Assembly (NCBI GenBank): GCA_964019415.1
Contig: OZ025875.1
Coordinates: 6,063,806-6,127,805, forward strand
Direction: 5' to 3'
DNA from: Ianthella basta
Taxonomy: Eukaryota; Porifera; Demospongiae; Verongiida; Ianthellidae
Length of the DNA: 64,000 bases
Positions 1 through 64,000 of this stretch are shown here, one piece after another; position 1 is the stretch's first letter, and each line of letters starts with the position of its first letter. Under the pieces are notes generated by a model. It was not told the origin of the DNA. It did not search any database and worked only from the letters and a program-made list of their open reading frames with translations. Made by a program: the position numbers and the translations under genes.

Positions 1-420
1 CCCAGTCAACCCGAGACACCTAGATTGCGCAATGGCCCGGTGTTCTCCGCAGGCGCTCACGACAACAAAACACTCTACTTGGCCACCATTGGCCACGAAT
101 CTGCTCAACACTATACTTCATCGCTGCACGCTGCGTTCAGATTGCTCTTAACGTTGCTCATTGCTTCAGCGAGGGCTACACGCCTGTTGGCCATTCCGCC
201 ATATTGGCTGACGTCATTTGCCCCGCGTGGCCGAGAACACTTTCATTGTTCCTTCGGGCGAAGCGCAAAACGCGCACTGTGTTAGCTAAGCAGGGACTGG
301 CTTCCCTGCGCAGTTCCAAATATGTAGGTGTCGATGGGTCTGCTGCCATCCAGTGTTTCGATCGTCTGGCTTGCTATCCCGTCTTTCTGACAGCCAGTGA
401 AAGCAGATTGCCTTAGGCCC
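1..420. promoter_or_regulatory. CpG-richer promoter-like segment, gene unknown
   Basis: This stretch is richer in CG dinucleotides than the DNA that follows. It holds a full CRE palindrome TGACGTCA at 209-216 and two inverted CCAAT boxes (ATTGG at 88-92 and 203-207). Such a cluster is typical of a promoter, but no recognisable coding region starts beside it, so it may serve a gene to the left of the window. The short open frames here match nothing I know. Confidence 0.25.
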
Positions 421-2690
421 TAGTAGTATTTTCCTATACTTGCTTTCTGCACACAAAGTCATGTCACATGTACCATATGCATGCATGCTTTGGTGCACAT
501 ATTTTGTCTACTGACTCACCACATACATAGGTATAGTTTGTGAATTCACATGTAGCAATATATATTTTCCTAGAATTTGTATGAGGACACTTTGCAAATG
601 AAGTGTGGACAGATCTTTCATAAAGAAAATTGAATATAACTGAGTTTTCATGTTGGGATGCAAGGAAGCGTGAGTGATTTACATCAGTTGTGTTCCTGTG
701 CTTCTCTACTTGTTCACCACCGTGGTAGATGCTGGGTATATAACTGAATCAAGATCAGACAACTTGGCCACTACCCAGCTGAATGATGATGATGCTGAAT
801 GTACACTGAAGTATGCTTTCATGTTGTTGTTGCCCTTGACGTTGTTTCTATTTTTGGCCCACTCTGTGAATATATAATTATACATCCTATGCAAGTATTT
901 GCTTCCTTTCCTACAAACCCTATGCATGACCATATGTTTTCCTATTTCCTACAAACATATTGTGTGTATAGCATTAAGCTTTCCGAAACATTCACTGACA
1001 ATACACAATACATAATGCATACGTGAATATGGAAGCGAGTATACATTTGTTCTAAGCTGTTATGTATAGACAACAAGCTCTGTTGTAGTATATTCTAGTA
1101 AATGTACCCCCTCCCCCCTCCCCCCCCCCCCCCCACTTCACTCCCACTTCATAAGGGTAATGGCAGAGCCAATTTTGCCCATTATAGAAAAAGTAGCTGC
1201 AATCTATTACTTCAGGCCCATGTACATATTTGCATGTAGGATGTTGAAAATGATGAAATACGTATTAGGCTTGTTAAGGTTAACCACATCAATGAAAGGC
1301 ATAGTTGGCTAAAATGCATATCCATATGCATTTTAGCCAACTATATTAAGGAGTTTGGTTACCATGGTGATGATGACAAAGCCAGTCTTATTGTCTGGGT
1401 TGCTGAGAGTGATGTAGTCCTCCCCCCACACGAGGCATTTCACTTCAAACCCATATGCATATGCTGCATACATGTATTGTGGGAGTCCAGATGAGTGAAC
1501 TAGCTAGAAGTGGCTAGGTTGTATGCAATAATTGCAAAAAGAGTAAAATAGTCACAAATGCAACCCCTTAGACTATACCCATGCAAGCACTTCTATATAA
1601 CCCCTGTGTGCTCCTGTTCATCAACATAATGGTAAACTGCACATGCCTGGCCCGTTGATAATGGCACTCTATATATGGTAGCTATGGCCCCCACTTCTGG
1701 CACATTCATCAGAGAATACTACTAGGATAGTACAATGTAGAGGCTGAGTCACATCTAGAAAGGGGTCTGGAGAGGGCTGTGTAATGTAGGTGGAGTAGTT
1801 AAGGGAGGTCTTAGAGATGCTGTCCAGTCCATTTTTGTGTAGCCTAGGTGAAAATGTTTTTGATACACAAAGCCTAAAATCACTAAATTTAGCACCCTCC
1901 ACAACTTGGACTGTTCAAAATTCTCAGTAAAATTAGCCTTAAGGTATAATATTATTGTACCATGGCAATGGGAGACAAATCTGTCAATTCTCCATGCATG
2001 TTACTCATGCATCCTCCAGAGGAATTAGTCTTACATTTTGATAACTAAATGTTTCATACATAATTATCCTTTACCCAACTTCACATAATTATCCATTCCA
2101 CAGGCTTTCATGTCGAACTTATAGGTGGCAACATTTCCATATGATATAAAAGAAACTATAGACACCAAGCAAGAATTACATACCAGATGGGTATATATTA
2201 ACAGAGCTGTTTAATGACTGAAGGGCATGCACAGTCTAATCACATATTAATATTACAGTACCTACAGAAGTTGTACAACAATGCGTGCATAATTGTAATG
2301 TGAGAACCGACTGGTGTTGCTGGTACATGGTCATATTATACAAGTTCATTCAAAAATTTTCATCATTCAGTATGTACAAGTACACCTGTAAATTAAGACC
2401 ACTCTTTGGACTGTCCCAATAGCTAGCTGGTCTGCTAAGAAAGGTCAGACAAGTAAGTGAAATACAGTAAGTAGATAGGTTGTGAGTGAACTGTTGGTCT
2501 CTAAGACAGGTTCCATGTACTGCAGTGTTAGCTCAGAGTTAACACCACTGAGGGATTGGTGAGGTTGATTTGATTGTGGCCTGTGTTGCTCTGTCTTGCT
2601 TGCACCTTCAGTGATGCCTAAAGGATTTTGTTCATCAGTTTGATCTGTGTTTGGCATCTACTTTCAGCCAGTGTACAACACATGTTGCCA
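421..2690. other. Gene-free stretch
   Basis: No gene is recognised. The stretch is AT-rich with many ATGCAT words, a pyrimidine tract at 1107-1134 and one perfect hairpin (annotated separately at 1301-1344). Open frames are short and start with non-ATG codons. Confidence 0.5.
1301..1344. repeat. Perfect 21-bp palindrome
   Basis: Two 21-bp arms (1301-1321 and 1324-1344) are exact reverse complements separated by CC. The centre reads TATCCATA, the same centre as the unrelated-armed palindrome at 17985-18024. Confidence 0.9.
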
Positions 2691-2694
2691 TTAC

Positions 2695-2819
<125 letters not shown>

Positions 2820-2846
<27 letters not shown>

Positions 2847-4560
2847 TGTGCTTATATACCAAGTGTGTTTGTACAGTATGTTCGTGTACATGTATGCATG
2901 TACATATCCTGGTACAGTGAATGAACTGCACTTGTTGAGTATTGTATGTGAACAGTGTGTCCTGTTGAGCGGGTGCATGCAATGGGAACATGATGTATTC
3001 ATTAGTCTAGTGCGAAACCTTGTGTGCATGTATTGCATCATGTAACAGCTTGTACTGTGTACGAGTGCTCCCTTTCACTGCGCACATGTGCTCAGACAAG
3101 AACAGGCAATGCCCTCACACTACAGAGTACCTTCAAAGTGTAGCCAGAGGGAGGTGGATCGTCACTTTTGACTGTAAGCAACCCTCAAGCACTGCACCAA
3201 CCCCTCACTGGCTCTGCACACCTACGTCACTGCTTCTGCCAACTGGTCGCACATCTTCCACATTGGTTGGTTCGCACACATATCCCATTCTCCTGCATGT
3301 GGTTTATGGGATGTGGTGGTAAGAGACAATCAGTCACTGCTGCATGGGGCCTCCCCTCAGAGGTTAGCATTTATACAGTACAAGTTACAACATAGTACTA
3401 GGGTGAAGCCGTACAAGGAATGCACCAAAATGCGTTTGATGTACTGTAATTTATACTGAAACATAGTGATGCCTGGTATTGAAACAAAACGTGGCATACA
3501 GCTATGAACCCAGGTGCATGGTCCAGCTGCTAAGGGCTGGGCTACTGCATAGCTGTTGATTCCTGCTAAATGGTGCTGATTGGTGCTAAAATTAGATTAC
3601 CCCCATTTGTCCTGGCCATCTTGAGGCGTAATATGCTGTTATGTGATCTCGCGCATGGCATGGGTCAGCTGGACCACCTGGGCACAGCTGCCATGGTTCA
3701 TATCTGTATGCGGCTTTTTTGTTTCAATACCAGGCATCACTATGTTTCAGTATAAATGTACAATACATTCAGTATTCTCCTATGGGCATTTATATGTGAA
3801 CTTTCAACCCCCCCCCCCCCCTACACACACACAAGAACAAAGGCCTAATCAGGAAAAACAAAGTTTGTTCTGCGCCAAATGATGAGAACTTTAATATCAT
3901 GGCAAGCACATTTCCGCCAGGCCATCCCACGCTGATGCCCCATGCACATTTTGGGTGCATTCCTTGTACGGCTTCACCCTAGTACTATGTTGTAACTTGT
4001 ACTGTATAAATGCTAACCTCTGAGGGGAGGCCCCATGCAGCAGTGCCTGACTGTCTCTTACCACCACATCACATAAACCACATGCAGGAGAATGAGATAT
4101 GTGTGCGAACCAACCAATGTGGAAGATGTGCGACCAGTTGGCAGAAGCAGTGACGTAGGTGTGCAGAGCCAGTGAGGGGTTGGTGCAGTGCTTGAGGGTT
4201 GCTTACAGCCAAAAGTGACGATCCACCTCCCTCTGGCTACACTTTGAAGGTACTCTGTAGTGTGAGGGCATTGCCTGTTCTTGTCTGAGCACATGTACGC
4301 AGTGAAAGGGAGCACTCGTACACAGTACAAGCTGTTGCATGATGCAATACATGCACACAAGGTTTCGCACTAGACTAATGAATACATCATGTTCCCATTG
4401 CATGCACCCGCTCAACAGGACACACTGTTCACATACAATACTCAACAAGTGCAGTTCATTCACTGTACCAGGATATGTATATATATATATGCATACATAT
4501 ACACGAACATACAAACACACTTGGTATACAAAAACACACGTACGCACGCACACACACACA
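2820..4560. repeat. Large imperfect inverted repeat (foldback structure)
   Basis: The left arm (about 2820-3530) recurs in reverse complement as the right arm (about 3668-4560). A matching pair is TACAAGGAATGCACC at 3410 with GGTGCATTCCTTGTA near 3955. The unique centre is about 140 bp. The right arm carries an extra segment near 3770-3950 with a poly-C run. Over a 303-bp stretch (3020-3322 against 4058-4360) the arms differ at only a few positions, so the structure is fairly young. Both arms begin in TG/CA repeats. No transposase is visible. It may be a foldback transposon or a palindromic duplication. Confidence 0.85.
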
Positions 4561-4604
4561 CGCACACACATACACATGCACACACGCATACACACATGTA
4601 CACA

Positions 4605-5558
4605 CCATGTACATTGGTCAATTGCTTGAAGTCACCACAAAGCATTACGGCACAGCCATGAAACAAGCCCTTTCCCTAAACACAGGAGAGAAACACTACA
4701 GAGATCATTCCACAAAGTCTTCCATAAAAGAGCCAGCAACAGCCATATACAGTCACCCACTCATTCGATTCACAGTATATGCAATACAAAAGGGCTAGAA
4801 TCTCATCCACCAACAAACATACTGCAGCATACTTGGCACTCCCAGCACAGACGTGACGCTGTCACTTGACACTTCAAATGCTTAATTTCTACTTGTGTTG
4901 AGACAGACAGGGAGGTCACTAAGACAACAAGACCAAGGCAAGGTAGTATGACAAGACATCAAAGCAGGTACACATGGGAGTGTGTCAGGAAGGGAACTTA
5001 CTGTCCCTTCCACCTCAATGCCATAGTGGTATGCACAGCAACCATACAACCTGCGTTACACTGCACATACACAGATAGTTCACCTGCATATACCCACTGG
5101 TGACAGTATGTGTTACAGCACTGACAGCATCACACAGTACAAGTTAAAAAATGTGTCTCCAGTATAATATGTGTCAGTGCTACAAGGACAACACCCACCG
5201 AGTGCAGCCACCACCACCACCACCACCACCTCCTCCACCACCAGCAACACTGCCACCACCACACACCACCATACAGTCCAGGTTACAATCACTGTAGCTA
5301 GTATATGCGGCAGAACATACTAGAAAGAACACCACCAGTACAAGTTACACAGGGTCACCACCACCAGTGCATGTAGAGTAGTTGGGAATATTGCTGGAAG
5401 GCCACCACCACCAGTGCATGTTGCTAATGGTACCCACCATAAGTTCCAGTAGAGTATTTGGGCACCATTGGAAAGCATCATGCGGCAAGCAAATGTAACA
5501 GGTACCCACTTGTGCTGTAATGCTTTGTGGTGACTTCAGGGAGATGACCATGGCCAGT

Positions 5559-5570
<12 letters not shown>
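4605..5570. repeat. Second inverted-repeat pair
   Basis: The sequence at 4605-4660 (GAAGTCACCACAAAGCATTA core) returns in reverse complement at 5512-5570 beside the TGTACATGG repeats. With the 2820-4560 structure this makes nested inversions across the first 5.6 kb. Confidence 0.7.
4662..5510. repeat. Gene-free stretch with CACCAC-rich dispersed repeat
   Basis: No gene is recognised. From about 5120 to 5470 there are CACCAC runs and the words CAGTACAAGTTAC, GGGTCACCACCACCAGTGCA and AGTAGAGTA. Closely similar words occur in the same order at 27320-27500, so this is a dispersed repeat of unknown class. Confidence 0.5.
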
Positions 5571-5823
<253 letters not shown>

Positions 5824-5829
5824 ATGTAA

Positions 5830-6750
5830 CTAAATCATTGCCACAATCATGCACACACTTACATACAAACACTCTTCTGATGCAGATCAATTGCTCAGCT
5901 GTTGAAATTCTCTAGAGCTCAGTTAACCGGTATAAAGGAGACATTCCCTCAAGCTCCCCCAAATTGTCCATCACTATCTCTGACTTAGTTTGCTCTCTCT
6001 AAGGAGAACAAGGTGAGCTAGTAGCATAGCAGAGTTGCAAAGTTGAAGGGACACTTCTGTTGTTTTTAACATGAGTTTTCCTTAGGTTGGTTAATGCTAG
6101 AGATTCGATAGAATTGCATGAATGTGGTTTTGCGGAGTAAACCAATAGTGTGTATTAAACCATAACTGAGGTCTGTACATAATGTTGTACAGTGGAAGCT
6201 GTCTAAGGTGGTCACTGTGTTATAGGCAGCCAACTATGTGTGAATGATATACACCCCATCCTCTATCTGTGGTGTAGGGTGCTGCCGCTGGATGGCCATC
6301 TTCTTCAGCAGAAGGCAACATGATCAAACTTTGGAGACACTCAAACAACAAGTGGTTGTATGCATTTCCTCCTTAACCACCTGCGTGTATACATCAGTAC
6401 ATGGGTTCACTAGTACTCCCTGAATGCATGGTCTGGTACTGCCTTTATTTATATATTATTATTATAATGGCACTGTGTACTGCAGCATGGTAGGTGTGTT
6501 AGTGTCACCAATAAGCTGTCATGAGTATACTTGCCCCACAGCCTCGAATATATTAAGCACACAATTTTCTGAAGCTAATAATAAATTGAGTATAAATTTT
6601 GTACCATGAGTATATACAAGAAACAAATACATGAAAATACGTATAATGTATGTATTTATGTGTATACAATTATAGGTCATACAGAATATGTGTCAGCATA
6701 CGTTGCACATTAATGCATGTGAAGCAACTATATAAATGTGTGCATTAAAG
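5830..6750. other. Gene-free stretch downstream of the VWA-Cache gene
   Basis: No coding region is recognised. It contains the 3' flank of the minus-strand gene that ends at 6753. Confidence 0.5.
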
Positions 6751-6752
6751 GT

Positions 6753-8612
6753 TTACAGTGAACACAGAACATACACAACCACAACAGCCAATATTCCAAG
6801 TGTGCCAGTTGCAATACTGGACTGCAAGGGGCCAACAGACAATGCTGAATTGACAAGTGTTTTATTGATATAGGCCACTTGGAAGGTAGTCACTGCTAAG
6901 CACCTTTCATCTGCATTAGGCAAGGTCTCAAGGGAACTACCTATACAGCAGGCCTCTTCTTGGTAGTGGCTACGAGTTGAGTTACAAATGTTAGGGATGT
7001 TTGACACACTGCCGCAAGTGAGCTTGGTTGTATTCTTTTGGTCTGATTCAGTGTCATTACAGTTTAGTTCTATGCTGGATGGACACACACTTTCAGTGTT
7101 GCCTTTAGCTGCACGGAGGGCTTTTAGTGTGCACGGGGACAGCTTTGAATGGACATCAGCACAGCGAGCTTGGCTAGCTAAGGAAGAAATGCCTTCCATC
7201 CAATTGTCAGGATCTGCCTTTTGTAAGTCTGTGGCTAGGATATCCACTGCAACAACTCCAACCAATTCTGGAGGGAAGACAGTGCGATCGTGCACTGCAC
7301 GAGACACAGTTGTAACATTCCCAAGACCCGAGGCGTCAACATATGGTTCCACCCACACAACATCTTTTCCAATAATAAAAGCACTCAGGAAGTCGTAATA
7401 TTGGCTCAATTTATCACGAATACGTCCCTCGTCACTTATTCTTGAAAAAATCCCATTATTTCCACATGCAATGGCCTTCGCTGTTGATGTTTGGACCACA
7501 GTCCCCACAGCAAAAGTGAACACAAATGCACGTGTACTGTTATCTTCTCTCCTGTTCCACGCTTGGATTTTACTCACTAGTGCGTCCTCATTCTTTTCAC
7601 CTGCTGTTGGAACACCATCTGTCAGAAAAAGGATCGCAGTTGGGCAATGTATGGTTTCGTTTCTTGCTTCCTCAGTGTGATTGAGGAGTGCAAATGCTTT
7701 TCGAAAACCATCTTCAAAATTAGTTTTCCAACCAATGTCATCATCAAGAGTGTTAATCTTTTCTTGCACTTTGTTGATATTTTCACGTGTTGCCCTTACA
7801 AGCGTGTCATCTTTGCCAATGTTCTTATGTCGGGCAGTATCAGAAAAAGTTACAATACCGATGTGATTCACGAGACTTAACGTCTGCACAATGTCTAAAG
7901 CAGCCTCCTTCATCCTCTTCAATCTGTTATGTCGCACCATGGACGCACTAGTATCGAGCACTAAAATAACATTCAAAGGACCGTTAGTAGCTGCCACGTA
8001 CCATGGACGAACACGTGGATCGTAGCCGGAGCAGGTCACGTCTACATTGCCGGGAAACAGACGGAATAAGCCTGTGGGCATTCCAATGTATTGCCATCGC
8101 AGCGTGCCCGGGCCCAGTGTGTGCAGATCTGCCTTCAGCTGGAAAAGCGGTTCCAACTCCCGACTCCAACAGATCTCTGACGCCACTTGGGTTGACTCCA
8201 CTTTCCTCAGGTCTTCGGCTGGGAAGGTCAAGACGGAGTCAGAGAAAAGCAGTCGTCTGAGAGTACAGTTATGGGAGCAGTTGCCTTGGAAAGTTGTAAT
8301 TTCCACCGTTCCAAACTTATCTTTTACGCATTTACCTCTGTCGTAATACCTGTTCTTACAGGCAAGGAGGGAACAGTGATCCTCCTGCATATCCAAGCAC
8401 TCCGTGACGTTTTCATACTCGCATCTGTTCATGTAAATCTTTTCGGTCTCGTTACTCAGTCGCTTGACGATGTCCGAGTTTTGGTCAATAATTTCCCTCA
8501 ATTTGTCGGGCAGCTCATATCCTCCCGCCGGACCGAGCAGCGGTAGCAAGGACAGGCCGATAGAGAAGGCGAGGTAGTATACAGCGGCTATCCTGCTCCG
8601 AGACATCTCCAC
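6753..8612 (-). CDS. Secreted VWA-Cache protein, alpha2-delta-like, intronless
   Basis: The 619-residue product has a signal peptide (about 1-31, ending near GPAGG). A VWA_N-like region follows and ends in the family's DPRVRPWY (198-205). The VWA domain spans about 214-400, with metal-ion-dependent adhesion site residues DTSAS (220-224), T297 and D332 in LFLTDG. A Cache-like segment (about 416-470) carries the line VGVVAVDILATDL. A cysteine-rich part follows, and the hydrophobic C-terminus (about 598-617) suits a GPI anchor or single membrane segment. The order VWA_N-VWA-Cache is that of calcium-channel alpha2-delta subunits and CACHD1, but those are about 1000-1270 residues, so this is a short form. 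There are many NxS/T sites. ATG is followed by a second in-frame ATG at codon 3. Channel association is inference; an adhesion or ligand-sensing role is equally possible. Confidence 0.85.
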   Translation of the reverse strand: MEMSRSRIAAVYYLAFSIGLSLLPLLGPAGGYELPDKLREIIDQNSDIVKRLSNETEKIYMNRCEYENVTECLDMQEDHCSLLACKNRYYDRGKCVKDKFGTVEITTFQGNCSHNCTLRRLLFSDSVLTFPAEDLRKVESTQVASEICWSRELEPLFQLKADLHTLGPGTLRWQYIGMPTGLFRLFPGNVDVTCSGYDPRVRPWYVAATNGPLNVILVLDTSASMVRHNRLKRMKEAALDIVQTLSLVNHIGIVTFSDTARHKNIGKDDTLVRATRENINKVQEKINTLDDDIGWKTNFEDGFRKAFALLNHTEEARNETIHCPTAILFLTDGVPTAGEKNEDALVSKIQAWNRREDNSTRAFVFTFAVGTVVQTSTAKAIACGNNGIFSRISDEGRIRDKLSQYYDFLSAFIIGKDVVWVEPYVDASGLGNVTTVSRAVHDRTVFPPELVGVVAVDILATDLQKADPDNWMEGISSLASQARCADVHSKLSPCTLKALRAAKGNTESVCPSSIELNCNDTESDQKNTTKLTCGSVSNIPNICNSTRSHYQEEACCIGSSLETLPNADERCLAVTTFQVAYINKTLVNSALSVGPLQSSIATGTLGILAVVVVYVLCSL

Positions 8613-8650
8613 TGCCGATGGAAACTGTGTGGGGCGACAGACGGGACAGG

Positions 8651-8658
8651 TTTATATA
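8651..8658 (-). promoter_or_regulatory. TATA box of the VWA-Cache gene
   Basis: The minus strand reads GGTATATAAACC, a strong TATA element about 40 bp before the ATG at 8612. This implies a 5' UTR of only about 10-15 nt. Confidence 0.6.
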
Positions 8659-8851
8659 CCGTAAGTTCTCTAATTTTCGACATGAATAGGAAGTATAGTA
8701 GACCACCTCTGAGCATGTCACTGAGTAATCTGGCACGCGTGGACGCGCAATCGGGGGCAGGAAGTTGGGGCTAGCGCGCCAGACTAGTCACTGAATGTAT
8801 AAACACCTTTGATATCCTAACTCTATAATTCTATAAAGCTGTCCCTATAAT

Positions 8852-9250
8852 ATTATATCAATCAATCAATCACTCAATCAGTCATTATTATTATTAGAGT
8901 GCACTGCACCAAATGGTACTAGGACACAAAAGATCCAATGCAGCACTAGAACACATCAATTGCTACAGGGGATAGTTCCACAGGAGAAAAAAGAACAGAG
9001 TTGGGAACGTGGACAAAACACACTGGTCCCGGGCAGGGCATTGTATCAGCCTGTGGCAGACATCTTCCACCTCTTGACACTGGCATCCCTTACATATTCT
9101 CTCCTCCCTGTCCACTCCTTGCCACCTTCCAACTCTAACTGAAATGGTGCTGTCCCCCTCTCAACATCATCAACATTGTCCTCTCTTTCTTCCTCTTCAC
9201 CACTGTGCAGCTATATACGACCTTATGTTTGACAGTGCAAGACAGGTGAC
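8852..9250 (-). mobile_element. LINE 3' relic with zinc-knuckle end and (TGAT)n tail
   Basis: Read on the minus strand, about 9000-9130 encodes RVGRWQGVDREERICKGC followed by the pattern C-x(n)-VEDVCHRLIQCPA. This is the cysteine-histidine knuckle found at the C-terminus of many invertebrate LINE proteins. The element ends in (TGAT)n at 8857-8880, as CR1/L2/RTE-type LINEs do. The rest of the reverse transcriptase is missing and the frame is not continuous. Confidence 0.6.
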
Positions 9251-9299
9251 ATGATCCTCAATCTATCTTGCCCCAACATACACACAACACTATACTATA

Positions 9300-10240
9300 A
9301 CAAGCTAGCTATAGCTATAGCTTTCTCCTACTGATTGGGAAGGGAATGTTCTGTAGTGTACAGTATTTATGGTATGGGGTCAGCAATCAAGCATTGCAAC
9401 TTCTGTCTGTCTGTGCGTGACTGTGTCTCAACAGTGAAAGTAATACCATAATATTTTCTGTAGCTTGATCAAGAGAGCCATAGAGCCACAAGTCAGATGT
9501 ATCATTATTTTATAAGGACAAGTGATGGGCAATTTGATCCATACCTAATTAAGTCAAGATTCAAACTGTTACAACTGAAACTCCAACAGTACATCACATG
9601 TCCTGGGTTTGATGCCAGCTGGTGGCAACTCTCCCTCTATCACCTACCCATTGATTAGTGGTGTACTGATTTGATTGTCAATTGCACTTTGATGTACTAA
9701 TGGCAGATTTAAAACAATTTTAATATGGCCAGCTCTGATTAGACTTCCAACTTATGTACTCTTGATATACATTGTGTCTGTAACACACAAAGTATGCAAA
9801 TACTTAGTCTGGCATATAGCCCAGAGACCCCATGCAGACTCACTTCCAGCATGGAGACTGGAAGTGACCATGGTCTTACTCGAGATTAGCAAATATTTAA
9901 TTGGAAGTCATTGACAAGTAGAGTAGTATGCTCTGTTTTACTTATACTTCACCATATTGCACTGTATGTTTAGTACATTTACAGAATTTGACTCATGCAG
10001 TTTGACACATGTTCATCTAGCTGATTGAAATCACTTTGTAAACTAATCTCATGACATCATCTATGATTACATAGAATAATTATAGTCAAAAGGGATGCAA
10101 TGGGACCGTGAAGCAGCTGTTTGCATGCTTAATTCCCTTCCTTGTCATATGCCATTAAACATGCAGATTAAATTTGGTTGTTCGTACAATCCAGTCATGC
10201 TATCATTCAACTAATTCAAATTATAAGTGCCCATGCATCT
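9300..10240. other. Gene-free stretch
   Basis: I see no coding region, RNA gene or repeat here beyond short simple runs. Confidence 0.45.
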
Positions 10241-10625
10241 TGGCTTGTTCTCGCACTGACTTCAGAAAGGCCATGATGGTGATGGAAGTGGGGAGGAGAG
10301 AGATGAAACTATAGCCAAGATACCACTCCTGCTGCTGTAGAGTAGAATGACAGCAGGCCTGGTAACATTTGACCTGCGATGCGTAGGTTGATGCCACCCC
10401 CTACAATGAGAAAAAGGGAGAACTTGGCCGTTCCCTTCTTTTGCTGTACACCTTTGGTGACAATGTTCTTTCTGATATAAAAGACTGAGGCAGACAATGG
10501 GCACATTGATGCTCACAATCAGTGGTGTGAGCCATCCAATCGATGGACCAAGTAGCATGCAGAAAGCATAATGAGCTTGATGGAAGATAGTACTATTGGT
10601 ATCAGGGAAGCAGGCCACACCATGG
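10240..10625 (-). pseudogene. 7TM receptor pseudogene, C-terminal half
   Basis: The minus strand encodes the ECL2 to TM7 part of the local receptor family (MACFPDTNSTIF, then SINVPIVCLS, then KFSLFLIVGGGIN). The pieces lie in two frames with an indel near 10500. The N-terminal half (TM1-TM4) is absent. It is the leftmost member of the cluster. Confidence 0.8.
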
Positions 10626-10965
10626 AATAGTTATTGTTCCAGGGACATGTAATTCAATGCATGCATGCGTGGATATGCTATTATATCAATGTCTGTGGTA
10701 CTTGAATATGAAGGATGTACAGCAATGATTACAAAAGGTGATTGGTTTTGTTTAAGATAATATGCAAGGAGTGCTGCGTAACTAACTACGTGAAACTATG
10801 TATATGCACTGCATACCAATATGTTAATGTATAATGAAAGTACTACTATATCCTGTTATTACCGTGCATAAAATGGAGAGTTTGAGTCCAGTTGGTAATG
10901 TATGTAGCCATAGATGACTACCCCTACCTAAAATTTCACATCCGTGTTCAGTGTACCTTCATTGC
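10626..10965. other. Spacer between receptor relic and first intact receptor
   Basis: No gene or recognised repeat is seen. Confidence 0.4.
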
Positions 10966-11907
10966 TTAAACCCCCCTCATTCTGCTTGTTCCTGTGTACA
11001 GCTGTCCACAGGAAATGATCCTCTTGGCCTGCTCTTGCACTGGTTTCAAGTAGGCCATGATGATGATGGGAGTGGAAAGGAGGGAGACGACAGCAAGGCT
11101 ATAGGTGAGATACACTCCTGGTGCTTCTGAATTCAAGGACAACAAAGCTGGGAGGGCCTGACCTGCAATGTTGATGCTGCCACCCATTACAAGGAAGAGG
11201 GAGAATTTAGCCAATCCCTTTCTGTACAGAACACCTTCAGTGACAGTATTCTTTCTGATATAACAGAGGCAGACAATGGGCATGATGATGCTGACAATCA
11301 GTGGTACCACTCCACCAAGAAGAATCCATGTTGATGCAAGAATATAACGAACCTCGAGCTCAATGGGGGCCTTCTCTGGATCTCTCTCTGGGAAACAAGC
11401 CACACCGTGGACAAACTGTGCTTCAAACACAAAAGGAAGCATAACATAGAGGCTTAGAGTCATTGGTGCAAGCCACAGGACCAGAATGATGACTGCAGCA
11501 CTCCACCAGCTGATGGTCTTCTTGCCAAATCTCACTATGCCCAAAATTGAAAAAGAGAATGCTGTCAGGCTCCACAGTCTTACCATCACTCCTGTACCAA
11601 ACACCCACAAGTACACTCTACACAGGTACCGTGGCCCAGGATATTGTGCACTCACTGCTATCAAAGTAATAGAGGTGCACAGAAAGAGTAGCACAATGAC
11701 TACCACTAGGAGCCCTGCCAGCAGAAGGTTGATGAGGAAGAGGCGGAGTGGTCTTGGAACTGATTTGGCCAACAGGAGTGACAAGAAGGTGATTCCAATG
11801 AAGAGACCAGCCACAACTGTTACCACAGCCATCAGAAGACAGTAGGCCATGAAGCCAGGGCTGTTTAGGGAAGTGTCATTACCTGGCAACACGGTAGAGT
11901 TGTCCAT
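10966..11907 (-). CDS. 7TM class A-like receptor, MNQK subfamily
   Basis: Family description, using numbering from the MDNST start. A short N-terminus carries two N-glycosylation sites (NST, NDT). TM1 is about 20-47 and TM2 about 55-85 (NLLLAG in place of NLxxAD, so D2.50 is Gly). C97 begins TM3. VRF replaces DRY. TM4 keeps its W. ECL2 holds the partner cysteine in GVACF. TM5 has P in SIIMPIVCLCYI, TM6 lacks CWxP, TM7 has TPIIIM in place of NPxxY, and LKP...C forms helix 8 with a likely palmitoylated Cys. These are the marks of a derived rhodopsin-like receptor with an unknown ligand. Here ECL2 is long and charged (ERDPEKAPIELEVR). An upstream in-frame ATG at 11973 would add 22 residues (MNQKIVFIINLC...). 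I chose 11907 because all paralogues share MDNS. There is no intron. Confidence 0.8.
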   Translation of the reverse strand: MDNSTVLPGNDTSLNSPGFMAYCLLMAVVTVVAGLFIGITFLSLLLAKSVPRPLRLFLINLLLAGLLVVVIVLLFLCTSITLIAVSAQYPGPRYLCRVYLWVFGTGVMVRLWSLTAFSFSILGIVRFGKKTISWWSAAVIILVLWLAPMTLSLYVMLPFVFEAQFVHGVACFPERDPEKAPIELEVRYILASTWILLGGVVPLIVSIIMPIVCLCYIRKNTVTEGVLYRKGLAKFSLFLVMGGSINIAGQALPALLSLNSEAPGVYLTYSLAVVSLLSTPIIIMAYLKPVQEQAKRIISCGQLYTGTSRMRGV

Positions 11908-11973
11908 ACCTGTGAATGTTATTACGCTATGACCACTGCACAAGTTAATAATGAACACAATCTTCTGATTCAA

Positions 11974-13250
11974 GTGGCTATTTCTGGAGACGGCAAGGGT
12001 TCATACTGTATACCCCTTTCAGGGTTAGCGAGCATCCCAGTCTTCTGTATATGCATGGTAAGGAAATGTGTGGCTGCTATTTAAGCATTTACCTATGGTA
12101 GCTTTAAATAGGTCTGAGTGCATGTCTAGGAAGTCACGTGCTTGCATCCGTTTACACTAGTCAGGGCTCACAACAAATTTTAGACCTTTCAGCAGCTTCA
12201 GCTACCTTCATCAGTAAATGGTATTCAAGAAAGCACACTATCACACAAGTGCTTTCTTGAGCAGTTTCTTCTGCCACTTATATATACTGATGAAAGCTGC
12301 CAAAAGTCTAAAATATTTGAGAACCCTGGCTAGCATAAACAAATCTAAGCATTTTATTACAGTACCTATTTTTCATATACCTCTTCGTTACATTATTGAA
12401 CAATGCATGGCTATTCCTATGCATACAAAAATGCACATGCTCTGCTGACAATACATGATAATGTGGGATAATTTTTCTATTAAAATAACATAAAATGTGA
12501 ATGTGTGCAAGCTTTCGAACTGTGCATATGCTGATTGATTCCTTATGTTGCTTGCTCCTTCTCCACTTTTCCCTGTCATTCATCATTGCCACCATTTCCA
12601 TGGCAGCTGCTACTTCTTAGCTATATATATTTGAGATGCTACGTACAGGTGTGTCGCTGTTGATGTATGTGCAGTATATATCCTGCAATTCCTGACTTGG
12701 TCACTCCTGGCAGTGGACCTGTATAAAATTATGTCCTGGAATGGCTTGTCCTACTTCCAACAATCCCAATACACAATGCCTTTCCCAATTTCTATTGAAG
12801 AATTACTGAATGACTATTATAGCATTGTTTTTTTTTTTTACCCATATAGGACACTCCTGAAGCTTCACAATACGATACATGTGGAAACTTATTCTTCTTT
12901 TCAAGTTCATTTGTAGTGCCTTTCCTCAGTAGAAAAGAAGATGACAAGTTCAGTTACATGTAGATATAATTGGGCCCAGGGTATATGGCGCAAGAAGAGC
13001 CATTATACTTTGCCCATCACAAGAAATGCCATAAACGTGCATGCATTGCAATTGATTGGTAACAGTTACTAAAGTTTGATAGTCTAAAACAGCTACATGT
13101 ATCCCACATGTGCATGCATGAAAGTGGAGTGCACCACTGTAGCTATAGAGTCGCATCAGTAGCTTGCACACTTAAGTTGCAGACTGACTAGACAGCACAT
13201 TAGCAAGTTGGCCTTTGGAAGTTTGGTGTTGAGCACACATACATGGCAGC
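11974..13250. repeat. 5' flank of first receptor, duplicated at 16388-18250
   Basis: Long blocks recur upstream of the receptor at 15350. Shared words include TTTAGACCTTTCAGCAG-type, CTGCAATTCCTGACTTGG and GCAAGAAGAGCCATTATAC. The receptors and their upstream DNA were therefore copied together. No separate gene is seen in it. Confidence 0.75.
12177..12315. repeat. Foldback repeat with hammerhead-like arms
   Basis: The arms are inverted. On the minus strand (12218 down to 12177) the order is TTTA, CTGATGA, a GTAGC/GCTGC stem, GAAA, GGTC, TAAA, which is the layout of a type I hammerhead ribozyme. On the plus strand 12287-12314 repeats CTGATGA...GTCTAAAAT in decayed form. A related copy is at 16591-16740. 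Whether either arm can still cleave is unknown. Confidence 0.45.
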
Positions 13251-13837
13251 TAATCCTGTTGGGAGATTGAAGGATAGTTCATTTCTAGTGTTATAGCATT
13301 TCCAAAGGTATTCAATCATGATCAATGAATGTAAATGTTTGTCTTTAATTTCCGCTGTAACTACTACCAGCTGTAATGTATACCATGCACACATTGGTAT
13401 ATGCTTAAGTCTTAATGAAGCGTTGCATCTGATTCGGCACAAGCATAATATAACTACTCTTATGTACTTGTGCAACCATGACTTGCAATTGTATGAACCT
13501 AGCTTGGTCAACAAACTATTCGTCTTCACAAATATTTCCTAGAATTTTACTCATATAATACATGAGTGAAGTGTCATAAAACTGCTGGAAGCAGGGTAGA
13601 GTTGTACATATACTGGTGCACACAGGAATGCCTCTGTTACATGTGGGTGTGAACCAACATGTGTATACTTCTGTACATGATTATGTATTGGGGTGGCACC
13701 ACAAGGATGCTGAATGCACTGCACATGCAATTTAATTAAGCTTCCACATAATGACATACGGATGAGCCTGAGCCACTTTCACTGTATACTCCTATTCCTG
13801 AGTTCCGCAGGAGGTATGCAATAGTAACATGCATACC

Positions 13838-14377
13838 GTATGGCACCAAATTTTCGAGGAGCACAATTTTCTCGCGTTTCGCGTATGAGATTTCAACCGC
13901 AAAAATTGCGCTCCGCGAAATTTGTATTTAGGTCATTAGGATCGTGTGCCTTCGTTTGGAGCAACCGTTCAGGTACCGTGTCTCTCCTCCAATATCTTAG
14001 CACAGTCACCGCAGATCAGAAGCTACCAGACCCCCAGGGAGAACTCGCTAGAGACGCGCCGTCGTCAGCATTCTCTGCAGCAAACACGGAGGTGAAGCGC
14101 ATGCAGATTGAGCAGCAGCCAACCACAAAGTTGTCATTCGCGGGGCTTTTCCCTCCACGACCCGCTCCTTCGAAACCTTCAGTTAAAGACACGTCATTAT
14201 CAAGGTTAATAGGGACGTTGATTCAAGTGTTTGTTATTATTATCCAGTACGTATTAATAGCAAACATTTCAATATAAAAAAAGTCACTAAGCTCTGATCC
14301 GCGAATTCAAAATTATTTCCGCGAGAACTTGTGGAAGGCCAATCCGCGAAAATTGTGCTCCTCGAAGTGTTTGGCAG
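13838..14377. mobile_element. MITE-like element with terminal inverted repeats
   Basis: About 540 bp bounded by inverted ends: TTCGAGGAGCACAATTTTC at 13853-13871 faces AAAATTGTGCTCCTCGAA at 14349-14366. The ends are rich in CGCGAAA words, unlike the AT-rich surroundings. No transposase is present. An internal 145-codon plus-strand frame starts inside the left terminal repeat and resembles no known protein. Confidence 0.7.
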
Positions 14378-14462
14378 CTGCTCCTTGCAACAGTACACAG
14401 TATTCAAAGTAACCACTACAAAATTTCACCAGTTCTACATACAACAATCAGCTACAAATGAT

Positions 14463-15035
14463 TCACTTTGGACACATGCCAGTTAAGATTCAACATGCAA
14501 AAGACAGTTAGTATAGATGTATCCCTTTTGCTGCCCATGGCTTTGCACTTCACAAAAGTGCATTTCATGATGCACTCTGCATTCGCTACAACTGGACTCC
14601 TGCCGATCTGCCAAGAGCATGTGTTTGCGGTGCAGCTTTCACCACAGACTATGCATGCTCTCTCATGTCCAACCAGAGGAGTCACAATCATTCGGCACAA
14701 CGAAATACGCAATCTCACCGCCAGCCTCCTCACTGAGGTATGCCATGACGTGGTTCATTGCCCATGCCTGTAAGCACTAGCTGTCAGGTGAGACACTATC
14801 TACTTGCAATGCTACGACTGAGGACAATGCCAGATTAGACGTTGCAGCAAGCGGCTTCCGGGTTTGAGAGGGCATTTTTGATGTGAGGGTTTTAACCCCT
14901 ACGCCCTCTCGAACAGAACCCTGCAGATAGCAGCTCGCTATCGACAGCATGAACGAGAGAAGAGATGCAAGTATGAAGAACGGATACGTGAAGTGGAACA
15001 TGCCTCCTTTGTTCCCCTATAGTGCTGTCTTGCAC
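14463..15035 (+). mobile_element. Retroelement relic, C-terminal part, family unresolved
   Basis: Plus-strand translations contain HALSCPTRGVTIIRHNEIR-like and FFDVRVFNPYAPSNR-like segments. I recall these from the C-terminal region of retroelement proteins common in sponge and cnidarian genomes. The copy is partial and broken. Clade assignment needs a search. Confidence 0.5.
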
Positions 15036-15089
15036 CGGTGGAGCTGGTCCCGTGCAACCAACTTTTTCCAAAGGCTGACAGCCTTGCAA

Positions 15090-15349
15090 GTTGAGAAAAA
15101 TGACTCCACCTACATCCTATTATTATTTTATACAGTACAGGGTGACTGTATAAAAGAAAATTACAAAATACACACAAAATATAACAAATGTTCAGCAAGC
15201 AGGAATTGTACATTACATGCATACAAGAATTGCATGGCATTGCACAAGTTAAACATCGCACAATTAGTTAGCTGTATGCAGCTACTGTATGTATTATACA
15301 GTAGGTACGTTGACTGCCATAATTGCTGCAGGTAAAACCTTTCTGGCAT
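15090..15349. repeat. Receptor 3' flank, duplicated at 18545-18790
   Basis: The block AAATATAACAAATGTTCAGC followed by the direct neighbour of the stop codon recurs downstream of the broken receptor at 18791. This shows that these two receptor loci are tandem copies including their 3' DNA. Confidence 0.85.
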
Positions 15350-16321
15350 TCACGAGATCATCCTACAAAGCTTTACTTGCGGAATAAGTAACTTTTGCTT
15401 CTTAGGAAAACAACCACAACTGACTACCCTCTTGGCATGTTCTCGCACCGGCTTCAGGTAGGCCATGATGATGATGGGAGTGGGGAGGAGGGAGATGACA
15501 GCAGAGCCATAGCTGAGATACACTCCTGCAGCTGGTGCATCTGAAATGAAGGATAGCAAAGATGGGAAAACCAGACCTGCAACATTGATACTGCCCCCCA
15601 CCACAAGGAAGAGGGAGAATTTAGCCAATCCCTTTCTGTACAGAGCACCTTCAGTGACAGTATTCTTTCTGATAAAACAGAGGTAGACAATGGGCATGAT
15701 GATGCTGACAATCAGTGGTATCACTCCACCAAGAAGAATCCATGTTAATGCAAGAGTGTAATGAACCTCGAGCTTGACGGTGACCTTCACTAGATCTCTC
15801 TCTGGGTAACAAGCCACACCGTGGACAAACTGTGCTTCAAACACATAAGGAAGCATAACATAGAGGTTAATAGTCACAGGCACAAGCCACAGGATTAGAA
15901 TGGTGACTGCAGCACACCACCAGCTAATGGTCTTCTTGCCAAATCTCACTATACCCAAAATTGAAGAAGAGAATGCTGTCAGGCTCCACAGTCTTACCAC
16001 CACTCCTGTACCCAACACCCACAAGTACACTTTACACAGATACCGTGGCCCAGGATAATGTGCACTCACTGCTATCAAAACAGTAGAGGTGCACAGAATG
16101 AGCAGCATAATGACTACCACTAGGAGCCCTGCCAGCAGAAGGTTGATGAGAAAGAGGCGGAGTGGTCTTGGAACTGATCTAGCCATCAGGAGTGACAAGA
16201 AGGTAATTCCCATCAAGAGACCAGCCACAAATGTTACCACAGCCATCAGAATGCAGTAGGCCATGAAGCCAGGGCTGTTGAGGGAAGTGTCATTACCTGG
16301 CATCACAGTAGAGTTGTCCAT
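15350..16321 (-). CDS. 7TM class A-like receptor, MNQK subfamily, long C-tail
   Basis: This is a close paralogue of the receptor at 10966. The frame from MDNSTVMPGNDTS runs through all seven helices. ECL2 has ERDLVKVTVKLEVH after the conserved GVACYP. The C-tail is extended (CGCFPKKQKLLIPQVKLCRMIS), with two extra cysteines and a basic patch. The same tail occurs in the broken copy at 18791, so it is an inherited feature of this pair. An alternative ATG at 16387 adds MNQKILLFINLC and nine or ten more residues. A TATA-like GTATACAG lies about 35 bp before that ATG and about 100 bp before the MDNS start. Confidence 0.8.
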   Translation of the reverse strand: MDNSTVMPGNDTSLNSPGFMAYCILMAVVTFVAGLLMGITFLSLLMARSVPRPLRLFLINLLLAGLLVVVIMLLILCTSTVLIAVSAHYPGPRYLCKVYLWVLGTGVVVRLWSLTAFSSSILGIVRFGKKTISWWCAAVTILILWLVPVTINLYVMLPYVFEAQFVHGVACYPERDLVKVTVKLEVHYTLALTWILLGGVIPLIVSIIMPIVYLCFIRKNTVTEGALYRKGLAKFSLFLVVGGSINVAGLVFPSLLSFISDAPAAGVYLSYGSAVISLLPTPIIIMAYLKPVREHAKRVVSCGCFPKKQKLLIPQVKLCRMIS

Positions 16322-16458
16322 ACTTGTGAATGTGATAATGCTATGACCACTGCACAAGTTAATAAAGAGCAAAATCTTCTGATTCAAGAGACTACCTTTG
16401 GGGATGGCAATGGCTCATACTGTATACCCTTTTCAGGGTTAGCGAGCATCCCAGTTTT

Positions 16459-16468
16459 CCTTATATGG
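16459..16468. promoter_or_regulatory. CArG-box-like site CCTTATATGG
   Basis: An exact CC(A/T)6GG match 138-147 bp before the MDNS start of the receptor at 15350. The paralogous position upstream of the receptor at 10966 no longer matches. Confidence 0.4.
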
Positions 16469-16590
16469 TAAGGAAATGGGCAGCTGCTATTTAAGCATTT
16501 TCCTACGGTACATTTGAATAGGTCTGAGTGCATGTCTAGGAAGTCACACATGCTTGGATTCGTTTGCACTAGCCAGGGATCACAACAAAT

Positions 16591-16740
16591 TAAATCTTAG
16601 ATGTTTCAGCAGCTTCGGCTACCTTTATCAGAAATGGTCTACAAGAAAGTCCTCAAGCACTCTAGTGCTTTCTTGAGCATGCAGTTTCTTTTGTCTCTTA
16701 TACTGATGAAGGTAGATTAAAGCTGCCGAAGGTCTAAAAT
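16591..16740. repeat. Foldback repeat with hammerhead-like arms, second copy
   Basis: Related to 12177-12315. The plus strand reads CTGATGAAGGTAG ... GCTGCCGAAGGTC then TAAAAT, with the GAAA core changed to CGAA. The inner arms CAAGAAAG and CTTTCTTG also pair. Confidence 0.45.
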
Positions 16741-18544
16741 ATTTGAGAACCCTGGCTAGCGTGAACAAATCTAAGCATTTTATTACCTATTTTTATATAT
16801 CTCTTTGTTACATGTATTGAGCAATGCACAGCAATACAAAAATGCACATTGTTGACAATATTATGGGATAATTTATCTTACTATAATGCACCGATTCTCT
16901 GTTTGTTTGTTTGTCACTGTAAAAATCTGTCCCGCTCAAGGGGCCGCCGCGAAATTCTCCATACCAATTAGGGGCATCCTGGGCCATGTTCTTTGAGGCT
17001 GGCACTCCCCAAGTTGCCCTGCTGCAGAAGATCGCAGCACTGTCTTTGGCCTCTGTGGGCTGATCGGCCATTTTTTCTATGTCATGCAGTGCTTAGTGTG
17101 CATACCGTTCCGCCGCTAGACTGTGATGCACATCCGGTTGGTAATCTAATTATGCACCCCTCAACTGCACACCTTAGCACCTCAGCCAGCTCATATGCAT
17201 GTTACACATTGTTTGCACAGCACCCCTCACTCCTGCACTTCCTGAGCCAAGCTCAACAGAATCAATCCAAAGTTTCCCTTGCTAGCTAAGTGCTCAACCT
17301 TACTATATAAGATACCGAACAATTTGCTACTTACATAAGGTACAGTTACACTGTAGTATCAAAATTTTGCTTATGACGCATTTTGCCATTGCACTTTCCA
17401 TTACTCCTTACCCATTATCTACTTGGTGCCCAGTCCATGAACATGCTGGTGCATGGCTAGCTGGGGCATTGCCAGCTGGCATCCAAACAGCCGGCGCATG
17501 CCAAGCACACAGAGAGACCCGCTCGAAGGGTGGGTCTGTCCGCTAGTCTAAATAATTAACATAAGATTAATGTTCTGACATTCATCGTTGCCACCATTTC
17601 CACAGCAGATGCGACTTCTTAGCTGTAATGTGAGATGCTATGTACAGGTGTGTCGCTGATGAATATATGTAGCATACATCCTGCAATTCCTGACTTGGTC
17701 ACTCCTGGCAGTGGACCTGTATATGTCTTGGAATGGCTTGTCCTACTTCCCACAATCCCAATACACAATGCTTTTCCCAATTTCTATTGAAAAATTACTG
17801 AATGACTATTATAGCATTGTCTTTAACCATATAGGACACTCCTAAAGCTTCACAATACAATACATATGGAAACCTATTCTTCTTTCCAAGTTCATTTGTA
17901 GTGCCTTTCCTCATGATCAGTAGAAAAGAAGATGACAAGTTCAGTTATATGTAGATGGAATTGGGCCTATTTCACCCCAGGTAAATGTACTAACAAAGGT
18001 ATCCATATACCTTTGTTAGTACATGGTGCAAGAAGAGCCATTATACTTTGCCCATCAAACAAAATGCCATAAACGTGCTAGCATTGATTGGCAGCAGTTA
18101 CTAAGATTTGATAGTCTAAGACAGCTACATGTATCCCACATGTGTATGCATGAAAGTGGAGTGCACCACTGTAGCTATAGAGCCACATCAGTAGCATGCA
18201 CAGCTAAGTTGCAGACTGACTAGACAGCACATTAGCAAGTTGGCCTTAGTGAGACACATGCTAAGTTAAATGCATTTTGCAAGAGAATGGAAAGTGCTCT
18301 ATGGCTTGCATATACAATTGACCCAGTAATAGCATTCAGGGTAGCTGTCTAAACCTTGGGTTGATCATGAGCATTGTTTCTTGCATAAATTTTATAAGAT
18401 TTGAACTCAGCACAATTTTATCTCTGTATAATATGTATTATACTGCATACTTGGACATCATGGTTTCTCCAATGCTTATATGTGATACACTGCTGTGTGC
18501 ATCTCTGTTCAAAGCTGTGTGGACAATGGAAATTTGAATTTCAT
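16741..18544. other. Gene-free stretch with dispersed (TTTG)n-led repeat
   Basis: At 16905-17070 a (TTTG)3 run leads into TGTCCCGCTCAAGGGGCCGC and a CpG-rich tail. A similarly ordered segment occurs at 31183-31330. From about 17570 to 18250 the DNA duplicates the 12540-13200 flank. No gene is recognised. Confidence 0.45.
17985..18024. repeat. Perfect 18-bp palindrome
   Basis: Arms 17985-18002 and 18007-18024 are exact reverse complements with spacer CCAT. The duplicated counterpart near 12980 lacks the whole palindrome, so it arose or was inserted after that duplication. Confidence 0.9.
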
Positions 18545-18790
18545 TTACGGTAAAAGCATTATTATAATTTTATACAGTACAGGGTGGCTGCATAAAAGAA
18601 AATTACAAGATACACACAAAATATAACAAATGTTCAGCAAGCAGGAATTGTACATTACATGCATACAAGAATTGCATACACAAGTTAAACATTGTACATT
18701 AGTTAGCTGTATGCAGCTACTGTATGTATTATATACAGTAGGTACGATGACTGCCATAATTGCTGCAGGTAAAACTGGCATTTCTGGCAT

Positions 18791-19761
18791 TCACGAGATC
18801 ATCCTGCAAAGCTTTACCTGCGGAATAAGTAACATTTGCTTCTTAGGAAAACGACCACAGCTGACTACCCTCTTGGCATGTTCTCGCACCGGCTTCAGGT
18901 AGGCCATGATGATGATGGGAGTGGGGAGGAGGGAGATGACAGCAGAGCCATAGCTGAGATACACTCCTGCAGCTGGTGTAGCTAAACCTAAAGTCAGTAG
19001 AGCTGGGAGGGTCTGACCTATGAAATTAATGACACTCCCCACTACGAGGAAGAGGGAGAATTTGGCCAACTTTTTCGTATGCTGTACCCCTAGGCTTTCA
19101 CTGGCATTATTCATTCTCATATAACAGAGGCAGACAATGGGCAATATGACACTGATAATCAGAGGTATGATTCTGCCAAGTAAAGCCCACCTCAATATGA
19201 AAATGTAGCGAGCCTCACGTATGGTGGTGTTTGTTTCTGAGAAACAAGCCACACCATGGATAAACTGTGCTTCAAACACAGAAGGAAGCATTTATTAAAA
19301 TAGAGGCTTAGAGTCAAGGGCACAAGCCACAAGGTAGGAATGATGACTGCAGCACTCCACCAGCTGATGGTCTTCTTGACAAATCTCACTATGCCCAAAA
19401 CTGAAAAAGAGAATGCTGTCAGGCTCCACAGTCTTACCATCACTCCTGTACCAAACACCCACAAGTACACTCTACACAGGTACCGTGGCCCAGGATATTG
19501 TGCACTCACTGCTATCAAAGCAGTAGAGGTGCACAGAAAGAGTAGCACAATGACTACCACTAGGAGCCCTGCCAGCAGAAGGTTGATGAGGAAGAGGCGG
19601 AGTGGTCTTGGAACTGAGGTGGCCAACAGGAGTGACAAGAAGGTGATTCCAATGAAGAGACCAGCCACAACTGTTACCACAATCAATAGAAGACAGTAGG
19701 CCATGAAACCAGGGCTGTTGAGGGAAGTGTCATTACCTGGCAGAGAGGTAGAGTTCATCAT
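18791..19761 (-). pseudogene. 7TM receptor pseudogene, frameshifted between TM4 and ECL2
   Basis: The 5' part (19192-19761) encodes MMNSTSLPGNDTS through TM4 to LSLYF. The 3' part (18791-19291) encodes MLPSVFEAQFIHGVACF through TM7 and the CRMIS tail in another frame. Compared with the receptor at 10966, about 5 extra bases lie near 19290 (GCATTTATTAAAATAG against GCATAACATAG). Everything else is intact, so the lesion is recent. A polymorphic or mis-assembled allele is possible. Confidence 0.8.
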
Positions 19762-19969
19762 ACTGAAGCATACAGACTTTCAACTGCACACACTTTCCTG
19801 TTTCAAGAGGTTACGTTTCAAACTGGGCAATGACCCTTGCACTGTTGTGCATGGGCAGGTATTGACCATTCTGTACCATTATGGGAAAGGGGCCTACAGT
19901 TGACATGTGCTTGGCATACTCACAGCTAATCACATGGTGAAGTGTGTATATATGGTCATACTCTCCAAC

Positions 19970-20095
19970 ACATGACACTATGTACATATACACACTTTCC
20001 ACACATGAGACACTGTGTACATACACACTGCCCACACATGACGTTGTGTATACACACTGTCCACACATGACATGGTGACGTATATACACTCCCTG
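19970..20095. repeat. About 30-bp imperfect minisatellite
   Basis: Roughly four diverged copies of a unit like CACACATGACACTGTGTACATACACACTG. Confidence 0.6.
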
Positions 20096-20740
20096 TTTGT
20101 GGTCCTAACAAGGACAGCAATGTAACTTGTTATTCTGCAAGTTTCTCCAGTTGTCATGAATATGATTAGAATTGCATGAATGTCATGCATAACATTTTGT
20201 TTGCTGTTATATACAATTTTGGGCCTTCTAAAAGTTGTCCATATAGTTTTGTGAGAGCTGTGAATCCTGATTTTGAATTTACACACCAACTATCAAGCCT
20301 TGATCAGTCAGGAATTTAATCTGTAAATTATGCATGCAGACTAATAATTTTTAATGCTACTGATGCAGTGAATTTCCATGCATGCTCAGCACTGCACTAT
20401 AATTTAACTATATCTCCTTGCTCGCAAGCCTTCATATGCCACTAGTTAAAACATGACCGTGTTGGCGTGTGTGCACATGCCCATTTTTATGTCATCTTCC
20501 ATTCCACAATTGCAAAGCACACTCTCACACACCTCAACCTCTACAGTTGGAAGTCATGGAAGTACTGAATATATGAGTAGGAAAATTGTACTATATCATT
20601 CCACAAACTCTGGAATGCTATGCCATTGCATGCATATGAAACATGCATTCAGTATATTATAGCTCTAGGTTAATGATATATTCACGTCCATGGAGTAGCT
20701 TCAGCGATTGCACATGGCACTAGCTTTCAAATCCTTCATA
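20096..20740. other. Gene-free stretch
   Basis: No gene or recognisable element is seen. Confidence 0.4.
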
Positions 20741-20744
20741 AAGC

Positions 20745-20900
20745 TCTTGTGCACAGTTGGCCACAAGCTGCAATTCTCTTGGCCTATTTTGCATTGGCTT
20801 CAAGTAGGCCGTGATGATGATGATGGGAGTGGGGAGGAGGGAGTCAGCAGTGATGAAATAGTTAAGATACACTCCTGGTACCAGTGTTGTTGGCTTTAAA
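20745..20900 (-). pseudogene. 7TM receptor fragment (TM7 only)
   Basis: The minus strand encodes GVYLNYFITADSLLPTPII and a following AYLKP, which is TM7 plus helix 8 of the local family. Upstream helices are absent. Confidence 0.7.
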
Positions 20901-21411
20901 CACAGCAGGAAGAATTTTGCTATTAAATCTTGACAAGGCTGGGGATATAATAAATATATCCTATTATGCAGGAAGTGGTCAGAGTATGAAAAGATTGGGG
21001 TATAGTCCATCTTTCTGTTATGCATGTAATGGGAAGTAACCACCTCCATGGTATGTTCCCCGTTTCACTGCAACCATGCACCTTTCATTTATCAACCTCA
21101 GCTAGCAAGCTGATAGACACACAACTATACACACAAACATTATACTATTATTTAAACATTGTGTACACTGCACATGAGTAAAAATGAAACAGCTGTACAC
21201 AAGAAGCAATATGTATTGTGTATATCTGCATGGGTGGATTTACACAGTAGGAAACCAAAACTCTAAAGAATGTTTTAATGCTGCGTTGATTGTAATGCCT
21301 TGTTTAACATACTCAAATCTTTGTGTCCATTGATTGAGTACCGTCAGTGCTTGTGGTGCTTTCCATTCTATTTATTCCTGTGCACAGTTGGCCATGAAAT
21401 TAAGGAGACGG
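20901..21411. other. Spacer holding a decayed receptor C-tail module
   Basis: At 21085-21180 lies the CAACCTCAGCTAGCAAGC module that recurs 3' of most receptor genes. At 21305-21395 (CAAATCTTTGTGTCCATTGA onwards) a non-coding remnant of the ancestral DTKI tail is still visible. Confidence 0.5.
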
Positions 21412-22398
21412 TCAAAAAGTGCCAGTGCCAGGTGTCTGATTTTCAGCAACAAGTCGCATGGTTAACGGATTTGATATTTCATGACGTTTGCACAATGAAA
21501 ACTGCCCACAAGTGACAATCTTCTTGGCCTCTTCACGCACCGGCTTCAGAAAGGCCATGATGATGATGGGAGTGGGGAGGAGGGAGACAGCAATGCAGGC
21601 ATAGGTGAGATACGCTCCTGTTGCTGCTGAGTTGATACTCAATAGGGCTGGAAGGATTTGACCCGCAAAGTTGATGCTGCCCCCCACTACGAGGAAGAGG
21701 GAGAACTTGGCAAACCCCTTTCTAAACTTAGTCCCTTCACTGACACTATTCATTCTTACATAGCAGAGACAGGCAATGGGTACAATGATACTGACTGCCA
21801 GTGGCGTGAGCCCTCCGAAAATGGTCCATGTAGCGAAGAATGTGTATCGAGCTTGAGGGAAGATGGTGCTGTTGGTATCAGGGAAACAGGCCACACCGTG
21901 GACAAACTGTACTTCATAGACATAAGGAAGAATGATGTAGAGACTTATGATCATGGGTGCAAACCAAAGGATAAAAGTGACAGCTGCAGCAGTGCACCAG
22001 CTGATGGTCTTCTTGCCAAACCTCACACCCCCCAATGCAGAGAGGGCGAATGCTGCCAAGCTCCACAGTCTTACAGCCGCTCCTGTGGCAAAACCCCACA
22101 GGTACACTCTACACAGGTACCGCGGTAAGGGAGAATGTGTCCTCACTGCTATAAGGACAGTAGCAGTGCACAAAGCTGACACCAAACTCACTGCCACAAG
22201 AAGTCCTGCCAGCAGAAGGTTGATGAGGAAGAGGCGAACTGGTCTGGGAACTGCAGTGGCCATCAGGAGTGCTAAGATGGTGAATACAATCAGCAGACTG
22301 CCCACAACTATTGCCATAGCCAATAGTATAGAGTAAGCCATGAAGCTGGGGCTGTTGAGGGAAGTGTCATTCTCTGGTGGAAATGTGGAATTGTCCAT
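21412..22398 (-). CDS. 7TM class A-like receptor, MDNSTFPPEN subfamily
   Basis: 328 residues with all seven helices intact and starting directly at MDNSTFPPENDTS. TM2-ECL1 is VSLVSALCTATVLIAVRTHS, and TM3 has the unusual ALSALGGVRFGKK. ECL2 is GVACFPDTNSTIFPQ with an extra glycosylation site. The C-tail is unlike the other subfamilies (QFSLCKRHEISNPLTMRLVA then ENQTPGTGTF). It was gained because coding now runs across a rearranged 3' flank. The DNA from about 21429 to 22470 is duplicated at 25076-26117. Confidence 0.85.
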   Translation of the reverse strand: MDNSTFPPENDTSLNSPSFMAYSILLAMAIVVGSLLIVFTILALLMATAVPRPVRLFLINLLLAGLLVAVSLVSALCTATVLIAVRTHSPLPRYLCRVYLWGFATGAAVRLWSLAAFALSALGGVRFGKKTISWCTAAAVTFILWFAPMIISLYIILPYVYEVQFVHGVACFPDTNSTIFPQARYTFFATWTIFGGLTPLAVSIIVPIACLCYVRMNSVSEGTKFRKGFAKFSLFLVVGGSINFAGQILPALLSINSAATGAYLTYACIAVSLLPTPIIIMAFLKPVREEAKKIVTCGQFSLCKRHEISNPLTMRLVAENQTPGTGTF

Positions 22399-22470
22399 AC
22401 TTGTACATGAGGGAGTCCACTAAACTGTGTACACTTTGAAGGCTATGTAGCTATACCAGTTAGCCACTTC
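21429..22470. repeat. Duplicated receptor segment, copy 1
   Basis: Nearly identical to 25076-26117. The left border is the word GGTGTCTGATTTTCAG, and the right border is near CCAGTTAGCCA. It contains the whole receptor minus its last few codons. Confidence 0.85.
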
Positions 22471-22476
22471 CTTATA
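22471..22476 (-). promoter_or_regulatory. TATA element
   Basis: TATAAG on the minus strand, 73-78 bp before the ATG at 22398. Confidence 0.5.
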
Positions 22477-23012
22477 AGACAGTTATATACTTTTTGAATT
22501 GAGAATAAGTCTCATGCTGTAAGGTCCAGAACTAAACTGTTTAGACATGCTGTAGTACTCACTTTCAAGTCTGTTTCCTACACATGTGACATTGCACCTA
22601 GAGATATGCTCTTCACACATACATTTATTCATTCAATCACCCATAATGATACACTGAAATGCATTGACTGTTGTATGTATGTGCATTGGAAGGAGATACA
22701 TGAATCAACGGCTTGCAAATGCTCATAAATAAAAGGCATGTTGGGTAGTCACCCAGACACATGAGACACAAGACACTTGGCCATCCGCCCATTGAGAACT
22801 GAAGAAGTATATAATAGCTCATGCACGGTAGCTTGGCTGCGCAATCAAGCATTACATGCTGTATGTCATATAAATAGATGTTGCCCGTGGAGAAAATTGG
22901 TCCAACGGTGCTTGTACACAGAGCTATAGACTACATGCTCCCTATTTTTCTGCAAACACCTTTCAATTGAAATCAATCAACCTCAGCTATATAGCAAGCT
23001 GATAGACACACA
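22477..23012. other. Gene-free stretch up to the LINE insertion
   Basis: It ends in the CAACCTCAGCTATATAGCAAG module, which the LINE interrupts. The module continues at 24549. Confidence 0.5.
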
Positions 23013-24548
23013 TGGATTGGGCCCCATTGTGGTTGGGTGCACCCTTCGACGTATGGTGGCAAAAGTGGCAAGCAGAGCTGTCCTGGAGCGTATGGGATCG
23101 CTATTGGCACCACTCCAGCTAGGATTCGGAACGTCCTTGGGAGCAGAAGCAGCAGTCCACTCCGCAAGGGTCTATCTCCACCACCTCCTCCCGGACCATG
23201 TCCTCCTCAAGCTCGACTTTAGGAATGCATTCAATAGCATTAGAAGAGATAAGGTGTTGGAAGCAGCAAGGGAAAGCATTCCTGAGCTTTTCCACTATGT
23301 CTTCTCCTGTTACTCCGCCCCATCTACCCTTTTCCTGCATGGGACAACCCTGCAATCTGCTGAGGGGGTTCAGCAAGGAGACCCTCTGGGACCCCTCCTC
23401 TTTTGCCTGACCATTCACCCTCTCATCACACCCCTGAAATCAGAATTCAGGGTTTTCTATCTGGATGATGGCACAATTGGAGGTGCCGAGGAAGAGGTGT
23501 TACGAGACCTACAGTACATTGAATGCCAGGCTGCCCACTTAGGTCTATTTCTGAACCATGCGAAGACAGAGCTCATTTGTGAAGAACCAGCTGGTGATCT
23601 TTTGCTGCAAGCAGCTCCAGACTTGTGTCAGGTGAAGCCTGAGAATGCCACCCTCCTTGGGGCCCCCATTGGTCAGCTGAAGTCCATCAATTCAGCAATT
23701 TCTAGTCGGCTGCAGGCCCTAAAGACCATGGGTTCCAGGTTGCCCCACTTCCACAGGCAGGATGCGCTTCTGCTGCTTAGGCAATCCTTCGCCATTCCTA
23801 AGATCCTGTACACCCTCAGAACTGCCCCATGCTGCATTTCACCGGTACTGGCCTCTTTTGACCAGGAGCTACGATCGATCCTCACTAGCATCTTGAATGT
23901 CAGCCTGGACGACCACTCAGCCTGGATACAAGCCACTCTTCCTGTTGGGGCTGGAGGTTTGGGGATCCGAAGGGCCACCCAGCTTGCCCCCTCCGCCTTT
24001 TTGGCATCTGCTGCTGGGTGCAAGGATCTTCTGAACCAGATCATCCCTAACAGGTTGAAAGGCACGCCCCCCCCCCATACACCCTGGAGGTTCGTAATGA
24101 GTGCAGTCTCCCATATGGTGTTGTCAACAAGAGAGGCAGGAGCGGTGGCGGCTGCAGCCGAGGCCAAGAAGACTGTAAAATACGCGGAGCTGGCTAGGAC
24201 TCACCATGTGGCCCCACTGGCGGTCGAGACATCTGGTGTGTTTGGCTCAGGGGCTCGCGAATTCTTCACTGAACTGGGCAGGCGGTTGATTCGAGTCACA
24301 GGGGATTTGATGTCCCGGTGCCACATGATCCAGCAGATATCAGTTGCCCTACAAAGAGGCAACGCTGCCTCGGTGCTGGGCACCATGGAACAATGTAATT
24401 TACTTGACAATTAATTACTATTCAGACATTGCATAGGTGGTGCTGTGCACTGCCTATTAATTACTTTGACTCTGTTATTAGTCATCACATCATTACAACA
24501 TTCTTTCCATCCTTAATTAATTTTGCCATAATAAAAAAAAAAAAAAAA
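23013..24548 (+). mobile_element. 5'-truncated LINE with poly-A tail and target-site duplication
   Basis: The insertion splits a receptor 3' module that is whole at 21085 (GCAAGCTGATAGACACACAAC). AGACACACA stands at 23004-23012 and again at 24548-24556, giving an 8-9 bp target-site duplication. The 3' end is a run of about 16 A. The element starts inside its coding region, as expected for incomplete target-primed reverse transcription. The RT family is related to R2-like non-LTR elements of marine invertebrates by my recollection, to be confirmed. Confidence 0.85.
23017..24414 (+). CDS. Non-LTR reverse transcriptase, truncated at the 5' end
   Basis: A continuous 465-codon frame without an ATG at its start (TTG at 23017), because the element is 5'-truncated. 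RT motifs are GPIVVGCTLRRMVAKVAS at the start, LKLDFRNAFNS (motif A), GVQQGDPLGPLLFC (motif B) and FYLDDGTIGG (motif C, both catalytic Asp present). The thumb follows, then GGLGIRRATQLAPSAFLASA. After RLKGTPPP the sequence jumps to VLSTREAGAVAAAAEAKK and the C-terminal block ETSGVFG...LGRRL...QRGNAASVLGTM. In relatives I remember, a region with a CCHC finger and restriction-like endonuclease lies between these parts, so an internal deletion seems likely. The frame is open, hence young, but the element is probably not autonomous. Confidence 0.8.
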   Translation: MGPIVVGCTLRRMVAKVASRAVLERMGSLLAPLQLGFGTSLGAEAAVHSARVYLHHLLPDHVLLKLDFRNAFNSIRRDKVLEAARESIPELFHYVFSCYSAPSTLFLHGTTLQSAEGVQQGDPLGPLLFCLTIHPLITPLKSEFRVFYLDDGTIGGAEEEVLRDLQYIECQAAHLGLFLNHAKTELICEEPAGDLLLQAAPDLCQVKPENATLLGAPIGQLKSINSAISSRLQALKTMGSRLPHFHRQDALLLLRQSFAIPKILYTLRTAPCCISPVLASFDQELRSILTSILNVSLDDHSAWIQATLPVGAGGLGIRRATQLAPSAFLASAAGCKDLLNQIIPNRLKGTPPPHTPWRFVMSAVSHMVLSTREAGAVAAAAEAKKTVKYAELARTHHVAPLAVETSGVFGSGAREFFTELGRRLIRVTGDLMSRCHMIQQISVALQRGNAASVLGTMEQCNLLDN

Positions 24549-24644
24549 GACACACAACTATACACGCAAACGTCATACTATGGGTATAGCATTGTGTACC
24601 TTGCATGAAAGTAAAAATGGAACAGCTGTATAGACACAAGAAGC

Positions 24645-25075
24645 TGACCCCCGCTACAAGGAAGAGGGATAACTTAGCCATCCCTTTCTGGTATTGTGTC
24701 CCATTGGTGACAGTGGTTCTTCCTTATGTAATATAGGTTGACAATGGGTACAATGATACTGACTGCCAGTGGTGTGAGCCTTCCAAAGATGGTCCATGTA
24801 GCGAAGAATGACTAACGAGCTTGTTGAATAATGGCACTGTTAGTATCAGGGAAACATGCAGGCCACACCGTGGACAAACTGGGCTTCATAGACGTAAGGA
24901 AGTGTGACATGGAGGCTTAAAATCATGGGCACAAACCACAAGCTAGATGATGACTGCAGCTGTGCACCAGCTAATGGTCTTCTTGCCAAACCTCACTATG
25001 GTCAAAATTGAAAATGAAAATGCTGCCAGATTCCATAGTCTTGCCACCACTCCTGTGGCAAAGCCCCACAGGTAC
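24645..25075 (-). pseudogene. 7TM receptor relic (TM3 to TM6)
   Basis: The minus-strand DNA matches TM3-TM6 of the family (GCCACACCGTGGACAAACTG in ECL2) but has several indels and stops, for instance around the TM5-TM6 loop. It is cut at 25076, where the duplicated segment shared with 21429 begins. Its last bases are now read as the C-tail of the next receptor. Confidence 0.8.
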
Positions 25076-26045
25076 AAGGTGTCTGATTTTCAGCAACAAG
25101 TCGCATGGTTAACGGATTTGATATTTCATGACGTTTGCACAATGAAAACTGCCCACAAGTGACAATCTTCTTGGCCTCTTCACGCACCGGCTTCAGAAAG
25201 GCCATGATGATGATGGGAGTGGGGAGGAGGGAGACAGCAATGCAGGCATAGGTGAGATACGCTCCTGTTGCTGCTGAGTTGATACTCAATAGGGCTGGAA
25301 GGATTTGACCCGCAAAGTTGATGCTGCCCCCCACTACGAGGAAGAGGGAGAACTTGGCAAACCCCTTTCTGTATTTAGTCCCTTCACTGACACTATTCAT
25401 TCTTATATAGCAGAGACAGACAATGGGTACAATGATACTGACTGCCAGTGGTGTGAGCCCTCTGAAAATGGTCCATGTAGCAAAGAAGGTGAATCGAGCT
25501 TGAGGGAAGATGGTGCTGCTGGTATTAGGGAAACAGGCCACACCGTGGACAAACTGTACTTCATAGACATAAGGAAGAATGATGTAGAGACTTATGATCA
25601 TGGGTGCAAACCAAAGGATAAAAGTGACAGCTGCAGCAGTGCACCAGCTGATGGTCTTCTTGCCAAACCTCACACCCCCCAGTACAGATAGGGCAAATGC
25701 TGCCAGGCTCCACAGTCTTACAACCGCTCCTGTGGCAAATCCCCACAGGTACACTCTACACAGGTACCGCGGTAAGGGAGAATGTGTCCTCACTGCTATA
25801 AGAACAGTAGCTGTGCACGCAACTAATATTGAAATCACTGCCACAAGAAGCCCCGCCAGCAGAAGGTTGATGAGGAAGAGGCGAACTGGTCTGGGAACTG
25901 CAGTGGCCATCAGGAGTGCTAAGATGGTGAATACAATCAGCAGACTGCCCACAACTATTGCCATAGCCAATAGTATAGAGTAAGCCATGAAGCTGGGGCT
26001 GTTGAGGGAAGTGTCATTCTCTGGTGGAAATGTGGAATTGTCCAT
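25002..26045 (-). CDS. 7TM class A-like receptor with chimeric C-tail
   Basis: 347 residues, a near copy of the receptor at 21412. Differences include VISILVACTA in TM2-ECL1 and GVACFPNTSSTIFPQARF in ECL2. The frame passes the duplication border and continues into the neighbouring receptor relic read out of phase, so the tail ends CTCGALPQEWWQDYGIWQHF plus a few residues instead of GTGTF. Stable expression of that tail is uncertain. The start is MDNSTFPPENDTS. Confidence 0.85.
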   Translation of the reverse strand: MDNSTFPPENDTSLNSPSFMAYSILLAMAIVVGSLLIVFTILALLMATAVPRPVRLFLINLLLAGLLVAVISILVACTATVLIAVRTHSPLPRYLCRVYLWGFATGAVVRLWSLAAFALSVLGGVRFGKKTISWCTAAAVTFILWFAPMIISLYIILPYVYEVQFVHGVACFPNTSSTIFPQARFTFFATWTIFRGLTPLAVSIIVPIVCLCYIRMNSVSEGTKYRKGFAKFSLFLVVGGSINFAGQILPALLSINSAATGAYLTYACIAVSLLPTPIIIMAFLKPVREEAKKIVTCGQFSLCKRHEISNPLTMRLVAENQTPCTCGALPQEWWQDYGIWQHFHFQF

Positions 26046-26117
26046 ACTTGTACATAAGAGAGTCCACTAAACTGTGTACACTTTGAAGGCTATGTAGCTA
26101 TACCAGTTAGCCAATTC
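25076..26117. repeat. Duplicated receptor segment, copy 2
   Basis: Counterpart of 21429-22470. Its left edge abuts the receptor relic at 24645-25075. Confidence 0.85.
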
Positions 26118-26123
26118 TTTATA
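26117..26123 (-). promoter_or_regulatory. TATA element
   Basis: TATAAAG on the minus strand, 72-78 bp before the ATG at 26045. Confidence 0.5.
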
Positions 26124-27280
26124 CTTCCTCCTGTGTGATATGTACGCATGTACACCACATAGACCTACTCCCTCCAATCCTCAATGGTAGCCAGATTTCC
26201 TCTCACCTAGTCCAAATACACTTCACCATTCAGTCCTTTCATGATGCCAAGGACCATTCAGTAGGTAAAGTGACTAAATGAAACAGTGTCAATGATAATT
26301 TATTTATGCATGTACTGCAGAACTCTTCCCGCTGAGTTGTCTGAATACATATAATGGAAGCATTGAAGTGCACACTGAATGGTGATTCGTGCATAATGCA
26401 ATTTATAATATAAATAACACAGAAGTCATGCATGCAATGCAAAATCACTCTGATCACACCTAGAGTCTTCCAGTGGCATGCAGGCTCATTTAACAGTACA
26501 GTGATGTCCAAGGAGTTGATGAGTTTGAGGGAAGCTCATTGATCAATGCACTAAGTTGTACAATCATGCACATTAATAATACAGTACAAACATTAGCAAT
26601 ATTTAAAGACTGATAACATTATAATATTATGACTGCATGCAGGAAACATGACAATGAAAGCATAACTGTTACATGTTGTTCAACTGTCCGTATTTTTACA
26701 TAATAATCATCTTATACTCTCCAATGCACCTCCCACCTTGTGATCACAGTGTTGAGACTTGAAGAGGACATATCTGAAGCAGACATGCATTTTAGCTTGT
26801 TACCTTCCTTGCACAACCATTCACCATTAGCTACAGGTGCAGTTATAACTCTGGCAATTATACATTCTAGAGGAGGACTTTAAAGAGAGGTTCCTGAATA
26901 TGCAGAATACGTCTATAGTACTGGCACCAGCATTTGTCATGGTTTCTTGCTTCATACAACTTCAGAATATGTATACTCTATGCTACGTCTCAACAAGGAC
27001 GTCACACTCAGTTTTATATTATGCATGCTGCCAGAAAACCAGCATATATAAAATACAGGCAGGTTCCCTGTTCACGCCTAACAATCCTGTATAATGTACA
27101 CATGAACAATTGTTATGATATTATTTGTATGTACGTACATTACTAAGCTGGTCTCAGACTGAGTGCTGACTGAGTGTGTATATACGGGCGTCCACTGCAC
27201 TGCACCCAACTAGTGGCTGGTCAACTCTTTGTGGTATGTCCCACATCACCTCACATCCTCATTGTTCTGGAATTCCGGTT
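26124..27280. other. Gene-free stretch
   Basis: No coding region, RNA gene or known repeat is recognised. Confidence 0.45.
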
Positions 27281-27520
27281 TGAACCATTTGGTCCTTGGA
27301 CAGTAAAGAGGAATACCACCACCACCACACAGTGCAAGTTATACAATATGTGTACCCAGTATATGCACCAGCGCAGCAGGAAAAACAGTGCCAGTGCAAG
27401 TTACATAGGGTCACCACATCCAATGCAAGTAGAGTATTTGCATTAGATGCTGGAAGGATGAACACCACCAGTGCAGGTTCTGATGGTAGCCACCACATGT
27501 GCCAGTAGGTTTTGGCACAT
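27280..27520. repeat. CACCAC-rich dispersed repeat, second copy
   Basis: It shares ordered words with 5120-5470 (CAGTGCAAGTTACATAGGGT, AGTAGAGTATTTG, TGCTGGAAGG, CACCACCAGTGCA). The class is unknown. Confidence 0.5.
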
Positions 27521-27589
27521 GATATTATAGAGGCTCGTTGCTACGGTTTTCAAATGATCAGTAGTGATAATGAGCAATCACGTAGCAGA

Positions 27590-27773
27590 CAGATGGAATA
27601 ATTGCAAAAATGTACGACGTTTCGACCACGAAGGTCTTCGTCAGGTACAAAACTAAAATAGACAAGCAAGAACCCATTGAATTGAACCCAGGACCAGTGC
27701 ATGCAGTAGTGGTTCAGGACTAAATGTGCAAGTACAGTGTTTACGCCATTGGATGGTAGAAAAGGACCACTAC
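27590..27773 (-). mobile_element. SINE-like element with pol III B-box and hammerhead ribozyme
   Basis: On the minus strand a B-box-like GGTTCAATTC (27679-27688, in the context CTGGTCCTGGGTTCAATTC) is followed about 40 nt later by a complete hammerhead motif (27611-27649). A clear A-box is not seen. The element abuts the point at 27774 where a receptor gene is cut off in TM3. SINE-like elements that join a pol III promoter and a hammerhead are known from schistosomes (Sm-alpha). Borders and family are inferred. Confidence 0.45.
27611..27649 (-). ncRNA. Hammerhead ribozyme, minimal type I
   Basis: Reading 5' to 3' on the minus strand: TGTAC (stem I), CTGACGA (the invariant CUGANGA core, 27638-27644), a GACC/GGTC stem II with loop TTCGT (27624-27636), GAAA, CGTC with the GUC cleavage triplet, then GTACA closing stem I (27611-27615). 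All conserved core positions are present. Stem III is just ACGU, which is self-complementary, as in the dimer-forming hammerheads of Penelope-like elements and retrozymes. Confidence 0.75.
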
Positions 27774-28074
27774 CAAGGTACACTCTACACAGGTACCGCG
27801 GTAAGGGTGAATGGGTGCTCACTGCTATAAGGATGGTAGCTGTGCACACCATAAACATCGAACTCACTGCCACGAGAAGCCCTGCCAGCAGAAGGTTGAT
27901 GAGGAAGAGGCGAACTGGTCTGGGAACTGCAGTGGCCATCAGGAGCGCTAAGATGGTGAATACAATCAGCAGACTGCCCACAACTATTGCCATAGCCAGC
28001 AGTATAGAGTAGGCCATGAAGCTGGGGCTGTTGAGGGAAGTGTCATTCTCTGGTGGAAATGTGGAATTGTCCAT
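27774..28074 (-). pseudogene. 7TM receptor 5' fragment (N-terminus to start of TM3)
   Basis: MDNSTFPPENDTSLNS through TM1 and TM2 to YLCRVYL is uninterrupted and very close to the receptors at 21412 and 25002. Homology stops abruptly at 27774 at the SINE-like element, and the frame continues into unrelated DNA to about 27550. The remaining five helices are missing downstream, so this is a truncated gene. Its TM1-TM2 block is unspoiled, which suggests a recent event. Confidence 0.85.
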
Positions 28075-28151
28075 ACTCGGTGCACGCATGTAGTCCACTA
28101 TGCTGTGTACAGCCTCAAATAGCCTGTCTGTTCCTTCCATTATCAGTTTTT

Positions 28152-28157
28152 ACTATA
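28152..28157 (-). promoter_or_regulatory. TATA-like element
   Basis: TATAGT, 78-83 bp before the MDNS start at 28074. Its position matches that of the intact paralogues. Confidence 0.3.
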
Positions 28158-28683
28158 ATTATATTAAAAGTGAAAACAGCTTTCTTGCTGTAATAGCTCG
28201 CTCTATCTACATTCAGATCTATTGCCTATGCATAAATATACGACATTGGGCATACACCTACTGCATGTATGTACCTAAAAGGGAGATATTCTCACCACGC
28301 CATTTTTGATTCACCTATAACAATAAACACATACATAAATGTGCTTGTGATGAAGACATGCATTGACTGCATGTTGTTTGTCTTTTGGAAAGAACTGTAC
28401 ATGGAATTTTCAACTGCAAAAGCTCTATAGGAGGCATATTGAGTAGTCTCACAAAATGACTTGTAGACGAAAATGGCCACTGTCACCGTACCACAATAAC
28501 CTGCACTTGTTGAATAGCTGTAAAAGACCGAATGTTTGAACAGCTGCTATGCTACAGCATGCACATAGTATTTTCAGTTCAAATCATCTACAAGCCCTAT
28601 AATGCTATGCTATAATTGCAATAATGTTGCGCTACATGCAAAGACGTGCAGTACAGAAACATTATTGGGGTTAACATATATAC
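28158..28683. other. Gene-free stretch
   Basis: Nothing recognisable is seen. Confidence 0.4.
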
Positions 28684-29649
28684 TTAGATCTTTGTGTCCA
28701 TTGATTGAATGCCATCGGTGCTTATGGTACTTTCCAATGGCCTTGTGTGCACCTGTCCACAAGTCACAATCTTTTTGACCTGCTCTTGCGCTGGCTTCAG
28801 GAAGGCCATGATGATGATGGGAGTGGGAAGGAGGGAGACTACTGCAGAGCCGTAGCTGAGATACACTCCTGGTGCTGCTGAGTTGAAACTAAATAGGGCT
28901 GGAAGGATTTGACCTGCAAAGTTGATGAAGCCCCCCACTACAAGGAAGAGGGAGAGCTTGGCCATTGCCTTTCTGTACTGTGTCCCTTCAGTGACAACAT
29001 TCTTGCTGATATAACAGAGGCAGACAATGGGCACAATGATGCTGACAAGGACAGGTGTGAGCCCTCCAAAGATGGTCCATGTAGCTAAGAAAACATAACG
29101 AGCTTGACGAATAATGGTACTGTTAGTATCAGGGAAACAGGCCACACCGTGGACAAACTGGGCTTCATAGACATAAGGAAGTATGACATAGAGGCTTAAA
29201 ATCATGGGCACAAGCCACAGGATAGGAATGATGACTGCAGCTGTACACCAGTTAATGGTCTTCTTGCCGAACCTCACTATGGCCAGAATTGAAAATGAAA
29301 ATGCTGCCAGACTCCACAGTCTTGCTATCACTCCTGTGGCAAAACTCCACAGGTACATTCTGCATAGGTACCGTGGTGAGGGGGAATGTGTGCTCACTGC
29401 TATAAGGACAGTAGCAGTGCACATCATAAACATCAAACTCACTGCCACGAGAAGCCCTGCCAGCAGAAGGTTGATGAGGAACAGGCGAACTAACCTGGGA
29501 ATTGATGTGGCCATCAGGAGTGCTAAGATAGTGAATACAATCAGGGCACCGGCCACAGCTGTTGTCAAAGCTAACAGAATGGAGTAGGCCATGAAGCCGG
29601 GGCTGTTGAGGGAAGTGTCAATTGCTGATGAGGTGGTAGAGTTGTTCAT
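28684..29649 (-). CDS. 7TM class A-like receptor with ancestral-type DTKI tail
   Basis: 321 residues, intact. The N-terminus is MNNSTTSSAIDTSLNS with a single clear sequon. TM1 ends ATSIPRLVRLF, with L where most have P. TM3 is TGVIARLWSLAAFSFSILA. ECL2 is GVACFPDTNSTII. The loop between TM5 and TM6 is CYISKNVVTEGTQYRKAMA. The C-tail is CGQVHTRPLESTISTDGIQS then MDTKI. The DNA for this tail survives as non-coding sequence behind A- and C-type genes, which makes this tail a likely ancestral form. Confidence 0.85.
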   Translation of the reverse strand: MNNSTTSSAIDTSLNSPGFMAYSILLALTTAVAGALIVFTILALLMATSIPRLVRLFLINLLLAGLLVAVSLMFMMCTATVLIAVSTHSPSPRYLCRMYLWSFATGVIARLWSLAAFSFSILAIVRFGKKTINWCTAAVIIPILWLVPMILSLYVILPYVYEAQFVHGVACFPDTNSTIIRQARYVFLATWTIFGGLTPVLVSIIVPIVCLCYISKNVVTEGTQYRKAMAKLSLFLVVGGFINFAGQILPALFSFNSAAPGVYLSYGSAVVSLLPTPIIIMAFLKPAQEQVKKIVTCGQVHTRPLESTISTDGIQSMDTKI

Positions 29650-29729
29650 ACTGGTGTTCGTGTGAATATCTCAAGCTCTATACTGTGTCTTTTCTCTTGC
29701 TTCAACTGACGCTTTCAAAGAGGGCAATA

Positions 29730-29735
29730 GTTATA
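29730..29735 (-). promoter_or_regulatory. TATA element
   Basis: TATAAC, 81-86 bp before the ATG at 29649. Confidence 0.45.
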
Positions 29736-29769
29736 CAGGTTTGGGTGTGTGGCAGAATGCGAGCCCTCT

Positions 29770-29779
29770 CCATATAAGG
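29770..29779. promoter_or_regulatory. CArG-box-like site CCATATAAGG
   Basis: An exact CC(A/T)6GG match 121-130 bp before the ATG, about 35 bp upstream of the TATA element, inside the conserved block CCTCTCC...GAGAGAA. Confidence 0.45.
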
Positions 29780-30446
29780 AGAGAGAACCTTGTACCTGCT
29801 ATTGTTGCCTGCTTACCGCATGGTTAACTACATGGCAAAGTTTATACACAAACATAACCTACACAGCTGCTCAGACAATTATGTATTCCTTACAAGGTTA
29901 CCAATACAATACTGTTATGAAATGCCTTCCCAAGTATCACAGCACCCTTACATACATAGACAAGCCTCTAGTCCCTACTTAGTTATCTGTGCCCTATAGC
30001 TGTGTACCTACGCATGGGTGACATAATAACAGAGTGGGCTACAACAGCCAGACTATAATAATATTTGTATTGGCAGTTGAGAATATGGCAGTTGAGTTTT
30101 CATAAAGGAACCTTTGCCGTTAATATCATCAGCACACTATGAATATCATTACTGTATTAGATTTGAGTCTGCCCTCAACCCATTTACATATTTGTATACA
30201 AGACACTCAAGGAGTGTGCTCATGCAGTTACAGCTGTTACTAAGTTGAGACCCGGTGCCCCTGTCTCCATAGCTACCGCAACATTATTTCTTCCTCAGTG
30301 TGTCCAGTGAAGGCCTGTGTTGTCCATATATATATGGAAGGTCTGAAGATGGTCTTGCAGAACTAGGTCACAACTCTGGGGCTCACACCAGAGTTGTGGC
30401 AACATGTCCTGTCCTGCAAGGCTTATAGGTGGGACCCACACTGCAA
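29780..30446. other. Gene-free stretch with a short hairpin
   Basis: At 30369-30398 an 11-bp perfect stem (CACAACTCTGG / CCAGAGTTGTG) encloses an 8-nt loop. Nothing else is recognised. Confidence 0.4.
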
Positions 30447-30569
30447 CATGTGGGAAGAGTATACATACAGAGTGACATTGTCAGTCAGTTACACTCCTAA
30501 AAGTTAACAGCCTCAACATTCCAACCTCAAATATATATGGGAACAGAATGGGCTTCTTATGAATCTTTT

Positions 30570-30638
<69 letters not shown>

Positions 30639-30650
30639 CGTGTGCATGTG

Positions 30651-30722
<72 letters not shown>

Positions 30723-30819
30723 GTGTGTTGTGTGTGTGTGTGTCAGTGAGTGTGTGTGTGTGCATTTGTGTGGGGGAAGACTGTACATACAGAGTGACAA
30801 TGTCAGTCAGTTACACTCC
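30447..30819. repeat. TG microsatellite bracketed by direct repeats
   Basis: (TG)n with interruptions from about 30570 to 30760. The 36-bp flanks 30462-30497 and 30784-30819 are direct repeats with one or two differences (core CAGAGTGACA..GTCAGTCAG). Confidence 0.9.
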
Positions 30820-31645
30820 CTAATGTATTGCATTACTGTATGATTGTAGTATTAACACTTTCACATGGAGTATACAATAACTGTACACACAAATACATGT
30901 AGTATAAAAGCAGATAACGACCTGCATATCATGGCTGCATGCATGCCTGAGTACATAACTAATATATAGAATTACCTTACGGCCATTCTAAAGTAATTGG
31001 GCTGCATCCGTTGTCATTCTTTTCACCATATCAGTTTCCAGTACACAAAATGCCCTCCATTCATGCCTACAAATTGCTTGCATGCCTCACGTACTGTGCA
31101 CCACAGCTAGAACTGTATATAATGTATATTATAATAGGGTGTACAGTGCTATAGTATAATTAATACTTATATATATTTCAGTTTGTTTGTTTGTTTGTTC
31201 GTTCGCGATTCGGGCAAAAGCTACTGCACAGGGCGCCACCAAACTCTCAGACATTATAAACTAGGGCTCTAGAAGTGTCCTCCATGGGTTGAAATCACCC
31301 ATGGCCAGCTTGCAGTTCCTGAAGAGATATCCTTCAATTCACACAAAAAGCATACCAATAGTAGCTGAGTAAAGGGACTATAAATTTGCTGTATCCTACG
31401 TATATATCACAACTGCAGTAGGTGTGAGTGACATGCAAGAAATGAACACTTGTCACAGCCCAGTCGGTGATTTGGACCATGCCATGCCATGCCATACCAT
31501 ACTGTGTCATGCCATACCAAATAAGCAAGTTTTCATATACTGTAGCTATTGAAAAGATCCTTAGGGCAAGAAGTGCAATATTATGCAGAATAGTGTTGGC
31601 ATGAGTGCGATATACTAATGGAAGTATATACAACTTGCTGATATC
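30820..31645. other. Gene-free stretch with (TTTG)n repeat and start of the B' 3' module
   Basis: At 31183-31330 is the (TTTG)n-led dispersed repeat. From about 31480 the DNA matches 40336-40700 and 55516-55885. Here the CCATAC-type pentanucleotide array is only about 40 bp. Confidence 0.5.
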
Positions 31646-31903
31646 ATGAGTACATACTGTATATTCCATATGTATAATACACTGTGGTGGATATGTGTGT
31701 ATACCACCTGTTATGGTAAAGTGGACAGAACTTTGTCAACATTCAATAACTCAAACACAGGACTGCTAAAGAGTGAGAGGTACAGGGACATGTACACAGT
31801 TGGTGAAATAGCTGCATGCACACAGGTAAGTCTATTCCTTCTTGATATTTGTGTCTATTGCTTGACTACTGTCAGTGCTTGTGATTCTTTACTGTGTAAC
31901 AGC

Positions 31904-32821
31904 TTATCTATGCAGCCAACTACAAGTGATAATTTTCTTGACCTGTTCTCGCACAGGTTTCAAGTAGACCATGATGATGATGGGAGTGGGGAGGAGGGAG
32001 ACAGTAGCAGAGCCATAACCTAGATACACTCCAGGTGCTTCTGAGTTGAAACTCAGTAGGGCTGGGAGGGCCTGACCTGCAAAGTTGATGCCACCACCAA
32101 CCACAAGGAAGAGGGAGAGCTTGGCCATTGCCCTTCGGTACTTTGTCCCTTCTGTGACAATGTTCTTTCGTACGTAACAGAGACAGACAATGGGTACAAC
32201 AATGTTGACTGTCAGTGGTGTGAGCCCTCCAAAGATGGCTAGCACGGTAAAGAAAGTGTGACGAGCTTGAATGATGATGGTGTTCTCTCTATCAGGGAAG
32301 CAGACCACACCGTGGACAAACTGCACTTCATAGACGTAATGAATAAAGACACAGATGCTTACGATCATGGGTCCTAGCCACAAGATAGAAATGATAACTG
32401 CAGCACAATGTAAGCTGATGGTCTTCTTGCCAAACCTCAGAATGGCCAAGATTGTGAACGAAAATGCAGCAAGGCTCCACAGTTGTGTTGCCGTACTTGT
32501 GACAAAGCCCCACAGGTACACTCTACACATGTACAGGTGAAGTGGTCCGGGGTGAAGTGCACTCATATTGATGAAGGCAATAGAAGTGATGTCTATCATC
32601 ACTAAACTTGCTGCCGTTTGAAGCCCTGCTATCAGAAAGTTGATGAGGAAGAGACGAACTGGTCTGGGAACTGAGGTGGCCATCAGGAGTGCTATGATGG
32701 TGAATCCAGTCATCACACAAGCCACAACTGTTGCTATGGTCAGCACAATACTGTAGGCCATGAAGCCAGGGCTGTTGAGTGAAGTGTCATTTGCTGGCAG
32801 AGAGGCAGTGGAGTTGTCCAT
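31904..32821 (-). CDS. 7TM class A-like receptor, B' type, short tail
   Basis: 305 residues, intact, from MDNSTASLPANDTS. B-type marks are MIDITSIAFINMSALHPG in TM2-ECL1 (an extra NMS sequon) and KKTISLHCAAVIISI in TM4. ECL1 is two to three residues longer than in sisters (LHLYMCRV). TM3 has TATQLWSL with Q in place of the common R. ECL2 is GVVCFPDRENTII. The tail stops at CSWLHR because AGA TAA replaces the AGAAGA seen in relatives, which removes about five residues. Confidence 0.85.
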   Translation of the reverse strand: MDNSTASLPANDTSLNSPGFMAYSIVLTIATVVACVMTGFTIIALLMATSVPRPVRLFLINFLIAGLQTAASLVMIDITSIAFINMSALHPGPLHLYMCRVYLWGFVTSTATQLWSLAAFSFTILAILRFGKKTISLHCAAVIISILWLGPMIVSICVFIHYVYEVQFVHGVVCFPDRENTIIIQARHTFFTVLAIFGGLTPLTVNIVVPIVCLCYVRKNIVTEGTKYRRAMAKLSLFLVVGGGINFAGQALPALLSFNSEAPGVYLGYGSATVSLLPTPIIIMVYLKPVREQVKKIITCSWLHR

Positions 32822-32890
32822 AATGGTATATATACATGTGAAGAATGTAAGTTCTACACTGTATACTCTCCCTCAAAGAGGGCAATGGTT

Positions 32891-32896
32891 CTTATA
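32891..32896 (-). promoter_or_regulatory. TATA element
   Basis: TATAAG, 70-75 bp before the ATG at 32821, in the conserved context CACCTGTATAAGAACCATTG. Confidence 0.55.
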
Positions 32897-32929
32897 CAGG
32901 TGTGAGTGTGCACCAGAATGTCAGCCTCT

Positions 32930-32939
32930 CCGTATATGG
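32930..32939. promoter_or_regulatory. CArG-box-like site CCGTATATGG
   Basis: One mismatch to CC(A/T)6GG, 109-118 bp before the ATG, in the same CCTCTCC...AGAGAA block as at 29770. Confidence 0.35.
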
Positions 32940-34573
32940 AAAGAGAATTTGAAACTTGCAGCAGCTGCTATTGTTGCCTGCTTATATGCAGTTATGACCT
33001 GGCTAACATAGTGAAGTTAATAGTATACATATTCATATACCCACACAGCTACAGATCCATTCATTCATGTCTGAATTCCTCGAAAGCTATGCAATATAAT
33101 GTTATATGTCATTGTATGCTGTGAATGCCTTTCCAAATATCTCTGCACCCACCAGGGCTAGCACTTGCAGACTTGTATGTATGCATATTATATGTAGTTA
33201 CAATTATTGTAGTTGCAGTTAATATATAGTAATATAATTTAATTAGTCATAAAGCTGTATCATTAATACACAACAGATCTAAATGTTATGGCTATTGCAT
33301 AGGGAGATGATTATATAGTATAGAGAATACATGACTTGTACTATCTGTAAAATGCTATAATTATATAAAGCATATTATTATTGGAAATCTCTTAACACAG
33401 TTTACTAATTGATATCATGTGAATATATATATACATCAACATCGCTACTCCTACACGTTAACACTTCTCATGTTCCAGGCAAGGAAATACAACATGATCT
33501 TGTCATATGAACCTCACTAATTTTATCACATGAACATGCACGGCAGTTGCAGTACCATATATATCCACTACAAATGCGAATGAATATATCAGATATATAA
33601 AATAATGCAGCTGTAAATATATGCAGTCTGTATGCAGTAGAATACTAAACCTTCTGTCCCTGAGCACACTCCATAGTGTGCATTGATCTAGACTCCTTTA
33701 TCTACAGATAGTTAGGTGCTATATTTCTTTTATCAGATGTGCGGTAGGGTTTATTAACTACCAGGTTTGTACTACTTCATGTGTCCTTGTTCCTTCCCTT
33801 GATCCTAGTTGCTACGTTACAGGGAATATATAGAAGATGGTGTACATAGACCACATTACAAGCACGTAATTGACCACTTCCTACTGTAGAACCTGATTGT
33901 ATTAACCCTCCTACCCTCCCATATACATTGTATATTCAAACATATATGCTTTTTAGGGCACATTTCCTTCCATAGAGTAAGGCAGACTACTGAGTTTGGT
34001 ATCATTTTGTTCACAGAAAAATGGAGTATCTGCTCATGAGGATGATTTTTGGTTTCCAATGACAACCGAGATGCAATCATACTAATACACAAAAATCTAA
34101 CGCAAAAAAAATACAGGCGATATATTTCAGAATTTTTGTAAGCTTTGTGGACAGGTGTGGAAGCATTTCAGTTACTTGTTGCATGCAGTCATGCACCTTT
34201 GAAATTCCCATATGCATGGGCATACATACGTAGGATGTTTTAGCACTGGTGTAGGTTGTGTCAGCTAGTTGGGAGACTGAAGGAAGATTTAGTACTATAA
34301 CAATTCTGAGCAAAAGAATCAATGTCTATTACTGATGGCCTTCTTGTATGGCTCCATCCATTTCTGACTGAGCTTCTGAATCAGATATTATCCCAATGAA
34401 CTTTGCACACATGTATGCTAACATTCCAAACGTGTTTAAAGCAGAAAGTGTAAATGTCGTGAAATTCTCTCTAAGTATCTCTACACAGGTCAACTGATTT
34501 GTGTATGCTTAGACAAGATTACTGTAGATTGATGATTGTAGCTGAAAGATGCAAACCATTTGAATTTGTTATG
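32940..34573. repeat. AT-rich spacer, partly the B-type upstream module
   Basis: 33130-33850 is AT-rich with nothing recognised. From about 34200 the words CATATGCATGGGCATACATA and TTGTATGGCTCCA match the spacers upstream of the other B-type genes. The LINE at 34574 interrupts this module. Confidence 0.6.
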
Positions 34574-36140
34574 TAGTGACAACAGTACTAGAAGGTGATC
34601 TGGAGATGATGAAAGAGGAAGTAAGAAGTGTAAGGAGGTTGAAGATGAGAAAGGCACCTGGCATATGTGGGATAGTGTCAGAAATGCTAAAAGCAGGTGG
34701 TGAAGTGATGGTAGAGTGGCACGTGGATGGTGAAGATATTCAATCTGGTGTAGAGAGAGGGGGTAGTCCCAGAAGATTGGATAAAGGCAGTAATCATGCC
34801 TATTTTCAAGAAGGGCAGCAAACTAGATTGTGCAAACTACAGGGGAATAAGTCTATTGAGCGTTGTTGGCAAGGTGTTTGGGCGGATACTGAATGAGAGG
34901 GTGAAGGCAATAACAGATGTTAAAGTGATGGATGAGCAAGGAGGTTTCAGGGCTGGAAGAGGTTGTAATGATCAAATCTTTGTGGTGAAGCAAATTGTGG
35001 AGAAGACAACTGAGAAGAATAAGAAGACTTACATGGCTTTTTTGGATCTGGAGAAAGCTTACGACAATAGGGAGAAAGGGGGAGAAGATGTGGGTAGTGT
35101 TGGACAAGTATGGGATAAAGGGGAAGTTGCTTAGAGCTATTCAGGCATTGTATGTGGGCAGTAAGGCATGTGTAAAAGTTAGAGAATTAACATCAGAGGA
35201 GTTCGAGGTACGCAAGGGAGTGAGGCAGGGACGTACGCTGTCTCCACGGCTTTTTAATCTGTTTATGGACAATGTTATGAGGGAGGCAAGAGGACGTTTT
35301 GTGGGTGAGGTACAACTATCTACTGGTGAGGTTGGTGTACTACTGTTTGCAGACAACATGGTGGTGATGGCAAATTCTGAAGAGGGGCTGCAACATAACT
35401 TAAAGACAGTCAGTGACATGCTGAACAAATGGGAATTGAAAGTAAACTGGAAGAAGACTAAAGTGATGAGGGTAGCAAGGGACAGGGAAGAGTTTGAGGT
35501 GAAAATAGGAGATGAGGTCATTGAGCAGGTGGACACAATGAAGTACCTGGGAGTGATGGTTAGTAATGATGGAAGTATGGAGAAGGAAATAGAGGCTAGG
35601 ATAGGAAATGCAACACGAGTGATTGGAGGGATGAATGATGCCATCTTGAGAAGGAAGGAATTGAGTCAAAGTACCAAGATCAAAGTAGTGAATGCCACAA
35701 TGATGCCAGTGCTGATGTACGGGTGTGAGACGTGGAGCCTAACAAAGAAGCAACAATCAAAGGTACAAGCCTCACAAATGAATGTGCTAAGAGGATTGAA
35801 GGTGTGAATAGATTGGACAGAGTAAGGAATGCAGATATTAGGGAGAGGTTGAATCAAGAAGGTGTTTTAGATCTGGTGAAAAGGAGACAGGAGAGTTGGA
35901 AGGGCAGACTAGAATAAATGAGCTTTGAGAAGACAACGAAGAAAGTGTTTGTTGGAGAGATGGAGGGGAAAAGAGGAAGACCACGCTTAAGATGGATTGA
36001 CAATTTTAATTAACTATATGATAGCTACCTATTCTTTATGCTAACTCACTGTCTGCACTGTTTTAGTGTAAGAGGGATGACCTCCAGCATTGGAGATAAA
36101 TCCACTTTTGTGATTGATTGATTGATTGATTGATTGATTC
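34574..36140 (+). mobile_element. Broken LINE with (GATT)n 3' tail
   Basis: Translations in shifting frames give RLKMRKAPG, then FKKGSKLDCANYRGISLLS, GFRAGRGCNDQIF, YMAFLDLEKAYD (motif A), GVRQGRTLSPRLFNLFMD (motif B), LLFADNMVVMANS (motif C, FADD changed to FADN), MKYLGVMVSNDGS and YGCETWSLTKKQQ. These are the RT palm and thumb of a CR1/RTE/L2-like LINE. The endonuclease end is missing. Frames break near 34780, 35070 and 35800. The 3' end is (GATT)6 at 36113-36139. In sister spacers the uninterrupted site reads TTTGTTATGAATTGATGC up to CCAATCTGAATGCC, so about 28 bp of target were lost and no target duplication is evident. Confidence 0.85.
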
Positions 36141-37203
36141 AATCTGAATGCCACAATACAGTACATATATAATCTGCCTATTGTGTTAATAGAATGAAAT
36201 TGCAATCTTAAACTATTGTACATTTGCACATGATGAAAGACATGCACGTACACAATGATCTGTTGTTAGTACACACAACAGAGATAATATTGAATGTGAA
36301 CCCTATACATAGTTGTATAATTGAACGAACATAGTATTCAGTGCCCGGGTATGTACTTGCAATCACAACTGTATTGATGTGCAGCCAGTATTATGCTGAA
36401 CATTAAACTAAGGAAGGTCTTTGAATAGCTTATAACAGCAAGACACATGTCATACAAGTCCATTCACACAAACACACCAATTGAAATCAGTCAGCCTCAG
36501 TTAGCCACTGATAGACAAACGAGTATGCACACATACTATTAATATAGCAACACTACACATGAGTAGTTAAGGAACAATTGCATATAAGGAAGAGAGAATA
36601 TGCATAGCGCATGTCTGAGTGGGACAGCTCCATGTCTGAGAAGGAAACCTATACTATGCTAAATTAATCTGCATACTATTTAATGCTGTGCCATATTGCA
36701 CAGTTCAACATACTCAGATCTTTGCGTCCACTGATTGAATTACCTAATTATTCTGTCAGTACTTGTTGCACTTTCCATTCATTGTGTACCCACAATAGAT
36801 TTACTAAATCGGCCTGTCAATTTACTAAATCAGTCCGTCGATTTACTAAAACAGCCCGTCAATTTACTAAGTCTATGGTGTTTCCTGTAAATCGACAGCT
36901 TCGTCACCATTTTGGTACAAATGGCGCCCCATATCAGTCAGCCTCAGTTAACCACTGATAAACAAAGGAGTATGCACACATACTATTATTATAGCAACAC
37001 TACACATGAGTAGTTAAGGTACAACTGCTTATAAGTAAGAGAGAATATTTATAGCGCATGTCTGAGTGGGATGGCTAGATGTCTGAGAAGGAAACCTATA
37101 ATTATGCTAAATTAATCTGCATACTATTAAATGCTGTGCCATATTGCACAGTTCAGCATACTCAGATCTTTGCATCCACTGATTGAATTATGTAATTATC
37201 TAA
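36141..37203. repeat. Spacer with locally duplicated 3' module and 21-bp minisatellite
   Basis: The block starting CAGTCAGCCTCAGTTA occurs at about 36486-36780 and again at 36935-37200. Between them (36797-36880) are four copies of an ATTTACTAAATC-containing 20-21 bp unit. No gene is seen. Confidence 0.7.
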
Positions 37204-38136
37204 TTACTTGTGGCACTTTCCAATCATTGTGTACCGTTGGTTGCAAGTCACAATCTTCTTGGCCTGCTCTCGCAATGGCTTCAGGTAGGCCATGATGATG
37301 ATGGGAGTGGGGAGGAGGGAGATGACAGCAGAGCCGTAGCTGAGATGCACTCCTGGTGCTTCTGAGTTGAAACTAAATAGGGCTGGAAGGATTTGACCTG
37401 CAATGTTGATGATGCCTCCCACTGCGAGGAAGAGGGAGAACTTGGCCATTCCCTTTCTGTACTGTGTCCCTTCAGTGACAATGTTCTTTTTGATATAACA
37501 GAGGCAGACAATGGGCACGATGATGCTGAGAATCAGTGGTGTGAGCCCTCCTAGAATGGCCCATGTGGCTAAAAAGGCATGAAAAACTGGCAGGATAATG
37601 GCGCCGTCAGTATCAGGAAGACATGCCACACCGTGGACCAACTGTATTTCATAGACATAAGGAAGTAAGATGTAAAGGTTTATAGTTATGGGTACAAGCC
37701 ACAAGATAACAATTGCAACTGCAGCACTCCACCAACTGATGGTCTTCTTGCTAAACCTCACAGTGGCCAAGATCATAAATGAAAATGCAGCCAGGTTCCA
37801 CAGTCTTGCCACCACTCCTGTACCAAACATCCATATATACACTCTGCACAGGTACTGTAGTTCACGATGATGTGGACTCACTGCTATGAATACAGTAGCA
37901 GTGCACAAAATGAGCATCACATTCACTGCCACTAGAAGTCCTGCCAGCAGAAGATTAATGAGGAAGAGGCGAACTGGTCTGGGAATTGATGTGGCCATCA
38001 GGAGTGCTAAGATAGTGAATCCAATCATCACAATGGCCACAACTGTTATCATAGTCAGCAGAATACAGTAGGCCATGAAGCCAGGACTGTTGAGGGAAGT
38101 GTCATTTGCTAGCAAAGTGGTAGAGGAGTTGTCCAT
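37204..38136 (-). CDS. 7TM class A-like receptor, C type (copy 1)
   Basis: 310 residues, intact, from MDNSSTTLLANDTS. C-type marks are VSPHHRELQYLCRVYIWMFG, ATVRFSKKTISWW (S in place of G after VRF) and ITINLYILLPYVYEIQ. ECL2 is LVHGVACLPDTDGAI. The tail is CNQRYTMIGKCHK. The partner at 52431 differs at roughly 16 positions, many of them in ECL2-TM5. The expected TATA position reads TGTGCAAG, so its core promoter has changed. An inverted duplication begins about 75 bp upstream. Confidence 0.85.
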   Translation of the reverse strand: MDNSSTTLLANDTSLNSPGFMAYCILLTMITVVAIVMIGFTILALLMATSIPRPVRLFLINLLLAGLLVAVNVMLILCTATVFIAVSPHHRELQYLCRVYIWMFGTGVVARLWNLAAFSFMILATVRFSKKTISWWSAAVAIVILWLVPITINLYILLPYVYEIQLVHGVACLPDTDGAIILPVFHAFLATWAILGGLTPLILSIIVPIVCLCYIKKNIVTEGTQYRKGMAKFSLFLAVGGIINIAGQILPALFSFNSEAPGVHLSYGSAVISLLPTPIIIMAYLKPLREQAKKIVTCNQRYTMIGKCHK

Positions 38137-38267
38137 AGCGATTGATGACTTGTATAAGCTCTGTATAAACTTGTTCTTCTAAGCTTGTTCTCCTGTTTTA
38201 AGGGACTATTTCATGGAGGGCAATTGTTCTTGCACAACTGTGGGTGTGTGCCAGCATACCAGCCTCT

Positions 38268-38277
38268 CCATATATGG
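38268..38277. promoter_or_regulatory. CArG-box-like site CCATATATGG
   Basis: An exact match, 132-141 bp before the C-gene ATG. Its mirror in the right arm has decayed to CCACATGG. Confidence 0.45.
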
Positions 38278-38545
38278 AAGAGAACCTTGCAACTGATTTC
38301 AGAATGGTTCGCCAAAATGACAAATGAAAAATGGCAAATGGTAAATGGCAAATGGCATGACACCATAGTACAGTGTCTTAGTGTGATTGTCCTTAGTGGT
38401 GCATGTGAACGAGATGACATGGTGTGACCTAGGCCATTTGCTATTTACCATAAAATTTGATACTAAGTCTTACATTTGCCAATCAGAATATTGCACAGAA
38501 GGGTATGTTTTGTGTAGTAGTTACGATATTATCACATTCACAAGT

Positions 38546-38749
38546 ATGAACAACTCTACCTTGCTGTCAGGTAATGACGCTTCCCTCAACAGCCCTGGCT
38601 TCATGGCCTACTGCATTCTGATGGCTGTGGTAACATATGTGGCCAGTCTCTTCATTGGAATCACCTACTTATCACTCCTGATGGCCACCTAAGTTCCAAG
38701 ACCACTCCACCTCTTCCTCATCAACCTTCTGCTGGCAGGGCTCCTATAG
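38546..38749 (+). pseudogene. Plus-strand 7TM receptor 5' fragment (copy 1)
   Basis: MNNSTLLSGNDASLNSPG through TM1 and TM2 to NLLLAGLL, then a stop. It is the only receptor sequence in the array on the plus strand apart from its duplicate at 53776. Its 5' UTR (ATTATCACATTCACAAGT) and protein are closest to the MNQK subfamily at 10966 and 15350, not to its neighbours. This copy has an in-frame TAA at 38690-38692 between TM1 and TM2. Confidence 0.85.
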
Positions 38750-39457
38750 CATGCACAATGCCATTCATCAGGTCAGTGACTGTGCACATCTGATAGAAAT
38801 TATATACAGCTGCTGTACCAATGATATGTGCATGCATGAGCACAACTCTTCCATTCAGTCATGTATGTGTGTGTGAAAATCAATTGAGGTGACATTACTT
38901 GTGAATAAATTAATAATTGTAGGCATCAAAAATTATTCACGTTGAGCTGATTGTATTCATGAAAAAATTCTCTTATGATATTTATTGAAAACTAAACTGC
39001 CATGTATAGTGTGTGTGTACGTAACTCACCATGTTGTTAGACAGATCATGATCACATCAGTGCATATGATAAGCAGGTGTACAGTCAATTTCGGAATGGC
39101 TGGCAAAATGACAAATGGCACAAATGGCAAACACACAATGGCAAATGTAAGTACCTGGGTATATCAATATTTATGGCAAAGAGCAAATGGTGTAGGTCAT
39201 GATCATTGCACAAAGTCATAATATTATAGTGTCCCACTTACCATGTCATTTCATTCACATGCACCACTGAGTACAATCGCATTAACACATTGTACTATGG
39301 TGTCATGCCATTTGCCATTTACCCTTTGCAGTTTTCCATTAATTTTGCCATTAATTTTGGCGAACCATTCTGAAATCAGTTGTCAGTATAGGTGTTGCAA
39401 GGTTCTCTTCCACATGGAGAGGCTGGTATGCTGGCACCCACCCACAGCTGTATAAGA

Positions 39458-39641
39458 ACAAACATACCGCAAAATACAAACAAGCCCATGCACCACCCTT
39501 AAGTACCACTCCTGTGTTCCTTGTGAATTATGGTATTCATGCAAAGCAAAATTGCAGGACATTCCTTGATCATCCTGTTCTTGTGCAGTGTCCTAACCAT
39601 TGCACTTGTGCATGAACACACACGCTGCCACTCAGTAGACA

Positions 39642-39648
<7 letters not shown>
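39458..39648. other. Short spacer
   Basis: Duplicated with the 15.2-kb unit; nothing recognised. Confidence 0.4.
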
Positions 39649-39699
<51 letters not shown>

Positions 39700-39705
39700 C
39701 ACACA
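39649..39705. repeat. CA microsatellite (copy 1)
   Basis: (CA)n with one CG interruption. Slightly shorter than its partner at 54881-54941. Confidence 0.95.
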
Positions 39706-40065
39706 TGAATGATGGCTCAGGGAATTGCCAGCTAGGAGTTACTGTGCATTAATGATAACGTATCAATTCAGAGGGGCTCAAAGGTAGAATAAATGCACTT
39801 TCAGCAACCATCAGACCGTGTAGCGACATATCAAGTTCAATCAAGTCTCATGCACCTACCAACCTACACTGCTTACTGCCACTTACTATATTACAGTATG
39901 TAATACAGTACATGTATATACAACTATGTGGGCTTTTCTTCCCCCTTCCCCTCCTTTCCCTTATACTGTGTGTGTGTTGGTACTGATCTGCATGAGTGCC
40001 TTTTAAAGTAGCCCAAGGTGAAATATATAGGATGTCCATATATGGAGGTTTGTGCATAACATATA

Positions 40066-40335
40066 CACCATACCGTACCATACCCATACCATGCCATACC
40101 ATACCATACAATACAATACCCATACCATGCCATACAATACAATACAATACAATACCCATACCATGCCATACAATACAATACAATACCCATACCATGCCAT
40201 ACAATACAATACAATACCCATACCATGCCATACAATACAATACAATACAATACAATACCCATAGCATGCCATACAATACAATACAATACAATACAATACA
40301 ATACATTACAATACATTACAATACCCATACCATAC
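40066..40335. repeat. Pentanucleotide satellite (copy 1)
   Basis: An array of CATAC, AATAC and CATGC units, with a superimposed longer period marked by CCCATACCATGCCATAC. It is open in several frames on both strands only because the unit is 5 bp. Confidence 0.9.
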
Positions 40336-40701
40336 CAAATATACAAGTTTTCATATAGCTAGTAAAGGTTCTTAGGGCACGAGAAGTGCAAAAATATGCA
40401 GAATAGTGTTGGCATGAGTGCAATATACTAATGGAAGTATATACAACTTGCTGATATCATAAGTACATACTGTATATTCCATATGTATAATACACTGTGG
40501 TGGATATATGTGTATACCACCTGTTATGGTAAAGTGGACAGAACTTTGTCAACATTCAATAACTCAAACACAGAACTGCTAAAGAGTGAGAGGTACAGGG
40601 ACATGTACACAGTTGGTGAAATATCTGCATGCACACAGGTAAGTCTATTCCTTCTTGATATTTGTGTCTATTGCTTGACTACTGTCAGTGCTTGTGATTC
40701 T
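40336..40701. repeat. B' gene 3' module
   Basis: Matches 31500-31903 and 55516-55885 almost base for base. No separate gene. Confidence 0.8.
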
Positions 40702-41628
40702 TTACTGTGTAACAGCTCTTCTATGCAGCCAACTACAAGTGATAATTTTCTTGACCTGTTCTCGCACAGGTTTCAAGTAGACCATGATGATGATGGGAGT
40801 GGGGAGGAGGGAGACAGTAGCAGAGCCATAACCTAGATACACTCCTGGTGCTTCTGAGTTGAAACTCAGTAGGGCTGGGAGGGCCTGACCTGCAAAGTTG
40901 ATGCCACCACCAACCACAAGGAAGAGGGAGAGCTTGGCCATTGCCCTTCAGTACTTTGTCCCTTCAGTGATGATGTTATTCCGTATGTAACAGAGGCAGG
41001 CAATGGGTACAATGATACTGACTGTCAGTGGTGTGAGCCCTCCAAAGATGAATAGCACGGTAAGGAAAGTGTAACGAGCCTGAATGATGATGGTATTTTT
41101 GCTATCCGGGAAACAGGCCACACCGTGGACAAACTGCACTTCATAGACATAGGTAATTAAAACATTGATGCTTAGAATCATGGGTCCAAGCCACATGATA
41201 GGAATGATAACTGAAGCACAGTGTAAGCTGATGGTCTTCTTGCCAAACCTCACAATGGCCAAGATTGCAAACGAAAATGCAGCAAGGCTCCACAGTCGTG
41301 CTGCCACTCCTGTGGCATACACCCACATGCTCATTCTACATAGGTAAAGTGGTCTGGGATGAAGTGCACTCATATTTAGGAAGACAATAGAAGTGACGCC
41401 TATCATCACATAACTTGCTGCCATTTGAAGCCCTGCTATCAGAAGGCTGATGAGGAAGAGACGAACTGGTCTGGGAACTGAGGTGGCCATCAGGAGTGCA
41501 AAGATGGTGAATCCAATCATCACACAAGCCACAACTGTTGCTATGGTCAGCACAATGCAGTAGGCCATGAAGCCAGGACTGTTGAGGGAAGTGTCATTTG
41601 CTGGCAGAGAGGCAGTGGAGTTGTCCAT
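40702..41628 (-). pseudogene. 7TM receptor, B' type, single nonsense codon
   Basis: From MDNSTASLPANDTS the frame runs intact to EGTKY in the TM5-TM6 loop, where TGA (40948-40950) stands at the position of CGA (Arg) in relatives. The rest (MAKLSLFLVVGGGIN to TM7 and CSWLHRRAVTQ) continues in the same frame. The change is a C to T at a CpG, a common recent mutation. The tandem partner at 55886 has the codon intact. Without TM6-TM7 a product could not signal normally. A segregating allele is possible. Confidence 0.85.
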
Positions 41629-41715
41629 AATGGTGTACATGTGATTCTGAAGCTCTACATTTGCATACTCTCTACGTTTGCATACTCTCCTTAAGCTTCA
41701 AAGAGGGCAATGGTT

Positions 41716-41721
41716 CTTATA
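41716..41721 (-). promoter_or_regulatory. TATA element
   Basis: TATAAG, 88-93 bp before the MDNS start at 41628, or 76-81 bp before the alternative ATG at 41640. Confidence 0.5.
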
Positions 41722-42871
41722 CAGGTGCGAGTGTGCTTCAATATGTTCAATATCCGGCCCATGTGAATGGAGAAGACTGGACACAATTTGCATTGTGTCT
41801 TATGATTGCTGTCACGGGTCACTTGGCACTTCATGTGTATGAGATTCCCATATGCATGGGCATACATACATAGGATGTTTTAGCACTGGTGTAGGTTGTG
41901 CCAGCTTGTTGGGAGATTGAAGGAAGATTAAGTACTTTGATTAACAATTCTGAGCAAAAGAATCAATGTATATAGTATTGATGGCTTTCTTGTATGGCTC
42001 CATCCATTTCTGACTGTGCTTCTGATTCAGATAGTATCCCAATGAACTTTGCACACATGTATGCTAACATTTCAAATGTGTTCAAAGCAGAATGTGTCTT
42101 TACATATGCAGGTCAACTGATTTGTGTACGGTTAGACAAGATTGCTGTAGATTGATGATTGTAGCTGAAAGATGCAAACGGTTTGGATTTGTTATGAATT
42201 GATGCATGACATGGTGTATGTGCCAATCTGAATGCCATAATACAGTACGTACATAATCTGCCTACTGTGTTGATAGAATGAAATTGCAATCTTAAACTAT
42301 TGTACATTTGCACATGATGAAAGACGTGCACTCACAATGATCTGTTGTTAGTACACACAACAAAGATATATTGAATCTGAACCCTATACATAGTTGTGTA
42401 ATTGAATGAACATAGTAATTGTATTCAGTGCCCTGGTACGTACTTGCCAGCACATCTGTATTGATGTGCAGTATTGTGAGGCCAGTGTGTTATGCTGAAC
42501 ATTAGACTAAGGGAAGTCTTTGAATAGCTTATAACAGCAAGAAACATGTCATACAAGTCCATTCACACAAACATCCACCAATTGAAATCAGTCAGCCTCA
42601 GCCAATTATTAGCCACTGATAGACAAACGAGTATGCACACATACTATTATTATAGCAACACTACACATGAGTATATAGAAAGGAACAACTGCTTATAAGT
42701 AAGAGAGAATATGCATAGCGCATGTCTGAGTGGGAGGGCTTCATGTCTGAGAAGGAAACCTATAATTATGCTAAATTAATCTGCATGCATGCTATTTAAT
42801 GTTGTGCCATATTGCACAGTTCAACATACTCCGATCTTTGCGTCCACTGATTGAATTATCTAACTATTCTG
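41722..42871. repeat. Spacer module upstream of a B'-type gene
   Basis: Carries CATATGCATGGGCATACATA, TTGTATGGCTCCATCCA, the TGATGCATGACATGG block that the LINE hit in another copy, and the CAGTCAGCCTCAG 3' module of the A gene. No gene is seen. Confidence 0.75.
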
Positions 42872-43813
42872 TCAGTACTTGTGGCACTTTAAAATCATTG
42901 TGTACCGTTGGTTGCAAGTCACAATCTTCTTGGCCTGCTCTCGCAATGGCTTCAGGTATGCCATGATGATGATGGGAGTGGGGAAGAGGGAGATGACAGC
43001 AAGGCCATAGCTGAGATACACTCCTGGTGCTCCTGAGTTGAAACTAAATAGAACTGGAAGGATTAGACCTGCAAAGTTGATGTTGCCCCCCACTATGAGG
43101 AAAAGGGAGAGTTTGGCTATTGCCTTTCTGTACTGTGTCCCTTCAGTGACAACGTTCTTGCTGATATAACAGAGGCACACAATGGGCACGATGATGCTGA
43201 CAAGGACAGGTGTGAGCCCTCCAAAGATGGTCCATGTAGCAAAGAAAGCATAACTAGCTTGACGGATAATGGTACTGTTAGTAACAGTAACAGGGAAACA
43301 GGCCACACCGTGGACAAACTGGGCTTCATAGACGTAAGGAAGTATGACATAGAGGCTTACAATCATGGGCACAAGCCACAAGATAGGAATGATGACTGCA
43401 GCTGTGCACCAGCTAATGGTCTTCTTGCCGAACCTCACTATGGCCAAAATTGAGAATGAAAATGCTGCCAGACTCCACAGTCTCGCCGCCCCTCCTGTGG
43501 CAAAACCCCACAGGTACACTCTACATAGGTACAGCGGTAAGGGGGAATGTGTGCTCACTGCTATAAGGACAGCAGCAGTGCACACCATAAGCATCAAACT
43601 CGCTGCTACCAGAAGTCCTGCCAGCAGAAGGTTGATGAGGAAGAGGCGAACTGGTCTGGGAACTGCAGTGGCCATCAGGAGTGCTAAGATAGTGAATACA
43701 ATCAGGGCACCGGCCACAGCTGTTGTCATAGCCAACAGTATAGAGTAGGCCATGAAGCCAGGGCTGTTGAGTGAAGTCTCATTTGCTGGCAGAGAAGCAG
43801 AGGAGTTGTCCAT
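42872..43813 (-). CDS. 7TM receptor, A type (copy 1, first A)
   Basis: 313 residues from MDNSSASLPANETS. A-type marks are ASLMLMVCTAAVLIAVSTHS, WGFATGGAARLWSL, TISWCTAAVIIPILWLV and ECL2 GVACFPVTVTNSTII, two residues longer than most and shared only with its partner at 58043. ASYAFF replaces ARYAFF at the top of TM5. The tail is CNQRYTMILKCHKY. An upstream ATG at 43858 adds 15 residues but lies only about 31 bp from the TATA element, so the MDNSS start is preferred. Confidence 0.85.
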   Translation of the reverse strand: MDNSSASLPANETSLNSPGFMAYSILLAMTTAVAGALIVFTILALLMATAVPRPVRLFLINLLLAGLLVAASLMLMVCTAAVLIAVSTHSPLPLYLCRVYLWGFATGGAARLWSLAAFSFSILAIVRFGKKTISWCTAAVIIPILWLVPMIVSLYVILPYVYEAQFVHGVACFPVTVTNSTIIRQASYAFFATWTIFGGLTPVLVSIIVPIVCLCYISKNVVTEGTQYRKAIAKLSLFLIVGGNINFAGLILPVLFSFNSGAPGVYLSYGLAVISLFPTPIIIMAYLKPLREQAKKIVTCNQRYTMILKCHKY

Positions 43814-43888
43814 AATGTTGTACGTGTGAAGAACGCAACCTCTACACTGTGTTAGCATGCTCCATCTCTTTCAAAAAGGGCAGTGGTT

Positions 43889-43894
43889 CTTATA
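43889..43894 (-). promoter_or_regulatory. TATA element
   Basis: TATAAG, 76-81 bp before the MDNSS start at 43813. Confidence 0.55.
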
Positions 43895-45408
43895 CAAGTG
43901 TGAGTGTGCTTCAATATAATTATGTTTACTATTGATCCGTCCCATGTGAATAGAGAAGACTGGGCACAATTTGCTTTCAATTGCTGTCACGGTCATGCAC
44001 CTGGCACTTCGATCATGTGTATGATGCTGATTGGCCACTATATCATTCATAATCATTTTCAAAACTGTTTGAGTGGATCATATAGGTGTATTGTACACGT
44101 CCTGATCATGACTTGGGCAGCACCCGCTAGCCTTTGTAGCCCAATAATTGTTCAAGTGTGGAATTCGAAAGTTCATGAATATGCTCCACCATTGTGATGT
44201 ACCATAAGTGGATATATAGTGAAGTAATGAAATCCATGTGGTGCTATAAGTGATGTTCACCCTTGGCCTTTGTTCTTGGGTGGATATCGCATATGCACCA
44301 CATGCACTTTAGTGTGGTATAATTAATGCAATCATAACACTTAGAGTACTTTTAATACAATTATATATCTTACAACACATGCACAGAGATGCCCTTGAGA
44401 GGTTGTCTGCTGAGTGAACTCAATGAGAAAGTTATTGAATGCATGGCGCCAGCAAAGTACGCTGCACTGATGTGCTCCAACAGAGCTAGAGAGGCAATTT
44501 TATAATGCCATGCTGACTGCAGTTCTCTGTCCATTCATGAACTTAAGTGTGTACATGCATGCACATGTGGCTTGGTAACTAAGCAAGACGTCAACGCAAA
44601 TGAAAATAGCTACACACTGCACAAAAGTCATCTAAATCACAATTGGCACACATACATAGAACTTTACTGTACATACGAGGACAAGCAGCCACACAGACCA
44701 GCACACGCAGAGAGCCATTTACATATATAATCATGCCTCCTCAATCTCCTTCATCCATTATCCTGATATTGCATCATTGACCATTTTACCAAAGTGCCAT
44801 ATGAATATGATTGTCACAGCCATGAATATGATTATAGCATGTATATAGGTGGCAAACCTGTATTCAGACCACATTCAACTATGAAACATGTCCGGATACA
44901 GGGCTGCTTAGAGATGTTTGGGGCCCAGGGTCTATTACGAATTTGGAGGGCCCCTGCACATTAGTAGTGTCCCTCACAGTGGCCCTCGCTGCTTGCCAAC
45001 TGCCTTTTGCCTATACCTTACTTGGCATGCAGTCCCATAGACACATGACATTTATGTATGCCTTATATACAGTGCAGGACTACTCAGTCAGGCAAATTAT
45101 ATAGCTGTACATGATCAGTAGCATATGGCACCCTAACATGTTGACATTCTAGAATGTGCATAAGGCGCTGCTTGTCTCTTTCCACCACTCATGACCGTAC
45201 TCCTCCTTGGCATATGCATGCTCAGTGAATGGATGAGTGGTATATATACTGCATTGCAGTTGGTGAGCATAAACCACCAGTGTTCTTAAAGTGGATTACT
45301 AGAGCACAATCAAGCAAACGCAGGACTGGGGTTGTGTCACCTGCTTAAGACTGAGAGATACAGAGACATGCATAGATGGTAATACAACTATTAGTGAAAC
45401 TATAAGTA
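43895..45408. repeat. A-gene upstream spacer, copy 1
   Basis: Repeated at 48644-50149, 59062-60548 and (start only) 63793-64000. It holds GTGTATGATGCTGATTGGCC and GGATACAGGGCTGCTTAGAG. It ends in the B-gene 3' region. No gene is seen. Confidence 0.8.
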
Positions 45409-46390
45409 TTAAATTTTTGTGTCAGTTATTTGCGTACCATCAGTGCTTGTGATGCTTTCCATTCTAACAGCTCTTCTATGCAGTATGCCACAAGTGACAA
45501 TCTTCTTGGCTTGTTCTCGCACCGGCTTAAGGAAGACCAAGATGATAATGGGAGAAGGGAGGAGGGAGATGAAGGCTATACCATAGCCGACATATACTCC
45601 TGGTGCTTCTGAATTGAGTGATATTAAGACTGGAAGTATTTGACCTGCAATACCGATGCCACCACCAACCACAAGGAAGAGGGAGAGCTTGGCCATTGCC
45701 TTTCGGTACTTTGTCCCTTCAGTGACAATGTTCTTTCGTATGTAACAGAGACAGACAATGGGTACAACAATGCTGACTGTCAGTGGTGTGAGTCCTCCGA
45801 AGATGGACCACACAGCAAAGAATGTGTAACGAGCCTGAATTATAATGGTGTTATTTCTGTCAGGGAAGCAAGCCACACCGTGGACAAACTGCACTTCATA
45901 GACATAAGGAAATAAGACATAGATGCTTAGAATCATGGGACCAAGCCACATGATAGGAATGATAACTGCAGCACAGTGTAAGCTGATGGTCTTCTTGCCA
46001 AACCTCACAATGGCCAAGATTGCAAACGAAAATGCAGCAAGGCTCCACAGTCGTGCTGCCATTCCTGTGGCATACACCCACACGCTCATTGTACATAGGT
46101 AAAGTGGTCTGGGGTGAAGTGCACTCATGTTTAGGAAGACAATAGAAGTGACGCCTATCATCACAATACTTTTGGCTTACCGCCATTTGAAGCCCTGCCA
46201 GCAGAAGGTTGACGAGGAAGAGGCGAACTGGTCTGGGAACTGAGGTGGCCATCAGGAGTGCAAAGATGATGAATCCAATCATCACACAAGCCACAACTGT
46301 TGTCATAACCAGCAGTATAGAATAGGCCATGAAGCCAGGGCTGTTGAGGGAAGTGTCATTTGCTGGCAGAGAGGCAGAGGAGTTGTCCAT
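45409..46390 (-). pseudogene. 7TM receptor, B type, frameshifted in TM2
   Basis: MDNSSASLPANDTS through TM1 to LLAGLQMAVS, then a frame change. The remainder, from MIGVTSIVFLNMSALHPRPL to the tail LHRRAVRMESITSTDGTQIT plus DTKI, is intact in another frame (45409-46164). About 7 extra bases lie near 46170-46182 (CTTTTGGCTTACCGCC against CTTGCCGCC). The same insertion is present in the partner at 60549, so it is older than the 15.2-kb duplication. Confidence 0.85.
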
Positions 46391-46463
46391 AATGGTGTAC
46401 ATGTGATTCCAAAGCTCTACACTGTTTGCATACTCTCCTTAAGCTTCAAAGAGGGCAATGGTT

Positions 46464-46469
46464 CTTATA
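46464..46469 (-). promoter_or_regulatory. TATA element
   Basis: TATAAG, 74-79 bp before the MDNSS start at 46390. Confidence 0.5.
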
Positions 46470-47626
46470 CAGGTGCGAGTGTGCTTCAATATGTTTACTA
46501 TTGATCTGGCCCATGTGAATGGAGAAGACTGGGCACAATTTGCATTGTGTCTTATGATTGCTGTCACAGGTCACTTGGCACTTCATGTGTACGAGATTCC
46601 CGTATGCATGGGCATACATACGTAGGATGTTTTAGCAATGGTGTAGGTTGTGCCAGCTTGTTGGGAGATTGAAGGAAGATTAAGTATTAGTGTTAACAAT
46701 TCTGAGCAAAAGAATCAGTGTATATATTACTGATGGCTTTCTTGTATGGCTCCATCCATTTCTGACTGAGCTTCTGAATCATATAATATCCCAATGAACT
46801 TTGCACACATGTATGCTAACATTCCAAATGTGATTAAAGCAGAAAGTGTAAATGTCGTGAAATTCTTTACAACTATCTTTACATATGCAGGTCAACTGAT
46901 TTGTGTATGCTTAGACAAAATTACTGTAGATTGATGATTGTAGCTGAAAGATGCAAACCGTTTGGATTTGTTATGAATTGATGCATGACATGGTGTATGT
47001 GCCAATCTGAATGCCATAATACAGTACGTACATAATCTGCCTACTGTGTCGATAGAATGAAATTGCAATCTTAAACTATTGTACATTTGCACGTGATGAA
47101 AGACGTGCACACACAATGATCTGTTGTTAGTACACACAACAAAGATAATATTGAATGTGAACCCTATACATAGTTGTGTAATTAAACGAACATAGTAATT
47201 GTATATTCAATGCCCTGGTACTGCCAGCTCAACTGTATTGATGTGCAGTATTGTGGGGCCAGTGTGTTATGCTGAACATTAGACTAAGGAAGGTCTTTGA
47301 ATAGCTTATAACAGTAAGAAACATGTCATACAAATCCATTCACACAAACATCCACCAATTGAAATCAGTCAGCCTCAGCCAATTATTAGCCATTCATAGA
47401 CAAATGAGTATGCACACATACTATTATTATAGCAACACTACACATGAGTATATTGCACATGAAAGAAACAACTGCATGTAAGGCAGAGAGAATATGCATA
47501 GCGCATGTCTGAGAAGGAAACCTATACTATGCTAAATTAACCTGCATATTATTTAATGCTGTGCCATATTGCACAGTTTAACATTACTCAGATCTTAGCG
47601 TCGACCCACTGATTGCATTAATTCTG
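46470..47626. repeat. B-gene upstream spacer, copy 1
   Basis: Parallel to 41722-42871, 51205-52430, 56892-58042 and 61598-62775. No gene is seen. Confidence 0.75.
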
Positions 47627-48562
47627 TCAGTACTTGTGGCACTTTACAATCATTGTGTACCGTTGGTTGCAAGTCACAATCTTCTTGGCCTGCTCTCGCA
47701 ATGGCTTCAAGTAGGCCATGATGATGATGGGAGTGGGGAGGAGGGAGATGACAGCAGAGCCATAGCTGAGATACACTCCTGGTGCTGCTGAGTTGAAACT
47801 AAATAGGGCTGGAAGGATTTGACCTGCAAAGTTGATGCTGCCCCCCACTACGAGGAAGAGGGAGAGCTTGGCCATTGCCTTTCGGTACTGTGTCCCTTCT
47901 GTGACAATGTTCTTGCTGATATAACAGAGGCACACAATGGGCACGATGATGCTGACAAGGACAGGGGTGAGCCCTCCAAAGATGGTCCATGTAGCTAAGA
48001 AAGCATAACGAGCTTGACGAATAATGGTACTGTTAGTATCAGGGAAGCAGGCCACACCGTGGACAAACTGGGCTCCATAAACATAAGGAAGTATGACATA
48101 GAGGCTTATAATCATGGGCACAAGCCACAGGATAGGAATAATGACTGCAGCTGTACACCAGTTAATGGTCTTCTTGCCGAACCTCACTATGGCCAAAATT
48201 GAGAATGAAAATGCTGCCAGATTCCACAGTCTTGCAACCACTCCTGTGGCAAAACCCCACAGGTACACTCTACACAGGTACCGCGGTAAGGGGGAATGTG
48301 TGCTCACTGCTATAAGGACAGCAGCTGTGCACACCATAAGCATCAAACTTGCTGCTACCAGAAGTCCTGCCAGCAGAAGGTTGATGAGGAAAAGGCGAAC
48401 TAACCTGGGAATTGATGCGGCCATCAGGAGTGCTAAGATGGTGAGTACAATCAGGGCACCGGCCACAGCTGTTGTCATAGCCAACAGTATAGAGTAGGCC
48501 ATGAAGCCGGGGCTGTTAAGTGAAGTCTCATTTGCTGGCAGAGAAGCAGAGGAGTTGTCCAT
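47627..48562 (-). CDS. 7TM receptor, A type (copy 1, second A)
   Basis: 311 residues from MDNSSASLPANETS. It differs from the A gene at 42872 in MAASIPRLVRLF after TM1, GVVARLWNL in TM3, TINWCTAA before TM4, and the standard-length ECL2 GVACFPDTNSTII. YVYGAQF has Gly in place of the Glu that nearly all paralogues carry just before ECL2. The tail is CNQRYTMIVKCHKY. The alternative ATG at 48607 adds 15 residues. Confidence 0.85.
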   Translation of the reverse strand: MDNSSASLPANETSLNSPGFMAYSILLAMTTAVAGALIVLTILALLMAASIPRLVRLFLINLLLAGLLVAASLMLMVCTAAVLIAVSTHSPLPRYLCRVYLWGFATGVVARLWNLAAFSFSILAIVRFGKKTINWCTAAVIIPILWLVPMIISLYVILPYVYGAQFVHGVACFPDTNSTIIRQARYAFLATWTIFGGLTPVLVSIIVPIVCLCYISKNIVTEGTQYRKAMAKLSLFLVVGGSINFAGQILPALFSFNSAAPGVYLSYGSAVISLLPTPIIIMAYLKPLREQAKKIVTCNQRYTMIVKCHKY

Positions 48563-48637
48563 AATGTTGTACGTGTGAAGAACGCAACCTCTACACTGTG
48601 TTAGCATGCTCCATCTCCTTCAAAAAGGGCAGTGGCT

Positions 48638-48643
48638 CTTATA
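48638..48643 (-). promoter_or_regulatory. TATA element
   Basis: TATAAG, 76-81 bp before the MDNSS start at 48562. Confidence 0.55.
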
Positions 48644-50149
48644 CAAGTGTGGGTGTGCTTCAATATATGTTTACTATTGATCCGTCCCATGTGAATGGAG
48701 AAGACTGGGCACAATTTGCTTTTGATTGCTGTCACGGGTCATGCACCTGACACTTCGATCATGTGTATGATGCTGATTGGCCACTATATCATTCATAATC
48801 ATTTTCAAAATTATTTCAGTGGATCATATAGGTGTATTGTACACGTTCTGATCATGACTTGGGCATCTCCAGCCTTTGTAGCCCAATAATTGTTCAAGTG
48901 TGGAATTCGAAAGTTCATGAATATGCTCCACCATTCTGATGTACCATAAGTGGATGTATAGTGAAGTAATGCAATCCATGTGGTGCTATAAGTGATGTTC
49001 ACCCTTGGCCTTTGTTCTTGGGTGGATATCGCATATGCACCACATGCACTTTAGTGTGGTATAATTAATGCAATCATAACACTTACAGTACTTTTAATAC
49101 AATTATATATCTTACAACACATGCACAGAGATGCCCTTGAGAGGTTGTCTGCTGAGTGAACTCAATGAGAAAGTTATTGAATGCATGGCGCCAGCAAAGT
49201 ACGCTGCACTGATGTGCTCCAACAGAGCTAGAGAGGCAATTTTATAATGCCATGCTGACTGCAGTTCTCTGTCCATTCATGAACATAAGTGTGTACATGC
49301 ATGCACATGTGGCTTGGCAACTAAGCAAGACGTCAATGCAAATGAAAATAGCTACACACTGCACAAAAGTCATCTAAATCACAATAGGCACACATACATA
49401 GAACTTTACTGTACATACGAGGACAAGCAGCCACGCAGACCGGCACACACAGAGAGCCATTTGCATATATAATCATGCCTCCTAAATCTCCTTCATGCTA
49501 TATCCTGATATTGCATCATTGACCATTTTACCAAAGTGCCATATGAATATGATTGTCACAGCCATGAATATGATTATAGGATGTATATAAGTGGCAAACT
49601 TGTATTCAGGCCACATTCAACTATGAAACATGTTCGGATACAGGGCTGCTTAGAGATGTTTGGGACCCAGGGTCTATTACAAATTCAGAGGACCCTTGCA
49701 CATAAGTAGCGGCCCTCACAGTGGCCCTCGCTGCTTGCCAACTGCCTTTTGCCTATACCCTTACTTGGCAGTCCCATAGACACGTGACATCTATGTATGC
49801 CCTATATACAGTGCAGGACTACTCAGTCAGGCAAACTATATAGCTGTACATGATCAGTAGCATGGCACCCTAACATTTTGACATTCTAGAATGTGCATAA
49901 GGCGCTGCTCGTCTCTTTCCACCATGCACTCATGACCGTACACCTCCTTGCCATACGCATGCTCTGTGAATGGATGAGTGGTATATATACTGCATTGCAG
50001 TTGGTGAGCATAAACCACCAGTGTTCTTAAAGTGGATTGCTAGAGCACAATCAAGCAAACGCAGGACTGGGGTTGTGTCACCTGCTTAAGACTGAGAGAT
50101 ACAGAGACATGCATAGATGGTAATACAACTATTAGTGAAACTATAAGTA
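48644..50149. repeat. A-gene upstream spacer, copy 2
   Basis: Near copy of 43895-45408, with scattered substitutions and small indels. Confidence 0.8.
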
Positions 50150-51125
50150 TTAAATTTTTGTGTCAGTTATTTGCGTACCATCAGTGCTTGTGATGCTTTC
50201 CATTCTAACAGCTCTTCTATGCAGTATGCCACAAGTGACAATCTTCTTGGCTTGTTCTCGCACCGGCTTAAGGAAGACCAAGATGATAATGGGAGAAGGG
50301 AGGAGGGAGATGAAGGCTATACCATAGCCGACATATACTCCTGGTGGTTCTGAATTGAGTGATATCAAGACTGGAAGTATTTGACCTGCAATACCGATGC
50401 CACCACCAACCACAAGGAAGAGGGAGAGCTTGGCCATTGCCTTTCGGTACTTTGTCCCTTCAGTGACAATGTTCTTTCGTATGTAGCAGAGACAGACAAT
50501 GGGTACAACAATGCTGACTGTCAGTGGTGTGAGTCCTCCAAAGATGGACCACACAGCAAAGAATGTGTAACGAGCCTGATTTATAATGGTGTTATTTCTG
50601 TCAGGGAAGCAAGCCACACCGTGGACAAACTGCACTTCATAGACATAGGTAATTAAAACATTGATGCTTAGAATCATGGGTCCAAGCCACATGATAGGAA
50701 TGATAACTGCAGCACAGTGTAAGCTGATGGTCTTCTTGCCAAACCTCACAATGGCCAAGATTGCAAACGAAAATGCAGCAAGGCTCCACAGTCGTGCTGC
50801 CACTCCTGTGGCATACACCCACGTGCTCATTGTACATAGGTAAAGTGGTCTGGGGTGAAGTGCACTCATATTTAAGAAGACAATAGAAGTGACGCCTATC
50901 ATCACAATACTTGCCGCCATTTGAAGCCCTGCTATCAGAAGGTTGATGAGGAAGAGGTGAACTGGTCTGGGAACTGAGGTGGCCATCAGGAGTGCAAAGA
51001 TGATGAATCCAATCATCACACAAGCCACAACTGTTGTCATAACCAGCAGACTTAGAATAGACCATGAAGCCAGGACTGTTGAGGGAAGTGTCATTTGCTG
51101 GCAGAGAGGCAGAGGAGTTGTCCAT
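50150..51125 (-). pseudogene. 7TM receptor, B type, one-base frameshift in TM1
   Basis: MDNSSASLPANDTSLNSPGF then MVYS, followed by a frame change. From ILSLLVMTTVVACVM to the DTKI tail the frame is open (50150-51094). At about 51048-51056 the copy reads CAGCAGACTTAGAATAG where the sister has CAGCAGTATAGAATAG, one base more. TM2 and later are undamaged and the 7-base insertion of the other B copies is absent. A protein starting at a later codon would lack the normal N-terminus. Confidence 0.8.
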
Positions 51126-51198
51126 AATGGTGTATATGTGATTCCAAAGCTCTACACTGTTTGCATACTCTCCTTAAGCTTCAAAGAGGGCAATGGTT

Positions 51199-51204
51199 CT
51201 TATA
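51199..51204 (-). promoter_or_regulatory. TATA element
   Basis: TATAAG, 74-79 bp before the MDNSS start at 51125. Confidence 0.5.
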
Positions 51205-52430
51205 CAGGTGTGAGTGTGCTTCAATATGTTTACTATTGATCTGGCCCATGTGAATGGAGAAGACTGGGCACAATTTGCATTATGCCTTATGATTGCTGTC
51301 ACGGGTCACTTGGCACTTCATGTGTACGAGATTCCCATATGCATGGGCATACATACGTAGGATGTTTTAGCACTGTTGTAGGTTGTGCCAGCTTGTTGGG
51401 AGACTGAAGGAAGATTAAGTATTAGTGTTAACAATTCTGAGCAAAAGAATCAGTGTCTATATTACTGATGGCTTTCTTGTATGGCTCCACCCATTTCTGA
51501 CTGAGCTTCTGATTCATATAATATCCCAATGAACTTTGCACACATGTATGCTAACATTCCAAATGTGTTTAAAGCAGAAAGTGTAAATGTTATGAAATTC
51601 TTCTAAGTATCTTTACATATGCAGGTCAACTGATTTGTGTACGGTTAGACAAGATTGCTGTAGATTGATGATTGTAGCTGAAATATGCAAACCATTTGGA
51701 TTTGTTATGAATTGATGCATGACATGGTGTATGTGCCAATCTGAATGACATAATACAGTACGTACATAATCTGCCTACTGTGTCGATACAATGAAATTGC
51801 AATCATAAACTATTGTACATTTGCACATGATGAAAGACGTGCACTCACAATGATCTGTTGTTAGTACACACAACAGAGATAATATTGAATGTGAACCCTA
51901 TACATTGTTGCATAATTGAATAAACATAGTAATTGTATGTATTCAATGCCCTCAGTAATACTTGCTAGCACAACTGTATTGATGTGCAGTATTGTGGAGA
52001 TAATGTTATGCTGAACATTATAATAAGGGAAGGTCTTTGAATAGCTTATAACAACAAGAAAGATTTAGTAAATTGACTGACCAATTTAGTAAATCTATGG
52101 TGTGTCCTGTAAATTGACAGCTTTGCGCAGGTCACCATTTTGGTACAAACGGGGCATTCCATATATATCAGTCAGCCTCAGTTAGCTACTGATAAACAAA
52201 TGAGTATGCACGCATACCACTATAGCAACACTGCACATGAGTAGTTAAGGAACAATTGCATAATAAGGAAGAGAGAATATTCATTGGCATGTCTGAGTGG
52301 GACAGCTCCATGTCTGAGAAAGAAATCTATACTATGCTAAATTAATCTGCATACTATTTAATGCTGTGTCATATTGCACAGTTCAGCATACTCAGATCTT
52401 TGCGTCCACTGATTGAATTACGTAATTCTG
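51205..52430. repeat. B-gene upstream spacer and junction of the 15.2-kb units
   Basis: Normal spacer words run to about 52060. The DNA then switches to the ATTTAGTAAAT-bearing segment that corresponds to 36797-36900, where the second large unit begins. Confidence 0.7.
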
Positions 52431-53366
52431 TCAGTACTTGTGGCACTTTACAATCATTGTGTACCGTTGGTTGCAAGTCACAATCTTCTTGGCCTGCTCT
52501 CGCAATGGCTTCAGGTAGGCCATGATGATGATGGGAGTGGGGAGGAGGGAGATGACAGCAGAGCCATAGCTGAGATACACTCCTGGTGCTTCTGAGTTGA
52601 AACTAAATAGGGCTGGAAGGATTTGACCTGCAATATTGATGATGCCTCCCACTGCGAGGAAGAGAGATAACTTGGCCATTGCCTTTCTGTACTGTGTCCC
52701 TTCAGTGACAATGTTCTTCCTGATGTAACAGAGGCAGACAATGGGCACGATGATGCTGAGAATCAGTGGTGTGAGCCCTCCTAGAATGGCCCATGTGGCT
52801 AAAAAGACATAAAAAGCTGGCAGGATAATGGCGCCATCAGTATCATGAAAACAGGCCACACTGTGGACAAACTGTATTTCATAGACATAAGGAAGTAAGA
52901 TGTAAAGGTTTATAGTTATGGGCACAAGCCACAAGATAACAATTGCGACTGCAGCACTCCACCAACTGATGGTCTTCTTGCTAAACCTCACAGTGGCCAA
53001 GATCACAAATGAAAATGCAGCCAGGTTCCACAGTCTTGCCACCACTCCTGTACCAAACATCCATATATACACTCTGCACAGGTACTGTAGTTCACGATGA
53101 TGTGGACTCACTGCTATGAATACAGTAGCAGTGCACAAAATGAGCATCACACTCACTGCCACTAGAAGTCCTGCCAGCAGAAGATTAATGAGGAAGAGGC
53201 GAACTGGTCTGGGAATTGATGTGGCCATCAGGAGTGCTAAGATAGTGAATCCAATCATCACACCGGCCATAACTGTTATCATAGTCAGCAGAATACAGTA
53301 GGCCATGAAGCCAGGACTGTTGAGGGAAGTGTCATTTGCTAGCAAAGTGGTAGAGGAGTTGTCCAT
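52431..53366 (-). CDS. 7TM class A-like receptor, C type (copy 2)
   Basis: 311 residues, intact. Relative to the C gene at 37204, ECL2 reads FVHSVACFHDTDGAIILPAF: G to S and P to H fall in the otherwise invariant HGVACFPD motif. YVFLATW replaces HAFLATW in TM5. TM1 has VMAGVMIGF. The loop before TM6 is YIRKNIVTEGTQYRKAMAKL, the array consensus. The tail is CNQRYTMIVKCHKY. It shares the altered TATA position and the upstream inverted duplication with copy 1. Confidence 0.85.
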   Translation of the reverse strand: MDNSSTTLLANDTSLNSPGFMAYCILLTMITVMAGVMIGFTILALLMATSIPRPVRLFLINLLLAGLLVAVSVMLILCTATVFIAVSPHHRELQYLCRVYIWMFGTGVVARLWNLAAFSFVILATVRFSKKTISWWSAAVAIVILWLVPITINLYILLPYVYEIQFVHSVACFHDTDGAIILPAFYVFLATWAILGGLTPLILSIIVPIVCLCYIRKNIVTEGTQYRKAMAKLSLFLAVGGIINIAGQILPALFSFNSEAPGVYLSYGSAVISLLPTPIIIMAYLKPLREQAKKIVTCNQRYTMIVKCHKY

Positions 53367-53497
53367 AGCGATTGATGACTTGTATAAGCTCTGTATAAAC
53401 TTGTTCTTCTAAGCTTGTTCTCCTGTTTTAAGGGACTATTTCATGGAGGGCAATTGTTCTTGCACAACTGTGGGTGTGTGCCAGCATACCAGCCTCT

Positions 53498-53507
53498 CCA
53501 TATATGG
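53498..53507. promoter_or_regulatory. CArG-box-like site CCATATATGG
   Basis: An exact match, 132-141 bp before the C-gene ATG at 53366. Confidence 0.45.
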
Positions 53508-53775
53508 AAGAGAACCTTGCAACTGATTTCAGAATGGTTCGCCAAAATGACAAATGAAAAATGGCAAATGGTAAATGGCAAATGGCATGACACCATAGTA
53601 CAGTGTCTTAGTGTGATTGTCCTTAGTGGTGCATGTGAACGAGATGACATGGTGTGACCTAGACCATTTGCTATTTACCATAAAATTTGATACTAAGTCT
53701 TACATTTGCCAATCAGAATATTGCACAGAAGGGTATGTTTTGTGCAGTAGTTACGATATTATCACATTCACCAGT

Positions 53776-53979
53776 ATGAACAACTCTACCTTGCTGTCAG
53801 GTAATGACGCTTCCCTCAACAGCCCTGGCTTCATGGCCTACTGCATTCTGATGGCTGTGGTAACATATGTGGCCAGTCTCTTCATTGGAATCACCTTCTT
53901 ATCACTCCTGATGGCCACCTCAATTCCAAGACCACTCCGCCTCTTCCTCATCAACCTTCTGCTGGCAGGGCTCCTATAG
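53776..53979 (+). pseudogene. Plus-strand 7TM receptor 5' fragment (copy 2)
   Basis: MNNSTLLSGNDASLNSPG to NLLLAGLL is uninterrupted here (67 codons), unlike copy 1. TM2 is followed at once by TAG where a full gene would go on with VVVI. An upstream in-frame extension reaches 53617. A two-helix peptide is conceivable but untested. Confidence 0.8.
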
Positions 53980-54871
53980 CATGCACAATGCCATTCATCA
54001 GGTCAGTGACTGTGCACATCTGATAGAAATTATATACAGCTGCTGTACCAATGATATGTGCATGCATGAGCACAACTCTTCCATTCAGTCATGTATGTGT
54101 GTGTGAAAATCAATTGAGGTGACATTACTTGTGAATAAATTAATAATTGTAGGCATCATAAATTATTCACGTTGAGCTGATTGTATTCATGAAAAAATTC
54201 TCTTATGATATTTATTGAAAACTAAACTGCCATGTATAGTGTGTGTGTATGTAACTCACCATGTTGTTAGACAGATCATGATCACATCAGTGCATATGAT
54301 AAGCAGGTGTACAGTCAATTTCGGAATGGCTGGCAAAATGACAAATGGCACAAATGGCAAACACACAATGGCAAATGTAAGTACCTGGGTATATCAAAAT
54401 TTATGGCAAAGAGCAAATGGTGTAGGTCATGATCATTGCACAAAGCCATAATATTATAGTGTCCCACTTACCATGTCATTTCATTCACATGCACCACTGA
54501 GTACAATCGCATTAACACATTGTACTATGGTGTCATGCCATTTGCCATTTACCCTTTGCAGTTTTCCATTAATTTTGCCATTAATTTTGGCGAACCATTC
54601 TGAAATCAGTTGTCAGTATAGGTGTTGCAAGGTTCTCTTCCACATGGAGAGGCTGGTATGCTGGCACCCACCCACAGCTGTATAAGAACAAACATACCGC
54701 AAAATACAAACAAGCCCATGCACCACCCTTAAGTACCACTCCTGTGTTCCTTGTGAATTATGGTATTCATGCAAAGCAAAATTGCAGGACATTCCTTGAT
54801 CATCCTGTTCTTGTGCAGTGTCCTAACCATTGCACTTGTGCATGAACACACACGCTGCCACTCAGTAGACA

Positions 54872-54880
<9 letters not shown>

Positions 54881-54935
<55 letters not shown>

Positions 54936-54941
54936 CACACA
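54881..54941. repeat. CA microsatellite (copy 2)
   Basis: As at 39649-39705, a few units longer. Confidence 0.95.
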
Positions 54942-55302
54942 TGAATGATGGCTCAGGGAATTGCCAGCTAGGAGCTACTGTGCATTAATGATAACGTATC
55001 AATTCAGAGGGGCTCAAAGGTAGAATAAATGCACTTTCAGCAACCATCAGACCGTGTAGCGACATATCAAGTTCAATCAAGTCTCATGCACCTACCAACC
55101 TACACTGCTTACTGCCACTTACTATAATACAGTATGTAATACAGTACATGTATATACAACTATGTGGGCTTTTCTTCCCCCTTCCCCTCCTTTCCCTTAT
55201 ACTGTGTGTGTGTTGGTACTGATCTGCATGAGTGCCTTTTAAAGTAGCCCAAGGTGAAATATATAGGATGTCCATATATGGAGGTTTGTGCATAACATAT
55301 AC

Positions 55303-55515
55303 ACCATACCGTACCATACCCATACCATGCCATACCATACAATACAATACAATACCCATACCATGCCATACAATACAATACAATACCCATACCATGCCAT
55401 ACAATACAATACAATACCCATACCATGCCATACCATACAATACAATACCCATACCTGCCATACAATACAATACAATACAATACAATACATTACAATACAT
55501 TACAATACCCATACC
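55303..55515. repeat. Pentanucleotide satellite (copy 2)
   Basis: Same units as 40066-40335 but shorter, with one decayed CATACCTGCC unit. Confidence 0.9.
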
Positions 55516-55885
55516 ATACCAAATATACAAGTTTTCATATAGCTAGTAAAGGTTCTTAGGGCATGAGAAGTGCAAAAATATGCAGAATAGTGTTGGCATG
55601 AGTGCAATATACTAATGGAAGTATATACAACTTGCTGATATCATGAGTACATACTGTATATTCCATATGTATAATACACTGTGGTGGATATGTGTGTATA
55701 CCACCTGTTATGGTAAAGTGGACAGAACTTTGTCAACATTCAATAACTCAAACACAGAACTGCTAAAGAGTGAGAGGTACAGGGACATGTACGCAGTTGG
55801 TGAAATAGCTGCATGCACACAGGTAAGTCTATTCCTTCTTGATATTTGTGTCTATTGCTTGACTACTGTCAGTGCTTGTGATTCT
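55516..55885. repeat. B' gene 3' module (copy 2)
   Basis: Matches 40336-40701. Confidence 0.8.
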
Positions 55886-56812
55886 TTACTGTGTAGCAGC
55901 TCTTCTATGCAGCCAACTACAGGCAATAATTTTCTTGGCCTGCTCTTGCACCGGTTTCAGGAAGGCCATGATGATGATGGGACTGAGAAGAAGGGAGACA
56001 ACAACGGAGCCATAGCTGAGGTACACTCCTGGTGCTTCTGAGTTGAAACTCAGTAGGGGTGGAAGGATTTGACCTGCAAAGTTGATGCCACCACCAACCA
56101 CAAGGAAGAGAGAGAGCTTGGCCATTGCCTTTCGGTACTTTGTCCCTTCAGTGACAATGTTCTTTCGTATGTAACAGAGACAGACAATGGGTACAACAAT
56201 GCTGACTGTCAGTGGTGTGAGTCCTCCAAAGATGGCTAGCACGATAAGGAAAGTGTAACGAGCCTGAATGATTATGGCATTTTTGCTATCTGGGAAACAG
56301 GCCACACCGTGGACAAACTGCACTTCATAGACATAAGGAATTAAGGCATAGATGCTTAGAATCATGGGTCCAAGCCACATGATAGGAATGATAACTGCAG
56401 CACAGTGTAAGCTGATGGTCTTCTTGCCAAACCTCAGAATGGCCAAGATTGCAAACGAAAATGCAGCAAGGCTCCACAGTCGTGCTGCCACTCCTGTGGC
56501 ATACACCCACAAGCTCATTCTACATAGGTAAAGTGGTCTGGGGTGAAGTGCACTCTTATTTAGGAAGACAATAGAAGTGACGCCTATCATCACAATACTT
56601 GCTGCCATTTGAAGCCCTGCTATCAGAAGGTTGATGAGGAAGAGACGAACTGGTCTGGGAACTGAGGTGGCCATCAGGAGTGCAAAGATGGTGAATCCAA
56701 TCATCACAGCGGCCACAACTGTTATCATAGTCAGCAGAATACAGTAGGCCATGAAGCCAGAGTTGTTGAGGGAAGTGTCATTTGCTGGCAGAGAGGCAGA
56801 GGAGTTGTCCAT
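55886..56812 (-). CDS. 7TM receptor, B' type (copy 2), intact
   Basis: 308 residues from MDNSSASLPANDTS; an ATG four codons earlier (56824) is the alternative. It is the only uninterrupted B/B' gene of the two large units. Marks are MIGVTSIVFLNKSALHPR (NKS sequon), CRMSLWVYATGVAARLW, TISLHCAAVIIPIMWLG, ECL2 GVACFPDSKNAII and YGSVVVSLLLSPIIIMAF in TM7, with S before the conserved P. The tail is CSWLHRRAATQ. The Arg codon in GTKYRKAMAK that is TGA in the partner at 40702 is AAA-flanked and intact here. Confidence 0.85.
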   Translation of the reverse strand: MDNSSASLPANDTSLNNSGFMAYCILLTMITVVAAVMIGFTIFALLMATSVPRPVRLFLINLLIAGLQMAASIVMIGVTSIVFLNKSALHPRPLYLCRMSLWVYATGVAARLWSLAAFSFAILAILRFGKKTISLHCAAVIIPIMWLGPMILSIYALIPYVYEVQFVHGVACFPDSKNAIIIQARYTFLIVLAIFGGLTPLTVSIVVPIVCLCYIRKNIVTEGTKYRKAMAKLSLFLVVGGGINFAGQILPPLLSFNSEAPGVYLSYGSVVVSLLLSPIIIMAFLKPVQEQAKKIIACSWLHRRAATQ

Positions 56813-56885
56813 AATGGTGTACATGTGATTCTGAAGCTCTACACTGTTTGCATACTCTCCTTAAGCTTCAAAGAGGACAGTGGTT

Positions 56886-56891
56886 CTTATA
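56886..56891 (-). promoter_or_regulatory. TATA element
   Basis: TATAAG, 74-79 bp before the MDNSS start at 56812. Confidence 0.5.
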
Positions 56892-58042
56892 CAGGTGCGA
56901 GTGTGCTTCAATATGTTCAATATCCGGCCCATGTGAATGGAGAAGACTGGACACAATTTGCATTGTGTCTTATGATTGCTGTCACAGGTCACTTGGCACT
57001 TCATGTGTACGAGATTCCCATATGCATGGGCATACATACGTAGGATGTTTTAGCACTGGTGTAGGTTGTGCCAGCTTGTTGGGAGACTGAAGGAAGATTA
57101 AGTACTAGTGTTAACAATTCTGAGCAAAGAATCAATGTATATATTACTGATGGCTTTCTTGTATGGCTCCATCCATTTCTGAATGAGCTTCTGATTCAGA
57201 TAGTATCCCAATGAACTTTGCACACATGTATGCTAACATTTCAAATGTGTTCAAAGCAGAATGTGTCTTTACATATGCAGGTCAACTGATTTGTGTATGC
57301 TTAGACAAGATTGCTGTAGATTGATGATTGTAGCTGAAAGATGCAAACGGTTTGGATTTGTTATGAATTGATGCATGACATGGTGTATATGTGCTAATCT
57401 GAATGCCATAATACAGTACGTACATAATCTGCCTACTGTGTCGATAGAATGAAATTGCAATCTTAAACTATTGTACATTTGCACATGATGAAAGACGTGC
57501 ACTCACAATGATCTGTTGTTAGTACACACAACAAAGATATATTGAATCTGAACCCTATACATAGTTGTGTAATTGAATGAACATAGTAATTGTATTCAGT
57601 GCCCTGGTACGTACTTGCCAGCACATCTGTATTGATGTGCAGTATTGTGAGGCCAGTGTGTTATGCTGAACATTAGACTAAGGGAAGTCTTTGAATAGCT
57701 TATAACAGCAAGAAACATGTCATACAAGTCCATTCACACAAACATCCACCAATTGAAATCAGTCAGCCTCAGCCGATTATTAGCCACTGATAGACAAACG
57801 AGTATGCACACATACTATTATTATAGCAACACTACACATGCATGAGTATATGGAAAGGAACAACTGCTTATAAGTTAGAGAGAATATGCATAGCGCATGT
57901 CTGAGTGGGAGGGCTCCATGTCTGAGAAGGAAACCTATAATTATGCTAAATTAATCTGCATACTATTTAATGCTGTGCCAAATTGCACAGTCCATCATAC
58001 TCCGATCTTTGCGTCCACTGATTGAATTATCTAACTATTCTG
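56892..58042. repeat. B'-gene upstream spacer (copy 2)
   Basis: Parallel to 41722-42871; no gene is seen. Confidence 0.75.
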
Positions 58043-58984
58043 TCAGTACTTGTGGCACTTTAAAATCATTGTGTACTGTTGGTTGCAAGTCACAATCTTC
58101 TTGGCCTGCTCTCGCAATGGCTTCAGGTATGCCATGATGATGATGGGAGTGGGGAAGAGGGAGATGACAGCAAGGCCATAGCTGAGATACACTCCTGGTG
58201 CTTCTGAGTTCAAACTAATTAGAACTGGAAGGATTAGACCTGCAAAGTTGATGCTGCCCCCCACTATGAGGAAAAGGGAGAGTTTGGCTATTGCCTTTCT
58301 GTACTGTGTCCCTTCTGTGACAACGTTCTTGCTGATATAACAGAGGCACACAATGGGCACGATGATGCTGACAAGGACAGGGGTGAGCCCTCCAAAGATG
58401 GTCCATGTAGCAAAGAAAGCATAACGAGCTTGACGGATAATGGTACTGTTAGTACCAGTAACAGGGAAACAGGCCACACCGTGGACAAACTGGGCTTCAT
58501 AGACGTAAGGAAGTATGACATAGAGGCTTACAATCATGGGCACAAGCCACAGGATTGGAATGATGACTGCAGCACTCCACCAGCTGATGGTCTTCTTGCC
58601 AAACCTCACTATGGCCAGAATTGAGAATGAAAATGCTGCCAGATTCCACAGTCTTGCCACCGCTCCTGTGGCAAAGCCCCACAGGTACACTCTACATAGG
58701 TACAGCGGTAAGGGAGAATGTGTGCTCACTGCTATAAGTACAGCAGCTGTGCAGGCAACTAACAGTGAAATCACTGCCACGAGAAGTCCTGCCAGCAGAA
58801 GGTTGATGAGGAAGAGGCGAACTGGTCTGGGAACTGCAGTGGCCATCAGGAGTGCTAAGATAGTGAGTACAATCAGGGCACCGGCCACAGCTGTTGTCAT
58901 AGCCAACAGTATAGAGTAGGCCATGAAGCCGGGGCTGTTGAGTGAAGTGTCATTACCTGGCAGAGAGGCAGAGGAGTTGTCCAT
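58043..58984 (-). CDS. 7TM receptor, A type with mosaic patches (copy 2, first A)
   Basis: 313 residues from MDNSSASLPGNDTS; an ATG at 59050 adds 22 residues. It keeps the two-residue-longer ECL2 (GVACFPVTGTNSTII) of its partner at 42872. Two stretches do not follow that partner: VISLLVACTAAVLI matches the receptor at 25002 (VISILVACTATVLI), and TISWWSAAVIIPIL matches the W-W type seen at 10966 and 37204. ISLNSEAP replaces FSFNSGAP before TM7. The tail is CNQQYTMILKCHKY. Confidence 0.85.
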   Translation of the reverse strand: MDNSSASLPGNDTSLNSPGFMAYSILLAMTTAVAGALIVLTILALLMATAVPRPVRLFLINLLLAGLLVAVISLLVACTAAVLIAVSTHSPLPLYLCRVYLWGFATGAVARLWNLAAFSFSILAIVRFGKKTISWWSAAVIIPILWLVPMIVSLYVILPYVYEAQFVHGVACFPVTGTNSTIIRQARYAFFATWTIFGGLTPVLVSIIVPIVCLCYISKNVVTEGTQYRKAIAKLSLFLIVGGSINFAGLILPVLISLNSEAPGVYLSYGLAVISLFPTPIIIMAYLKPLREQAKKIVTCNQQYTMILKCHKY

Positions 58985-59055
58985 AATGTTGTACGTGTGA
59001 AGAACGCAACCTCTACACTGTAATTGCATGCTGTCATTCAAAAAGGGCAATGGTT

Positions 59056-59061
59056 CTTATA
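59056..59061 (-). promoter_or_regulatory. TATA element
   Basis: TATAAG, 72-77 bp before the MDNSS start at 58984. Confidence 0.55.
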
Positions 59062-60548
59062 CTGCAGGTGTGAGTGTGCTTCAATATATGTTTACTATTG
59101 ATCCGTCCCATGTGAATGGAGATGACTGGGCACAATTTGCTTTCGATTGCTGTCACGGGTCATGCACCTGGCACTTCGATCATGTGTATGATGCTGATTG
59201 GACACTGTATCATTCATAATCATTTTCAAACCTATTTGAGTGCATCATATAGGTGTATTGTACACGTCCTGATCATGACTTGGGCAGCACCCGCTATCCT
59301 TTGTAGCCCAATAATTGTTCAAGTGTGGAATTCGAAAGTTCATGAATATGCTCCACCATTCTGATGTACCATAAGTGGATATATAGTGAAGTAATGCAAT
59401 CCATGTGGTGCTATAAGTGATGTTCACCCTTGGCCTTTGTTCTTGGGTGGATATAGCGTATGCACCACATGCACTTTAGTGTGGTATAATTATATTATAA
59501 TGCAATCATAACACTTACAGTACTTTTAATACAATTGTATATCTTACCACACATGCACAGAGATGCCCTTGAGAGGTTGTCTACTGAGTGAACTCAATGA
59601 GTTATTGAATGCATGGCGCCAGCAAAGTACGCTGCACTGATGTGCTCTAACAGAGCTAGAGAGGCAATTTTATAATGCCATGCTGACTGCAGTTCTCTGT
59701 CCATTCATGAACTTAAGTGTGTACATGCATGCACATGTGGCTTGGCAACTAATCAAGACATCAACGCAAATGAAAACAGCTACACTGCACAAAAGTCATC
59801 TAAATCACAACAGGCACACATACATAGAACTTTACTGTACATATGAGGACAAGCAGCTACGCACATGCGGAGAGCCATTTACATATATAATCATGCCTCC
59901 TAAATCTCTTCATCCATTATCCTGATATTGCATCATTGACCATTTTACCAAAGTGCCATATGAATATGATTGTCACAGCCATGAATATGATTATAGCATG
60001 TATATAGGTGGCAAACCTGTATTCAGACCACATTCAACTATGAAACATGTCCGGATACAGGGCTGCTTAGAGATGTTTGGGGCCCAGGGTCTATTACGAA
60101 TTTGGAGGACCCTTGCACATAAGTAGCGTCCCTCACAGTGGCCCCCACTGCTTGCCAACTGCCTTTTGCCTATACCTTACTTGGCAGTCCCATAGACACG
60201 TGACATCTATGTATGCCCTATATACAGTGCAGGACTACTCAGTCAGGCAAATTATATAGCTGTACATGATCAGTAGCATATGGCACCCTAATATTTTGAC
60301 ATTCTAGAATGTGCATAAGGCACTGCTTGTCTCTTTCCACCACTCTTGACCGTACACCTCCGTGCCATGTGGGTGGTATACGTATATACTGCATTGCAGT
60401 TGGTGAGCATAAACCACCAGTGTTCTTAAAGTGGATTACTAGAGCACAATCAAGCAAACGCAGGACTGGGGTTGTGTCACCTGCTTAAGACTGAGAGATA
60501 CAGGGACATGTATAGATGGTAATACAACTATAAGTGAAACTATAAGTA
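59062..60548. repeat. A-gene upstream spacer, copy 3
   Basis: Same module as 43895-45408 with small deletions, for example near 60365 where the ATGCATGCTC...GAATGG segment is shorter. Confidence 0.8.
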
Positions 60549-61518
60549 TTAAATTTGTGTCAGTTGTTTGCGTACCATCAGTGCTTGTGATGCTTTCCAT
60601 TCTAACAGCTCTTCGATGCAGTATGCCACAAGTGACAATCTTCTTGGCTTAAGGAAGACCAAGATGATGATGGGAGAGGGGAGGAGGGAGATGAAGGCTA
60701 TGCCATAGCCGACATATACTCCTGGTGCTTCTGAATTGAGTGATATTAAGACTGGAAGTATTTGACCTGCAATACCGATGCCACCACCAACCACAAGGAA
60801 GAGGGAGAGCTTGGCCATTGCCTTTCGGTACTTTGTCCCTTCAGTGACAATGTTCTTTCGTATGTAACAGAGACAGACAATGGGTACAACAATGCTGACT
60901 GTCAGTGGTGTGAGTCCTCCAAAGATGGACCACACAGCAAAGAATGTGTAACGAGCCTGAATTATAATGGTGTTATTTCTGTCAGGGAAGCAAGCCACAC
61001 CGTGGACAAACTGCACTTCATAGACATAAGGAAATAAGACATAGATGCTTAGAATCATGGGACCAAGCCACATGATAGGAATGATAACTGCAGCACAGTG
61101 TAAGCTGATGGTCTTCTTGCCAAACTTCACAATGGCCAAGATTGCAAACGAAAATGCAGCAAGGCTCCACAGTCGTGCTGCCACTCCTGTGGCATACACC
61201 CACACGCTCATTCTACATAGGTAAAGTGGTCTGGGGTGAAGTGCACTCATGTTTAGAAATGTTTAGACAATAGAAGTGACGCCTATCATCACAATACTTT
61301 TGGCTTACCGCCATTTGAAGCCCTGCCAGCAGAAGGTTGACGAGGAAGAGGCGAACTGGTCTGGGAACTGAGGTGGCCATCAGGAGTGCAAAGATGATGA
61401 ATCCAATCATCACACAAGCCACAACTGTTGTCATAACCAGCAGTATAGAATAGGCCATGAAGCCAGGGCTGTTGAGGGAAGTGTCATTTGCTGGCAGAGA
61501 GGCAGAGGAGTTGTCCAT
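60549..61518 (-). pseudogene. 7TM receptor, B type, several lesions
   Basis: It shares the 7-base TM2 insertion of the copy at 45409 (here near 61293-61305). It adds a short duplication near 61253 (GTTTAGAAATGTTTAGACA) in ECL1 and a 16-base deletion at about 60650 between direct repeats GGCTT. The deletion removes part of helix 8 and throws the tail out of frame (KPRRLSLVAYCIEELLEW). TM3-TM7 are still clean (60549-61250), so the damage is recent. Confidence 0.85.
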
Positions 61519-61591
61519 AATGGTGTACATGTGATTCCGAAGCTCTACACTGTTTGCATACTCTCCTTAAGCTTCAAAGAGGGCAATGGTT

Positions 61592-61597
61592 CTTATA
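61592..61597 (-). promoter_or_regulatory. TATA element
   Basis: TATAAG, 74-79 bp before the MDNSS start at 61518. Confidence 0.45.
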
Positions 61598-62775
61598 CAG
61601 GTGCGAGTGTGCTTCAATATGTTTACTATTGATCTGGCCCATGTGAATGGAGAAGACTGGACACAATTTGCATTGTGTCTTATGATTGCTGTCACAGGTC
61701 ACTTGGCACTTCATGTGTACGAGATTCCCGTATGCATGGGCATACATACGTAGGATGTTTTAGCAATGGTGTAGGTTGTGCCAGCTTGTTGGGAGATTGA
61801 AGGAAGATTAAGTATTAGTGTTAACAATTCTGAGCAAAAGAATCAGTGTATATATTACTGATGGCTTTCTTGTATGGCTCCATCCATTTCTGACTGAGCT
61901 TCTGAATCATATAATATCCCAATGAACTTTGCACACATGTATGCTAACATTCCAAATGTGATTAAAGCAGAAAGTGTAAATGTCGTGAAATTCTTTACAA
62001 CTATCTTTACATATGCACGTCAACTGATTTGTGTATGCTTAGACAAGATTACTGTAGATTGATGATTGTAGCTGAAAGATGCAAACGGTTTGGATTTGTT
62101 ATGAATTGATGCATGACATGGTGTATGTGCCAATCTGAATGCCATAATACAGTACATACATAATCTGCCTACTGTGTCGATAGAATGAAATTGCAATCTT
62201 AAACTATTGTACATTTGCACATGATGAAAGACGTGCACTCACAATGATCTGTTGTTAGTACACACAACAGAGATAACAATGAATGTGAACCCTATACATA
62301 GTTGTGTAATTAAACGAACATAGTAATTGTATATTCAATGCCCTGGTACTGCCAGCTCAACTGTATTGATGTGCAGTATTGTGGGGCCAGTGTGTTATGC
62401 TGAACATTAGACTAAGGAAGGTCTTTGAATAGCTTATAACAGTAAGAAACATGTCATACAAATCCATTCACACAAACATCCACCAATTGAAATCAGTCAG
62501 CCTCAGTTAGCCATTCATTAGCCACTGATAGACAAATGAGTATGCACACATACTATTATTATAGCAACACTACACATGAGTATATTGCACATGAAAGAAA
62601 CAACTGCTTATAAGTAAGAGAGAATATGCATAGTGCATGTCTGAGTGGGAGGGCTCCACGTCTGAGAAGGAAACCTATATGCTAAATTAACCTGCATATT
62701 ATTTAATTCTGTGCCATATTGCACAGTTCAACATACTCAGATCTTTGCGTCGACCCACTGATTGCATTAATTCTG
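61598..62775. repeat. B-gene upstream spacer (copy 2)
   Basis: Parallel to 46470-47626; no gene is seen. Confidence 0.75.
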
Positions 62776-63711
62776 TCAGTACTTGTGGCACATTCCAATC
62801 ATTGTGTACCATTGGTTGCAAGTCACGATTTTCTTGGCCTGCTCTCGCAATGGCTTCAAGTAGGCCATGATGATGATGGGAGTGGGAAGGAGGGAGATGA
62901 CAGCAAGGCCATAGCTGAGATACACTCCTGGTGCTTCTGAGTTGAAACTCAATAGAGTTGGAAGGATTTGACCTGCAAAGTTGATGCTGCCCCCCACTAC
63001 GAGGAAGAGAGAGAGCTTGGCCATTGCCTTTCTGTACTGTGTCCCTTCAGTGACAATGTTCTTCCTGATGTAACAGAGGCAGACAATGGGCACGATGATG
63101 CTGACAAGGACAGGTGTGAGCCCTCCAAAGATGGTCCATGTAGCTAAGAAAGCATAACGAGCTTGACGGATAATGGTACTGTTAGTATCAGGGAAACAGG
63201 CCACACCGTGGACAAACTGGGCTTCATAGACATAAGGAAGTATGACATAGAGGCTTACAATCATGGGCACAAGCCACAAGATAGGAATGATGACTGCAGC
63301 TGTGCACCAGCTAATGGTCTTCTTGCCGAACCTCACTATGGCCAGAATTGAGAATGAAAATGCTGCCAGACTCGACAGTCTCGCCGCCCCTCCTGTGGCA
63401 AAACCCCACAGGTACACTCTACATAGGTACCGTGGTAAGGGGGAATGTGTGCTCACTGCTATAAGGACAGCAGCAGTGCACACCATAAGCATCAAACTCG
63501 CTGCTACCAGAAGTCCTGCCAGCAGAAGGTTGATGAGGAAAAGGCGAACAAACCTGGGAATTGATGCAGCCATCAGGAGTGCTAAGATAGTGAATACAAT
63601 CAGGGCACTGGCCACAGCTGTTGTCATAGCCAACAGTATAGAGTAGGCCATGAAGCCAGGGCTGTTGAGTGAAGTCTCATTTGCTGACAGAGAAGCAGAG
63701 GAGTTGTCCAT
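62776..63711 (-). CDS. 7TM receptor, A type (copy 2, second A)
   Basis: 311 residues from MDNSSASLSANETS, intact. It has ASIPRFVRLF after TM1 and GGAARLSSLAAFSF in TM3, where Ser replaces the TM3 Trp that is invariant in its sisters. The loop before TM6 is the consensus YIRKNIVTEGTQYRKAMAKL. ECL2 is GVACFPDTNSTII. The tail is CNQWYTMIGMCHKY. It corresponds to the receptor at 47627 in copy 1. Confidence 0.85.
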   Translation of the reverse strand: MDNSSASLSANETSLNSPGFMAYSILLAMTTAVASALIVFTILALLMAASIPRFVRLFLINLLLAGLLVAASLMLMVCTAAVLIAVSTHSPLPRYLCRVYLWGFATGGAARLSSLAAFSFSILAIVRFGKKTISWCTAAVIIPILWLVPMIVSLYVILPYVYEAQFVHGVACFPDTNSTIIRQARYAFLATWTIFGGLTPVLVSIIVPIVCLCYIRKNIVTEGTQYRKAMAKLSLFLVVGGSINFAGQILPTLLSFNSEAPGVYLSYGLAVISLLPTPIIIMAYLKPLREQAKKIVTCNQWYTMIGMCHKY

Positions 63712-63786
63712 AATGTTGTACGTGTGAAGAACGCAACCTCTACACTGTGTTAGTATGCTCCATTTCTTTCAAAAAGGGCAGTGGTT

Positions 63787-63792
63787 CTTATA
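63787..63792 (-). promoter_or_regulatory. TATA element
   Basis: TATAAG, 76-81 bp before the ATG at 63711. Confidence 0.55.
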
Positions 63793-64000
63793 CAAGTGTG
63801 AGTGTGCTTCAATATAATTATGTTTACTATTGATCCGTCCCATGTGAATGGAGATGACTGCATGGGCACAATTTGCTTTCGATTGCTGTCACGGGTCATG
63901 CACCTGGCACTTCGATCATGTGTATGATGATGATTGGACACTGTATCATTCATAATCATTTTCAAACCTATTTGAGTGTATCATATAGGTGTATTGTACA

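What the first reader, a model, noticed from the sequence alone, without database searches (positions are those of the whole stretch)
27611..27649. Complete hammerhead ribozyme in a SINE-like element beside a truncated receptor gene
Every conserved core position is present on the minus strand: CUGANGA, a GACC/GGTC stem II, GAAA, a GUC cleavage triplet, and a TGTAC/GTACA stem I. The ACGU stem III is self-complementary, which suggests action as a dimer. About 40 nt upstream is a pol III B-box-like GGTTCAATTC. The combination recalls schistosome Sm-alpha and Penelope/retrozyme hammerheads but has an unfamiliar body. Its edge coincides with the break in a receptor gene at 27774.
Basis: partly seen in the sequence, partly recalled or inferred. 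Interest (0 to 1): 0.75.

Follow-up and report, generated by a model that had tools for sequence, protein, structure and literature searches.

The report
Penelope retroelement end with hammerhead ribozyme
The ribozyme is real but belongs to a common kind of jumping gene (a Penelope-like element) of which this genome holds well over a thousand pieces; comparing those pieces shows that nearly every two-armed insertion examined has one long and one short end, a clue to how these elements insert themselves.

Summary
The hammerhead at 27611-27649 (minus strand) is complete and not a chance match: the 209-Mb genome holds 251 matches within 3 mismatches, this one included, against 0 for the reversed pattern. 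It is not part of a SINE. It is the 5' end of a Penelope-like element (PLE) pseudo-LTR fragment, about 27519-27653, inserted into an unrelated repeat ('X'); the 'B-box' falls on that junction. The receptor break at 27775/27776 touches X, not the ribozyme element. The minimal, dimer-type hammerhead of PLEs is a known class.

The new part concerns its relatives. In head-to-head PLE insertions one arm ends at an inner site and the other 32-37 nt further on (the 'tail'), with target duplications outside. By sequence, 28 of 40 pairs (eight families) could be called, all short/long. By coordinates, taking outermost arms, 32 of 32 (F7) and 29 of 32 (F2) insertions agree. This fits the two adjacent reverse-transcription start sites reported in vitro for one PLE, and suggests that one insertion normally uses one of each.

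A ninth family, F4, is a non-coding element of retrozyme type. It shows the same kind of ends in 3 of 3 fetched insertions, which supports the published suggestion that PLEs mobilise animal retrozymes.

The parts
27616..27644 (-). Hammerhead core CTGACGA..GAAACGTC; predicted cleavage 3' of GUC, between 27616 and 27615
   Evidence: Sequence; pattern counts
27611..27649 (-). Hammerhead with stem I TGTAC/GTACA
   Evidence: Sequence; RNA fold
27519..27653 (-). F1 PLE pseudo-LTR arm: from the foot of stem I to the long (tailed) 3' end, about 27519-27521
   Evidence: Arm ends in the F1 copies; alignment 27520-27644 to the F1 reference, 95%
27520..27554 (-). 35-nt 'tail' beyond the inner (short) end site after ..TGATCA at 27555
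   Evidence: Comparison of arm ends in F1 copies
27582..27587 (-). 5' strand (TGCTAC) of a predicted hairpin around the inner end site
   Evidence: Complementarity at this position in the reference sequences of 8 families; window letters
27539..27544 (-). 3' strand (GTAGCA) of the same hairpin, inside the tail
27654..27683 (-). Unassigned ~30 nt between repeat X and the pLTR arm; its first letters and the last of X form the B-box-like GGTTCAATTC
27684..27770 (-). Upstream part of host repeat X (the supposed SINE body)
   Evidence: 84-91% matches in 11 places other than the window and L049; flanks
27315..27518 (-). Downstream part of the same repeat X
   Evidence: Follows the upstream part within a few tens of nt in L053-L058, L060, L061 (L059 and L062 not printed, L063 does not fit)
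27776..28140 (-). 5' half of a split receptor gene; the ORF starts at 28140
   Evidence: Self-comparison
24801..25076 (-). Further part of a receptor gene whose break is at the same homologous place; AGGTACA at both breaks
25077..27775 (-). 2.7-kb inserted block: a full receptor copy (96.6% to 21430-22476), other sequence, and repeat X with the PLE arm

Best explanation
The motif is the hammerhead of a Penelope-like element pseudo-LTR. The window holds one single-armed, non-coding fragment of family F1, inserted into repeat X. Shown by sequence: the arm starts at the foot of stem I, ends at the tailed site, and has many relatives, a large part of them in head-to-head pairs with target duplications. 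Other families with the same anatomy flank reverse-transcriptase or GIY-YIG reading frames. Inferred: the PLE protein cuts both target strands; each end primes cDNA on PLE RNA, one at the inner start site and one at the outer; the two cDNAs run to the RNA 5' end at the hammerhead and are joined head to head. The ribozyme probably cleaves tandem transcripts as a dimer, because stem III is only AC/GU. A related copy (L049) carries about 90 nt of repeat X with it, which suggests read-through transcription.
For: 251 matches, control 0. The arm is found in 60 matches (40 of 227 candidates scored), many as back-to-back inverted pairs. Of 6 reading frames beside same-family hammerheads, RVT_1 is over its cut-off in L065 and L071 and just below it in L064, GIY-YIG is over it in L069, and two have no hit. 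55 GIY-YIG matches genome-wide, about 13 minus-then-plus pairs within 3 kb. Repeat of score 9 or more at both ends in 31 of 40 pairs, against 35 of 598 swapped-flank controls; 28 called, all short/long. Coordinates, outermost arms: F7 32 of 32, F2 29 of 32. Repeat X on both sides. L049 copy 93% over 27520-27765. Published: two adjacent RT start sites define the tail, and both strands are cut and extended (PMC11167929, main text); inverted pLTRs with a tail on one of them (PMC3846280, passages).
Against: No autonomous F1 copy was found; RT or endonuclease was seen with families F2, F3, F6 and F7 only. The window copy has no second arm and no clear target duplication (10-18 nt of X seem lost), so its own insertion event is not fully readable. 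The monomer fold ties up part of the core. No cleavage, transcript or circular-RNA data. The extra A next to stem II is shared by the PLE-type families here; its effect was not tested.
Confidence: 0.92

Rival explanations
1. A pol III SINE with a hammerhead, like schistosome Sm-alpha.
For: B-box-like GGTTCAATTC and an A-box-like stretch upstream (my reading); a second copy (L049) shares 27520-27765 at 93%.
Against: The head is one half of repeat X, which resumes beyond the insertion; the 11 other X copies lack the ribozyme at that spot, and apart from the window and L049 the listed arm matches lack X. ARAGORN finds no tRNA at 25000-29000.
Confidence: 0.04
2. The palindromes are DNA-transposon MITEs whose terminal inverted repeats happen to contain a hammerhead.
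For: Inverted arms facing outward, with target duplications.
Confidence: 0.02
3. The unequal arms come from one cDNA that folds back at its 3' end and copies itself, stopping before the last ~35 nt, rather than from two RT starts.
For: PMC3846280 proposes self-priming for inverted PLE structures (passages); the junction lies in self-complementary hammerhead stems.
Against: The short end coincides with a fixed site in each family, as one of two RT start sites does in vitro (PMC11167929). Within-pair F1 arms are not significantly more alike than arms of different pairs (permutation p 0.135), which decides nothing.
Confidence: 0.2

Closest known systems
Small PLE-associated hammerheads that cleave as dimers (Cervera and de la Pena 2014; Lunse, Weinberg and Breaker 2017)
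   Same: Minimal type I core, almost no stem III, found in PLE pseudo-LTRs in thousands of copies
   Different: Nothing essential. Those two papers were not held (content recalled, titles seen in reference lists); passages of other papers that describe the class were read
Penelope/Poseidon PLEs with inverted pLTRs and tail (PMC3846280, PMC11167929)
   Same: Head-to-head pLTRs, ~31-40 nt tail on one arm, 8-10 bp TSD, RT and GIY-YIG, hammerhead at the pLTR
   Different: There the tail is called optional; here the two-armed insertions that could be called have one tailed and one untailed end, in eight families (plus F4), with 3 of 32 F2 insertions as exceptions
Animal non-LTR retrozymes (PMC7229834)
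   Same: F4 has a canonical type I hammerhead (Rfam RF00163) and a stretch repeated 364 nt apart, without long reading frames
   Different: F4 copies carry PLE-like insertion ends, which the passages read do not report; the window element itself is not a retrozyme

Membership tests
PLE-type minimal hammerhead | CUGANGA..GAAA core, stems I and II, GUC-type site | tested here: met
   stems I and II also in the fold
PLE-type minimal hammerhead | Stem III reduced, palindromic, dimer needed | tested here: met
   ACGT between GAA and C; dimer action itself not tested
PLE-type minimal hammerhead | Self-cleavage | not testable with these tools
   Needs in vitro transcription
Penelope-like element (family F1 of the window) | Head-to-head pLTR arms, tail on one arm, short TSD | tested here: met
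   11 F1 pairs called; the window copy itself is single-armed without a clear TSD
Penelope-like element (family F1 of the window) | RT plus GIY-YIG reading frame in autonomous copies | tested here: inconclusive
   RT in F2 and F7 (and below cut-off in F3), GIY-YIG in F6; none identified for F1
tRNA-type SINE / Sm-alpha | Pol III head that belongs to the mobile unit | tested here: not met
   Head is host repeat X, present on both sides
Animal retrozyme (family F4, not the window element) | Canonical type I hammerhead, non-coding, short tandem unit | tested here: met
   RF00163 in L075-L077; 97-nt stretch repeated 364 nt apart in L075; no ORF of 120 aa or more inside the three insertions
Animal retrozyme (family F4, not the window element) | Circular RNA in tissues | not testable with these tools
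   No RNA data
Animal retrozyme (window element) | Canonical stem III and tandem unit | tested here: not met
   Minimal stem III, single arm

The most novel reading that the evidence does not exclude
PLE insertion is an obligatorily asymmetric two-ended reaction. One target strand is extended from the inner RT start site and the other from the outer, on either side of a conserved RNA hairpin strand, and the products meet head to head at the hammerhead. Animal retrozymes (F4) are inserted by this same machinery.
Probability: 0.6. Interest if true: 0.7.

Novelty: new member of a known kind. Interest (0 to 1): 0.45.

Why it matters
The window element itself is ordinary. Its relatives matter because how PLEs make the second end of an insertion is unsettled, and the tail has been described as optional. 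A near-invariant short/long rule turns this into a sharp prediction for the existing in vitro PLE system: paired RT starts at different sites. The F4 insertions give physical evidence for a link between retrozymes and PLEs that, in the passages read, rests on co-occurrence, shared type I hammerheads and tandem copies. Rfam's type I model also missed the PLE-type hammerheads in every stretch tried here, so annotations may under-count them.

Tried and rejected
Rfam on the window and on 27000-28400: no hit. tRNA head: none. A second arm, or repeats at the ends of the 2.7-kb receptor block other than receptor paralogy: none at E<=0.01. F1 arms within a pair versus between pairs: mean identity 0.904 vs 0.897, p 0.135. 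RF00163 over the whole genome: 18 matches, 13 over the cut-off, but only 73 of 23,027 candidates were scored, so no copy number for F4.

The first TSD scan used a loose cut-off with 110 of 299 false hits in swapped flanks; it was replaced by a score of 9, with 35 of 598. Of the 40 pairs (loci judged duplicates left out first: L003, L004, L007, L013, L023, L045, L068, L078), 9 had no such repeat (L012, L024, L027-F2, L031, L044, L047, L065-F2, L074-F1, L082) and 3 could not be called: L073 and L083 lie in tandem repeats, L065-F8 is at the locus edge. Among the 28 called, L002-F3 has a 9-bp repeat and ends extrapolated beyond the alignment; F5, F6, F8 and F9 rest on one pair each. L024 looks short/short without TSD. 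L065-F2 looks long/long without TSD; it counts as long/short only because a third arm 3.4 kb further is taken as the end.

Hairpin test: taken alone each family is only weakly unusual (7 to 163 of 3000 shuffles as good), the position limits were set, families are partly related, and without position limits 20 to 177 of 1000 shuffles are as good, some tails of other families pair as well, and the best F1 helix is a different one. The support is the repeated position with four different sequences.

Full report
Observation. The minus-strand letters at 27611-27649 form a complete minimal type I hammerhead. The generic motif alone is weak evidence: 2 hits, 0.44 expected. The exact form with up to 3 mismatches is expected 0 times in the window, and the genome of the window (G000, 209 Mb, 96 contigs, organism unnamed) has 121 forward and 130 reverse matches, this one included, against 0 and 0 for the reversed pattern. 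A generic pattern gives 2323+2494 against 1306+1219 for its control. The monomer fold keeps stems I and II but pairs GACG with CGUC across the core. Rfam finds nothing here. In nine fetched loci it finds six type I hammerheads, all of family F4, and none of the PLE-type ones in the other six loci.

What surrounds it. The arm that is repeated in the genome is 27540-27653 within the query, and on inspection reaches 27519-27521. The sequence upstream, 27684-27770, is found in 11 places besides the window and L049. Those copies run on without the ribozyme, and in eight of the nine whose comparison was printed they continue within a few tens of nt into sequence that in the window lies at 27518-27315 (L063 is the exception, L059 and L062 were not printed). 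So the ribozyme element interrupts a repeat X, and the B-box-like GGTTCAATTC is a junction product. L049, 57 kb beyond the window on the same contig, shares 27520-27765 at 93%. It ends at the same tail and begins inside X. I read it as a copy that took along upstream sequence.

The receptor. Two pieces of a receptor gene, 24801-25076 and 27776-28111, break at the same homologous place, with AGGTACA at both breaks. Between them lies a 2.7-kb block with another full receptor copy, 96.6% identical to 21430-22476. No PLE arm of the families tested was found at the block's ends. The ribozyme element is about 90 bp inside it, within X. The two pieces match different paralogues best, so gene conversion or a more complex history is possible. 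The two receptor reading frames submitted have no Pfam match.

The element family. In this genome hammerheads of this class come in several sequence families (F1 = window; F2, F3, F5-F9; names are mine). Many lie as outward-facing pairs, with the ribozyme at the inner end of each arm: 70 of 100 listed F2 arms and 64 of 100 listed F7 arms are in such pairs. Of six reading frames lying beside such hammerheads, RVT_1 is over its cut-off in L065 and L071 and below it in L064 (25.7 of 29.6 bits), GIY-YIG is over it in L069, and L066 and L067 gave no hit. 55 GIY-YIG matches were scored genome-wide. This is Penelope-like element anatomy as described in PMC3846280 (passages read) and PMC11167929 (abstract and main text read).

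The short/long rule. One arm of an insertion stops at an inner site and the other goes 32-37 nt further. I tested this in two ways. All 28 that could be called are short/long (16) or long/short (12), none short/short or long/long: F1 11, F2 5, F3 4, F7 4, and one each in F5, F6, F8 and F9. Many F1 loci were chosen by similarity to a tailed query, so that sample is enriched for tailed arms. By coordinates, without that bias: exact probes for the arm and for two parts of the tail in families F2 and F7, among the first 100 arm places listed for each. Taking the outermost arms of each head-to-head group, F7 gave 32 of 32 unequal; F2 gave 32 of 35, or 29 of 32 after removal of three groups that I take for segmental duplicates from their spacing, the other three short/short, perhaps because of mutated tails. 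The choice of outermost arms matters. With adjacent arms and both probes F2 is 29 of 35, with three short/short and three long/long; with one tail probe and adjacent arms it is 28 of 35 for F2 and 28 of 32 for F7. In F7 the second probe turned three of the four short/short pairs into unequal ones, and the fourth became so through an outer arm. For the two F7 pairs on C15 only one tail probe was listed.

Structure at the ends. The reference sequences of all eight families have a 6-8 nt perfect complement between a stretch 20-29 nt before the inner end and a stretch 7-11 nt inside the tail, in four different sequences (limits and caveats under Tried and rejected). This would put the inner start in the loop of a hairpin and the outer start 3' of it. 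Of 42 F1 arm starts 24 lie 7-10 nt before the ribozyme's first core base, 20 of them at -10 or -9.

Mechanism. PMC11167929 reports that a PLE protein cuts and extends both target strands and that RT begins at two adjacent sites which delimit the tail. The rule found here adds that one insertion normally uses one of each. Inferred, not shown: two cDNAs on one or two RNAs, joined at the RNA 5' end. In that paper ribozyme mutants did not affect insertion in vitro, and the ribozyme cleaved only with protein added, so it more likely serves RNA processing.

Retrozymes. Family F4 has a canonical hammerhead (Rfam), no reading frame of 120 aa or more within its three fetched insertions, and a 97-nt stretch that recurs 364 nt apart in L075. 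The three insertions (L075, L076, L077) are head-to-head with exact direct repeats of 14, 12 and 14 bp at the ends. One arm ends at ..TTTGTTCA or ..AGCAACA while the other runs about 45-54 nt on (read by eye). In L075 and L076 the tail holds GCAATGARCC near its end, as F1 and F8 do. PMC7229834 (abstract, passages and one section read) calls PLEs a strong candidate for mobilising retrozymes, on co-occurrence, shared type I hammerheads and tandem copies; a 2024 review still says LINEs or PLEs (PMC11722881, passages). Three insertions are few.

Is it in print? In the listings (open-licence library, partly capped lists) no title or abstract opening states that exactly one end is tailed or shows PLE ends on retrozymes. 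Beyond the papers named above I read passages of PMC7761336, PMC12910113 and PMC8969392 only; Craig 2021, Lunse 2017 and Cervera 2014 were not held. Prior description cannot be excluded.

Noticed in passing
window 16540-16760: A degenerate head-to-head pair of PLE-type hammerheads (F5-like), an older PLE insertion near a receptor gene.
   Followed up: partly
window 12101-12330: What looks like a second degenerate F5-like head-to-head pair near a paralogous receptor gene, possibly copied together with the gene.
   Followed up: partly
window 23017-24414 (+) and 34995-35807 (+): Reading frames with RVT_1 (Pfam): other retroelements inserted in the receptor cluster.
   Followed up: no
window ~10966-63711, minus strand: A tandem cluster of about 19 related receptor-like genes and fragments; the two frames submitted to Pfam match nothing.
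   Followed up: no
window 38315-38357 and 53545-53587; 40067-40337 and 55303-55521: Similar tandem repeats occur twice about 15 kb apart, a sign of a segmental duplication in the cluster.
   Followed up: no
L075, L076, L077: Canonical type I hammerhead with palindromic stem III ACAGCTGT in a non-coding element of retrozyme type with PLE-like insertion ends.
   Followed up: yes
L053-L063: Repeat X, a dispersed repeat of unknown kind.
   Followed up: partly
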